From an uncultured Gammaproteobacteria bacterium (GTDB lineage Bacteria > Pseudomonadota > Gammaproteobacteria > Pseudomonadales > Azotimanducaceae): a DNA stretch of 46,619 nt. Positions 1 through 46,619 of this stretch are shown piece by piece (position 1 is the first letter of the stretch; every line of letters starts with the position of its first letter). The notes beneath the pieces are model-generated. The model ran no database searches. It worked only from the letters and a program-made list of their open reading frames with translations, and was not told where the DNA came from. A program made the translations under genes and the position numbers. The stretch spans positions 1-46,619 of the forward strand of contig CAJXAC010000012.1 of NCBI GenBank assembly GCA_913050035.1, read 5' to 3'.

Positions 1-634
1 TGGGATTCAGAAGTGCGTGGATAAGCTGTTGGAGTTGGCCGGTGCTCGCAAAAAACAACAGCCCGCTGGCCAGGGGTACCAATACCGCCACAGGCCCCTT
101 GGTCAGTAACCCGAATCCAATCCACACGTATACCCGCCGCAGTTTGGGCGGGCTTGGCTGTTCCCAGTACCGATACATGTCCACGAAGGCGAGGGCGAGA
201 AACAGATTCAGTAGTGCGTCGGCACTGGCAAAATGGGCGATACCCCAGCAGGCTAAGCTTAAACAGAGCATTGCTGCGACCAGGATGGCCTGTGCTTCGC
301 CAAGGCGAGGTTTAGCGAAGACGAACACTACCCAAACCCAGAGGCTTGATGCCAGCGCCGATGGCAATCGAAATGCCCACTCAGAATAACCAAATATATT
401 GACGCTGAGTGCCTGCAGCCAATAAATCAGAATCGGCTTATCGAAGCGCGGTGCGCCATAAATAAAAGTGGAAATATAGTTGCCATTGCTAAGCATTTCG
501 GTCGTGGCGCCGCTAAATGCGCCTTCGTCCACGTCGAACAATGGCCAACCGCCGAGATTCATGAAAAATGCCCAGATGATGAGCGCAGCAAACCACCAAG
601 TAATCGGGGAGCGAATTGTCGCGGCTTGGAGCAT
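1..634 (-). CDS. ArnT/PMT-type glycosyltransferase family 39, C-terminus cut off by the window edge
   Basis: The reverse strand reads open from an ATG at 634 to the left edge, giving the first 211 residues. The product is an integral membrane transferase that moves a sugar from a polyprenyl-phosphate carrier onto lipid A, core sugar or protein on the periplasmic side. A first membrane segment (about residues 12-29) is followed by the acidic loop FDVDEGAF (D34, D36, E37), which matches the DxDE catalytic/metal loop of ArnT, and by FDKPILIYWLQ, a typical family signature. Further hydrophobic segments follow. It lies 25 bases downstream of the GT2 gene on the same strand, a classic pair in which GT2 charges the lipid carrier and GT39 uses it. 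The acceptor and sugar cannot be read from sequence. Family assignment is firm. Confidence 0.88.
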   Translation of the reverse strand, partial: MLQAATIRSPITWWFAALIIWAFFMNLGGWPLFDVDEGAFSGATTEMLSNGNYISTFIYGAPRFDKPILIYWLQALSVNIFGYSEWAFRLPSALASSLWVWVVFVFAKPRLGEAQAILVAAMLCLSLACWGIAHFASADALLNLFLALAFVDMYRYWEQPSPPKLRRVYVWIGFGLLTKGPVAVLVPLASGLLFFASTGQLQQLIHALLNP

Positions 635-659
635 CTTGCGGCTACGGGCGAATGATGGG

Positions 660-1670
660 TTAGTCCTGGGTGTTGTGGGCCGGGTGCCAGCCGTCCCGAT
701 CTGTCTCGGGCGCATTGCGGATAACGTAGGACTTCTGTTTGCCCGCCTCGAAGTAGGTGCGCGTCATCAGTTCTGCCAACACGCCAACGGTTAAAAGCTG
801 TACAGCGGCAATAATCAGTATCATTCCCAGAGTTAGCAGGGGCCGATTGCCGATGTCTTCGCCGAGGAAAAGTTTGATAAAGCCCAAGTAGCCGAAGACC
901 GCGGTGCCAAGGCCGCCGAGGGTAAGGCCGATGCCACCAAAGAAGTGCCCGGGACGAGATTCATAGCGGAGAAAAAAGAATACAGAAATAAGATCCACCA
1001 CTACCGCCGCAACTCTCGACAAGTTGTATTTGGATTTACCTGCGACGCGCGGGTGATGTCGCACTGGTACTTCAGCTATGCGCGAGGCACGGGTGGTAAC
1101 GGCGACCCAAGCAGGTATGAAGCGATGCATGTCGCCGTACAATGACAGTCTTTTGATGGCATCCGCACGATAGGCTTTTAGTGAGCACCCGTAGTCACGC
1201 AGACGGATGCCTGTAACTCGGCCAATAATGCGATTAGCGACGAACGAGGGCAGCAGTCGAGTCAGCGCTTTGTCTTGACGGTTTTTACGCCAGCCGGAAA
1301 CCATATCTAGATCTTGTTTAAGCAACTCTTCAAGCAGCATGGGTATGTCCTGGGGGTCGTTTTGCAGATCGCCATCCATGGTGACAACTAATTCGCCACG
1401 GACATGATCTAGGCCAGCTTGCATGGCTGCGGTTTGCCCGAAGTTGCGGTTCAATTCGAAAGCGCGCACGTGATCGCCGAATTGCTCGCGTGCTTCTGTG
1501 AGTCGCAACCATGTTGCATCAGACGAGCCGTCGTCGACGATAATCAGTTCCCATGGGTGCGCGTACGCTTGCATGGCTTCGTGCACTTGTTCGACGAGAG
1601 GATGAACGTTGTCTTCTTCATTATAAACGGGCACTACGATGGACAAACTTTGTGAGTCGTTAAAGCTCAT
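660..1670 (-). CDS. Membrane-anchored GT2 glycosyltransferase (ArnC/DPM1/GtrB type)
   Basis: Predicted to transfer a sugar from a nucleotide donor to undecaprenyl phosphate at the inner face of the membrane. From the ATG at 1670 it is 336 residues. It shows a GT-A core with VDDGSSD (45-51) and the metal-binding MDGD (D99, D101), then two C-terminal membrane helices typical of the polyprenyl-phosphate subgroup. The frame is open 48 bases further upstream to another ATG, but the start at 1670 has AAGGTAG at a good distance and begins just before the conserved SIVVPVYNEEDN strand. It is followed by the GT39 gene, so the two probably form a carrier-charging and transfer operon. Confidence 0.92.
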   Translation of the reverse strand: MSFNDSQSLSIVVPVYNEEDNVHPLVEQVHEAMQAYAHPWELIIVDDGSSDATWLRLTEAREQFGDHVRAFELNRNFGQTAAMQAGLDHVRGELVVTMDGDLQNDPQDIPMLLEELLKQDLDMVSGWRKNRQDKALTRLLPSFVANRIIGRVTGIRLRDYGCSLKAYRADAIKRLSLYGDMHRFIPAWVAVTTRASRIAEVPVRHHPRVAGKSKYNLSRVAAVVVDLISVFFFLRYESRPGHFFGGIGLTLGGLGTAVFGYLGFIKLFLGEDIGNRPLLTLGMILIIAAVQLLTVGVLAELMTRTYFEAGKQKSYVIRNAPETDRDGWHPAHNTQD

Positions 1671-1774
1671 GGGGACTACCTTTATAAGAGCACGGCGATA
1701 AAAGTCTGATTCTAACACGGCTAGTATGCTTCTCCGGAATTCTCTTGGCGGTTTGAGCGAGGTAAAGTGGTGAG

Positions 1775-2746
1775 ATGGGTGGCTCTATTCGACAAAAAAT
1801 CAGCTTAAGTCAGCTGTTCGGCATCGTAATTGCGTTGGGCTACTGTGTGCTTATTGAGGTTTGGCTGGGCTGGGTTGCCGTACTCGCACCGTTATTTGGG
1901 TTGCCGACGTTATTACTGGTACAAATGCTAGCTTTGCTGGTACTCACATACATTGTGCGCGCGTTGCGCCTGTACAGTTATTTTTTTAGCGACATTAAGC
2001 GCCGGTTTGGTTTGACGCTGGCAATAATGCTTACTCACAACTTATTTAATCACCTGTTACCGGCACGCTTAGGCGAAGCGAGTTTGCCACTATTGTTGCG
2101 CCGGCACGTGGATGTTGATTTGTTGCGGGGCACCAGTGCGCTGTTGTGGTTTCGATTTTTAGATTTTCATACGCTCGTTTCCCTAGCCCTGGTTGCAGTG
2201 TTTTTTGTTCCAGAAAGCGCTCAGTTGCTAAACGGCTTTTTCCTATTCGCAGACTCGCTGGGTGCTGTATTGCTACTTATTATCGGCGTGTTCTTGTTTA
2301 TACCGCTGGGCATGTATTTGTTCGCAAGGCGCCGACACGGAGTGCTGTCGGAGCAAGATCCGGGTTGGCATAAATTGCTAAGTAGATTGCTTAGCGGGTT
2401 ACCAGAGCGCATGACTGATTTTTGGCTCAGTTGGATGTGGACGTGGCTGACTTGGCTCGTCAAGTTGTTAGCGTTGGCATGGTTGCTGGCTAATTTGCTG
2501 TCGATTTCCTGGGCCGCTGCGTTACTTGGTGTCAGCGGTGGCGAATTGACAGCGGTTTTGCCGATACATGCCCCTGGTGGGTTTGGTACTTATGCCAGCG
2601 GTATTGTTGGTGCGCTAGTTCCTTTTGATACTGACCTAGATGCAACACTGATTGCGGCAGCGAATACTCATCTCGTTTTATTTTCGGCGGCTCTAGTCAG
2701 CGGAGTAGCTGGTTGGCTATTGCTGCAGCGGGATAATAAAAACTAG
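1775..2746 (+). CDS. UPF0104/lysylphosphatidylglycerol-synthase-TM-like multipass membrane protein
   Basis: A 323-residue protein made almost entirely of hydrophobic helices. It carries the family hallmarks LPARLGEASLP (about residues 97-107) and a late glycine-rich PGGFGTYASGIV segment. The family (YbhN, AglD C-terminal and MprF flippase-domain relatives) is membrane-embedded; some members are tied to flipping or transfer of lipid-linked groups, but the role is unproven for most. It is transcribed divergently from the GT2/GT39 pair, 104 bases from the GT2 start codon. With a polyprenyl-phosphate-sugar pair next door and no other flippase candidate in view, a part in moving or handling lipid-linked sugar is a reasonable but unproven guess. 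Confidence 0.8.
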   Translation: MGGSIRQKISLSQLFGIVIALGYCVLIEVWLGWVAVLAPLFGLPTLLLVQMLALLVLTYIVRALRLYSYFFSDIKRRFGLTLAIMLTHNLFNHLLPARLGEASLPLLLRRHVDVDLLRGTSALLWFRFLDFHTLVSLALVAVFFVPESAQLLNGFFLFADSLGAVLLLIIGVFLFIPLGMYLFARRRHGVLSEQDPGWHKLLSRLLSGLPERMTDFWLSWMWTWLTWLVKLLALAWLLANLLSISWAAALLGVSGGELTAVLPIHAPGGFGTYASGIVGALVPFDTDLDATLIAAANTHLVLFSAALVSGVAGWLLLQRDNKN

Positions 2747-2848
2747 ACCCTTTCTCGGGAACATTGTGACCTTTGTCGCCTTAGTGGATTAGAGAATCAC
2801 AAATCCGCTTACTGTGAGTGGGTAAATTTGTCCGAAGGACTGTTTTTT

Positions 2849-3883
2849 ATGTCACTCAACGCGCTGTTATTGACCGACGGGGTTCTAAGTCATACCCATC
2901 AAAGTCGTGGGCTGCTGGGAACCATATCTTCAAGTGTTGCTCTTTCTATCCAAGATTTTTCAGTACAAATGCATTCAAACTGGATGCGTGGTTTTTTGCG
3001 TAAAGCACTGACTATGACCGCTGATGAGTCCCTAAGTTGGGCTGCGCATTGCTTTAACTGGCCGGCCTGTGAATATCGAAAACCCGATCTTATCGTTTCG
3101 GCGGGGAGCGAAACCATGCTGGTGAATGCGGTACTGGCTCGGCGTTATGAGTGCGATAACATATTTATTGGTGGCCAGAACGGCATTCGCGGCGAGTGGT
3201 TTAATGCCGTTTTAACTTTAGATGCGCCGATTTTGGCGAATGCTATTGCTATGACCTTGCCGCCATCAAGGTTAACGCCTGATATGGTTAATGACGCATA
3301 TGCCACCTATCGGGCGGAGGGTGGAAGACCCAATGGTGTTTGTTGGGCGATGATACTTGGTGGCAATGGTGGCGGTTGTCATTACTCCGATGCAGAGTGG
3401 CAAATGTTAATCGATGGCATGAACCAACTCGCAAAAGTTCACAAAATTAAGTGGTTAGTTGTGACCACGCGACTGACTAGCGGGTGTGTGCAGGAGCGGC
3501 TCAGGCAAGATTTAAAAGCGTCATATGTGGAGTCCATTAGCGCCTATGGTTTGGGATTCGATGATCCGTTGCCCTTGCTTGCGGCGCGTGCTGAGCGGAT
3601 TTACTGTGGTGTGGAACACTTGCTCATATTGTTTGATAGCATCGCCTCGGGGAAGCCGACCCTAGCGCTATTACCAGAATGCGATACGCTTAATCAGCGA
3701 GTACACCATTTACTTAAGCTCCTGCGCCAAGGGCGTTTATTGTCTACGCTTAAAATTAACGAGCTGTCCTTTGGGCGAACTGCGCGGTTGGCCTTGCCGC
3801 TGTCCGAAATGCTGTCGCGTAAGCATGCGCAGCTATTTAGTCAAATTTGTAGCCACTGCCCAAACTTGGCTAACTTTTCCTAG
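2849..3883 (+). CDS. ELM1-family (DUF1022) predicted glycosyltransferase, copy 1
   Basis: A 344-residue member of the family named after plant mitochondrial fission factor ELM1. Bacterial members look like GT-B fold transferases and sit in envelope-sugar loci. Visible signatures are LTDGVLSHTHQSRGL near the N-terminus (family type SDGxPGHxNQ), PDLIVSAGSETM, and AMILGGNGGGCHYSDAEW. I chose ATG 2849, which has AAGGA nine bases upstream and starts just before the conserved LLLTDG strand; the open frame reaches back to a TTG at 2828. It resembles the genes at 6039 and 6971 but is clearly diverged: the usual PGH is SHT here. The substrate is unknown. The region before it (2747-2848) shows no clear signal. 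Confidence 0.82.
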   Translation: MSLNALLLTDGVLSHTHQSRGLLGTISSSVALSIQDFSVQMHSNWMRGFLRKALTMTADESLSWAAHCFNWPACEYRKPDLIVSAGSETMLVNAVLARRYECDNIFIGGQNGIRGEWFNAVLTLDAPILANAIAMTLPPSRLTPDMVNDAYATYRAEGGRPNGVCWAMILGGNGGGCHYSDAEWQMLIDGMNQLAKVHKIKWLVVTTRLTSGCVQERLRQDLKASYVESISAYGLGFDDPLPLLAARAERIYCGVEHLLILFDSIASGKPTLALLPECDTLNQRVHHLLKLLRQGRLLSTLKINELSFGRTARLALPLSEMLSRKHAQLFSQICSHCPNLANFS

Positions 3884-3930
3884 CGTTATTAGTTCATGCA
3901 ATAAAGATCTTGAGAGATGCTCATGATGTC

Positions 3931-3959
3931 TTGGGTGTTTTGTGTGGATCGGGCACAAT
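3931..3959 (+). promoter_or_regulatory. Candidate sigma70-like promoter for metY
   Basis: TTGGGT at 3931-3936 and CACAAT at 3954-3959 are separated by 17 bases and lie about 30 bases before the metY start codon. Both hexamers are imperfect, so this is only a candidate. I saw no SAM-riboswitch-like fold or other leader structure in 3884-3991. Confidence 0.25.
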
Positions 3960-3991
3960 ATGTGATTCGATAAAATTTAGGTCTAGGTATT

Positions 3992-5260
3992 ATGAGAGAC
4001 GAAACGATCGCTATCCACGGCGGCTATACAACTGATCCAACCACCCATGCTGTAACGGCGCCAATTTACCAAACCGTTGCCTATGAGTTTGATGATGCCC
4101 AACACGGGGCCGATCTGTTTGATTTGGCGGTACCGGGCAACATCTATAGTCGAATTATGAATCCGACCTGCGATGTGCTAGAGCAACGGGTAGCTGCCTT
4201 GGAAGGCGGTATCGGAGCATTGGCGGTATCAGCCGGCAGTGCGGCGATCAATTATGCGATCCTCAATCTTGCATCAGCTGGAGACAACATCGTAGCGGTT
4301 CCACAATTGTATGGTGGTACCTATACGTTGTTCGCACATATGTTGCCGAGCCAAGGTATTGAGGTGCGCTTTGCTGCTGACGATTCGGTTGCAGCACTCG
4401 AGGCGCTCATCGACGAACGTACTAAGGCGGTCTTTTTAGAGACCATTGGTAATCCCGCGGGAAATATCGTAGACCTTGCCGCAGTTGCAAAAATGGCTCG
4501 CAGTCATGGTGTCGCAACGATTGCGGACAATACGGTTGCATCGCCCGCGCTGCTGAAGCCGATTGAGCATGGTATCGATATTGTTGTGCATTCGCTGACC
4601 AAGTACATGGGTGGTCACGGCACTACTCTGGGTGGAATCATCGTCGACTCCGGCCAGTTCCCTTGGGCTGAGCATGCACAGCGCTATCCAGGTATGAATA
4701 CTCCAGAACCCAGTTATCACGGCGTTGTTTATACCGAGGCTTTCGGTCCTGCGGCGTATATTGGCCGGGCTCGTACAGTGCCGTTGCGTAATACTGGTGC
4801 GGCGCTATCGCCGTTCAATGCTTTTCAATTGCTGCAAGGTATTGAGACCTTAAATTTGCGCATGGAACGACATTGTGCAAACACCCAAGCGGTTGCCGAA
4901 TATCTGCAAGGCCACGCTAATGTTGAATGGGTGAGCTACGCTGGGTTGGCGGATCATCCTCATCACGCACTCGCGCAACAATATATGGGCGGCAAGGCCT
5001 CTGGAATCTTAACCTTTGGCGTCAAGGGTGGGTTTGATGCGGGAGTTAAATTTTACGACGCGCTTAAACTATTCAAGCGGTTGGTGAATATTGGCGATGC
5101 TAAGTCATTGGCCTGTCATCCGGCATCCACTACCCACCGACAGCTAACTGAAGACGAGCAGCGAGCAGTGGGTGTTGCGCCGGAAGCGATACGACTATCG
5201 GTGGGTATTGAGCACATCGACGACATTCTCGAAGATCTGAATCAGGCTTTGGCCACTTAG
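3992..5260 (+). CDS. metY: O-acetylhomoserine sulfhydrylase (aminocarboxypropyltransferase)
   Basis: A cytoplasmic PLP enzyme of 422 residues that makes homocysteine from O-acetyl-L-homoserine and sulfide, the direct sulfhydrylation route to methionine. Seen in sequence: the phosphate/partner-loop motif YSRIMNPT (52-59), the cofactor-binding block ending in SLTKYMGGHG with K204 as the Schiff-base lysine, and the GTTLGGIIVDSG segment that, with a length above 420, separates MetY from the shorter cystathionine gamma-synthase and MetZ. The start ATG has a modest AGGT upstream. It sits alone among glycan genes with its own likely promoter. Its end lies against a long inverted repeat (5274-5319). 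Confidence 0.93.
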   Translation: MRDETIAIHGGYTTDPTTHAVTAPIYQTVAYEFDDAQHGADLFDLAVPGNIYSRIMNPTCDVLEQRVAALEGGIGALAVSAGSAAINYAILNLASAGDNIVAVPQLYGGTYTLFAHMLPSQGIEVRFAADDSVAALEALIDERTKAVFLETIGNPAGNIVDLAAVAKMARSHGVATIADNTVASPALLKPIEHGIDIVVHSLTKYMGGHGTTLGGIIVDSGQFPWAEHAQRYPGMNTPEPSYHGVVYTEAFGPAAYIGRARTVPLRNTGAALSPFNAFQLLQGIETLNLRMERHCANTQAVAEYLQGHANVEWVSYAGLADHPHHALAQQYMGGKASGILTFGVKGGFDAGVKFYDALKLFKRLVNIGDAKSLACHPASTTHRQLTEDEQRAVGVAPEAIRLSVGIEHIDDILEDLNQALAT

Positions 5261-5273
5261 TACTGATTGAATT

Positions 5274-5319
5274 ATTACGTTTCAACTGGGGCATAACTGC
5301 CTCAGTTGAATAACGTAAT
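5274..5319. terminator. Long imperfect inverted repeat at the converging ends of metY and the site-2 protease gene
   Basis: The left arm 5274-5293 and right arm 5298-5319 pair over about 20 bases around a TAAC loop, with one G-T pair and a two-base bulge. The right arm covers the last codons and stop of the protease gene. The position suits a two-way terminator, but there is no clear T run on either side, so another role such as RNA stabilisation is possible. Confidence 0.55.
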
Positions 5320-5937
5320 CCAGTCAAGCATGGTCCGTGACAGTTCGGTTAGCCCGCTTAAAAACGGTAAGCCGGCCACGCTCAATACTACCAGTGCGAG
5401 AAAAATACCGGTGCCGAAGCGCGCGTTGGCATGGCGGTAGCGCTGTGCCCAGCGCGCAGGCAACAAATGCGGCAGGATGTAGTGCCCATCCAATGGGCCG
5501 AGCGGAATCAGGTTGAATAGCATCAGCAGTAGATTGATCTGTGCCAGTAGGGTGAAAAATACTAACGGCTCCTGATCTTGCCAGCCATTCTGCCAAAACC
5601 AGACAAATATGTTCCAGGTCACAAGGGCAAGTAATAAATTCATTGCTGGGCCGGCTAAAGCCACCCAAAGATCAGCGCTGGCACGGCGGTAGTTGCGCGG
5701 ATCAGTAGGCACAGGCTTGGCGTAGCCAATGCCTATGAGAGCCACCATGGCCAGGCCAATTGGATCAATGTGGGACAGTGGGTTTAAGGTCAGACGTCCA
5801 GCCCGTTCAGCGGTATCGTCACCAAACCACTTGGCGACCATAGCGTGGCCGAATTCGTGGAAACTCAGGGACAGGACCAACGCTACCAGCAGCAGAAAAA
5901 ATACCGCGAATTGGCCTTGCATGAGCAATGACAGCAT
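5302..5937 (-). CDS. Site-2-protease-type (M50) membrane zinc metallopeptidase
   Basis: A compact 211-residue intramembrane protease of the short, PDZ-free kind. The zinc motif HEFGH lies at residues 27-31 within the first helix, and the third ligand is in NLIPLGPLDGHYI (D150), both at the positions expected for S2P. Four to five hydrophobic segments and the LAGPAMN stretch (94-100) are typical. Its substrate is unknown; no anti-sigma factor is nearby. It converges on metY, shares the inverted repeat at its 3' end, and diverges from the ELM1 gene at 6039. Family assignment is firm, role open. Confidence 0.92.
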   Translation of the reverse strand: MLSLLMQGQFAVFFLLLVALVLSLSFHEFGHAMVAKWFGDDTAERAGRLTLNPLSHIDPIGLAMVALIGIGYAKPVPTDPRNYRRASADLWVALAGPAMNLLLALVTWNIFVWFWQNGWQDQEPLVFFTLLAQINLLLMLFNLIPLGPLDGHYILPHLLPARWAQRYRHANARFGTGIFLALVVLSVAGLPFLSGLTELSRTMLDWITLFN

Positions 5938-6038
5938 TTTTCCGTACCTCGTTTGTCCTGTGCATAGGCATTGGCTAGCCGTTAACGGCGCACTATCATG
6001 GCAGCCCTAGGACGCGCTGCGAGCGTTGAGGGCGAACA

Positions 6039-6974
6039 ATCAAACATACATTAAAAGTTTGGCGATTTCTTGATGGCAAGCCAGGGCACGAAAAGCAAAC
6101 TCAGGGCCTGGTACAAGGACTGAGAGAACTGGCCGATATCAGTGTGCGTGAAGTGCAGTGGCCTGCCGATGCCAAGTCATTAAATTCTGACTGGCAGTTG
6201 CGTGCGGCGGCACCCGATTTGATCATTGGTGCCGGACATCATCTGCACAAACCAATGTTGCGTACCCGCTGGCATCTGGGCGGGCGTTGTGTGGTATTGA
6301 TGCGACCTTCGCTGCCGACGTTCTTATTCGATTTGGCCTTGGTGCCAGAGCATGATCGTGTATGGGTGTCGCACAATGTCGAGCCCACGCTGGGTATGCT
6401 GTCGCCCTCTCAAGTCAGCGAGTCCGATCCGCAGCGCGGGGTTGTGTTGCTGGGTGGGCTGAGTAAACACTTTCACTGGTCGAATGACGACGTCGCTCGG
6501 CAGGTGCATAAGATTGTCCTCGAGGCACCACGTCAGCAATGGCAGATCATTGATTCACGGCGTACACCGAATGAACTACGCGAACATTTGCAGTTGCCCG
6601 ATTATGCTAAGTACGTGCATTGGCGTGATACCCAACCCTCTTGGTTAACCCATCAGCTCAGCCGCAGCAGTGCAACGTGGGTGACCCCTGATAGTGCATC
6701 CATGGTTTATGAGGCGCTGTCGTTTTCAGGCCAAGTTGGAGTGATCGAGCTTGGCGCAAAGCGTCGCAATAATAAGTTGGCAAACGGCATCCGGCGTTTG
6801 CATGCCTTGGGCTATGTCGGTCTGTCCGCTAAGGGCCCATTGTCCCAACAAAACTTAAATGCTGTTGCACTGGCTGAGCACCGGCGTTGTGCCAAGCTCA
6901 TCATGCAGCGCTGGTTTTCCGCGCTGCTCAAGCAAGATGAGCGGCTGTCCAATCACGGCGGAGACGCAAAGTGA
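6039..6974 (+). CDS. ELM1-family (DUF1022) predicted glycosyltransferase, copy 2, with probable ATC start
   Basis: The frame is open from a TGA at 6027 and encodes the family N-terminal motif VWRFLDGKPGHEKQTQGL at 6057-6110, which a start at GTG 6144 would remove. Between the TGA and this motif there is no ATG, GTG or TTG. ATC at 6039 is preceded by GAGGG (6028-6032) with six bases between, an excellent Shine-Dalgarno, and would give 311 residues. Other motifs: PDLIIGAGHH, VVLLGGLSKHFHW and the late SASMVYEALSF block. Its stop overlaps the next gene's start in GTGA, so the two are probably translationally coupled. A single-base change or error from ATG is an alternative. Confidence 0.8.
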   Translation: MKHTLKVWRFLDGKPGHEKQTQGLVQGLRELADISVREVQWPADAKSLNSDWQLRAAAPDLIIGAGHHLHKPMLRTRWHLGGRCVVLMRPSLPTFLFDLALVPEHDRVWVSHNVEPTLGMLSPSQVSESDPQRGVVLLGGLSKHFHWSNDDVARQVHKIVLEAPRQQWQIIDSRRTPNELREHLQLPDYAKYVHWRDTQPSWLTHQLSRSSATWVTPDSASMVYEALSFSGQVGVIELGAKRRNNKLANGIRRLHALGYVGLSAKGPLSQQNLNAVALAEHRRCAKLIMQRWFSALLKQDERLSNHGGDAK

Positions 6975-8038
6975 CAGTGCCGTTACGGGTCTGGTTGCTC
7001 AGTGACGGCGTGCCGGGGCATGTCAATCAGGCACGCGGGTTGGTGAGGCGCATTGCCGCTGTGCAAGAGGTGGATTGCCAAGAATTCATTGTGCCGATGC
7101 GTTTGCCGTTCCTCAGACCGCTATTGCGATCAGCGCAAAATAATCGCCGCAGTTGGGCGCACCAACTTGCGCGCTGGATTTATAAATCCTGGCCGCACGT
7201 GGATGAGGATCCTGAGCTGATTATTTCTGCCGGTGGCAAGACATCCTTTATTAATGCGCTGCTGGCTCAGCAACTGGGCAGTACTAACTTTTTTATGGGC
7301 TCGCTACGCGGCCTGGACGCGGAATTATTCAGCGCTGTATTTACCCTGCAGCCGTTAGAAAACCCTAGTGGCAGTGCGCTGAAAAACAATATTGTAATGC
7401 CGATTTTACCCTCAAATAACGATCCCGATGCGGGTCGAGAAGAAGCCCAAAATTTACGTCGTAGATATTCTGGCTATGTCTTTGGAGCGGTATTGCTTGG
7501 TGGTGATGGTTCGGGTTATCGCTATAAAGATCGGGACTGGGAGCAACTAGCCACGGCCATGAATCTCCTAAGTCAGGAGCAAAAGGTCATTTGGTTGTTA
7601 ACAACATCACGTCGTACTGGTAAGCGCGCGGAAGCGGTCTTGCAAGGTTTGCTCAATCGGAAAACTCTGGCTGATGTTGTGTGGTTTGCCGAGCATCCCC
7701 GCAATCGCAACGCGATGTTTTTGCAAGCTGCAGATTTTGTACTATGTGGTGAAGACAGTATGTCTATGGTGCACGAGGCGCTGGCAGCAGATGCAAAGGT
7801 GGTAACCCTGAGTCCGAAATTTGCCAAACCGCCAGCGCGGTATGCGGATAAAATTAAGCGTCTCTATGAAGCCGGTTATTTGCAGTGTTGTTCGATCTCA
7901 GCACTTGGAGCACTGCAGGTTTCGGCCGTGTGTAATACCCGCGCTCATCAGCCGCACGATTGGCGGGGTGTTATCGAGCGGTCGCTGAAGCCGCTACTGG
8001 AGGGTATCCGGGAGGCCGATAACTTAGATGAGTCGTAG
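6971..8038 (+). CDS. ELM1-family (DUF1022) predicted glycosyltransferase, copy 3
   Basis: A 355-residue protein beginning with GTG inside the stop of the preceding gene (GTGA overlap). It has the full set of family signatures: VWLLSDGVPGHVNQARGL near the N-terminus, PELIISAGGKTSF, AVLLGGDGSGYRY and the C-terminal EDSMSMVHEALA, which resembles the donor-nucleotide loop of GT-B enzymes. It is the most canonical of the three copies. Overlap with copy 2 suggests equimolar synthesis and perhaps a shared pathway. The acceptor is likely an envelope glycan given the neighbouring GT4 genes (inference). It converges on the GT4 gene at 8067. Confidence 0.87.
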   Translation: MTVPLRVWLLSDGVPGHVNQARGLVRRIAAVQEVDCQEFIVPMRLPFLRPLLRSAQNNRRSWAHQLARWIYKSWPHVDEDPELIISAGGKTSFINALLAQQLGSTNFFMGSLRGLDAELFSAVFTLQPLENPSGSALKNNIVMPILPSNNDPDAGREEAQNLRRRYSGYVFGAVLLGGDGSGYRYKDRDWEQLATAMNLLSQEQKVIWLLTTSRRTGKRAEAVLQGLLNRKTLADVVWFAEHPRNRNAMFLQAADFVLCGEDSMSMVHEALAADAKVVTLSPKFAKPPARYADKIKRLYEAGYLQCCSISALGALQVSAVCNTRAHQPHDWRGVIERSLKPLLEGIREADNLDES

Positions 8039-8066
8039 TGCCAATCCGGATGTGTGCTCGGACAAC

Positions 8067-9173
8067 TCAGACTTTGGCTGCGAGCAAATCCTCATAGACT
8101 TTGACAGTTTGTTGCTGCATGCGTTCGAGCACAAAAGTATTGGTTAATGGTTGCGCGGAGTCGTCAGCAAGTAGGGATTGTGTTTTGGCTGCAAGTGCAG
8201 CCTCATCGGCGCTAGGTACTAAGCCCTGTGGAAATATTTCGCCAACGCTTTCGGCTGCGCCGCCATAAGCCCATGCCACTACGCGCTTGCCCAAGCTAAG
8301 AGCCTCGATCATTGTGCGTCCAAAAGGTTCGGGCTGGGTCGAAAGATTGTAAATAATACTGCACTGGCTCATTACTTCTCGAATGTCCTGACGGGCTCCT
8401 AAAAATGTTACTCGGGTTTCGATGCCCAGTTGGTTAGTGAGTTCATGCAGTTGGTGAAGAAAGCGCTGCTGTTTCTTTTCTGCGCCGCCAATTACCAGGC
8501 CGTGTATGTCCGGGTCTTCTTTAAGGTTGGCAATTAAGCGCAAGAAAGTCTCGTGCCCCTTCCAACGACTAACGCGACCAGGCAGCGCCAAGAGATTGCG
8601 GCCAATCAGTTGCGGATGCTGCTGTTGCCAGTTAGTTAGCCATTCACTCGTTGGCTGATAATCTCTGGGGAATGATAATGGATCGACTCCGCGATGAATG
8701 AGTTGAATGCGCTCTGCCGGTACGTTCGGATAATTTTGCAAAATGTAGTCGCGTACATTTTCCGAAATGGCGATGACTATTTCGCCCTTGGTCATCACAG
8801 CACTGTATTTATTTACCGAATAGCGACCGTGCACTGTGCTCACCAGTCGCGGTCGCGCATGTTGGGGCATACCGCGCCAAGCTAAATAGATCAGCCATGC
8901 AGGGAGTCTCGAGCGCACATGCACTAGGTCGTAGTTTTGCAGCAACTCGCGCAAAGGCCTTACCAGTTTTAAACTAACGAGGGATTTTCGGTGCACGGGA
9001 AGTGTTATGTGGTCACTGCCTTCTGCGATCAGTTGTGTAACCATAGGACCACCATTAGACAGCACGGTAGATTGATAGCCCGCCGCAACCAGTGCACGGC
9101 CGATTTCTAGTGTGCCGCGCTCGACGCCGCCCATATTGAGCGCCGGCAGTACCTGCAATATTGATGGTTTCAA
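8067..9173 (-). CDS. GT4 family glycosyltransferase
   Basis: A 368-residue retaining GT-B enzyme. The N-terminal acceptor domain starts with LQVLPALNMGGVERGTLEIG, the usual glycine-rich opening of GT4 proteins. The C-terminal donor domain has LPGRVSRWKGHETF and the E-x7-E signature in PEPFGRTMIEALSLG. It has no membrane segment, so it acts in the cytoplasm or at the membrane face, adding a hexose or similar sugar to a core glycan (inference). It is divergent from the other GT4 gene, the two start codons being 50 bases apart, which suggests a shared control region at 9174-9223. Confidence 0.9.
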   Translation of the reverse strand: MKPSILQVLPALNMGGVERGTLEIGRALVAAGYQSTVLSNGGPMVTQLIAEGSDHITLPVHRKSLVSLKLVRPLRELLQNYDLVHVRSRLPAWLIYLAWRGMPQHARPRLVSTVHGRYSVNKYSAVMTKGEIVIAISENVRDYILQNYPNVPAERIQLIHRGVDPLSFPRDYQPTSEWLTNWQQQHPQLIGRNLLALPGRVSRWKGHETFLRLIANLKEDPDIHGLVIGGAEKKQQRFLHQLHELTNQLGIETRVTFLGARQDIREVMSQCSIIYNLSTQPEPFGRTMIEALSLGKRVVAWAYGGAAESVGEIFPQGLVPSADEAALAAKTQSLLADDSAQPLTNTFVLERMQQQTVKVYEDLLAAKV

Positions 9174-9223
9174 CGATATGTCCTCATGGGCATCAAGAGT
9201 ACATGGATTGAGGAGTGGCGGAC

Positions 9224-10255
9224 ATGCGCATAGCGCAAATTATGGCTGGGCAAGAGGCCGGTGGGGCGGAGCTATTTTATGCGCGCCTCACGTCTGCACT
9301 GGCTGCTGACACAGACTTAAAACAAATTGCTATTTTGCGCCCACATGCACGTTGGCTTGCAATGCTCGAGGTGGCGGGAGTGCCGACTAAAACCCATAGA
9401 TTTGGTGGTCGCTTGGATGTGCAAACCAAGCGCCGAATGCGTGCTCAGTTGCAGGCATTTGAGGCAGATGTGGCACTTAATTGGATGAGTCGGGCCGCGC
9501 GTTTTTGCCCGAGTGGCGCATGGACTAATGCTGCACGGCTTGGCGGTTACTATTCGCTCAAGTACTACCAACAATGTCAGGCCTTTGTCGGCAATACTCA
9601 AGGCATTTGTGACTACCTGCGTAAACAAGGGGTGCCCGGTGAGCGCGTTCATTACATCCCAAACTTTATCGATGAACGGCCGTTAACTGCAGATGACGCA
9701 ACCGAATTCCCGGCAACAAAACGAGAGGACGCGCCGGTATTGTTGGCGGCCGGTCGTCTGCACCGAAACAAGGGTTTTGATGTATTGATCGAGGCATTAT
9801 GCGCAGTTCCCTCAGCAACATTGTGGCTGGCTGGAGACGGGCCGGAACGAGTTAATTTGGCTCATTTAGCGGAACGCCTAGGTGTTGGTGATCGGATAGA
9901 ATTTTTAGGTTGGCAGGACGATTTACGGCCGTATTTTCAACGCGCTGATGTTTTCGTTTGCTCCTCGCGTATCGAACCACTCGGCAATATTGTGTTAGAG
10001 GCTTGGCGGCATGGGTGTCCGCTGGTTGCTGCGCGTGCCGCAGGGCCCGTGGAACTGATTAACGATGGTATTAACGGTTCACTCTGCGATCTAGAAGATG
10101 CGCCGGCTATGGCCCAAGCGATAACCCATTTGCTCGACAGTGCAGGACAGCGGCAGGACTATGCGGCGGCGGGTCAAGCAGCTTATGCGGCGGGTTTTAG
10201 CCGCGCCCAAGTGATTGCGCGTTATCAGCAATTTTTTGATGAGATTAAGGCCTAA
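9224..10255 (+). CDS. GT4 family glycosyltransferase
   Basis: A 343-residue GT-B enzyme starting at ATG 9224, which has GAGGAG eight bases upstream; an in-frame GTG at 9215 lies within that Shine-Dalgarno and is less likely. It opens with MRIAQIMAGQEAGGAELF, has LLAAGRLHRNKGFD at the start of the donor domain, and the E-x7-E signature in EPLGNIVLEAWRHG. It resembles core-oligosaccharide hexosyl- and heptosyltransferases of the GT4 class; the sugar is not readable. Its last 11 bases overlap the end of the converging CgeB-like gene. Confidence 0.9.
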   Translation: MRIAQIMAGQEAGGAELFYARLTSALAADTDLKQIAILRPHARWLAMLEVAGVPTKTHRFGGRLDVQTKRRMRAQLQAFEADVALNWMSRAARFCPSGAWTNAARLGGYYSLKYYQQCQAFVGNTQGICDYLRKQGVPGERVHYIPNFIDERPLTADDATEFPATKREDAPVLLAAGRLHRNKGFDVLIEALCAVPSATLWLAGDGPERVNLAHLAERLGVGDRIEFLGWQDDLRPYFQRADVFVCSSRIEPLGNIVLEAWRHGCPLVAARAAGPVELINDGINGSLCDLEDAPAMAQAITHLLDSAGQRQDYAAAGQAAYAAGFSRAQVIARYQQFFDEIKA

Positions 10256-11270
10256 AGACCTGATCCTGCCAGCAATAGTCTGCCGAATAGGGCAAATTAA
10301 ACGTGGTTTCGATGATGAACTGGGCAATACGCTGGCCGCTGAATTCCGTTTGATAAAACTGCCGTCCCTGACTTGCCCGAGTTTTTCGCGCGGCGTCGTC
10401 ATGGTGAAAGTTGCGCAGGTGTTCTTGCAGTTCTGCATCGTCGGAAAAGAACACCGCCTCAGAGTTGCCGAAAAAGCGTTGATAACCCGAGGCGGTATGC
10501 AGGAATGTAAGTATACCGTTGCCCATGAGTTGGGATATCCGAGCGGATGAATACAGATAGTCGCCCTCGTAGCGATTCAGATTTAAAGCCATTTTGCTGT
10601 CGGCGAGCGCATGGTCGTAAGCGATCCCCCATAGCGGAGGGTTACCGTGCATGCCAAATACCCCGAAACGCAGATCCGTTAGCTGGGTTTTAAGATTGGC
10701 GACTTGGGCAACCCTAGGATCATCAGGTTTGCCGATGCCGCAAAACAGCACATCCCAAGTGAAGTCCTGCTTGCGTGAGTTGTCTTGATTCTCAACGGCG
10801 GGGTCGCAGGGGTTTGGCATAAAGCTAACGGTATTGGTAGGGCGTAAAAATTGTTTTAGTGCATCGCCGCCGGTGGTCACAAATATACTGTCCACGACCT
10901 CGCAACGGCGCTGAATATTTTTGATAGTGCGAGGATTGAATAATGGATCGACGTTGCGATATGCGATGCGCAGATCTGGGTAGCGCTGCTTTATATCCAG
11001 TAGTGTTTGGTTTTCGATCAGGTCGGCGTGGCCGAGTAGAATCATTTCGGGTTGGTAGTTGTCGCAGGTTTCCAGCAATCGCTGATTGGCACGACGCCGG
11101 CCAATGGGTTTTATGTTCAAAGGTGCTTCGTAGCGGGCGAGGTCGCGATCGCTAAATTCAAGTACCTGGTGATTTTGTCGTATAAGGCCGTGGTAAAGCT
11201 TGCGCGAAGTGCTCACCCGCAACGCGCCGTAACGATGCCATTGCCAGTTGTCGACTTGAAGAATGCGCAT
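10245..11270 (-). CDS. CgeB-like glycosyltransferase
   Basis: A 341-residue protein with the layout of the CgeB/spore-maturation-like GT family. The N-terminal domain begins MRILQVDNWQWHRYG and includes PEMILLGHADLI and YRNVDPLFN. The C-terminal donor domain contains FCGIGKPDDPRV, KMALNLNRYEGDYLYSSAR and a late GNSEAVFFSDDAEL. Despite the name, such proteins in Gram-negative bacteria sit in surface-glycan loci. It overlaps the converging GT4 gene by 11 bases and closes the glycan region; the next gene upstream belongs to CoA metabolism. Confidence 0.8.
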   Translation of the reverse strand: MRILQVDNWQWHRYGALRVSTSRKLYHGLIRQNHQVLEFSDRDLARYEAPLNIKPIGRRRANQRLLETCDNYQPEMILLGHADLIENQTLLDIKQRYPDLRIAYRNVDPLFNPRTIKNIQRRCEVVDSIFVTTGGDALKQFLRPTNTVSFMPNPCDPAVENQDNSRKQDFTWDVLFCGIGKPDDPRVAQVANLKTQLTDLRFGVFGMHGNPPLWGIAYDHALADSKMALNLNRYEGDYLYSSARISQLMGNGILTFLHTASGYQRFFGNSEAVFFSDDAELQEHLRNFHHDDAARKTRASQGRQFYQTEFSGQRIAQFIIETTFNLPYSADYCWQDQVFRP

Positions 11271-11314
11271 AGCTGCAGTCTAACGGATTATTGGTTAAGA
11301 AAGGCGTTTGGTGT

Positions 11315-12550
11315 TTATTCCAATACCCCGTCAGTCTGGTTTTTGGCGACTTCTGCAGCGGACATATTGAGCCAGTCTTGGAGAATCGCGGCGTTATCCT
11401 CGCCGATTGCGCGCACGCGATGGTATTCATTGCAGGGCGTCTTGGTGAAGTGAATGGGTAGTGCGTCGATCCATGTTGGCCCTAGCTCCGGGTGCACATC
11501 GTCCATAGGGCGTGCGAATTCGGCGCCTGCCAATTGTGGATCACGCTCTAACAGGTCGGCCCCGTCCTGCACGACTCCTGCGGGCACACCTGCCGCTTGG
11601 CAGCGCGCCATCAGTTCGTAGGCATCTTGGTCTTGTGTCCAACTGCTCAGCTGTTGTTCGAGGGTTTGCTTATGCGCCATTCTGCCTTTGACGCTGTCTA
11701 ATTCTGTATGTGCTGCCCACTGTGGATGGTTCATCACGGTCTTCAGGGCTGACCACTGGGTATCCGTCATACAGGCTATGGCAATCCAACGTTCGCCAAG
11801 GCCGGGGATTTTATCCGGATTGGGGTTACCACCTTTGCAGGGATAGCAGCCGTGTGGTGCTGCGGCGTCGTAGGGCAGATCATTGCCCACCGGACGGGCA
11901 GTAGCGCCGTTGGCAAAGTAATCCAGTAATGAGGGTCCGAGAAAGTTTACCCCCACTTCAAATTGGGAGATGTCGACACGGTGGCCAATGCCCGTGCGAT
12001 TGCGTTGCTCCAGCGCCGCCAGTACTGCCACAGCGCCGTGTAGGCCGGCCTGGTGATCGTTATAGGAAAAACCGATACCGATGTCCTCGCGGCCGCTGAC
12101 ACCTGTGGTATGAGTCAGCCCCGCCAGTGCGTGGATCGTCGGTGCGTAGGTGACAAACTTTGACCATGGCCCGCCATCACCCATGCCTGACATTTGCACG
12201 TATATGGCCTGTGGATTGTGCTCGTGTATAGCCTGATAGCCGATGCCCCAGCGATCTAGAACACCAGCGGAAAAATTGTCGATCACCACATCTGCTTGTA
12301 AGCACAGTTCGCGGGCAACAGTTTTGCCCTCGTCGGTGGTCAGATTTAACGCCAACGCGCGTTTGTTGCGGTTCCACATTAAGTAGTACGGATGCTTCGG
12401 ATCTTGAGTACCCACCGCCCTCTGTGCTGAGTTTATCTTTACCACATCAGCACCCATATCAGCGAGAATGCGTGTCGCAAAAGGACCCGCGAGCACGTGG
12501 GTAAAATCCAATACACGCAAGCCCGTGAGTGGTCGATTATCGTTGCTCAT
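11315..12550 (-). CDS. CaiB/BaiF family (class III) CoA-transferase, likely catalytic partner
   Basis: A 411-residue protein that would move CoA between carboxylic acids. The N-terminal Rossmann part reads GLRVLDFTHVLAGPFATRIL, followed by ADMGADVVKI. The catalytic Asp of the family, in the D-x3-G pattern before the GxGQ-like turn, is present in GFSYNDHQAGLHG. Its start ATG overlaps the stop of the upstream CaiB gene by four bases (ATGA), indicating a translationally coupled pair. Because the partner lacks the catalytic Asp, this one probably carries the activity. The acid substrates are unknown. Confidence 0.9.
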   Translation of the reverse strand: MSNDNRPLTGLRVLDFTHVLAGPFATRILADMGADVVKINSAQRAVGTQDPKHPYYLMWNRNKRALALNLTTDEGKTVARELCLQADVVIDNFSAGVLDRWGIGYQAIHEHNPQAIYVQMSGMGDGGPWSKFVTYAPTIHALAGLTHTTGVSGREDIGIGFSYNDHQAGLHGAVAVLAALEQRNRTGIGHRVDISQFEVGVNFLGPSLLDYFANGATARPVGNDLPYDAAAPHGCYPCKGGNPNPDKIPGLGERWIAIACMTDTQWSALKTVMNHPQWAAHTELDSVKGRMAHKQTLEQQLSSWTQDQDAYELMARCQAAGVPAGVVQDGADLLERDPQLAGAEFARPMDDVHPELGPTWIDALPIHFTKTPCNEYHRVRAIGEDNAAILQDWLNMSAAEVAKNQTDGVLE

Positions 12551-13722
12551 GACGCGCTCCAGCCAAGGTCGGAAAGAATGGCTGCGGCGTCGGTCGCTGC
12601 GGCAGTATGCGGACTCAGAGGTAGTTCAATCTCATTCTCAGTATTGCTGAAGTGATAAGCAGCACCGGGGGCTGTAATTGTCTGATCGTTGATAGTTAAT
12701 TTCCGGTACCAATCCCGGGCAGCTAATTGCGGATTCTCCGCTACGGCTTCCAGGGGCAGTACCCAGCCGTAAGGGCAATGGCGCTCTTGGGCTTGCAAGA
12801 AAAGTTCGCGGGCGTCTTTGCCGGCGGCCCAGGCGCGCAGAATTTGCATAGAGCGTTCTACGCGTAGGCGCAGATTCTCTGGTTCTTGATACTTTGGATC
12901 GATTAGATCTTCTTGGACGCCTTCCTCAATGAGCCACATCAATTGAGTATCGAAATCTGGTGCCGGAGTGACCATGACACTGCCATTTTGTGCAGGCATT
13001 ACGGCATAAGCATCGGACCAATGTAGCGCGCCGCGTCTGGGCAGTACCTTACCCTCGGGTCTCTGCATGGTTTCTGCGTACCAGTAGAACATTAAGACAT
13101 GCTCCAGGCAGGATGCGATACATTCATGAACAGATATTTCGGCGCGCTGGCCTTGTCCGTCTTTCCGCACCTTAGCCAAGGCTGCGAGGGCGGCGATGGC
13201 GACGTAAGCACCGCTGACCATAAAATTTAATTCTCCGAAGCCCTTCAGTGGCGGGGTATCTATATCGCCGGTGGTTGCTGCGGCCCCGGCAAGGGCGCCG
13301 GCTATCAAATCCGGCGCAAGGTAATTTTTCCATGGGCCGCTGGTGCCAAACGAGGATACATCGATCACAATCAGTTCAGGGCGCTGTGCTGAGCGCTTTG
13401 CCAAATCTGCTTCTTTGACGGCAAAAGCGTTATCGCAGGTCAGAACGATGTCTGCGCGCAGCAGTAACTGATCGAGCTGCTCGCGTCCACTGGCGGTGTC
13501 CAAATCCAGGGTGAAGAAGCGTCGGTTCGAAGCGAAAAATGCATGCCACAAAGAAGTTTGGGCGGCTTTGTCTGTAGCCGTTAGGGGGCCGCGTTGTCGC
13601 AGTGGATCGCCCTCTGGTGGTTCCGGCCGCACGACATCCGCGCCGAGGTCGGCGAGTAGCTTGGCGCCGTAAATGCCCCTTTCGTCTGTTAGATCAATCA
13701 CCCTTACGCCGCTTAATGGCAT
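12547..13722 (-). CDS. CaiB/BaiF family protein lacking the catalytic Asp, likely non-catalytic CoA-transferase subunit
   Basis: A 391-residue CaiB-fold protein: GVRVIDLTDERGIYGAKLL at the N-terminus, ADLGADVVRPE and a GQGQ turn near residue 190. Counting back from that turn and aligning with the other three CaiB proteins in this window, the catalytic Asp position falls on N166 or F167 in GFGELNFMVSG, so the nucleophile is missing. The N-terminus also has TDERGIYGA where relatives have a small-residue loop. It is the first gene of a pair with the CaiB gene at 11315. I infer a heteromeric enzyme in which this subunit is structural or shapes the site. SD GGAGG lies before the start. Confidence 0.88.
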   Translation of the reverse strand: MPLSGVRVIDLTDERGIYGAKLLADLGADVVRPEPPEGDPLRQRGPLTATDKAAQTSLWHAFFASNRRFFTLDLDTASGREQLDQLLLRADIVLTCDNAFAVKEADLAKRSAQRPELIVIDVSSFGTSGPWKNYLAPDLIAGALAGAAATTGDIDTPPLKGFGELNFMVSGAYVAIAALAALAKVRKDGQGQRAEISVHECIASCLEHVLMFYWYAETMQRPEGKVLPRRGALHWSDAYAVMPAQNGSVMVTPAPDFDTQLMWLIEEGVQEDLIDPKYQEPENLRLRVERSMQILRAWAAGKDARELFLQAQERHCPYGWVLPLEAVAENPQLAARDWYRKLTINDQTITAPGAAYHFSNTENEIELPLSPHTAAATDAAAILSDLGWSAS

Positions 13723-13750
13723 TTGTTGCCTCCTCTCCTGAATAGGTCAA

Positions 13751-13769
13751 AGGTAATGCATATTTACCT
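13751..13769. promoter_or_regulatory. Operator-like inverted repeat between the CaiB pair and the PhyH gene
   Basis: AGGTAA (13751-13756) and TTACCT (13764-13769) are perfect inverted hexamers separated by the seven bases TGCATAT. They lie in the 108-base divergent control region, 29 bases before the CaiB start and 61 before the PhyH start. This layout fits a dimeric repressor site, but no regulator gene is present in the window. Confidence 0.45.
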
Positions 13770-13830
13770 CAGCGCCAATGTATGGGCAGGCATAGCCGCG
13801 GTTGTAGTATGCTCAAGTGAGGAGGGCGGG

Positions 13831-14781
13831 ATGTTAACTGCAGAACAAATCGGTTTTTTCAAGGCAAATGGTTACCTGTTGCTCCCTGGGGTAATGGATT
13901 TAGATCTATGTGCCCGGGTACGTGAGGCGATGTGGCGCTCTTTGCCTGAAAACTCAGAAATGTGTCAGGACAACCCGGATACCCATTTGGGGCCTTTTCC
14001 CGAGAGGTTGCAAAGCGCTGACAGCCTGCACACCCGTATGGGCTATCGTTGGTTGAATCGCCACTTGGGGGTTACCGAAGATGTGGTCAGTTTGATCTAT
14101 AGCGATACTATTTGTGCCATGGCACAGCAACTGCTGGGCGGGCAGCTGCGTCAAGTGATCAGTAATGGTGAACCTATGGGCAGTCGCGGCCCGGCGTGGC
14201 CTGGAGGTCCAACGGATCCAGCTGTCGGCACAGATGCGGCGCGCGGCGTCTATTGCACCTTGCCATACGGAGATAAACCCCGAGAGCCAGACGCTTGTCA
14301 TACCGACGGACATCCCTTTCAGCTCGGAGTTGTCGGCTTGCTGGATGACAGCCCCCAAGATGGTGGCGGGTTTAAAGTTTGGCCAGCATCCCACCGCACG
14401 TTATATCCAACCTTTACCCTGCGCTACGATCAGCCACGTATCCCTTATTACGAACATCTACCCAGCGCTAAGGGCATTGTGCATAGTGCGGAATACCTTG
14501 CAGAAATTGAGCGCCTCAATGCCGAGGTACAACCGGTCGAATGTTGGGGGCGAGCCGGGGATATCGTGTTTTGGCATCATCGAACGGCGCATATGGCCGG
14601 ACACAACTACACAGACGTTATGCGGCAGGCGGTGCTGGCAGACTTCTGGACCGAAGATTTGGATCGGTTTCGTACCACTGATGCTCAAGGCGATATGTGG
14701 CGAGATTGGTCAGAAGAGGTACAAGGTGTTGGGCTAGAGTATTCGCAAGGGTTTGCTAGAGATCAAAGACTAACTATTTAA
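13831..14781 (+). CDS. Phytanoyl-CoA dioxygenase (PhyH) family Fe(II)/2-oxoglutarate oxygenase
   Basis: A 316-residue soluble oxygenase. I chose ATG 13831, preceded by GAGGAGGG, because the protein then begins with MLTAEQIGFFKANGYLLLPG, the standard PhyH N-terminus; the frame runs open upstream for 36 codons that look like leader. The iron ligands are visible as H-T-D in ACHTDGHPFQLG and the distal His in the WHHRTAHMAGH stretch. The family hydroxylates acyl-CoA and many other small molecules, and PhyH itself opens breakdown of beta-methyl-branched phytanic acid. With an alpha-methylacyl-CoA racemase in the same block, branched acyl chains are a plausible target (inference). Confidence 0.88.
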   Translation: MLTAEQIGFFKANGYLLLPGVMDLDLCARVREAMWRSLPENSEMCQDNPDTHLGPFPERLQSADSLHTRMGYRWLNRHLGVTEDVVSLIYSDTICAMAQQLLGGQLRQVISNGEPMGSRGPAWPGGPTDPAVGTDAARGVYCTLPYGDKPREPDACHTDGHPFQLGVVGLLDDSPQDGGGFKVWPASHRTLYPTFTLRYDQPRIPYYEHLPSAKGIVHSAEYLAEIERLNAEVQPVECWGRAGDIVFWHHRTAHMAGHNYTDVMRQAVLADFWTEDLDRFRTTDAQGDMWRDWSEEVQGVGLEYSQGFARDQRLTI

Positions 14782-14821
14782 AACAATAAGTTATGAGCAA
14801 TAGCTATAAATAGGATTATTA

Positions 14822-15592
14822 ATGACGAATGAAAACACGGATCGTCCGGGGGGCGCGAGTCAGCATCCGAATGATATGTACGGCAACATTGATGCGCGCA
14901 GTGAGGACGATACTGGTGTTGCGGCACCGATTCCCGCCGCAACGGTTGTGCTATTGCGGGACGGGGATGCCGGCATTGAGCTGTTAATGCTGAAAAAAAA
15001 TTCCAAGATCACCTTTGGCGGAATGTGGGTATTCCCTGGCGGCAAAATAGACGCGGAAGATTATCCAGTCAGCGGTGATGTGGATCGGGCGGCTCGAGTT
15101 GCGGCAGCGCGAGAAACTCAGGAAGAAGCTGGGTTGTCTGTGAGTGCTGAGGAGTTTGTGCAGATTGCTCATTGGACACCACCACCGGGACCGCAGAAAC
15201 GTTTTGCGACTTGGTTTTTTGCCGCACAAATCTCTGGTGACGAACACATCGCCATAGATGATGGCGAGATCAAGGCCCATGCGTGGATTCGTCCCCAAGA
15301 CGCTCTGGCGAAACATGCTGGGGGCGAGATTGACTTGGTGCCGCCTACCTGGATCACCTTGTATCACCTTGCCAAGTACAGCCCTGGCTCGGAGGTGCTT
15401 AATCATTTCCGGCAGCACGGCTATAAAACTTATCGAACCCGTGTAGTCAAAGCCGCGAGTGGCGACCGAGTAGCTATGTGGCATGGTGACTCGGGTTATG
15501 AAGCCTGGGATGCCGATGTGGATGGCGAGCGCCACAGGCTGGTGATGGCGAAAACTGGATTTCGGTTCGAAAATACGGTTGAGTCCTACTAG
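14822..15592 (+). CDS. Nudix hydrolase, possible CoA or acyl-CoA diphosphatase
   Basis: A 256-residue protein with the Nudix fold: VVLLRDGDAGIELLML (42-57), FPGGKID (71-77) and the metal-binding core RETQEEAGL (97-105). The distance from the box glycine to the REx2EE core is 23 residues instead of the usual 14, so there is an insertion of about nine residues within the box. Such a spread box is known in NUDT19-type acyl-CoA/CoA diphosphatases. This suits the neighbouring CoA-transferases and acyl-CoA enzymes, but substrate assignment is inference. It lies 40 bases after the PhyH gene on the same strand. Confidence 0.85.
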   Translation: MTNENTDRPGGASQHPNDMYGNIDARSEDDTGVAAPIPAATVVLLRDGDAGIELLMLKKNSKITFGGMWVFPGGKIDAEDYPVSGDVDRAARVAAARETQEEAGLSVSAEEFVQIAHWTPPPGPQKRFATWFFAAQISGDEHIAIDDGEIKAHAWIRPQDALAKHAGGEIDLVPPTWITLYHLAKYSPGSEVLNHFRQHGYKTYRTRVVKAASGDRVAMWHGDSGYEAWDADVDGERHRLVMAKTGFRFENTVESY

Positions 15593-15653
15593 CCACACGT
15601 CTATTCGGCGCTCGTTATTGAGTACAGGCAGGGAATTTTTTTGAGGGGGAAAT

Positions 15654-17108
15654 ATGTCTGAGATTAAGCCAATACCGCGTGCGACGATTTACGCACATGG
15701 CTCGCTAGGTATGCCGATGGCTGTATACGGTTACCCGTTGGCGATATGGCTTGCACCGCATTATTCCGGAGTCATCGGGCTCGATCTGGCAACGGTTGGG
15801 CTGATCTTGATGATCGCGCGGTTGACGGATGTGGTTACGGATCCGTTGATTGGTGAGTTGTCGGATCGCTGGCGGACCCCTTTTGGGCGGCGCAAACATT
15901 GGCTGATTATCGGTACGCCGGTCATGCTGCTGGGGATTTATAAACTATTTATTCCAGCGCCAGATGTAGGTCTGGTCTATATGCTCGTTTGGCTGACGGT
16001 GTTTTTCCTTGGTTCGACAATGATCGCGCTACCGCATAGAGCGTGGGGGGCGGAGCTTTCAACTGATTATCATCAGCGATCCAGGGTGACCGCGGGGCGA
16101 GAGATTTATGTGCTTGCTGGCTTATTGCTTGCGGCGACGGTGCCCCTTGTTGTCGAAGTTACCGCCGATGGTGGCGACAGTGTAGTAGCGGTATTCGGTA
16201 AGATTTGGACGGATGCAACTGGAGCTTTCACAGGCGAAATTATGAATGCCGTTCCGGTAGATCGCGGCACGCTTACCGGCCCAGTTCTGTATTGGCTTGC
16301 ACTCGTGGTCATCGGCATGCTCCCGGTGGCGGCCGCGATTTGCTTTTTTATGGTTAAGGAACCGCCGATTCAGGCCGCAGTAGCGAAGGTGTCGATGAGA
16401 GAGAGTCTGGGCCACTTAATGAAGAATGGCCCCATGGTGCGTGTCCTCATTATTGTGCTCTTGGTTCAGTTTGGTGAGGCGTTTCGCAATGCGGTATCGC
16501 TGTTTTTCATTGCCGACATAGTGGGTGTTCCAACGATTGGAGCAGCTTATTTCTTTTACTTTATTGCTGGTTTGGCTGCCATTCCGTTCTGGCTGTTTTT
16601 AGGTAAGAAGCTCGGCAAGCACAAGGCATTTATGATGACGCTGATCACTGTCGCTTGTGTCAGTGCCGCTAATTTCTTCTTAGTAGAAGGCGACTACTTC
16701 GTTTTCTTTTTGCTCTTTATTGTTAAAGGCTTTTGTTTTGGCGGTCTCCAGTTTCTGCCTCTGGCCATGTTGGCAGATGTTGTAGACGTTGATTCAGCGC
16801 GCACCGGTGGTAAGCGGGCAGGTTCTTACTTTGCGATCTTGGGGATCTCGGAAAAGCTTGCCATCGCCTGTGGTACAGGTTTCTCGTATTACATTGTCGG
16901 ACGGTTGGGTTTTGATCCTGCCCTGGGGGTTGAAGGCAGCACCGATTTAGGCGTTTTAACGTTGCGGCTGGTTTATTGTTTTGGCCCTGTGCTGTTCTAT
17001 GGACTAGCCATGAAGCTCATTTGGAATTATCCGCTAACGCCAGCGCGGCATGCGCGATTGCGTGACACCATTGCACGCAGAGAGGCGCGCTTGCGGGCGA
17101 AGGCATAA
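15654..17108 (+). CDS. MFS transporter of the GPH (glycoside-pentoside-hexuronide:cation symporter) type
   Basis: A 484-residue membrane protein with about 12 hydrophobic segments. The GPH signature is clear after the second helix: RLTDVVTDPLIGELSDRWRT followed by PFGRRKHWLIIG. The start has GAGGGGG five or six bases upstream. Members carry sugars, but many in catabolic clusters of marine and soil bacteria carry unknown solutes. Placed after the PhyH and Nudix genes on the same strand, it may import the block's substrate (inference). The periplasmic stretch around residues 168-200 is long. Confidence 0.9.
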   Translation: MSEIKPIPRATIYAHGSLGMPMAVYGYPLAIWLAPHYSGVIGLDLATVGLILMIARLTDVVTDPLIGELSDRWRTPFGRRKHWLIIGTPVMLLGIYKLFIPAPDVGLVYMLVWLTVFFLGSTMIALPHRAWGAELSTDYHQRSRVTAGREIYVLAGLLLAATVPLVVEVTADGGDSVVAVFGKIWTDATGAFTGEIMNAVPVDRGTLTGPVLYWLALVVIGMLPVAAAICFFMVKEPPIQAAVAKVSMRESLGHLMKNGPMVRVLIIVLLVQFGEAFRNAVSLFFIADIVGVPTIGAAYFFYFIAGLAAIPFWLFLGKKLGKHKAFMMTLITVACVSAANFFLVEGDYFVFFLLFIVKGFCFGGLQFLPLAMLADVVDVDSARTGGKRAGSYFAILGISEKLAIACGTGFSYYIVGRLGFDPALGVEGSTDLGVLTLRLVYCFGPVLFYGLAMKLIWNYPLTPARHARLRDTIARREARLRAKA

Positions 17109-17114
17109 TTGCAG

Positions 17115-18068
17115 CTAGCGCCCCTCGAACAAACGGCGTGGGTTGTCGACGAATAGCATGTGAATGTCCTGTTCGCTGGCACCCATGGCCAATAGGTCCG
17201 GGATGACATGCCTTTGCATATATAGAAATTGATCGGGATTAGAGCGTTGGAATACGTGCTCGGTTTCAATACTGCCGTCAGCTTGCTCATTATGGATATG
17301 CAGGCATATGCAATCATGGCTCGGACATAGACGCTCTCCGTAGCCCATATCGATTAAGCGCTTTAGAGTGACCGTGCGCATATGCGGACTCACGTGGCGC
17401 CCCGGGTATCGGTCTAATCCGAGAAAACAGCCCTGATCGAGAATCCATTGCAGATATTCGGTGTCGGTGGTGTCGTTGCAGTGATCAATTTTCACCCGGC
17501 TTAGATCTACGCCTTCCTCGCGGAAGATTTGAATCTGGCGCCGGCCCACCTGCCCGGTAGGGTACGAGTGCACCATAATCGGCACGCCAGTTTGCACGTG
17601 TGCTCTGGCGACTGCCCTGGCCATGGTTTCTAGTGGCGGAGTAACGCCTTCAAAATCAGCGGCGCACTTCAACATGCCGGCTTTAATATCAGTGCCACGA
17701 AACCCTTCGGTTAAATCGCGAATGAATTCGTCGGCCATTTGATTGGCGCCCACTCCGTGCATAAAGCGTGGGACATCCAACCACCAGCCGGTGACATTAA
17801 TCAAGTTGACCCCAGAGGCTGCGGCAACGCGTTGTAATAACCTAGGGTCGCGGCCTAAATCGAAGGTCGTGGCATCGAGCATGGTGTCAATACCGTTTGC
17901 CTTGGCCTTCTTAAGGCAGTCAATAGCGCGACTTTCATAGTTCTGCCCGAGCAGATCGGGGTAGCTCTGGGTTAAACCGCTGGCGGCCACAAGGACATGC
18001 TCATGCATCAGGGTAAAGCCCAGATCAGCGCTGTCGATTGGGCCAGTAACGCTATTTATGCTTGCCAT
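17115..18068 (-). CDS. Phosphotriesterase-family metal-dependent hydrolase
   Basis: A 317-residue amidohydrolase-superfamily protein with every expected metal ligand: H22 and H24 in MHEHV, the bridging K134 in GMLKCAAD, H167 in MVHSYPTG, H196 in KIDHCNDTT and D252 in SHDCICLH. I chose ATG 18068 because the conserved protein begins there; an upstream ATG at 18128 would overlap the preceding gene. Relatives include lactonases and esterases as well as proteins of unknown function. A lactonase or ester-hydrolase role beside the catabolic genes is plausible but untested. It follows the DUF6265-like gene by 19 bases, so the two are probably co-transcribed. Confidence 0.9.
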   Translation of the reverse strand: MASINSVTGPIDSADLGFTLMHEHVLVAASGLTQSYPDLLGQNYESRAIDCLKKAKANGIDTMLDATTFDLGRDPRLLQRVAAASGVNLINVTGWWLDVPRFMHGVGANQMADEFIRDLTEGFRGTDIKAGMLKCAADFEGVTPPLETMARAVARAHVQTGVPIMVHSYPTGQVGRRQIQIFREEGVDLSRVKIDHCNDTTDTEYLQWILDQGCFLGLDRYPGRHVSPHMRTVTLKRLIDMGYGERLCPSHDCICLHIHNEQADGSIETEHVFQRSNPDQFLYMQRHVIPDLLAMGASEQDIHMLFVDNPRRLFEGR

Positions 18069-18087
18069 AGTTGCCGCCCTCTCTGGT

Positions 18088-18579
18088 TTAGGGCTTTGCC
18101 GCCAATTTGATGACCATTTCCTGATCATCCGCAGTCTTAATACGGACGTGGAATTCTTCTCCCACCAACGCGTAGCCGAGTTTCTTTAAACCTCCAGGGC
18201 TAGCTGCGGTAAAGGCGACAGATTGTTCGCCCAACTCACTAAGGCGCATTTTTTGTGCCGGGCTGCGCGGTTTGAAGCCGCTGTCCCATTGTTGGATGTG
18301 CAGTTCCAGAGTGTTCTCAACCTCTTCGATGTGCACAATTTCGACCATTGCAGTGCCTTCGGGCGAGGTGATGCGGACCAGTGAAGCAATTGTGCCCGCC
18401 GTGGCAGTGCTCCAATTCTCCTCCAGCACGGTGTCCGGGCCGATTGGGCCACTCCATCCGCCGGTCATCCAAGCCAAGCTGCCAATGTGGGGATGGCTGC
18501 CTTTTTCGCCCGGTAAATGACCGTTAGCGACTGCTGCCGCTGACATAAAGAGAAGCAAACTTAAAAGCATCGTGCGCAT
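18088..18579 (-). CDS. Secreted small protein, DUF6265-like
   Basis: A 163-residue protein beginning at ATG 18579, which has AAGGA at good spacing. It opens with a signal peptide (MRTMLLSLLLFMSAAAVANG, likely cleaved after the Ala-rich end). The mature part has the LAWMTGGWSGPIG segment near residues 35-47 and an ENWSTATAGT stretch, matching the DUF6265 pattern of a tryptophan-rich strand followed by EEHW-type residues. The remainder looks like a small beta-barrel. Function is unknown. It is periplasmic or exported and precedes the phosphotriesterase-like gene. Confidence 0.72.
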   Translation of the reverse strand: MRTMLLSLLLFMSAAAVANGHLPGEKGSHPHIGSLAWMTGGWSGPIGPDTVLEENWSTATAGTIASLVRITSPEGTAMVEIVHIEEVENTLELHIQQWDSGFKPRSPAQKMRLSELGEQSVAFTAASPGGLKKLGYALVGEEFHVRIKTADDQEMVIKLAAKP

Positions 18580-18695
18580 GTTTAATCCTTGTTTTAGCGT
18601 GTAAGCAAATGGGAAAGCTGCAGTAACCTTGTTTGCGTGGTTATTTATGCAAAGCTCCCCAGAACCGACGCTAAACGAGCAGGGCTGATTTCGCA

Positions 18696-18715
18696 ATCGT
18701 GTCTGGTATCACGAT
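18696..18715. promoter_or_regulatory. Operator-like inverted repeat in a divergent control region
   Basis: ATCGTG (18696-18701) and CACGAT (18710-18715) are perfect inverted hexamers separated by eight bases. They lie between the divergent starts of the DUF6265-like gene (18579) and the AttH/CrtC-like gene (18758). The site is only about 45 bases before the latter start, where a repressor would cover the promoter. Confidence 0.4.
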
Positions 18716-18757
18716 AATCCTGCGGCTAGGCTGTACGTCAATTTAAGGACACAGGAA

Positions 18758-19861
18758 TTGGGTGTGTTAAGCCAAGCCGACGATTTCCCGATCCATCAGA
18801 ATCCCGAACCCATAGCCTATGCTGGAGCCAGCAGAAACTTCTACGACCGCTATTTCTTCAACGGTTACCATTTGGAAGAAGACATCTTTTTTGCTCTGGG
18901 TATGGGCATATACCCGCAACTGGATGTGATTGATGCGGGGTTTTCGTTCATTGTCGATGGAGTGCAGCACAATCTGTTGAGCTCGCGAGTGCTTAACCAC
19001 GAGCGTATGCATACCCAAGTTGGAGCGATTGCGGTGGAGGTAGTGAAGCCATTGCAGTGTTTGCGCATTGTGATTGATTCGCCGGAGCATGGTTTAAAGG
19101 CCGATCTTCTGTTCAATGGGCGTGCGCCCGCTCAGGAAGAGCCGCGATTTACTCGGCGTATTGGCACTCAGACCTTCATGGATTACACCCGGCTCACGCA
19201 AAATGGTCACTGGCAAGGTTGGATCGAGTTTAGGGGCCGAAGAATTGAGGTGACGCCGGAGCTGTGGTTAGGCACCCGGGATCGCTCATGGGGTATTCGG
19301 CCGGTAGGTCTGCCAGATGCGCAGCCAAATCCTCAGGCACCCAGCGTTAATCAGTTTTATTGGCTGTGGGCACCCATTAACTGGCCGGATGGTGTCAGTC
19401 TTTATCATCTGAACGATGATGCGGATGGCAAGCCCTGGAACACTGCCGGCGTGTTTGTTCCATTAACTGGAGAAGCTCAGCCCATGCGCCGAGCGAGTAG
19501 TGATATCGAATTTATTACCGCAACCCGACATGCCAAGTCGGCAGTGATTAACCTGCAGGCCTTCGATGGTGGTGTTGCGCAGATTACTATGCGGCCGCGT
19601 TTTCACTGGTACATGAAAGGTGTGGGTTATGGCCACCCAGAATTTGGCCATGGCCACTATCATGGTGGCGACGCTCAGCTGTTTGAAGAATATGTGCTAG
19701 CGGATGTAGACGACGCGCTAAATTTACACATTCAGGCGATATGCGACGTCACGATGGAGGGCGATCTCGGTCGCCGTGCGGGTAGGGGCGTATTGGAACA
19801 ACTAATTGTTGGGCCGCATGCGCCCAGTGGCTTCACTGAGTTATTGGATATGGCGCCTTAG
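18758..19861 (+). CDS. AttH/CrtC-like lipocalin-superfamily protein of unknown function
   Basis: A 367-residue protein without signal peptide or membrane segment. The motif GTRDRSWGIRPVG near residues 171-183 resembles the RDxSWGxR strand of the AttH/hydroxyneurosporene-synthase (CrtC) lipocalin-like superfamily, and a second half with HWYMKGVGYGHPEFGHGHYHG is rich in Gly and His. CrtC itself hydrates a carotenoid double bond; most relatives are unassigned and lie in lipid or terpenoid clusters. The start is uncertain: TTG 18758 has AAGGA eight bases upstream, while GTG 18764 has AGGA seven bases upstream. The last four bases overlap the converging hydrolase gene. Confidence 0.65.
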   Translation: MGVLSQADDFPIHQNPEPIAYAGASRNFYDRYFFNGYHLEEDIFFALGMGIYPQLDVIDAGFSFIVDGVQHNLLSSRVLNHERMHTQVGAIAVEVVKPLQCLRIVIDSPEHGLKADLLFNGRAPAQEEPRFTRRIGTQTFMDYTRLTQNGHWQGWIEFRGRRIEVTPELWLGTRDRSWGIRPVGLPDAQPNPQAPSVNQFYWLWAPINWPDGVSLYHLNDDADGKPWNTAGVFVPLTGEAQPMRRASSDIEFITATRHAKSAVINLQAFDGGVAQITMRPRFHWYMKGVGYGHPEFGHGHYHGGDAQLFEEYVLADVDDALNLHIQAICDVTMEGDLGRRAGRGVLEQLIVGPHAPSGFTELLDMAP

Positions 19862-20841
19862 TCGAGGCTTGCCAACCAGTCCAGTAAGTACTCGTTAGTG
19901 GCCTCGGCGGCCTCCTGCTGAGTCCAGTGACCGATGCCGGGTATCAGCGCGTTGACGCGCAGATCGGTCACGTAGGTTGGCATGTTTTCCAAAGCCTGGG
20001 CACCCATAGCAATAACGCCGTCGCGATCGCCGGCGACAAACAAAGCAGGTTGCTGAATCTGCGTGGGTGCACCCTCAGTCAGTTCCCAGGTGAGATTGTG
20101 ATTGCGATAGTAATTCAGTGGTCCGCGAAACCCACTGCGGCTGAACTCACTCACGTAAAAATCCAAGTCAGCATCGCTCATCCAGGCGCCTAATTGTTCT
20201 GGATCCGGGAGGTCAGACAGCAGGTCTGCATCTGCGGGTTTATCCCATATCAGACCTATGTCCATTTGACCGCTGGCCATGTGATAGAACTTCCGCAGCG
20301 CAGTGCGCACATCGGCCTCGAGTTCGGTCTCGGCAATGCCAGGTGTCTGGAAGTACAGTTGATAGAAAAACTTATCTTTGAAAACAATCTTCAGCATATC
20401 CAAGGGCGGCATTTCCGCACGCGGCGAAAACGGTACGGATAAGGCGCCTACTGCACTAACTACCGTTGGATGATTTAGTGCAGTACTCCATGCAGTAGGT
20501 GCGCCCCAATCGTGACCAATCACAATGGCGGTTGCATAGCCTAGGCTTGCTATCAGGCCAATGACATCATTGGTGACTTCAACTTGGTTATAGCTCTCAA
20601 TAGGTTCTGGGTGATCACTGTCTCCGTAACCCCGCATATCCGGGGCTACAACGTGATAGCCCGCCGCCGCGAGAGGGGCGAATTGGTGACGCCAGGAATA
20701 CCAGGACTCAGGGAAGCCGTGCAGTAATACGATGAGTTGGCCATTAGCGCTCTCTGGGATCTGCTCGGCGATACTTAGGTGAATGCCATTGGTCGCAACT
20801 CTGCGGTTGCTTATGTTTGGGAAAAGGCTAGATACGGTCAT
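19858..20841 (-). CDS. Alpha/beta hydrolase, soluble epoxide-hydrolase type
   Basis: A 327-residue cytoplasmic hydrolase. The oxyanion motif HGFPES is at 41-46, the nucleophile D111 sits in the elbow GHDWG, and the catalytic His is in GIGHWTQQ near residue 305, which is the epoxide hydrolase pattern rather than the Ser-type esterase. A tyrosine-bearing cap (FYQLYFQTPG) supplies candidates for epoxide activation. It would open an epoxide to a diol. It ends in a four-base overlap with the AttH/CrtC-like gene and diverges from the HAD gene; the spacer contains the perfect palindrome TATGGCCATA at 20861-20870. Confidence 0.9.
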   Translation of the reverse strand: MTVSSLFPNISNRRVATNGIHLSIAEQIPESANGQLIVLLHGFPESWYSWRHQFAPLAAAGYHVVAPDMRGYGDSDHPEPIESYNQVEVTNDVIGLIASLGYATAIVIGHDWGAPTAWSTALNHPTVVSAVGALSVPFSPRAEMPPLDMLKIVFKDKFFYQLYFQTPGIAETELEADVRTALRKFYHMASGQMDIGLIWDKPADADLLSDLPDPEQLGAWMSDADLDFYVSEFSRSGFRGPLNYYRNHNLTWELTEGAPTQIQQPALFVAGDRDGVIAMGAQALENMPTYVTDLRVNALIPGIGHWTQQEAAEATNEYLLDWLASLD

Positions 20842-20965
20842 GATTTGTAGTCCCTGTTGCTATGGCCATAACACCACGCTTCGACGGGGCAAACAATAGA
20901 CCGGTTTTCTGGTTGGCGCGCTATGATGCTCACCCAAGGTAAGGTTCTATATTGTAGGCGGCTAA

Positions 20966-21610
20966 TTGAACGTGACTCAGACACCATTATTCTTTGACCT
21001 CGATGGTACGCTCACCGATCCGCAGCAAGGTATTACCGGCTGTATTCGCTTTGCCATGCAGCAATTGCAAATAGCTGCGCCAGCCCAAGAGCAACTTACT
21101 TGGTGTATCGGACCGCCGTTGCACGAGAGCTTTGTAGAGTTGGTAGGCGAAGCTAAGGCGGGTGCTGCTGTTGAGTTTTACCGGCAGCGGTTTTCCACTA
21201 TTGGGCTCTACGAGAATGAGCTTTATCCCGGTATCCCACAATTGTTGGAGGAACTGCGTAGTCGCAGACATTTGCTGTTCGTTGCTTCCAGCAAACCACG
21301 GGTATTTGTTGAGCGAATCCTCCAGCATTTTGATTTAGCTAAATTTTTTACGGCCACATATGGGTCCGAGCTGGATGGGCGCTTGCAAGATAAAGGTGAG
21401 CTATTGGCCTATGCGTTAGCCGACCAGCAACTGCAGGGAATAGACTGTGTGATGATTGGCGACCGTCATCATGATGCTCTGGGCGCGGCCAATAACGGTA
21501 TGGATTTTATCGGTGTCTTATACGGCTTTGGTTCAGTGGAGGAATTCAGTGCTCACGGTTTTAGCCGTTGGGTAGAGCAACCGGGGCAACTATTAGATGC
21601 GGTTCCATAA
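20966..21610 (+). CDS. HAD-superfamily phosphatase, phosphoglycolate-phosphatase-like
   Basis: A 214-residue HAD hydrolase. Motif I is FFDLDGTLTDP near the N-terminus (Asp nucleophile and general acid), motif II is the Ser in LFVASSKP, and motif IV has the acidic pair in MIGDRHHDALGA. The helical cap is of the Gph/PPase type. The start is TTG 20966 or GTG 20972; no ATG lies ahead of motif I. The physiological substrate is not readable. It converges on the LLM oxidoreductase gene; a small hairpin at 21622-21639 separates them. Confidence 0.86.
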   Translation: MNVTQTPLFFDLDGTLTDPQQGITGCIRFAMQQLQIAAPAQEQLTWCIGPPLHESFVELVGEAKAGAAVEFYRQRFSTIGLYENELYPGIPQLLEELRSRRHLLFVASSKPRVFVERILQHFDLAKFFTATYGSELDGRLQDKGELLAYALADQQLQGIDCVMIGDRHHDALGAANNGMDFIGVLYGFGSVEEFSAHGFSRWVEQPGQLLDAVP

Positions 21611-21621
21611 ATGCGCAAGCA

Positions 21622-21639
21622 GCTAGGGCTGCCCTTAGC
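21622..21639. terminator. Small hairpin between converging genes
   Basis: GCTAGGG (21622-21628) pairs with CCCTTAGC (21632-21639) with one bulged base and a three-base loop. It lies between the HAD stop and the last codon of the LLM gene. There is no T run, so terminator activity is doubtful. Confidence 0.3.
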
Positions 21640-22717
21640 CAGGTCGATTACTGCGCCCCGCAAATAGCTGATTAGGACGAATCTTCTCGTACTCGGCCAA
21701 AACAGGCGCAAACTGTTCTGGGGTACTGGCGTGAATGATCAGCCCGTCCGCGCCAGCGTTGAATTGGTCTACCCAGCGTTCGGCACAGGTTTTCGCATCG
21801 CCAACAGCTGCGGGGCGCCAGTGTTCTGGAATGAGTTTTTCAATGTTTTCTAGTTGAGTGAAATCCGCCACGCTGTCGATGGCACCGCCAACGTTTTTAA
21901 CCTCGGGAGCGCTGCGAAAGCGATGCAAAGTCTCCATATCCCAGCCGTTTACCTTAACTAACGCCTCGCCATAGCCTGGAATTTGCAGGTAAGTGGCCAG
22001 CCGCGCAACGATCATCTTCAGGTAGTCCGTGTCACTGGGTTGATGCACGGTTGCGAGCACCGACCACAATTTGCCGTTGGCGCGTCCAGCTGCAGTTTCG
22101 CCACGCCGAAAAGCCGTTACTGACTCAGTTAGGGCTTGGTCGCTCATAAAAGTATGTAGGTGCGCGCCGTCGTAGATCTGTCCTGCGTGCTCCAAGCTTT
22201 TAGGGCCAAACCCGATATACAGTAGTGGTATGTCTTCGCTGACATAGGGTGCTAACTGCAGCGCTGGATATTGGCCCAGCGGACTGTCGTGGCCGATTAC
22301 TTGTTCGCCATTCCACAGTTTACGCATCAGTTCGACGAAACTACGTTCATGAGCAAAAGCCGGAAAGTCCACATTTAATGCTTTCCAGCGCAGTTTTACC
22401 CCCTTAGCCAGACCGAGTGCAAAACGTCCCTCTGAGAGGCGATTTAGAGTTGATCCCATGGAGGCAGTTACAATTGGGTGGCGGGTGTTGAGATTGGTGC
22501 CGGAGGTGCCAATGTAAAGCGTATCCGTTACCCCAGCGACGGCGCCGCAGAGAGCTGAGATCTCTTTAAAATCGGCGCGTTCCGAGATCATGATGTTACC
22601 GATACCCAAGGCTTCAGCGTCCTGAGCCTGGTGCAGAATATCCCTTGGAGCACGACTGTGGCCGGGTAGCCCGTAAAAACCTAGTTCCGGAAACTTCGAG
22701 GTATAAGTGGGGTACAT
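21635..22717 (-). CDS. LLM-class flavin/F420-dependent oxidoreductase
   Basis: A 360-residue luciferase-like (beta/alpha)8-barrel protein. It shows LGFYGLPGHSRAPRDIL at the N-terminus, IGNIMISERADF, LYIGTSGTNLNTRHPI and LSEGRFALGLAKGV, the layout of LLM enzymes annotated as F420-dependent in actinobacteria. Whether F420 or FMN is used cannot be told, and no F420 biosynthesis gene is in the window. It is the last gene of a minus-strand run from 28602 that includes two acyl-CoA dehydrogenases, a CoA-transferase, an isomerase and a flavoprotein, so it probably oxidises or reduces an intermediate of that pathway. Confidence 0.85.
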   Translation of the reverse strand: MYPTYTSKFPELGFYGLPGHSRAPRDILHQAQDAEALGIGNIMISERADFKEISALCGAVAGVTDTLYIGTSGTNLNTRHPIVTASMGSTLNRLSEGRFALGLAKGVKLRWKALNVDFPAFAHERSFVELMRKLWNGEQVIGHDSPLGQYPALQLAPYVSEDIPLLYIGFGPKSLEHAGQIYDGAHLHTFMSDQALTESVTAFRRGETAAGRANGKLWSVLATVHQPSDTDYLKMIVARLATYLQIPGYGEALVKVNGWDMETLHRFRSAPEVKNVGGAIDSVADFTQLENIEKLIPEHWRPAAVGDAKTCAERWVDQFNAGADGLIIHASTPEQFAPVLAEYEKIRPNQLFAGRSNRPG

Positions 22718-22756
22718 AGTATTCCTCTGGGAGCAGTCCTCTTGGAGCGGGGCCGA

Positions 22757-23935
22757 TTAAGGTCTTATGCTTCGCATATATGGATTTAAAAATACACCTT
22801 TGGGGTCAACTAGATCGCGTACGCGCCACCAGTCTTCCCAGCGCGGATGCAATGCTGCCAATTGCCCCCCCGAAAGGTAGTTGGCCTTACCCCAGTGTGG
22901 CTTGCCACCAAATTCAAGAAATATTTCTTCACAGGCGCGATAGTAGGGTTCGTCTGGTTCAGCAACCGCCTGATGCACTGAAATGGTGACTGTGGCGCGA
23001 TCGTAAGCGGTGGACAGCCAAACGTCGTCTGCTGCCAGTGTGCGGTACTCTACCGGCCAGCGCACGTCTGGAAACTTTTTCTCTAATAGTGTTTTGATTG
23101 CGCGCATGCAGTCTGGCCCGTGCTCAGCCGGGACGCTGTATTCCATTTCGGTATGCAAATGCGGACGGTGATTCGGCAATACCTCGAAATTCCAACCGCG
23201 ACGGCTGCCCTCGTCGCCCAGTGGGTAGGCGGGGTCTGCATTAGTGGGGTTGATGACCTTAACCTGAGCTGTATCGGTGTGCGGGTACCAGAAGAACTCG
23301 CAATGACGATTGTCATCCACCAGTGATTGTAAATCCTCCAAGGTCGCCAAAAGTGGCGCTTGCCAAGTACGTTCTTGCAGGCGATAGCTTGGAACCAATG
23401 CTAAATGTAAGCGCGTGATGATGCCAAAGGCTCCCAAGTGCAGACGGCTGGCCTGCCAGAGTTCACGCTCCAGCGGATCATCAGATGAGGCTGTGCATGT
23501 TACTAAGCGCCCGTCAGCCAAGGCTATCTGGGATCCTATGACACGGCTACTGAGATTGCTAAGAGTCGCACCCGTACCATGAGTGCCGGTGGCAGTGGCT
23601 CCAGCGATTGTCTGCTGGTCAATATCCCCCTGATTTGGCAGCGCCAATCCGGATTGGTGCAGAGCCAGCCCCAGGGTGTGGATGCGGCTGCCGCCCCAGA
23701 TCCACGCAGAATCAGCGTCAGCGCTGATTACTCCGGCTAAACCCACCAGATCGGCGATAACACCATCATTCCCGACCAGGTCTTGATGGCTGTGTCCTGC
23801 GCCTACAGTGCGCAGGACTTTGTCATTTTGGCTGCAGTAAGCAGCAAGTGCTGCTGCTTGTTGCTCCGAGTAAATCTGCGCATAACGGTCCGGCTTGCTT
23901 GTAAGGCGGCCTGACCAGTTTGACCATTTCGGCAT
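22757..23935 (-). CDS. FAD-linked D-arabinono-1,4-lactone/L-gulonolactone oxidase-like protein
   Basis: A 392-residue VAO-fold flavoprotein. NWSGRLTSKPDRYAQIYSEQ opens the FAD domain, GAGHSHQD holds H48, the residue that binds FAD covalently in aldonolactone oxidases, and GATATGTHGTG is the second FAD loop. The C-terminal HWGKANYLSGG and DPKGVFLNPY are also family features. Known members oxidise aldono-lactones, alditols or related polyols, but the setting in an acyl-CoA cluster makes another substrate likely. It starts 14 bases after the stop of the upstream isomerase gene. Confidence 0.88.
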   Translation of the reverse strand: MPKWSNWSGRLTSKPDRYAQIYSEQQAAALAAYCSQNDKVLRTVGAGHSHQDLVGNDGVIADLVGLAGVISADADSAWIWGGSRIHTLGLALHQSGLALPNQGDIDQQTIAGATATGTHGTGATLSNLSSRVIGSQIALADGRLVTCTASSDDPLERELWQASRLHLGAFGIITRLHLALVPSYRLQERTWQAPLLATLEDLQSLVDDNRHCEFFWYPHTDTAQVKVINPTNADPAYPLGDEGSRRGWNFEVLPNHRPHLHTEMEYSVPAEHGPDCMRAIKTLLEKKFPDVRWPVEYRTLAADDVWLSTAYDRATVTISVHQAVAEPDEPYYRACEEIFLEFGGKPHWGKANYLSGGQLAALHPRWEDWWRVRDLVDPKGVFLNPYMRSIRP

Positions 23936-23949
23936 TATCTATTTCCAAT

Positions 23950-24780
23950 CTAGCGACCGCTGAAAAGAGGTTGGCGTTTCTCCATAAAGGCTCTCACTGC
24001 CTCTTTGTGATCTTCAGTTGCGGCACAACGCATTAGTCGATCAGCCTCCAAAGCGAGGCAGGAGCGCAAATCGCTCGTGATCGCGCGGTTTATATTCTCT
24101 TTCATATAGCCCAAAGCGATGGGCGGTCCTAAGGCGATCTGCCTTGCTAACTCTAGAGTTGCATCAGACAGTTCCTCATCCGGGACGACATAATTAAAAA
24201 TACCCAATTTCAATGCTTCATCTGCATGGACCCTTCGTGCTGTGTAATATAAATCTTTGGCTCGAGAGGGGCCGATAAGTTGGGTCAGTAGCCAACTACC
24301 ACCATAATCGCCGGAGAAGCCGATGTTGCGAAAAGCGGTGGTTATGAATGTAGAAGCTGCCGCAATGCGAATGTCACACGCAAGCGCAATACTTAATCCT
24401 GCGCCAGCAGCTACCCCCGGTAGCGATGCGATAGTTGGCTTGGCATGGTCCGCAAGGCGCAGCGTTAGCGTTTCTTGTTTGTGAATTAATGTTCTTACAC
24501 GTTCTTCGGTAGTTGGCTTGGGAGTATTATCGGGTGCTCCGCCTCCGCCCATACCGCCCACGTCGCCGCCAGCGCAAAACGCGTTACCTGCGCCCTTGAT
24601 GACGATACAGCCCACATCGCTACGGGCCTCAAGATCTAACAATGTTTGGCGTAGCGCTGGCGTTAGAAAGTCCGACAACGCATTTTTCTTCTCTGGACGG
24701 TTCAGAGTAATTGTTGCAACTCGTTGCTCGACAGCACACAACAGTTCGTTGGTTCCTGTGTCAATTTGCTCTATTGGCAT
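23950..24780 (-). CDS. Enoyl-CoA hydratase/isomerase family protein, probably an isomerase
   Basis: A 276-residue crotonase. The oxyanion-hole segment GNAFCAGGDVGGMGGGG (65-81) and LPGVAAGAGLSIALACD (120-136) are clear. The two glutamates that act in hydratases are absent: the first position is a Ser in GAGLS, the second lies in FRNIG. Instead D158 stands in GFSGDYGGSW, the place of the catalytic Asp of PaaG-type isomerases, so double-bond isomerisation is more likely than hydration. GGGAG precedes the start. The 236-base spacer 24781-25016 upstream shows no clear gene, so the gene may have its own promoter. Confidence 0.9.
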   Translation of the reverse strand: MPIEQIDTGTNELLCAVEQRVATITLNRPEKKNALSDFLTPALRQTLLDLEARSDVGCIVIKGAGNAFCAGGDVGGMGGGGAPDNTPKPTTEERVRTLIHKQETLTLRLADHAKPTIASLPGVAAGAGLSIALACDIRIAAASTFITTAFRNIGFSGDYGGSWLLTQLIGPSRAKDLYYTARRVHADEALKLGIFNYVVPDEELSDATLELARQIALGPPIALGYMKENINRAITSDLRSCLALEADRLMRCAATEDHKEAVRAFMEKRQPLFSGR

Positions 24781-25016
24781 AGTTCACTCTCCCTTTGGGT
24801 AAAACTGTAACGAGTTTCTGCATTAGATCACAGGATTAGGGCACTTCTGCAAGGTTTGCTAGGTTATGTCTAGCATAGATGAGAATTAGAACGTCGGTCA
24901 GGCGGGGCCGAAAGGAACAAAATTGATTGCTATCAGGCAATACCAGATCTCGAAATCGACGCAGCTTAGGTGTTTGCGGTGTTAGAAGAAGATAGCCGCG
25001 GCTGATAGGGCGGCAT
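24781..25016. other. Non-coding spacer inside the minus-strand catabolic run
   Basis: Between the isomerase start and the CoA-transferase stop I see no convincing reading frame; a 90-codon frame here is mostly out-of-frame reading of the transferase end. It contains a Shine-Dalgarno for the isomerase and no strong promoter or hairpin. It breaks an otherwise tightly packed operon. Confidence 0.5.
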
Positions 25017-26207
25017 TCAGATGTCGCCATTGTTGCGTAGCTCTTCCAGAGCCGCCTGCTCGAAGCCGGCGGACAACAATACTTCATCTGTATGGCTACC
25101 CACTTCACCGCCTGCCCAAGTGGTTCGCCCCGGGGTTAAGGACATTTTCGGCAAGATGGCGGGCACCTTGAGCTTGCCATTAGGAGTGTCTACCTCTTCA
25201 AACAGTCCGCGAGCCTGGTAATGAGGGTCGTTAAAAGCGTCGGCGATAGAGTAAATTGGCCCAACGGGTACGTCGGCGTCCTCTAATATAGCGATGACCT
25301 TTGCGCTATCGTGGGCACTGGTCCAGCCGCCTATGGCCGCATCAATTAATTGCTGTTGCTCTACGCGCCCCGCATTGGACCCAAGATCGGGGTCGTTAGC
25401 AAGATCCTCGCGGCCGACGGCCGTCATTAGGCGTACGTAAATTGAGTCACCGTTACCGCCGATGACCACGTGTTTGCCGTCGCGGCAAAGGTAGGTGTTG
25501 GTAGGAACGATTCCGGTGAGGGTTGATCCAGCCGGTTCGCGGATGGCTCCCGCGCCATCATATTCGGGCACCACGCCTTCCATTAAGTTAAACATCGCTT
25601 CATATAGCGCTACATCAATAACTTGTCCCTGTTGGTTCTCTTTGCGCGCAAGTAACGCCAGCAAAATGCCTAATGTGGCGTGTACCCCAGCGACACTGTC
25701 CCCAAGGCTCAAGTTTGGTCGTACGGGGACATCTTCTGGAAAACCATTCAGAAACCGAAATCCGCTAAAGGCTTCGGTGACTGATGCATATCCGGGCTTG
25801 CTACTATATGGCCCGCTCTGGCCATAACCCGAAATTCGGGTGTAAATCAGTTGAGGGTTGTGGGGTTTGATGTCCTCTGGCCCTAAACCCCACTTTTCCA
25901 TAGTGCCGGGCTTAAAGTTTTCGATGACCACATCGGCATTAAGCATCAAGCGCCTGAGGACCTCGCGTCCTTGTGCTGTGCGCAGATTGGCAGTCACCGA
26001 CTTCTTGTTCCGACCCAGGCTGCGCCACCAATATCCTGTGCCATCCTTGTCAAGTAGGCGCCAGCTGCGGATTGGGTCGCCGTTACCCGGAGGCTCTATC
26101 TTGATAACTTCGGCGCCAAAGTATCCCAAGATGGTGCCAGCAAAAGGCCCCGCTAATAGTTGACCTACCTCGAGTACTCGAACGCCATCAAGAGCTTGAG
26201 TGCTCAT
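25017..26207 (-). CDS. CaiB/BaiF family (class III) CoA-transferase
   Basis: A 396-residue CoA-transferase with GVRVLEVGQLLAGPFAGTIL at the N-terminus, EVIKIEPPGNGDPIR and the catalytic Asp in NLSLGDSVAGVHA, followed by the QQGQVIDVALYEAM turn. This one has the full family pattern and resembles succinyl-CoA-type transferases. Its start overlaps the end of the upstream acyl-CoA dehydrogenase by four bases, so it is translationally coupled to it. It probably loads CoA onto the acid that the dehydrogenase pair then oxidises. Confidence 0.91.
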   Translation of the reverse strand: MSTQALDGVRVLEVGQLLAGPFAGTILGYFGAEVIKIEPPGNGDPIRSWRLLDKDGTGYWWRSLGRNKKSVTANLRTAQGREVLRRLMLNADVVIENFKPGTMEKWGLGPEDIKPHNPQLIYTRISGYGQSGPYSSKPGYASVTEAFSGFRFLNGFPEDVPVRPNLSLGDSVAGVHATLGILLALLARKENQQGQVIDVALYEAMFNLMEGVVPEYDGAGAIREPAGSTLTGIVPTNTYLCRDGKHVVIGGNGDSIYVRLMTAVGREDLANDPDLGSNAGRVEQQQLIDAAIGGWTSAHDSAKVIAILEDADVPVGPIYSIADAFNDPHYQARGLFEEVDTPNGKLKVPAILPKMSLTPGRTTWAGGEVGSHTDEVLLSAGFEQAALEELRNNGDI

Positions 26208-27463
26208 GGTTGCTTAGGCTCCTTTGATGTATTGCGCCGCACGTCGCGAAATGGCCCGCTGTCGAAGCGGGGTTCTTTCGGTAAGCCAAGCACCCGCTCG
26301 GCAATAATGTTGCGCTGAATTTCATCGGTTCCACCGGCAATGGAGCCTGCTGGCGTGGAAACCAGAATTTCTGCGATGGTGCCTTCCATTGGACTATCTT
26401 TTCCGGTGAGCAGCGCGTCGTTTGCACTGATATGGGTATGAACCTGTGCGGCCAAGCGGCCGATATGGCTGGCAGCCAGTTTGCCCAGCGAACCTTCAGG
26501 TCCCTGGGGCTTGCCTGCCTTTTGCGCGGCCCGTGCCCGCTGTGCCGTCCAATGAGCAGAGCTGGCAAGAATGTGCAGTCGCGCGATGTCCTGTCGCAAA
26601 ACTGGATCATTTATCGCACCGGTATCGTTGGCGCGCTGCAGTATAAGATCCACGCGACCGGCACGCTGTGGATACCACTTGTATGGTTCGTTTGCGATCT
26701 CCAGTTCTTCTTGATATTGCTTGTATATTGGCGCGGGCGATGCTGTTTTTGCTGCCGGATTACGCGGGCGATCGAAGGAGCGCCGTTCGTACGCCAGGGT
26801 GGTCATCGCGATCTGCCAGCCGTCGCCGGGTTGACCAATGAGGTTGGTGCGCGGGACTCGAGCGTCAGTAAAAAACACCTCATTGAAGGAGGCATGACCG
26901 TTCATTTGTTTCAACTGCCGCACCTCAACACCGGGTTGGCGCATGTCGAGAACAAAATAGCTCAAGCCTTTATGTTTTGGTTCGTCCCAATCGCTGCGCG
27001 CCAACAACAGACCGAAATCGGCATGGTGGGCGCTGGTATTCCATACTTTCTGGCCATTGATGATCCATTCGTCGCCTTGCAGATCGGCACGAGTTGTTGC
27101 ACCAGCAAGGTCGGAGCCACTGCCTGGTTCGCTAAACAATTGGCACCAGTGTTCTGCGCCGGTAAGAATAGGGCGCAGATAGCGCTGCTTTTGCTTATGG
27201 TCCGCGTGAGCTAATAGAGTGACCGCAGCGAGCATGCGAACACCGCTATGCGCTGCGCCAATGGCTCCAATGTGTGCCAGTTCTTCGTCAACTACTGCGC
27301 TTAGTTGTGGGTCTAGGTCACGGCCAAAATAATCGCTTGGCCAGTCTGGAGCGCCCCAACCGGAATCCGCTAATAGCTCGCGCCAGTGGATAAGGTCTAA
27401 ATTCGGGTCCCAGTTGGCCGCCAGCCAGGTACGGACGTCTTGACGTATTTCTTCGATGTTCAT
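26204..27463 (-). CDS. Acyl-CoA dehydrogenase, catalytic-type subunit of a likely heteromer
   Basis: A 419-residue dehydrogenase with the flavin/substrate segment CQLFSEPGSGSDLAG (107-121) and a C-terminal AGGTDEIQRNIIAERV. Where medium-chain enzymes have the catalytic Glu (YEGT), this protein has AGGT. A Glu at 226 in LAYERRSF lies where isovaleryl-CoA-type enzymes place theirs. This is the pattern of actinobacterial FadE/ChsE enzymes that work as alpha2-beta2 complexes on bulky, steroid-like acyl-CoAs. The second gene lies two bases upstream. A steroid-like or otherwise bulky side chain is an inference. Confidence 0.91.
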   Translation of the reverse strand: MNIEEIRQDVRTWLAANWDPNLDLIHWRELLADSGWGAPDWPSDYFGRDLDPQLSAVVDEELAHIGAIGAAHSGVRMLAAVTLLAHADHKQKQRYLRPILTGAEHWCQLFSEPGSGSDLAGATTRADLQGDEWIINGQKVWNTSAHHADFGLLLARSDWDEPKHKGLSYFVLDMRQPGVEVRQLKQMNGHASFNEVFFTDARVPRTNLIGQPGDGWQIAMTTLAYERRSFDRPRNPAAKTASPAPIYKQYQEELEIANEPYKWYPQRAGRVDLILQRANDTGAINDPVLRQDIARLHILASSAHWTAQRARAAQKAGKPQGPEGSLGKLAASHIGRLAAQVHTHISANDALLTGKDSPMEGTIAEILVSTPAGSIAGGTDEIQRNIIAERVLGLPKEPRFDSGPFRDVRRNTSKEPKQP

Positions 27464-27465
27464 AG

Positions 27466-28602
27466 TTAACCAATTCTAGCTTTTGCTCTTGCGCCGTGAG
27501 TGATCGCATGCAGCATGCGCTCGCGGTGGGCGGCAGGCGTACCTAATAAAACTTCAGAGCTCTTCGCACGCTTAAACCACAAGTGTGTATCGTTTTCCCA
27601 TGTAAAACCGATGCCGCCGTGCAACTGAATGCATTCGCTGGCGACACGGACGTAGGCTTCGCTCGCAGCGGCCTTTGCCAGACTGGCATGCTCGCGCACA
27701 TCCTCGTTGGCCGCAAGACAATGGGCTGCCTGATAGGCAGCTGACTTAGCTAGCTCGACCTCTAGAAGTAATTCCGCCAGACGATGTTTGATGGCTTGGA
27801 AAGACGCAATGCTGCGACCGAACTGAAAGCGCAGTTGCGTATAGTCTAATGCTGACTGCAAAAGTGTTTGTGCACCGCCAATCATTTCGTTACTCAGAGC
27901 CACAAGCACATAATCCATTAGGCTCGGTAAGTCTGCTTTGCCGAGGCGCTCAGCAGGAGTGTTGGCTAGCGTAACGGTATTGAGCTTGCGTGTGGCGTCC
28001 ATGCTCTGCACTGGCGTGATTGTCAGGCCATGGGCCCCAGTATCAGTAGCGAATAGGGCGATGCTGCCGTCAATCTCGCGAGCAGCTACGAAAATCACCT
28101 CAGCGACTTGGGCGTCAATGACATAGTGCTTAGTGCCAGAGAGTTGGTATTTGCCATCGGTGTTGCTCGTGGCTGTGGTACGGATATCTTCGTCACTCCA
28201 CATCGGCGCATGTTCGGTGATAGCCAAACAGGCAATTATTTCACCGCTGGCAATGCCCGGTAGCCACTGCTGCTTTTGGGCTTCGTTGCCAGTTGCACTC
28301 AGTGCATGAGCGGCGCAGACCGCGGATGCGAAGAAGGGGCCGCAATACAGGCTGCGCCCCATTTCCTCGCAGGCAATGGCTAATTCCTGAGGGCCAAAAC
28401 CTGCACCACCGTACTGTTCTGCAATGGCGATACTACTCAAGCCGAGTTGTTGGTTAAGCATTGACCATACTGCTGGATCATAACCTCTGATATCAGCCAT
28501 CTGCGCTCGAACCTCGGTGGTCGGCGATTTATCAGCCAGGAATCGTGCTAGGTTCTCCCGAAACTGCTCCTGATCCTCATTAAAAATAAACTGCGTTGAC
28601 AA
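27466..28602 (-). CDS. Acyl-CoA dehydrogenase, partner subunit
   Basis: A 378-residue acyl-CoA dehydrogenase. It has the FAD-binding RFQFGRSIASFQAIKH segment and the C-terminal LHGGIGFTWENDTHLWFKRA, typical of the smaller partner in heteromeric FadE pairs. The usual catalytic Glu motif is absent, while the ligand motif in the middle is only partly kept (ITEHAPMWSDED). The stop is followed two bases later by the next dehydrogenase start. It is the first gene of the minus-strand run and faces the SDR gene across a 286-base divergent region. Confidence 0.9.
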   Translation of the reverse strand: MSTQFIFNEDQEQFRENLARFLADKSPTTEVRAQMADIRGYDPAVWSMLNQQLGLSSIAIAEQYGGAGFGPQELAIACEEMGRSLYCGPFFASAVCAAHALSATGNEAQKQQWLPGIASGEIIACLAITEHAPMWSDEDIRTTATSNTDGKYQLSGTKHYVIDAQVAEVIFVAAREIDGSIALFATDTGAHGLTITPVQSMDATRKLNTVTLANTPAERLGKADLPSLMDYVLVALSNEMIGGAQTLLQSALDYTQLRFQFGRSIASFQAIKHRLAELLLEVELAKSAAYQAAHCLAANEDVREHASLAKAAASEAYVRVASECIQLHGGIGFTWENDTHLWFKRAKSSEVLLGTPAAHRERMLHAITHGARAKARIG

Positions 28603-28888
28603 GCCGTTTTCCCCTCGTACTGCGAACAGATCACCTATCTAGACGAACAATGTATCACGGCTAGAGCCGATAGACGGACGCATACTCCGGCCAAGATTGT
28701 GAGAAAAATGGTGATGTAGGCTAAGCGCTTAATTATGCAAGAGGAGATCTGGAAGTTGATGTCTTAACAAATTTATCAAGTTCCAATTACACTCTTTTTT
28801 GTTTTTTACGCAACTTGAGAGTTCCAGGACGAGACCTCGCGGCGGTCTAAAGGTAAGCTTTGTGCTTTCAGAAACGGGAGGATTACTA
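28603..28888. promoter_or_regulatory. Divergent control region between the dehydrogenase run and the SDR gene
   Basis: This 286-base stretch carries no credible gene. It should hold promoters in both directions. It is more AT-rich than its surroundings around 28730-28810 and includes two T runs near 28794-28807. I found no clear inverted operator. GGGAGG (28876-28881) is the Shine-Dalgarno for the SDR start. Confidence 0.45.
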
Positions 28889-29671
28889 ATGAGCGTAACG
28901 ACACAGCTATTTGATTTAACAGGACAGGTCGCTTTAATTACGGGCGCATCAAAAGGCATGGGCAAAGCCATGGCCATGGCATTAGCCGAGCACGGCAGTA
29001 AGGTCGTGATTTCTAGTCGCAAGTTAGACCAGTGCGAAGAAACTGCTGCTGAGATTAACGCCGCCTGTGGTGAGGAACGTGCCATCGCCATTGCCTGTAA
29101 CATCGGCTACAAAGATCAGTTACAGGCTTTGGTCGACGAAACCCGAGAACGCTTGGGTCCGATCGATACACTAATCGCGAATGCTGGCGTTAATCCCTTT
29201 TATGGGCCTATGTCGGAGATTCCTGATGAAGCCTTCGATAAAACTATGAATTCTAATTTGCGCTCAAACCACTGGCTGTGTCAGATGGTAGCTCCAGACA
29301 TGCTCGAAAAGGGGCGCGGCGCGATTATGATCACCGCCAGTGTGGGGGCGTTCGGCCCATCGGATACTTTAGGCACCTACAATATTTCGAAGATGGCAGA
29401 CATCGCCTTGGTTCGAAACCTGGCTATGGAGTGGGGACCCAAAGGTATTCGGGTTAATGCACTATGCCCTGGGCTGATCCGCACTGATTTCGCTAAAGCG
29501 TTGTGGGATAACCCCGAGGCAGCCCAGCGGGTGACTGAGCAAACGCCTTTGCGTCGCTTCGGCGAAGCAGACGACTTCAAGGGCATTGCGGTATTTGTAG
29601 CTTCCGATGCCAGCGCCTATGTCACCGGTCAGGCTTTGACCGTTTGTGGTGGCACCCATATGTTCAGATAG
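28889..29671 (+). CDS. SDR family (short-chain) oxidoreductase
   Basis: A 260-residue classical SDR starting at ATG 28889 behind GGGAGG; an earlier in-frame ATG at 28799 would add an unconserved leader. NAD(P) binding is seen in TGASKGMG (18-25) and NAG (98-100). The catalytic set is S151, Y164 and K168 in GTYNISKMA. The C-terminal VTGQALTVCGGTHMF is also standard. The closest type is the 3-hydroxyacyl or 3-ketoacyl reductase group. It would oxidise or reduce an alcohol/ketone of the acyl intermediate. It is followed 9 bases later by a MaoC-type gene. Confidence 0.92.
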   Translation: MSVTTQLFDLTGQVALITGASKGMGKAMAMALAEHGSKVVISSRKLDQCEETAAEINAACGEERAIAIACNIGYKDQLQALVDETRERLGPIDTLIANAGVNPFYGPMSEIPDEAFDKTMNSNLRSNHWLCQMVAPDMLEKGRGAIMITASVGAFGPSDTLGTYNISKMADIALVRNLAMEWGPKGIRVNALCPGLIRTDFAKALWDNPEAAQRVTEQTPLRRFGEADDFKGIAVFVASDASAYVTGQALTVCGGTHMFR

Positions 29672-29680
29672 GAGACAAAG

Positions 29681-30496
29681 ATGCTCGAGCAACCTGAGCA
29701 TTGGGTCGAGCCCGAGGCTGGATTCCAATATCTGGCGGATACAATATCAGTGGCACCAACGCATCAGACTGAAAAGCTGGCAGCTTGCGGTATTGACGCT
29801 GGCGTATTCGGTGAACAGGTTGATCCGGCGTTTTTTATTGGTATTGCGATTCATGCCGGTATACGCAGCGGCATTAGCGCTGAAGGCAATATCAATATGT
29901 TGCAGGGCCTACAGATGCATCGCCCGCCACTGTTGGATGAGCCGCTCAACGTGCGTGGAGAAATTCTTGATGTACGATCAGTACCGCGCGGACGTCGTGT
30001 ACATACCGATGTATGGTTCGAAGACGAACAAGGACAGCGGGTGATTAGTGCGGTACGCACCTCATTGAAGCCGGATCTAAATGTGGCAGACAAAGGTGGT
30101 GCTGGCGAGCGGCCGCAGCCGGTAATCGAAGACCCGACAGCGCTGCGGCTATTGAGTGAATATACCCTGACGCCAGAGCGGGTTAAGGCCTATAGCATGG
30201 AGGGCAATAGTATTCACTATGAACAGGAGGCTGCAGAGCAGGCGGGTTTCCGCGCGCCATTAATCGGTGGCGGCATGGGAGTGCACTATCTGACCGCCGA
30301 AATGTGGCGTAGTTATAAGCCCCGGGCTTTCAGTGCTGACATCTACTTCAGACGCCCGATATTTTGGGACGAATCAGTTTCAGTCGGGATACAGGAGGGC
30401 AGCAAAAGCCATTGGACCGCCATGGCGGTCCTCAAGCAAGGGAAGGCCGTTAAAGTTGGTACCGAGATAGCGTTGCGCGATTTGATCCCAGGTTAA
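29681..30496 (+). CDS. MaoC-like double hot-dog protein, acyl-CoA hydratase type
   Basis: A 271-residue protein of two hot-dog halves. The second half carries SMEGNSIHYEQEAAEQAGFR, the place of the hydratase-2 motif normally written GDxNPxH. Here the acidic residue is E174 rather than Asp and the His is H179, keeping the D/E-x4-H spacing, so the site may still work. The first half lacks the motif. It likely hydrates an enoyl-CoA of the R-specific type. It is coupled to the SDR, which could oxidise the 3-hydroxy product. It converges on the next MaoC gene with 3 bases between stops. Confidence 0.82.
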   Translation: MLEQPEHWVEPEAGFQYLADTISVAPTHQTEKLAACGIDAGVFGEQVDPAFFIGIAIHAGIRSGISAEGNINMLQGLQMHRPPLLDEPLNVRGEILDVRSVPRGRRVHTDVWFEDEQGQRVISAVRTSLKPDLNVADKGGAGERPQPVIEDPTALRLLSEYTLTPERVKAYSMEGNSIHYEQEAAEQAGFRAPLIGGGMGVHYLTAEMWRSYKPRAFSADIYFRRPIFWDESVSVGIQEGSKSHWTAMAVLKQGKAVKVGTEIALRDLIPG

Positions 30497-30499
30497 AAC

Positions 30500-30916
30500 T
30501 TATTCAAGAGGCAAGCGCACCATGGCGGTGCCGAATACCCGGGTTTCGTCCTTGGTATTCTTCACGGTCATATCTAATTCGACCAATCCCTCTTCTTCGT
30601 CAATGTCGGTAACTACGGCGCTGATAATGGCCGGAGTGTCTGCGAGCATGGGGGCACGGAATACCGTGTCGATGTGCTCAACATTGCCATTTGGAGCCCA
30701 GCTGTGAATTGCGCTGGTCAAAAATCCCATGCCCATGATTCCTGGCACCAGTGCGCCTGGAAATCCCTCCTTGCGCGCACCCTCATGATCTTCAAAGCGC
30801 GGTCCGCCCCAGCCCACGGATTTGGCGAAAGCCATAGTGTTTTCAATGCGGGTATCCGGTTCAAATACGGGTAGTTCGGCCCCAAATTCCACATCGTGAA
30901 TTGTGTTAACGCTCAT
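30500..30916 (-). CDS. MaoC-like single hot-dog protein, motif-poor subunit
   Basis: A 138-residue hot-dog protein. The region that normally bears D-x4-H reads KSVGWGGPRFEDHEGARKEG, without the Asp and His pair, while the following PGALVPGIMGMGF is the helix of the fold. Small proteins like this commonly pair with a partner to form one hydratase unit (HadAB, ChsH1-ChsH2). Its neighbour two bases upstream is another hot-dog protein, so a heteromer is likely. Activity by itself is doubtful. Confidence 0.82.
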   Translation of the reverse strand: MSVNTIHDVEFGAELPVFEPDTRIENTMAFAKSVGWGGPRFEDHEGARKEGFPGALVPGIMGMGFLTSAIHSWAPNGNVEHIDTVFRAPMLADTPAIISAVVTDIDEEEGLVELDMTVKNTKDETRVFGTAMVRLPLE

Positions 30917-30918
30917 CG

Positions 30919-31353
30919 CTACTTCTCCCGGATAACTAAACGTGAATCTGTTGTTGCGAGATGCTCGCCGCTCTCATCGAATAATTCCAAGCGCACCACG
31001 ATAAAAATCATGCGCCCGGAACGACCTTTTTTGTCATAGATGTCGTGTAGATGAGTCTTGCCCGTAAGTTTGATGTCTGGCCGCACCGGTGCGAAGCACT
31101 CTACTGCCTTGCCACCGTCCATAGGCACGCCCCCGAGAGCAGGAAAGTCGATAGGTAGATGTCGGCCGGAGGCCAGGCTGCATAAAAATGCGGGTGTTGC
31201 CTGAAAGTCAGGATGGTCTGGATCAACGTACTGAGGACGTTTTTCACCTGATGTGGTGGCGGCTATTACCAATCGGTCGGAACTTAAAATAAAGTCTTTG
31301 CGATCGAATTCATTATTTAGGTATTGCGTTTTTAAGTCGTCGATATCGACCAT
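30919..31353 (-). CDS. MaoC N-terminal/FAS1-type hot-dog protein
   Basis: A 144-residue protein starting at ATG 31353. An ATG at 31410 is in frame but adds an unconserved leader. The segment SGEKRPQYVDPDHPDF (about 35-50) and CFAPVRPDIKLTGKTHLHDIY match the MaoC dehydratase N-terminal/FAS1-like family, in which the N half binds substrate. With the next gene it forms a convincing two-subunit dehydratase/hydratase. It diverges from the racemase gene across a 160-base spacer that contains an inverted repeat (31409-31432). Confidence 0.8.
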   Translation of the reverse strand: MVDIDDLKTQYLNNEFDRKDFILSSDRLVIAATTSGEKRPQYVDPDHPDFQATPAFLCSLASGRHLPIDFPALGGVPMDGGKAVECFAPVRPDIKLTGKTHLHDIYDKKGRSGRMIFIVVRLELFDESGEHLATTDSRLVIREK

Positions 31354-31408
31354 GTAGTTGTGCTCCCAGTATCCCAGCGCCCAGTCTAAGGGGGCCTCGG
31401 CCGAATGC

Positions 31409-31432
31409 AAAGCACTCTAGCGTAGTGCCTTT
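31409..31432. promoter_or_regulatory. Inverted repeat in a divergent control region
   Basis: AAAGCACT (31409-31416) and AGTGCCTTT (31424-31432) are inverted with one bulge around CTAGCGT. The core GCACT-N7-AGTGC is perfect. It lies between the divergent hot-dog pair and the racemase gene and could be a dimer-binding operator. Confidence 0.4.
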
Positions 31433-31513
31433 ATTGCCGGAGAAATGCTCCTTACAATAGGTAAGCAATTTACGCATAGACACGGGTCTAGCAAACATGA
31501 TGAGGGGAAATAG

Positions 31514-32650
31514 ATGGGACCATTAACAGGATTAAGAGTTGTTGAACTCCAGGGTATTGGCCCGGGGCCATTCTGCGGCATGATGTTGGCGGACATGGGC
31601 GCTGACATTATTCGTATTGACCGATCTGCCGCAGTAGGTAGTGGAGCCCGCAGCGCTGATGTATTGGCTCGAGGGCGCAAAAGTATCGCGGTGGATCTGA
31701 AGAATCCTCAAGGCGTAGAAACGGTATTAAAGCTCGTTGAGACTGCTGATGTGTTGCTGGAGGGCTTTCGCCCTGGTGTAACCGAGCGTCTGGGTCTTGG
31801 CCCCGATGTATGCTTAGAACGTAACCCCAAACTCGTATACGGGCGAATGACCGGCTGGGGGCAGACGGGCACCATGGCCCATGCTGCGGGCCACGACATC
31901 AACTACATCTCTTTATCTGGCGTGCTGCATGCCATTGGGGAGCCGGGATCTCGTCCAACCCCGCCGCTTAATCTGGTGGGTGATTTCGGTGGTGGTGGCA
32001 TGCTACTGGCCTTCGGCATTGTCGCCGCTTTGTATGAGCGCGGTGTCTCAGGTAAGGGTCAGGTGATCGATGCAGCAATGACCGATGGATCGGCTCTGCT
32101 CATGAACTCAATCTTCGGTCTGATGGGGCAGGGTGTGTGGAACCAGAATAGGGGCAGTAACCTACTGGACGGTGGAGCACATTTTTATGGCACTTATGAA
32201 ACCAAGGATGGGCGCTTTGTTTCTATTGGCTCTATCGAGCCACAGTTTTATGCATTGTTGCTGGAAAAAACTGGCCTCGATCAGGACCCGGACCTGGCAA
32301 AACAGATGAGTCGCGACGATTGGCCGAAGTTGCGTGAAAAACTAGCCGCAGTCCTAGCGACCAAAACCCGAGATGAATGGGATGAAATCATGTTGGGTAC
32401 GGACATCTGCTATGCACCAATTCTGAATTTTGACGAGGCCGTAGCGCATCCCCATAACCAGGCACGGAATACCTTTGTAGCGTCGGCAGATATTGTGCAG
32501 GCCGCACCAGCGCCGCGCTTTTCACGAACAGAGCCCGAACTGCCGGAGCCGCCTGTTGCACCCGGCGAGCATTCTGAAGAAGTGTTAGCAAGTATTGGTC
32601 TAGATGCGGCGGCAATTGCGGAATTGAAATCCAGCGGGGCGGTAGTTTAG
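31514..32650 (+). CDS. Alpha-methylacyl-CoA racemase (AMACR/MCR type)
   Basis: A 378-residue CaiB-fold protein, but of the racemase branch: [19 protein letters not shown] at the N-terminus, [12 protein letters not shown] with H127, LVGDFGGGG with D157 and IEPQFYALL with E242. These match the His/Asp/Glu set of mycobacterial MCR (H126, D156, E241) almost residue for residue. It would interconvert the 2R and 2S forms of 2-methylacyl-CoA, the step needed to let branched or sterol-derived chains enter beta-oxidation. This is the best clue to substrate type in the block. GAGGGG precedes the start. Confidence 0.93.
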
Positions 32651-32669
32651 ATAAAAATTGATATAAAAA

Positions 32670-33854
32670 TCAGCGGGTTGAGTAATAATCCTCAACCTCT
32701 TTGTTTATAATTTTTCGTAATTCTTGGTAGTCGCTGTCAGTTCTACTGGCAGCGATGTCCAATACATCTTGGTGTTCGAGTTTCCATCGCAGTCGACCGT
32801 TGGGTTGGGTAACCTCTTTGACTCTGACGACGCCGAATTGGGTGTCGATACTGCGCATATGTCGCGGTAATACGCGTTTGCTGAAGGGCAATTGGCGCAG
32901 ACCAATGGTCGTGGATTGATTGAGTATAAGATCGGACAGAGCTTCGGCTTTGTCGGTCTCGCACAATACGCACAGGCACTGGGCTGAGCGGCTTTTCTTC
33001 ATCACGATTGGAGTCAAATAGACGTCGGCAGCGCCAGCATCAAATAGGGCGTTCATAAGTGGCTCAAATGCCTCAGGACTCATATCGTCAATGTTGGCTT
33101 CCAATTTTATATGCTGGGACAGCTCGTCTTCAGCATGGTAAGCGCCCAGAGCGACGCGCAGCACATTGGGTATCTCAAAATCTTTGACGCCGATGCCATA
33201 GCCGATTTTGCTCGGCTTGAAGGCGCTGCGCGGCGCGTATTCATCGACGCTGGCTGCCAGAATGGCAGCGCCTGTAGGAGTGGTGCATTCGCCCTTCACG
33301 CCGCCATAAGTGCACGGTGCATTTACCAGTAATTCTTGAGTGGCGGGTGCGGGCACAGGAAAGCGGCCGTGTGCACAGTCAACGAAGCCGCTGCCCACCT
33401 CTACAGGATTGCATAAGATGACATCGGGTTGTAGATAGTCGATGCAAATAGCCGCCGCGACAATGTCGACGATGGAGTCTATTGCGCCAACTTCATGGAA
33501 ATGCACGTCGTCAGGTGCGATACCGTGGATTTTCCCCTCCGCATTCGCGATGAGTTGGAATATGTCCAGAGCGCGACGCTCGATACTTGGGCTAAAGCCA
33601 GCATCGCGAATCATGCGCTGAATAGTCGAATGGTGCCGATGATCGTGCTGATCTTTGGCCGTAACCCGCACATTGATGCCACTAATGCCCATTTTTTTCG
33701 CATTACTCAGTTGCAGGGAAAATGCGCTGCCAAGACCAAGTCTGGCCAGTTCTGTGTCCACGTAATCGGCAGGGACGCCTAAATCAATCAGCGCTGCCAA
33801 ATGCATGTCTCCAGCAATACCGCACTGGGGTTGATAGAACAGCGCTGTTGCCAT
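32670..33854 (-). CDS. larC: LarC-type nickel-pincer cofactor biosynthesis protein
   Basis: A 394-residue protein of the LarC (DUF111) family, which inserts nickel into the pyridinium-derived pincer cofactor of LarA-type racemases and epimerases. LarC1 features are the opening FYQPQCGIAGDMHLAALIDL and the His-rich TAKDQHDHRHHS stretch. The LarC2 part has the hallmark KLEANIDDMSPE followed by ADVYLTPIVMKKSRS. In Lactiplantibacillus the two parts need a ribosomal frameshift; here one frame encodes both. No larA, larB or larE is in the window. Its start immediately follows the stop of the aldo/keto reductase gene. Confidence 0.9.
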   Translation of the reverse strand: MATALFYQPQCGIAGDMHLAALIDLGVPADYVDTELARLGLGSAFSLQLSNAKKMGISGINVRVTAKDQHDHRHHSTIQRMIRDAGFSPSIERRALDIFQLIANAEGKIHGIAPDDVHFHEVGAIDSIVDIVAAAICIDYLQPDVILCNPVEVGSGFVDCAHGRFPVPAPATQELLVNAPCTYGGVKGECTTPTGAAILAASVDEYAPRSAFKPSKIGYGIGVKDFEIPNVLRVALGAYHAEDELSQHIKLEANIDDMSPEAFEPLMNALFDAGAADVYLTPIVMKKSRSAQCLCVLCETDKAEALSDLILNQSTTIGLRQLPFSKRVLPRHMRSIDTQFGVVRVKEVTQPNGRLRWKLEHQDVLDIAASRTDSDYQELRKIINKEVEDYYSTR

Positions 33855-34925
33855 CTATGCGGTTTGCTCGAAGTAATCAGCCGATGTGGCTGCCGCAATA
33901 AAATTCTCTTGTAGGTGCAATAGGCTTTGCATATCCGCGTTGACTGCGTCGATACCGTGCTCGAGCACGAAAGCATAGCTGCGTTGGAACTCTGATAGTT
34001 TTGCTTGCAGAAGCTTAGGCTCGTAGAAGTCGTCAAATGCCTTAGGATTGCCCCAGCCCAACCAAGCGCGGCCTGCCAGATAGCGACCGGCTTTCATGCC
34101 AACGATACCGATGCCTTGCTCCTTGGCTTTCTGCAACAGGGGTTGCAGGTCTTTCATAGGCGGTGAGCCGGGCAAAATAGAGCGATCGTTCCAGTCGTAC
34201 CAACCGCCGGGCGTAATAGCAATCATGGCGAGGTCAAATACGCCGGTGTCGATAGCGGCCTGCAAAACATTCTCAGCATTTTCATGGGTAGAAACGCCTA
34301 AATAGTCCACCTTGCCTGCAGCCTTAGCCTCCTCAAAGGCACGATGCAGTTCTTCACTGCGCATAATCGAAACGTTGTTTTGGCCCATGAAATAGTAAGC
34401 ATCGACGTGATCTATGCCCATTTCTGTGAGGCTTTCGTCCAAGAATGCCAGCCAACCTTGAGCTGCCTTTTTTGCCTGAGCTGCGGTGATCGTTTCGTCC
34501 CAATCAATGCCCGCAGGTACCTGAGCCTTGGAGATCAGAAAAATATCGTCACGATGGGTTTTTAAAAACGGCGCTAAGTTGCGCTCGGCATCGTTGTAGT
34601 AATGCTTATAACCCACATCGAACGTATTAACCCCGGCGTCGAACGCGCGATTCAGCAGATCGTCGTGTCGGCTGCGCGATAGGGTAGCGCCGCAGCCGAA
34701 GATCAAGCGGCTGCTGTTATGGCCGGTTCTGCCTAATTTGCGGTACTGCATTTGTGGCCAGGGGTCGTTTAATCCCGCGGCCTCTTTGCCGTCAACGATT
34801 GCTGCTTTTAAATCCCGCGATTGTAATAAGCTGGTGGAACCCACGCCTAACAAAGTAGCGTACTGCATGAGCTTGCGGCGGGTCGTCATTAGCGCGCCAG
34901 TCGGCTGTTGTGAATCTTGCGTCAT
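33855..34925 (-). CDS. Tat-signalled aldo/keto reductase-like protein
   Basis: A 356-residue protein starting at ATG 34925 behind GAGGGG. The N-terminus carries a twin-arginine motif TTRRKLMQYATLLGVG (14-29), so the folded protein is probably exported. The AKR barrel follows: YRKLGRTGHNSSRLIFG, then TFDVGYKHYY (D103), and FLISKAQ (K133). The position of the fourth catalytic residue, a His in most AKRs, reads YYFMG (M180), so classic reductase activity is uncertain. It is directly joined to larC, suggesting co-expression. Confidence 0.84.
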   Translation of the reverse strand: MTQDSQQPTGALMTTRRKLMQYATLLGVGSTSLLQSRDLKAAIVDGKEAAGLNDPWPQMQYRKLGRTGHNSSRLIFGCGATLSRSRHDDLLNRAFDAGVNTFDVGYKHYYNDAERNLAPFLKTHRDDIFLISKAQVPAGIDWDETITAAQAKKAAQGWLAFLDESLTEMGIDHVDAYYFMGQNNVSIMRSEELHRAFEEAKAAGKVDYLGVSTHENAENVLQAAIDTGVFDLAMIAITPGGWYDWNDRSILPGSPPMKDLQPLLQKAKEQGIGIVGMKAGRYLAGRAWLGWGNPKAFDDFYEPKLLQAKLSEFQRSYAFVLEHGIDAVNADMQSLLHLQENFIAAATSADYFEQTA

Positions 34926-35035
34926 CGGTATCCCCTCAAATGCGATGCTTTGATCATACCGCGACCGAGTGGGTAATCAATTGTCGGGGTGCGCAGAGTA
35001 AAGGCGTCCGGCTCGGAGTACACTGTGCAGTCCGA

Positions 35036-35053
35036 TGCGGGATCAGGCCCGCA
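35036..35053 (+). other. Hairpin in the likely rdgC leader
   Basis: TGCGGG (35036-35041) and CCCGCA (35048-35053) form a perfect six-pair stem around ATCAGG. It ends about 20 bases before the rdgC start and just ahead of its Shine-Dalgarno. A role in leader stability or control is possible only. Confidence 0.3.
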
Positions 35054-35074
35054 AAGATAACCGTTGGAGCTAAT

Positions 35075-35977
35075 GTGAATTCAAATTTTCGCAATTTTCG
35101 TGTCTATCGTATCCAAACCGAATGGCCGGATAGTGAGGAAGCGCTGTCGGATCTGCTCGCGGCTGCAGAATTTAAACCTTGCGGAGCATTTGCTGAACGT
35201 AGCGGTGGTTTTGAAGCACCGTTAGAAAATGCTGGTGATCTGTTATGTCGACGTCTGGCGGGTAATGACTTGATGCAGTTGCGCGTGCAGACCCGAGTGC
35301 TGCCGGCAGCGGCGGTAAAGGAAGCGCTGGCGGAGCGTATCGCTGAGTTCAAACAACGCATGCAAAGCGAACCTAATCGGGCTGAGAAGCGTGAACTCAA
35401 AGAAGAAGTCTATTCACAGTTGTTGCCCCAAACACTAACCCGGTCGGATCGGGTACAGGCCTTTTTCTTGCGCGATCAAAAATTGCTGGTGGTAGGCACC
35501 CCCTCGCAAACAGTGGCGGAATATTTTCTGGATAATCTTGGTCGGGCTATGGTCAGTCTGCATTTCGCGCCATTAGTGTACCGGCGTCCGGTTCTAGATT
35601 TGCTCACTCGGGTGTTCTTGCAGTCTAGGGTAGATTCGTTCTCGCTCGGTCGCGAGTGCCGCATGCGCGATCCCAGCGATGTTGCAGCAACAGTAAATTG
35701 GTTGGATATTGATCTTGCCGACCCAGCGGTGCGGCGGCATGTCACAGAGGGGCTGACAGTTGATCGCCTAGGTCTAAACTTCGATCAGGTATTTCGTTTG
35801 GTACTGGACGCTGACTTGGTGGTGCGCAAGCTCAGACTGGCAGATCAGGAATCCATGCCCGACGAGCCTATGGACGATCCACTGGCTAAGCACGATGCTG
35901 ACTTCGTCATGCTCAGCGCCTGTGTCGGCCAATTGCTGGAGGGGTTGCATAAAAGCTTAGACGGCTATCCGAATTGA
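35075..35977 (+). CDS. rdgC: Recombination-associated protein RdgC
   Basis: A 300-residue protein of the ring-shaped RdgC family, which binds double-stranded DNA and restrains RecA in beta- and gammaproteobacteria. The order of features fits: FRNFRVYRI at the N-terminus, FKPCGAFAERSGGFEAPL, RVLPAAAVKEALAERIAEF and KRELKEEVYSQLLP. I chose GTG 35075 with GGAG five bases upstream; the frame is open to 34910 but that part is not RdgC-like. It stands alone as a housekeeping gene between catabolic blocks. Confidence 0.93.
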   Translation: MNSNFRNFRVYRIQTEWPDSEEALSDLLAAAEFKPCGAFAERSGGFEAPLENAGDLLCRRLAGNDLMQLRVQTRVLPAAAVKEALAERIAEFKQRMQSEPNRAEKRELKEEVYSQLLPQTLTRSDRVQAFFLRDQKLLVVGTPSQTVAEYFLDNLGRAMVSLHFAPLVYRRPVLDLLTRVFLQSRVDSFSLGRECRMRDPSDVAATVNWLDIDLADPAVRRHVTEGLTVDRLGLNFDQVFRLVLDADLVVRKLRLADQESMPDEPMDDPLAKHDADFVMLSACVGQLLEGLHKSLDGYPN

Positions 35978-36038
35978 GGGTGACTTACGCTCTGGTTTCG
36001 CAGTAGTGTTGGGCGTGTAAAGAGAGTGGGCGAGCGAA

Positions 36039-37541
36039 ATGATACAGCGGCTTGGGATCGTGTTCGGGTTATGGCTTTGGGGATTCACCGTTGCGGTTGC
36101 TGGGACGGCTCTAGCGCCAGAGGCCAGGTTTTCAGCCCCACCTAATATCGTTATTCTGTTTGCCGACGACCTTGGTTATGGCGATGTTCAAAGTTATGGG
36201 CATCCCTACATCCGCACTCCCCACATTGATGATTTGGCGCGCAATGGCCAACGCTGGACAGATTTTTATGTGGCGGCACCAGTGTGTTCCCCTAGCAGAG
36301 GCGCGTTACTGACCGGGCGTTTACCGCTGCGTACAGGATTGTATGGCCGCATAATACGTGTTTACTTTCCGAATGAGCCGGGTGGACTGCCGGATGCAGA
36401 GGTCACTCTAGCTGAGGCATTACGACAACGTGGATATCGCACCGGTATGTTTGGCAAGTGGCACTTGGGTGATGCGCCCCATGCCTTGCCCACGCGGCAC
36501 GGGTTTGATGAGTGGCTGGGGGTACCGTACTCCAATGATATGGACTGGGTTGGCGAGCCGGGTTTCGAGGAATTGGTTGCGATGTCCCAGCGCGGAGATA
36601 ATCAAGCCCGCGACGAATCCTTCGCCCGCCGCGCACAGAAATACGCGAACCCCCAAGAACAAGACTATGCAACACCGCTGATTAAAAGCCAGCGGCTCGA
36701 TGATGAGTTTGTTGATTCGGTAGAACAACCCACGGTGCAGGCGAATTTGACCAAACGCTATACCGAGGCTGCAGTGGAGTTTATCAGACGCAATCGCCAG
36801 CAGCCGTTTTTCGTCTATTTGCCCTATACCATGCCGCATACGCCGCTGTTCCGTAGTTCCGATTTTGTGGGCAAAAGTATCGGTGGCCGCTACGGTGACG
36901 TGGTGGAAGAAATCGATTGGAGCGTCGGTGAAATTCGCAAAGCACTGCGCGCTGCGGGCATTGAGGACAACACGCTAGTAATTTTTAGTAGTGATAATGG
37001 CCCGTGGCTGACTATGAATGAAGAGGGTGGTCGTGCCGGGTTGCTGCGAGACGGTAAGGGCACCACCTTTGAGGGCGGAATGCGTGTGCCGACAGTTTTT
37101 TCTTGGCCAGGTAAGTTACCGCCCGGGGTGGTGAGTGATATCGGTTCGGCTCTGGATGTATTTCCTACCGTAATGTCCCTGGTGGGCAGTGATGTGGCTA
37201 CCGGGGTCGACGGCAAAGATCTGACGCAGACGTTATTTGGTGAGGCGCCTAGTCCGCGCAATGAGCTGGCTTATTACCGTGCCGGCGTGCTCTATGCCTA
37301 TCGCTTGGGGCCGTGGAAACTGCATTTCGTGACCGAGGGCGCCTACGGCTTGCCGCCCGAGCGCACCGAACATGACCGGCCGGTACTGTACAACTTGCAC
37401 CGCGATCCCTCAGAGCGCTTTGATGTCGCTGAAGCGAATCCCGAGATCGTCGCGCAAATTCAAACTGCCGTTGCGAAACACAAGCAGCGTTTTACCCCGG
37501 CGTCGCCGCTGTTTGATGCGCGTTTGGCGACTGGAGGTTAG
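36039..37541 (+). CDS. Secreted type I sulfatase
   Basis: A 500-residue sulfatase with a signal peptide ending around residues 20-26. Metal-binding Asp residues lie in LFADDLGYGD (D43, D44). The C-x-P-S-R motif is VCSPSRGALLTG with C83, the Cys type that is oxidised to formylglycine; no maturase is in the window. It would hydrolyse a sulfate ester in the periplasm or outside. Without an adjacent substrate-binding SusD or polysaccharide lyase, a polysaccharide target is less likely than a small sulfate ester (inference). The next gene starts three bases after the stop. Confidence 0.91.
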   Translation: MIQRLGIVFGLWLWGFTVAVAGTALAPEARFSAPPNIVILFADDLGYGDVQSYGHPYIRTPHIDDLARNGQRWTDFYVAAPVCSPSRGALLTGRLPLRTGLYGRIIRVYFPNEPGGLPDAEVTLAEALRQRGYRTGMFGKWHLGDAPHALPTRHGFDEWLGVPYSNDMDWVGEPGFEELVAMSQRGDNQARDESFARRAQKYANPQEQDYATPLIKSQRLDDEFVDSVEQPTVQANLTKRYTEAAVEFIRRNRQQPFFVYLPYTMPHTPLFRSSDFVGKSIGGRYGDVVEEIDWSVGEIRKALRAAGIEDNTLVIFSSDNGPWLTMNEEGGRAGLLRDGKGTTFEGGMRVPTVFSWPGKLPPGVVSDIGSALDVFPTVMSLVGSDVATGVDGKDLTQTLFGEAPSPRNELAYYRAGVLYAYRLGPWKLHFVTEGAYGLPPERTEHDRPVLYNLHRDPSERFDVAEANPEIVAQIQTAVAKHKQRFTPASPLFDARLATGG

Positions 37542-37543
37542 AC

Positions 37544-38623
37544 ATGATGCCGCAAATTCCTAATGAGCAGACAATCGATGCAGATTGGTTTAATCAGTGT
37601 TTTCAAGCCATTGGCATCGATGCCGAGGTTCGCGATTTTACGGCTCAGCGGGTGGGTACCGGGCAAATTGGCAAGTGCATTCGCTACACCTTTGACTATG
37701 TGGCAGCGTCTGCCGATGCGCCAAGCAGTTTGGTGGGCAAGTTCCCTTCCGACGATCCAAGTAGTCGTGCCACGGGTGTTGCGTTGCAAAACTTCCTTAA
37801 AGAAGTGCGTTTTTATCAACAGTTACAAACTCGTTTAAGTATTCGTACGCCGCGATGTTATTTCGCCGAGATTGAAGGCGAGGGGCCGGAGTTCTTTGTG
37901 CTGCTGGAAGACTTGGCGCCAGCTCAGCAAGGCGATCAGCTGCGCGGCTGTGATGCCCAGACTGCAGCAGCGGCACTTAGTCAATTGGTTGGCCTGCATG
38001 GGCCGAGTTGGCGCGACGCCAGTCTGGCTGACTTGACTTGGTTGTACAATCGCGAGGGGCGTCCAGCCACCGCTACGCGCGATCTCTATCGAGCGCAACT
38101 GCCAGGCTTTGTTGATCGTTATGGTGCCGAGTTGGCAGACGATGAGTGCCGCATTATTCAGCAATTGGGCGAGAACGATGACTCGCCGTTGGTGGCAGAT
38201 GGGCTCCCCGATGTATTTTCGCTGATTCATGTGGACTATCGGTTGGACAACCTGCTGTTCACTAGCAACGACGCAGGCATTGATGTCGCTGCAGTAGATT
38301 GGCAGAGCATTACCCTAGGTTCACCGCTAAGTGATGTAGCCTATTTCATTGGTGCAGGGCTGACCTCTGCGGATCGCGCACCAGTTGAGGAGCAGTTGGT
38401 GCGGGGATATTTTGATGCCCTGTGTGCTTCGGGAGTGACCGATTTTCAGTGGCCCGAATGTTGGCAAGCCTACCGCTATGGTGCTTTTTCTGGATTCGCG
38501 GTGACCGTTGTTGCGTCTATGATCGTGGAGCGCACCGAGCGCGGAGACCGGATGTTTACCACCATGGCCCAGCGTCATGCGCGCCACGCACTGGATCTGC
38601 ACGCCGACGAATTCTTAAGTTAA
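37544..38623 (+). CDS. APH/ecdysteroid-kinase-like phosphotransferase
   Basis: A 359-residue kinase-like-fold protein. The catalytic loop is LIHVDYRLDNLLF and the metal-binding Asp lies in VAAVDWQS. FFVLLEDLAPAQQGD is the hinge region common to the EcKinase/DUF1679 branch, which phosphorylates hydroxyl groups of steroid-like or other small molecules in known members. GGAGG at the end of the sulfatase gene serves as its Shine-Dalgarno, so the sulfatase and kinase form a tight pair: release an alcohol, then phosphorylate it (inference). It abuts the converging esterase gene. Confidence 0.84.
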   Translation: MMPQIPNEQTIDADWFNQCFQAIGIDAEVRDFTAQRVGTGQIGKCIRYTFDYVAASADAPSSLVGKFPSDDPSSRATGVALQNFLKEVRFYQQLQTRLSIRTPRCYFAEIEGEGPEFFVLLEDLAPAQQGDQLRGCDAQTAAAALSQLVGLHGPSWRDASLADLTWLYNREGRPATATRDLYRAQLPGFVDRYGAELADDECRIIQQLGENDDSPLVADGLPDVFSLIHVDYRLDNLLFTSNDAGIDVAAVDWQSITLGSPLSDVAYFIGAGLTSADRAPVEEQLVRGYFDALCASGVTDFQWPECWQAYRYGAFSGFAVTVVASMIVERTERGDRMFTTMAQRHARHALDLHADEFLS

Positions 38624-40108
38624 TCAGCGCACGCCTTCCCAGATAATCCGTTCCTCGCTCATCGGATCGTCCACCGTAGCGCTGGTGTCGTCAAACACCA
38701 TAGTTGTGCGCTGGGCTAGGGTATAACTTGGCCAGTCGAGTGTGCCGTTTTTTATAAAGGTACTCCAGGCGTCATGCATGGTATTGGCTAGGTGCTGGGG
38801 TGTAGGTCCAGGTCCGATAAAAACATCGACGCCGGCGCGATCCAAATTGTTAAAGGCGAACGGGATTTCTAGGGCGTGGGTTGCGCCCAGGCGCCCGTCG
38901 AAAGCTCTAGACTTCCAGTCGAATAAATACATCCAGACGTTAGGGTTGTGCTCGATTTGAGCTTCGGCTAAACGAATGCCCGGAATTCGGAACATGTGGT
39001 CGCTGGTCAGTGCGACCAGCAGCTCGGCTGCATTCGCTTCCGGGCGATTGGCCCGATAAGCGCTAATGCCGTCGTTCACATTGAATTCTGCGGCGATTCG
39101 CTGCAGCTTCGCGTCGTCCACGTCACCATGCCCCCACAGCGTTGTCTCATCGCTATTGCTGCCGATAAGCACATCAACATTGGCGGCATTCCCAGATCTT
39201 ATCGCCTGTTGCGGATCCTCAGGCATCAGTTCGGTGTTGTGGACTGGGTAAAACGTCGAAACACTGGTGCCTAATTTGCTGATCACGCCGGCGCCAGATT
39301 CGAACTCGGCCGCGGTAGCATTTTGCGCGTTGAGAATGTCCTCCACAGAAGCTGCCAGTAACCCCATAGCATCGTCTTGTTGTAATTGCGCGCAGAACGC
39401 CTTGCCGACAGTTTGCGCTGCTTCTGGGTTGAGGGTGTGCTGGGCTGCGCCGCTTTGTGCTATAGCCTTGGTGAACAGACCTTTAGCTGCCGGACAACCC
39501 ATCAATGCGCCGACGCTAAATGCTCCGGCACTCTCGCCGGCGATGGTGACCTTGGTTGGGTCGCCGCCGAAGGCGCTGATATTACGTTGCACCCATTGCA
39601 GTGCTGCAATTTGGTCCAGCATGCCGTTGACGTTGGATGTTTTAAATTCTGCGCCGAGGTGAGTGAGGTCCGCAAACCCCAAAGCGCCAAGTCGATAATT
39701 GATGGACACCACGACAATGTCCTGATCTCGAGCAAAGCGGGTGCCGTTATACCAAGGAATTGCGCCTTGGCCGGTGCGATAGCCGCCGCCATGAATCCAC
39801 ACTAAAACCGCGCGTTTGCGCGCTTCGCCCTGAATCCCTATTGGGGCTGAAATATTCAAAGTTAAGCAGTCTTCGTCCCAGCGAACCGGCGCGCTGTCGG
39901 TCATGCCACCGCTCGGAATCTGGGGTGCTGCGGCACCGAATTTCAGCGCCGGGAAGGGTTCGGAAAAGGGCCGTAACGGTTGCGGCGCCTTAAAGCGCAG
40001 GTTGCCCACTGGCGGTTGCGCGTAGGGAATCCCAGCAAATAAAAGGGCATCTTCTTTGACTCGGCCTTGGATTTCTCCTGCCGCACAGGTTACTGACACA
40101 GTCTGCAT
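38624..40108 (-). CDS. Type-B carboxylesterase
   Basis: A 494-residue carboxylesterase/lipase of the B type. The nucleophile elbow is GESAG with S193, the oxyanion loop is IHGGGYRTGQG, the acid comes from SNSDETTLWG and the His from ATHALEIPFAF. There is no signal peptide, so the enzyme is probably cytoplasmic. GGGAGGAGAGAG before the start is a strong Shine-Dalgarno. It ends directly against the converging kinase gene and lies 33 bases downstream of the alkylsulfatase gene. It would cleave a carboxylic ester; the substrate is not known. Confidence 0.92.
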   Translation of the reverse strand: MQTVSVTCAAGEIQGRVKEDALLFAGIPYAQPPVGNLRFKAPQPLRPFSEPFPALKFGAAAPQIPSGGMTDSAPVRWDEDCLTLNISAPIGIQGEARKRAVLVWIHGGGYRTGQGAIPWYNGTRFARDQDIVVVSINYRLGALGFADLTHLGAEFKTSNVNGMLDQIAALQWVQRNISAFGGDPTKVTIAGESAGAFSVGALMGCPAAKGLFTKAIAQSGAAQHTLNPEAAQTVGKAFCAQLQQDDAMGLLAASVEDILNAQNATAAEFESGAGVISKLGTSVSTFYPVHNTELMPEDPQQAIRSGNAANVDVLIGSNSDETTLWGHGDVDDAKLQRIAAEFNVNDGISAYRANRPEANAAELLVALTSDHMFRIPGIRLAEAQIEHNPNVWMYLFDWKSRAFDGRLGATHALEIPFAFNNLDRAGVDVFIGPGPTPQHLANTMHDAWSTFIKNGTLDWPSYTLAQRTTMVFDDTSATVDDPMSEERIIWEGVR

Positions 40109-40141
40109 AACTCTCTCCTCCCAATAGCATTGGCTACAACC

Positions 40142-42073
40142 TCACTGTTCTCTAGGGGTCACCAGCGGAAAACGACGTGGAAATTGGTCGAATAACGATC
40201 CTAGCTGCGACAGCACGTTCACGTCGCCCTCGACTTTAAGCAGCTGCTGCTCAATCAATTCCCCTGCGCTGGTCTGACCCATAATCATTTGCTTGAAGTG
40301 GGTAGTGCTTAGAGACAACTGCGCATCGCTTTGGGTTGCAGCTGTCGCAACGAAATAGTGCAATACCGCGTTCTTTATTTGCAATACATAGTCATGTTCA
40401 AGATCACTGAAACGCAACAACAGGTGCAAATCTTGTGCTGCAGCCTGCTCTGGTAGCAAACGTACGGCCATGACTTGGAAAATATTTTCTATTGGAATGC
40501 CCGCAGCCATGCCGGGGCTCGCGGCATAGTTGCGTGTTTCAGGCAGTCCTTCGCGCAGTTCCAGCGCGCCGCATAGGTAGAAGTTTCGCCATGGCGCAGA
40601 TTCTGATTGGTAGCCCAGTTGTTCATAGGTGTCGGCCAGCAGCGCGCGACCAGCAACGTGCTCGGGATCTGCCATAACCACATGATTGAGTACCTCTGCG
40701 ACCCAGCGGTAGTCGCCGGCAGCGAAATAGTCTTGCGCTTTCTCTACTACAGCATCTGCGCCGCCCATAAAATCTAGATACCGAACCGCTTGTTCCGTTG
40801 GCGGCAGTGGATATAAGTTGGCAGGATTGCCGTCGAAAAACCCCAAGTACTTCACATAAACAGCCCGACTGTTGTGATGCACCGTGCCGTAGTAATCGCG
40901 ATTGTAAAACTTTTCGCTTAACGACTTTGGAAGGCTCACCCGCTCGGCGATCTCCTCTTTGTTGTAACCCTTATTTGCAAGGCGCAGGGTCTGGTCGTGA
41001 ATGTATTTGTACAGGTCTCTTTGATTCTGCAAATACTCCACTGCGGCTTCGCGTCCCCAGATTGGCCAATGATGGGAGGCAAATTGAATTTCTAGCCGCT
41101 CGCCAAATAGTTCTATCGACTCATTGATCTGTGCGGCCCAGGCCAGTGCGTCGCGCACCTGCGCACCCCGAGGGGTATAGACATTGTGCAAATGGTGGGA
41201 GGTGATTTCCGACATGCATAGGGCTTTAAACTGGGGCAGATAGAATACGAACTCGGACGGCGCCTCGGTGCCCATGGTCATCTGAAATTCGAATTCGATG
41301 CCATCGATTAAACGCGTCTCACCGGTTTCGCAGACAAGGTCGTTAGGTACGATGAACCCAGTCGTGCCCATAGATAACGCCGCACCAAGGCCGGTAGTGA
41401 CGTAACCGGTAGGCGAGGCAGGCAGCAGATTGCCATACATGTAAGTAGAACGCCGTGCCATCGCGTTGCCTACAAGCACGTTTTCGTTAAGTGACTCTTT
41501 AACGAAATCTTTCGGCGCGATGACGGCAACCCGTCCACTGGCGGCGTCATTGTGGTTGATAACCCCTAACACACCCGCAAAGTGGTCGGCGTGGCTGTGG
41601 GTGTGGATGACCGCCACCACGGGTCGCTCGCCCAAGTGGTCGTTGGCTAACTGCAAAGCTGCGGCAGAGGATTCGCTAGAGGTCAGCGGGTCGATGATGA
41701 TCCAGCCGCTATTACCGCGTATCAAGGTCATGTTAGCGATATCGAAAGAGCGCACCTGATATAGTCCGTCACTTACCTCGTATAAGCCGTTATGTTGGGC
41801 GTTCAGCTGCGCTTGGCGCCACAAGCTGGGATTTACTGTGTCGGGCGCTTCCTGGTCGAGGAATGACATGCGTGCAAGGTCGTACGTGACCTGGCCCTCG
41901 TCCCGCTGCAGGGTTAATGGTTCTAGGGTGGCAATGAAACCCTTTGCCGCGTCGTCGAAACTTTGGCGATCGGCAAAATCTAATTGCTCACGCACCTCGG
42001 CTTGGGCGCTTTGCGTGTGTTCGCTTGCTGGTTTTGCTCTGCGTAGCGCCTCGGGTAATGGTTTATAAGGCAT
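40142..42073 (-). CDS. Alkylsulfatase of the SdsA1/BDS1 type (metallo-beta-lactamase fold)
   Basis: A 643-residue protein with the three-domain layout of SdsA1: a binuclear zinc lactamase domain with THSHADH (158-164), a helical dimerisation part, and a C-terminal sterol-carrier (SCP2)-like domain. It would remove sulfate from medium- or long-chain alkyl sulfates, giving the alcohol. Unlike Pseudomonas SdsA1 it has no evident signal peptide (MPYKPLPEALRRAKPA), so it probably acts inside the cell. It forms a probable operon with the esterase, and the AGCS symporter lies upstream on the same strand. Confidence 0.92.
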   Translation of the reverse strand: MPYKPLPEALRRAKPASEHTQSAQAEVREQLDFADRQSFDDAAKGFIATLEPLTLQRDEGQVTYDLARMSFLDQEAPDTVNPSLWRQAQLNAQHNGLYEVSDGLYQVRSFDIANMTLIRGNSGWIIIDPLTSSESSAAALQLANDHLGERPVVAVIHTHSHADHFAGVLGVINHNDAASGRVAVIAPKDFVKESLNENVLVGNAMARRSTYMYGNLLPASPTGYVTTGLGAALSMGTTGFIVPNDLVCETGETRLIDGIEFEFQMTMGTEAPSEFVFYLPQFKALCMSEITSHHLHNVYTPRGAQVRDALAWAAQINESIELFGERLEIQFASHHWPIWGREAAVEYLQNQRDLYKYIHDQTLRLANKGYNKEEIAERVSLPKSLSEKFYNRDYYGTVHHNSRAVYVKYLGFFDGNPANLYPLPPTEQAVRYLDFMGGADAVVEKAQDYFAAGDYRWVAEVLNHVVMADPEHVAGRALLADTYEQLGYQSESAPWRNFYLCGALELREGLPETRNYAASPGMAAGIPIENIFQVMAVRLLPEQAAAQDLHLLLRFSDLEHDYVLQIKNAVLHYFVATAATQSDAQLSLSTTHFKQMIMGQTSAGELIEQQLLKVEGDVNVLSQLGSLFDQFPRRFPLVTPREQ

Positions 42074-42107
42074 AACGGGATCGTCCTTGCAGGTTAGCGT
42101 GACGGAA

Positions 42108-43490
42108 CTAATTGGGTTTTAGGTTCGGCAGTGTCTTCCAGTAAATTTTCGCCTCGGCCAGAACCTTAGGCGCTAGCCAGATAGCTGAGACCATGGTCGG
42201 GATAGCCATAAGAGCGAAAGAACCGTCGATTAAGCCGACAGCCGCTTCGATAGACATCACAGATACCAAAACGATCGATGCTACAAATACCCATTGATAG
42301 CTGGCGCGATGGCGCGTGCCGAAAACAAAACTGGCGCACTGGGAGCCGTAAAAGGAATAGGTGAAGATTGTTGTAGTAGCGAAGCTCAAGACGCAGGCAA
42401 AGATAATCACGGTGCCAACCGGGCCAAGCAAACTGCTAAAGGCATTCGCCGTTAACGTCACACCCTCGGCTTCGGCTCCCTGCCAAGTGCCAGCCACTAA
42501 AATCAGCAGGGCTGTGGCAGTGCAGATGATCATAGTGTCGATAATTGGTCCGATCATTGCGACCAAGCCCTGACGAATCGGTTGATCGGTTTTGGCGGCC
42601 CCATGGACTAGGGATTCGGTACCCATGCCGGCTTCATTACTATACGCTCCGCGTTGTACACCATAAATCATCACCGCCAGCAGGCTGCCGCCTGCTACCG
42701 CGTCACCGGAAAACGCGTCGGTCAGAATAAAAGTAAACGCGGCAGGCACCTGCTCAGCATTCATCAAAAGCGCGATTATTATGGTGGCGAGATAAAGGAC
42801 CGCCATAAATGGCACCAGTACCGTTGCTGTGCGTGCGATGCGTGAAAGACCGCCGAAGATGACCAGAGCAGTGAGCACGGCAAGTATGATGCCGCTGCCG
42901 AGGTTGTAGTAAAAAGGGTCGGCGCCGGGAGCAATGATGCCTTGCTCGAAAAATACTAGGTCGCGAAAGATCTGGATCAATTGGTTGGCCTGCAATGCCG
43001 GCAAGCAGCCCACCATACCGACGATGGCAAAGAAGAAAGCGAGAAAGTGAAAACGTTTGGGCAGACCTTCACGAATAACGTACATTGGACCGCCCTGAAG
43101 TTCTCCAGCGTCGTCTTTGCCGCGATACATAACAGCCAAAGTGCAGGTAAAAAACTTTGTTGCGATGCCCAAGATAGCGGTCATCCACATCCAGAAAATG
43201 GCGCCCGGCCCGCCGATTTTTATTGCTAGAGCGACACCCGCAATGTTGCCCATGCCGATGGTGCCAGCTAAGGCTGCAGACAGAGCGCTGAAGTGACTGA
43301 TATGGCCCGGATGGTCTGGGTTGTCATATTTACCGCGCAGCAAGTCAATGGCATGGCCAAGATAACGAAAGGGCGTAAAGCGCGCGCGCACCAAAAAGTA
43401 AAAGCCACCGCCGAGTAATAACCACAGTAGCCAAGGGCCCCAAGCCAGATCGGCGAATGCGGTGGTAAAAGATTGAAAAGTATCGAGCAT
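42108..43490 (-). CDS. Sodium/alanine (AGCS family) symporter
   Basis: A 460-residue transporter with about 10-11 membrane helices. The family blocks ALAGTIGMGNIAGVALAIKIGGPGA and LQGGPMYVIREGL are plain, as is the mid-protein VQRGAYSNEAGMGTESLVHGAA. It would import alanine or glycine with Na+. ATG 43490 is taken as the start; GTG 43499 is an in-frame alternative three codons earlier. Neither has a strong Shine-Dalgarno. It is the first of the minus-strand genes alkylsulfatase and esterase and diverges from queF. Confidence 0.93.
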   Translation of the reverse strand: MLDTFQSFTTAFADLAWGPWLLWLLLGGGFYFLVRARFTPFRYLGHAIDLLRGKYDNPDHPGHISHFSALSAALAGTIGMGNIAGVALAIKIGGPGAIFWMWMTAILGIATKFFTCTLAVMYRGKDDAGELQGGPMYVIREGLPKRFHFLAFFFAIVGMVGCLPALQANQLIQIFRDLVFFEQGIIAPGADPFYYNLGSGIILAVLTALVIFGGLSRIARTATVLVPFMAVLYLATIIIALLMNAEQVPAAFTFILTDAFSGDAVAGGSLLAVMIYGVQRGAYSNEAGMGTESLVHGAAKTDQPIRQGLVAMIGPIIDTMIICTATALLILVAGTWQGAEAEGVTLTANAFSSLLGPVGTVIIFACVLSFATTTIFTYSFYGSQCASFVFGTRHRASYQWVFVASIVLVSVMSIEAAVGLIDGSFALMAIPTMVSAIWLAPKVLAEAKIYWKTLPNLKPN

Positions 43491-43583
43491 GTTTAGCACT
43501 TAAATCGGATGTCGCAGATTAAACGTTTAGCCGCACGGTGGCTATCGGGCAGGGCGCGTTATGTGGGTTTTGTATTTGCAGCG

Positions 43584-43614
43584 TTGCCCGGAAATGCAGG
43601 GCGTCTGGTATTCT
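43584..43614 (+). promoter_or_regulatory. Candidate promoter for queF
   Basis: An extended -10 TGGTATTCT (TATTCT at 43609-43614) is preceded by TTGCCC at 43584-43589 with a 19-base spacer. It sits about 40 bases before the queF start in the 161-base divergent region. The long spacer makes it uncertain. Confidence 0.25.
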
Positions 43615-43651
43615 ATGCTGCTTCAATAACAGCAAAATCAAGAGCAGCGAT

Positions 43652-44476
43652 ATGGACAGTTCGCCGACCATTCATGCTGGACCTCTGGGCGCGCAAACCC
43701 AGTATCAAGACGGCTACGAGAAGTCGTTATTGCATCCCATGGCGAGAGCTGAGGGGCGGCAAGCGGTGGGGCTAGACGGTTGGCAACTTGCTGGCGAGGA
43801 TCAGTGGACCGCCTACGAATTTTCCTGGCTCAATGCCCGTGGTAAACCAGAGGTTGCTGAACTGAGCTTTAACGTGCCGGTAACGTCACCGAACATTATC
43901 GAAAGCAAATCTATGAAGCTGTACCTCAACGGGTTTAGTCAAACACGCTTTCCAAACGCCCAGGAGTTGCTTGCAACCTTGGAAAGAGATCTCAGTGGCG
44001 GCTTTGGCTGCACTATTACAGTTAATCTGCGCGGGGTTAATACGGTCGAAAAAACAGGGCTGCTGCCAGGCCAGTGCTTAGACGATCTGGATATTGATAT
44101 TGATGTCTACGATTACAGCCCCGAACTATTGTTATGCGAAGACCGAGCTGCAGAGGCGGAGCATAGGTTGTACAGCCATGGATTTCGAAGTTTGTGCCCA
44201 GTAACCGGTCAGCCCGATTGGGCCAGTATCGCCATTGATTATCGGGGCGTGACTATCGAGCCTGCGCGCTTGCTACGGTATTTAGTATCGTACCGAAATC
44301 ATCAGGCTTTCCATGAGACGACTATTGAACGGATATTTACGGATATCTGGCAGCGCTGCAGCCCCGAGCGATTGTCTGTGTACGGGCGTTTTTTGCGTCG
44401 TGGAGGTATTGATATCAACCCTTACCGTAGTAGTGAGGACGATGTTGCGCCGCAGATTCGGGTTGCACGGCAATAG
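43652..44476 (+). CDS. queF: NADPH-dependent 7-cyano-7-deazaguanine reductase, long form
   Basis: A 274-residue enzyme that reduces preQ0 to preQ1 in queuosine synthesis for tRNA. The QueF motif ESKSMKLY (84-91) binds NADPH, the nucleophilic C182 sits in SLCPVTGQPDW with D189 just after, and HQAFHETTIERIF closes the site. The length and two-half layout match the E. coli-type, bimodular YqcD form. The start at ATG 43652 is chosen because the protein then begins at the conserved N-terminus; the open frame extends earlier to 43538. It converges on the acetyltransferase gene with one base between stops. Confidence 0.94.
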   Translation: MDSSPTIHAGPLGAQTQYQDGYEKSLLHPMARAEGRQAVGLDGWQLAGEDQWTAYEFSWLNARGKPEVAELSFNVPVTSPNIIESKSMKLYLNGFSQTRFPNAQELLATLERDLSGGFGCTITVNLRGVNTVEKTGLLPGQCLDDLDIDIDVYDYSPELLLCEDRAAEAEHRLYSHGFRSLCPVTGQPDWASIAIDYRGVTIEPARLLRYLVSYRNHQAFHETTIERIFTDIWQRCSPERLSVYGRFLRRGGIDINPYRSSEDDVAPQIRVARQ

Positions 44477-44477
44477 C

Positions 44478-45206
44478 TCAGTGTTTCTTTGTCGGCGCGA
44501 TGATTGAGCGCAACCAACTGCTCCAGGTTTTATCCGCGCGGGTCCATCGCTCCAGTGCATCCATGCGTTCCGCCAGCGCCTCCCCGTCTTCGAGCATAGA
44601 GCGTCGTGTGGTCAATGGCTGCTCCGGGTCGAGGGGTCGCAGTACCTTGGCCGGATTGCCTGCGGCAATAACATTACTGGGGATATCCTGAGTCACTACA
44701 GAGCCCGCGCCGATAATCGAGTTATCGCCGATCGACACGCCCTTACAGACGATGGCGCCGTCGCCAATCCAGACATTGCTGCCTAATGTGATAGGACTAG
44801 TGCGCCCAATGGCTGCCGTACGATCGTAAATATCATGCCAGTCAGCGTCAGTAAGATACGCGCCAGCGGCGATCATCGAGCTTTCACCAACGGTGACACA
44901 GCTTGCGGAATCAATCCGCACACCGGGACAAAGCAGGGCGAAGTCACCTATTCGAATTTCACCTTGATGCTCGTGCATAGCCCAGGTCGTGAGTCGAACG
45001 GTGCGATCTCTAGCGGTGATCACGTGGACGCTTTCGCCGAAATGAATGCTGCGTCCGTATAGTTTCAAAAACCAAGGTTTCATGATCATGGAGTGACGGC
45101 CCAGAGAATCCAATTGCGGGCGGACAAAACGATTTACCCAAAAGGCTTCAATGCGGGCCAGGGCAACTTTTAACGGATAGGGGCGGTGGTCGTCGCGCAT
45201 GCGCAT
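44478..45206 (-). CDS. Hexapeptide-repeat acetyltransferase (colanic-acid/WcaF-like)
   Basis: A 242-residue trimeric left-handed beta-helix protein. Hexad repeats are seen from IRIGDFALLCPGVRI through ITLGSNVWIGDGAIVCKGVSIGD to IIGAGSVVTQD, ending in IPSNVIAAGNPAKVLRPL, the classic C-terminus. The DADWHDIYDR loop has the catalytic-His environment. It would O-acetylate a sugar or glycan using acetyl-CoA. No other glycan gene is adjacent. ATG 45206 is the start, with a second in-frame ATG two codons later. Confidence 0.87.
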   Translation of the reverse strand: MRMRDDHRPYPLKVALARIEAFWVNRFVRPQLDSLGRHSMIMKPWFLKLYGRSIHFGESVHVITARDRTVRLTTWAMHEHQGEIRIGDFALLCPGVRIDSASCVTVGESSMIAAGAYLTDADWHDIYDRTAAIGRTSPITLGSNVWIGDGAIVCKGVSIGDNSIIGAGSVVTQDIPSNVIAAGNPAKVLRPLDPEQPLTTRRSMLEDGEALAERMDALERWTRADKTWSSWLRSIIAPTKKH

Positions 45207-45279
45207 CGCTCAGCAAAAATAGCCTTTTACTGCCTCGTGCAGGCGAACGCAAGAAAACCCAAGTAAAGGGCGGGATCTG

Positions 45280-45309
45280 TTAGCAATCCCTAATTGATTC
45301 GGCTAGCAT
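45280..45309 (+). promoter_or_regulatory. Candidate promoter of the SRP RNA gene
   Basis: TTAGCA (45280-45285) and TAGCAT (45304-45309) with an 18-base spacer are followed by a GC-rich discriminator (ACGCGCC), which is typical of stable-RNA promoters. The RNA 5' end is expected near 45316-45322. Confidence 0.3.
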
Positions 45310-45321
45310 ACGCGCCGCTAT

Positions 45322-45432
45322 GGTGACCCACTTTGGTCCCCTCGCGGCGATAAATTGTGAACTCCGCCAGGCCCGGAAGGGAGCAACGGTAACAGTGGAT
45401 TCGGGCGCCGAGGTGTGGCTGGGTGGGTTGCC
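45322..45432 (+). ncRNA. ffs: Signal recognition particle RNA, small (4.5S) bacterial type
   Basis: The core carries the universal SRP domain IV features, with CAGGCCCGGAAGGGAGCA at 45369-45386 (GGAA tetraloop and the asymmetric-loop partner AGCA). The 5' end GGTGACCCAC (45322-45331) pairs along all ten bases, with two G-U pairs, to GTGGGTTGCC at 45423-45432, giving a closed rod of about 111 bases. It is the RNA that binds Ffh and guides membrane proteins to FtsY and the translocon. The end points are set by this helix and may be off by a few bases. The tRNA-Ser gene follows 32 bases later and may be co-transcribed. Confidence 0.93.
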
Positions 45433-45464
45433 GCCATCTAAAAGCTAAATGACAGCTAAATATC

Positions 45465-45554
45465 GGAGAGGTGGCAGAGTGGTCGATCGCGCACGCTTGG
45501 AAAGCGTGTAAGGTGTAAAAGCCTTCGAGGGTTCGAATCCCTCTCTCTCCGCCA
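45465..45554 (+). tRNA. tRNA-Ser (anticodon GGA)
   Basis: Acceptor GGAGAGG (45465-45471) pairs with TCTCTCC (45544-45550), including one G-U pair, followed by G and an encoded CCA. The anticodon loop TTGGAAA (45497-45503) gives GGA at 45499-45501. A long variable arm with stem-like bases precedes the T arm GAGGG-TTCGAAT-CCCTC, so it is a class II tRNA, as expected for serine. It reads UCC and UCU codons. Its end is one base from the stop of the dioxygenase gene on the other strand. Confidence 0.96.
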
Positions 45555-45555
45555 C

Positions 45556-46479
45556 CTATTTGTATAAGTTATTATGGGAGTTCTCAAGTCTTCCTCGAAT
45601 GTAGTCTCCAGCATTAACGTCGGAGAATTTTCTAGGAGTGTCAGCACCAATAAAACTATCCAGCACCTTAACCTCCGTATCGCTATCGGGATCAACGAAG
45701 AAGGCTATTGAAAATCTATCCCTGCCACGAGTCATTGGCTTTACTCTGTGGAGTGTGGACCTGTACTTGCCATTCGTCCAACGTTCGAGAAGATCACCTG
45801 AATTTATTAGGACAACAGAATTGTCAGGTTCTATGTCCTGCCAATTTCCATTTTGGTCACATATCTCCAAGCCTCCAACTGAATCTTGGAAAAGGAATGT
45901 TGTTAAGCCATAGTCTGAATGTGCGCCGGCGCCCAATTGGGAATCGCTTACCTCATCAGAGCTGCAAGCGGGATAGTGCAAAAGCCGAAGAGAGATGTTT
46001 TGTCCCGAGTGAAATTTGACGAAAAAGTTCTCATCCAAATTGAGCGCTTTAGCAAGAATCCTCTGTAGGAGAAATGCTCGTTCTAAACATTCGGCAAAAA
46101 AAAGCTGCATGAGCTCTTTAAATTCATTCGAAGGCCAACGATGCTCCTCAATAGTCGCGTTGAGGATGTTTCGCATCGTGAATGTTTCTTTTAGATCAGG
46201 AGGACTTGCGGGGTCAAGATGTTCTGAAGCGAACGCTTGATAACCGAAGTTTTCCTCAGCTGATAAATACGCTGATCGCATCTTATTTTTTGCATCAGAT
46301 AAGAAGAAAGTTGCGCTAGCTTCAAAAACCCTTGCTATCAATTCGTCAGAGAATCCAAGATCTGAGGACGCCATAAAGCCGCAGTCCGTCAGTGCGCGAT
46401 CTACGTTAGCGACGGTATCCGAGATTTTCAGAATATCGCCTGATTGGAACCCTTTAAAGCTGACTATTGGAGTTTGCAT
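45556..46479 (-). CDS. Isopenicillin-N-synthase-family Fe(II)/2-oxoglutarate-dependent oxygenase
   Basis: A 307-residue oxygenase. The iron ligands are H187 and D189 in GAHSDYGLTTF and H244 in STLHRVKP, and the 2-oxoglutarate-binding R-x-S is R255-S257 in RDRFSIAF. The N-terminal part is the DIOX_N type (ETFTMRN). AAGGAAAC precedes the start. The gene is clearly more AT-rich than the left side of the window. Its 3' end lies against the tRNA-Ser gene. The substrate is not readable; the family covers beta-lactam, plant-hormone-like and many unknown oxidations. Confidence 0.89.
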   Translation of the reverse strand: MQTPIVSFKGFQSGDILKISDTVANVDRALTDCGFMASSDLGFSDELIARVFEASATFFLSDAKNKMRSAYLSAEENFGYQAFASEHLDPASPPDLKETFTMRNILNATIEEHRWPSNEFKELMQLFFAECLERAFLLQRILAKALNLDENFFVKFHSGQNISLRLLHYPACSSDEVSDSQLGAGAHSDYGLTTFLFQDSVGGLEICDQNGNWQDIEPDNSVVLINSGDLLERWTNGKYRSTLHRVKPMTRGRDRFSIAFFVDPDSDTEVKVLDSFIGADTPRKFSDVNAGDYIRGRLENSHNNLYK

Positions 46480-46510
46480 GTTTCCTTTTTATCGATGCAA
46501 GTATTTGATT

Positions 46511-46542
46511 GGGAGACGAATACGTAGCATATCGCATCTCCC
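46511..46542. promoter_or_regulatory. Imperfect inverted repeat upstream of the oxygenase gene
   Basis: GGGAGA (46511-46516) and TCTCCC (46537-46542) are inverted perfectly, with partial further pairing between CGAATA and TATCG inside. It starts 32 bases upstream of the oxygenase start codon and could be an operator or a leader hairpin. The rest of 46480-46619 shows no gene. Confidence 0.3.
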
Positions 46543-46619
46543 CCAAATATTTTTGCGCCTTTTGATCTGGCTGGGAATCCTATTTTTGTTACGATTCCAG
46601 CGAGCATGGAAAGGGATAG

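Follow-up and report, generated by a model that had tools for sequence, protein, structure and literature searches.

ELM1a, an ELM1-family gene in a 46,619-nucleotide stretch of DNA from an uncultured gammaproteobacterium (the window, meaning the whole stretch that was analysed), very probably starts at the ATC codon at position 6039, judging from comparison with related genomes. The overall explanation that we favour, and hold to be likely, is that this start codon is kept by selection and would give a low, IF3-sensitive level of initiation. The start had been proposed in a sequence-only reading of the window, which recommended comparing the start base in orthologues from related genomes; with ATC in all seven orthologues and ATT or ATG at the aligned codon in congeners, the proposal is now very probable. 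The features of the locus are listed in Table 1.

Table 1. Features of the ELM1a locus, in window coordinates.
Feature	Position	Strand	Basis or remark
M50-family metalloprotease gene, divergent, syntenic marker	5302..5937	-	adjoins ELM1a in the ATC, ATT and ATG groups
Probable sigma-70 promoter, TTGGCT-N17-TATCAT	5971..5999	+	sole promoter-like site within 5900-6200; 0.2 expected in shuffles
In-frame TGA closing the ELM1a frame 5' of the start	6027..6029	+	sequence; kept in 5/7 orthologues
Shine-Dalgarno (SD) sequence GAGGG	6028..6032	+	-6.1 kcal/mol, average strength for window genes
ATC, very probable start codon of ELM1a	6039..6041	+	identical in 7/7 genomes; the aligned codon is ATT in three congeners, ATG in six
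Frozen block, 35 bases, starting exactly at ATC	6039..6073	+	identical in 7/7 genomes; rare A/T-rich codons
ELM1a coding sequence, 311 aa, GT-B-like fold	6039..6974	+	PF06258; AlphaFold; Foldseek; dN/dS
GTG, first standard in-frame codon, rejected as start	6144..6146	+	codon 36; no SD seen
ELM1b, second ELM1-family gene, GTG start	6971..8038	+	not found at the locus in ATT/ATG relatives

The start region and the ELM1a protein

Following the TGA at 6027-6029, the triplets of the ELM1a frame read GGG CGA ACA ATC AAA CAT ACA TTA AAA GTT TGG CGA TTT CTT GAT GGC, with ATC at 6039 and GTT at 6057, and the first in-frame ATG, GTG or TTG is the GTG at 6144, which is codon 36. Among codons -3 to +13 around the start, ATC is the sole one that differs from ATG by a single base. 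The earlier statement that no standard start lies between the TGA and the family motif was exact on re-reading, and the GAGGG that it placed six bases upstream of the ATC is indeed found at that spacing. A GAGG, AAGG or GGAG core was present at roughly the same spot upstream of the ATC in all seven orthologues, and the 16S end of the congener G011 carries CCTCC, an ordinary anti-SD. The two promoter hexamers are largely kept across the seven orthologues, and the transcript would start at about 6003-6009, with a leader of some 30 bases.

Initiation further upstream, with readthrough of TGA 6027 or a frameshift from the ATG at 5998 leading into the frame, is very unlikely. This ATG opens an 18-codon frame, which overlaps the ATC in some orthologues, but it also overlaps the -10 hexamer TATCAT, its frame stops just before the ATC in two orthologues (L004 and L006), no such ATG exists in a third (L007), and the residues upstream of the ATC are unconserved. 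The reading was rejected on the overlap with the -10 box and the lack of conservation of the frame.

Read from the ATC, ELM1a carries the DGKPGH-type N-terminal motif and matches Mito_fiss_Elm1 (PF06258) over the entire profile (1-304/304, E = 9.6e-55, 186 bits against a cut-off of 27), which bears out its earlier assignment to the ELM1 family. Across 72 homologues 20 residues are invariant, D12, G16, H17, Q20 and L24 among them, and W8 and G13 are nearly so. The AlphaFold model (mean pLDDT 94) places strand 1 at residues 5-11, helix 1 at 15-31 and strand 2 at 34-40, and in Foldseek it resembled UDP-GlcNAc 2-epimerases and GT-B glycosyltransferases, with modest TM-scores of about 0.4-0.57; on this model ELM1a is a putative sugar-transfer-like, glycosyltransferase-like envelope enzyme. 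No solved relative was found by sequence, and a literature search on ELM1 in LPS synthesis turned up no paper that mentions the bacterial ELM1 family by name.

Translation from GTG 6144 (or GTG 6153), the start that an automatic gene caller would have, is highly improbable. Although the GTG is kept as a codon in 7/7 orthologues, a start there would drop all of strand 1 and helix 1, some of strand 2 and five of the 20 invariant residues. The residues encoded by codons 1-35 are conserved between phyla, and positions 6130-6143 ahead of the GTG hold no SD. The expectation from the sequence that this start would delete the family motif was correct, the lost residues being D12, G16, H17, Q20 and L24, and GTG 6144 was rejected on the loss of invariant residues and N-terminal fold elements.

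Conservation of the start among orthologues and congeners

The ATC set comprised the window and six species-level genomes found by a search of related genomes (L002-L007, corresponding to G008, G009, G011, G012, G003 and G001; protein identity 75-93%), all of them metagenome-assembled and from different samples. ATC stood at the aligned start position in every one of the seven. In five genomes, the window included, there is no standard start upstream and a stop closes the frame three codons before the ATC; in the remaining two (L005 and L007) a chance ATG or TTG stands in frame 10-13 codons further up, where the encoded residues are unconserved. Among the orthologues dN/dS was 0.04-0.11, so the protein works; these ratios indicate that ELM1a is under purifying selection. 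Silent sites were near saturation, with dS of 2.2-3.3 for four of the orthologues, and the shared ATC therefore does not stem from common ancestry of the reads. A sequencing or assembly error hiding a true ATG, or a pseudogene, has a next to negligible probability: all seven ATC genomes are metagenome assemblies, but they are independent and concordant at the ATC, their silent sites have diverged to saturation and the frame is open in all of them. The concordance and the low dN/dS led to rejection of this reading. For the other window genes, each compared in five to seven genomes, an alignable ATG, GTG or TTG start was present in every case inspected in detail.

Elsewhere in the genus, the codon aligned to the ATC is ATT in three congeners (G002, G005 and G039; loci L089, L091 and L092) and ATG in six (L090, L093-L096 and L098), and in the ATC, ATT and ATG groups alike ELM1 adjoins the same divergent M50 protease gene and a Cys/Met-metabolism gene. 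Since ATT and ATG occupy the aligned codon of the same syntenic locus in other subclades, the alignment places ATC at the ancestral start position. Two of the three ATT-group genes have no ATG, GTG or TTG ahead of the family motif, and the third (L089) has GTG/TTG upstream with an unconserved extension; a conserved leader, containing a TATATT box and an SD-like run rich in GG, lies ahead of the ATT start. In the protein tree the ATC group and the ATT group each formed one clade (support 100/100), and the switch away from ATG may have taken place once or twice.

Among 134 ELM1 loci, some genomes being represented twice, a standard start was missing only in the ATC and ATT groups and in one doubtful genome. 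The latter, a Pseudomonadales MAG (L016:2980-3040, the same genome as L186), has an ELM1 gene without a standard start before the motif and an ATG just upstream but out of frame, which points to an indel or to another non-standard start; it was left out of the near-cognate count because it is a single genome and the out-of-frame ATG may reflect an indel.

The frozen block and the neighbouring ELM1b

The longest exact word common to all seven genomes in the region is ATCAAACATACATTAAAAGTTTGGCGATTTCTTGA (6039-6073). The first 11 codons of ELM1a showed zero base changes (5-7 genomes), whereas the longest such run in other genes was at most five (34 window genes compared), and among protein-invariant codons capable of silent change, 10/10 were unchanged in codons 1-11 versus 14/153 elsewhere (Fisher p = 7e-10). 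The codons ACA, TTA, CGA and CTT of the block are rare in the remainder of ELM1a. Arms of the form TCAAAC...GTTTGG inside the block fold in most of the orthologues' predictions, a hairpin that is beyond a covariation test because the sequence is invariant. A search of the genome that allowed up to three mismatches found no further copy of the block, which is also absent elsewhere among 207 family genomes, gave no match in Rfam and is not present in the ATT group.

Only one other word of at least 20 bases is common to all seven genomes in the region, the 31-base GTACATGGATTGAGGAGTGGCGGACATGCGC (9199-9229), and frozen start regions are therefore not unique to the ATC gene. This word lies between two divergent glycosyltransferase genes and overlaps their start region (8067-9173 on the minus strand and 9215/9224-10255 on the plus strand), and conservation runs past it with little change to about 9247. 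Separately, the 20-base AGTTTCTGCATTAGATCACA (24813-24832) is identical in the window, G008, G009, G011 and G001; it lies just upstream of a minus-strand enoyl-CoA hydratase-like gene and is a possible promoter or operator.

Of all parts of the finding the frozen block is explained least, and two readings fit its sequence: the weak start may place unusually strict demands on its initiation region, or the block is a putative binding site. It is rather unlikely that the ATC, while being the start, is incidental and that selection acts on a 35-base operator or RNA-binding site which happens to contain it. The exceptional length of the shared word, its rare codons and the folding arms speak for such a site, and the word at 9199-9229 demonstrates that frozen blocks arise without a rare start. 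Against it, the ATT group retains a near-cognate start without the block, the block begins precisely at the A of the ATC, which a constraint imposed by initiation would predict, and neither the Rfam search nor the search for a second genomic copy gave a match. Possible, if on the doubtful side, is a dedicated translational switch formed by the ATC and the following 32 invariant bases, folded or bound by a protein or sRNA and with a fidelity-gated start, which would make production of an envelope sugar enzyme depend on the condition of the translation apparatus.

The stop codon of ELM1a (TGA, 6972-6974) overlaps the GTG start of ELM1b in a GTGA junction. In the seven ATC genomes the two genes are joined by GTGA (three genomes), TAATG (two), ATGGTAA (one) or a short gap (one), so that they overlap or abut in six of them. 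ELM1b downstream of ELM1a was found only in the ATC clade; at the examined locus of the ATT- and ATG-start congeners it was not found beside ELM1a. The suggestion that weak initiation at the ATC governs how much of both ELM1 proteins is made is weakly supported: the overlap in the window is real, but GTGA occurs in just three of seven genomes and the ATT relatives lack a detectable ELM1b at this place. Coupling may operate within the ATC clade, but it cannot explain the rare start in general, as ELM1b was not found beside the ATT-start ELM1. The window holds three ELM1-family paralogues within 5.2 kb (2849-3883, 6039-6974 and 6971-8038), adjoined by several glycosyltransferase genes.

A proposed weak, IF3-sensitive start and its known counterparts

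In the favoured explanation, ELM1a would be translated from ATC 6039 by the ordinary initiator tRNA, guided by GAGGG, and we infer that the codon is read as fMet. AUC would mispair with the initiator anticodon at its third base, where IF3 discriminates, and ELM1a would for this reason be produced in a small amount, which tracks the IF3:ribosome balance and falls as IF3 rises, as for infC and pcnB. Selection would hold a third-base-mispaired start, ATC or ATT by subclade, where relatives have ATG, and in the ATC subclade it would also freeze the next 32 bases, either because a weak start needs an A/U-rich initiation region with little structure or because something binds there. By analogy, weak and IF3-sensitive initiation at this ATC is plausible, and the rare start has persisted while the species diverged, probably because it keeps the amount of protein low and adjustable. 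Counting against this explanation are the SD of merely average strength, where the non-canonical starts of S. aureus have extended SDs (PMC13009471), the metagenome-assembled nature of every ATC-clade genome, the upstream in-frame ATG/TTG codons of L005 and L007 and GTG/TTG of L089, and the 35-base freeze, which exceeds the needs of a weak start and is missing in the ATT group.

In this genus infC has an ATT start preceded by GGAG at a distance of six bases (L132 in the window's own genome) or, in two congeners (G033, L150; G014, L155), an ATC start; these cells therefore normally make use of AUU/AUC initiation, and infC serves as an internal positive control within the same genomes. Two codons ahead of the ATT, part of the genus has an infC ATG that overlaps the SD and would lead gene callers astray; many members have ACG in its place.

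To our knowledge, few AUC or AUU starts are documented outside infC. Gene callers systematically miss such near-cognate starts, which conservation alone can reveal, and ELM1 offers a clean comparative case, with one gene at one locus having three start codons in three subclades of one genus. The frozen block provides a concrete sequence for asking what a weak start needs nearby, or what binds there, and if IF3 control holds true, an envelope glycosyltransferase-like enzyme would be under translation-fidelity control.

Proofreading of the third base of the start codon by IF3 has been described for infC and pcnB (PMC9410913) and for sigR (PMC5472188), and the base-pair preference of IF3 has been reported (PMC10158994). 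The sequence-only reading had regarded ATC/ATT starts as nearly confined to infC and pcnB; both are known examples (cited in PMC9410913), and others have been published, namely sigR (GTC), pncA (AUU), cvfC1 (AUU) and ccpN (AUA).

As cited in PMC9410913, E. coli infC, which encodes IF3, starts at AUU and is autoregulated; it shares with ELM1a an AUU/AUC start that mispairs at the third base and has a GGAG/GAGG-type SD six bases ahead of it, but ELM1a is not a translation factor and would form no feedback loop on IF3 itself. E. coli pcnB, with an AUU start (also cited in PMC9410913), is a non-translation gene whose inefficient start codon holds its level low, as proposed for ELM1a; it differs in gene and function, and ELM1a has ATC, with ATT in the orthologues of another subclade. 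Streptomyces sigR starts at GTC and is repressed by IF3 (PMC5472188), and as in ELM1a the non-canonical start codon is conserved and opens the first of two overlapping genes, which in the sigR pair are coupled; there, however, the codon is GTC, IF3 repression is proved and the partner is an anti-sigma factor, whereas ELM1a has ATC and a paralogue as partner. The AUU start of Borrelia burgdorferi pncA (bbe22) was verified by genetics and structure (PMC13398362), while the ELM1a start is supported by comparison; in both cases the protein in the databases is truncated, since gene callers accept only ATG, GTG or TTG, and the missing N-terminus belongs to the fold. In S. aureus, cvfC1 (AUU) and ccpN (AUA) likewise have conserved near-cognate starts, cvfC1 being first in its operon, and these starts too are documented as having escaped annotation, but with extended SDs in place of the average one of ELM1a, and the accessible part of that report (PMC13009471) mentions no 35-base frozen coding block. 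IF3-controlled near-cognate starts are thus already known from infC, pcnB, sigR and a few others; new are this gene, the ATC/ATT/ATG series at one locus and the unusually strong comparative evidence that the aligned sequences provide.
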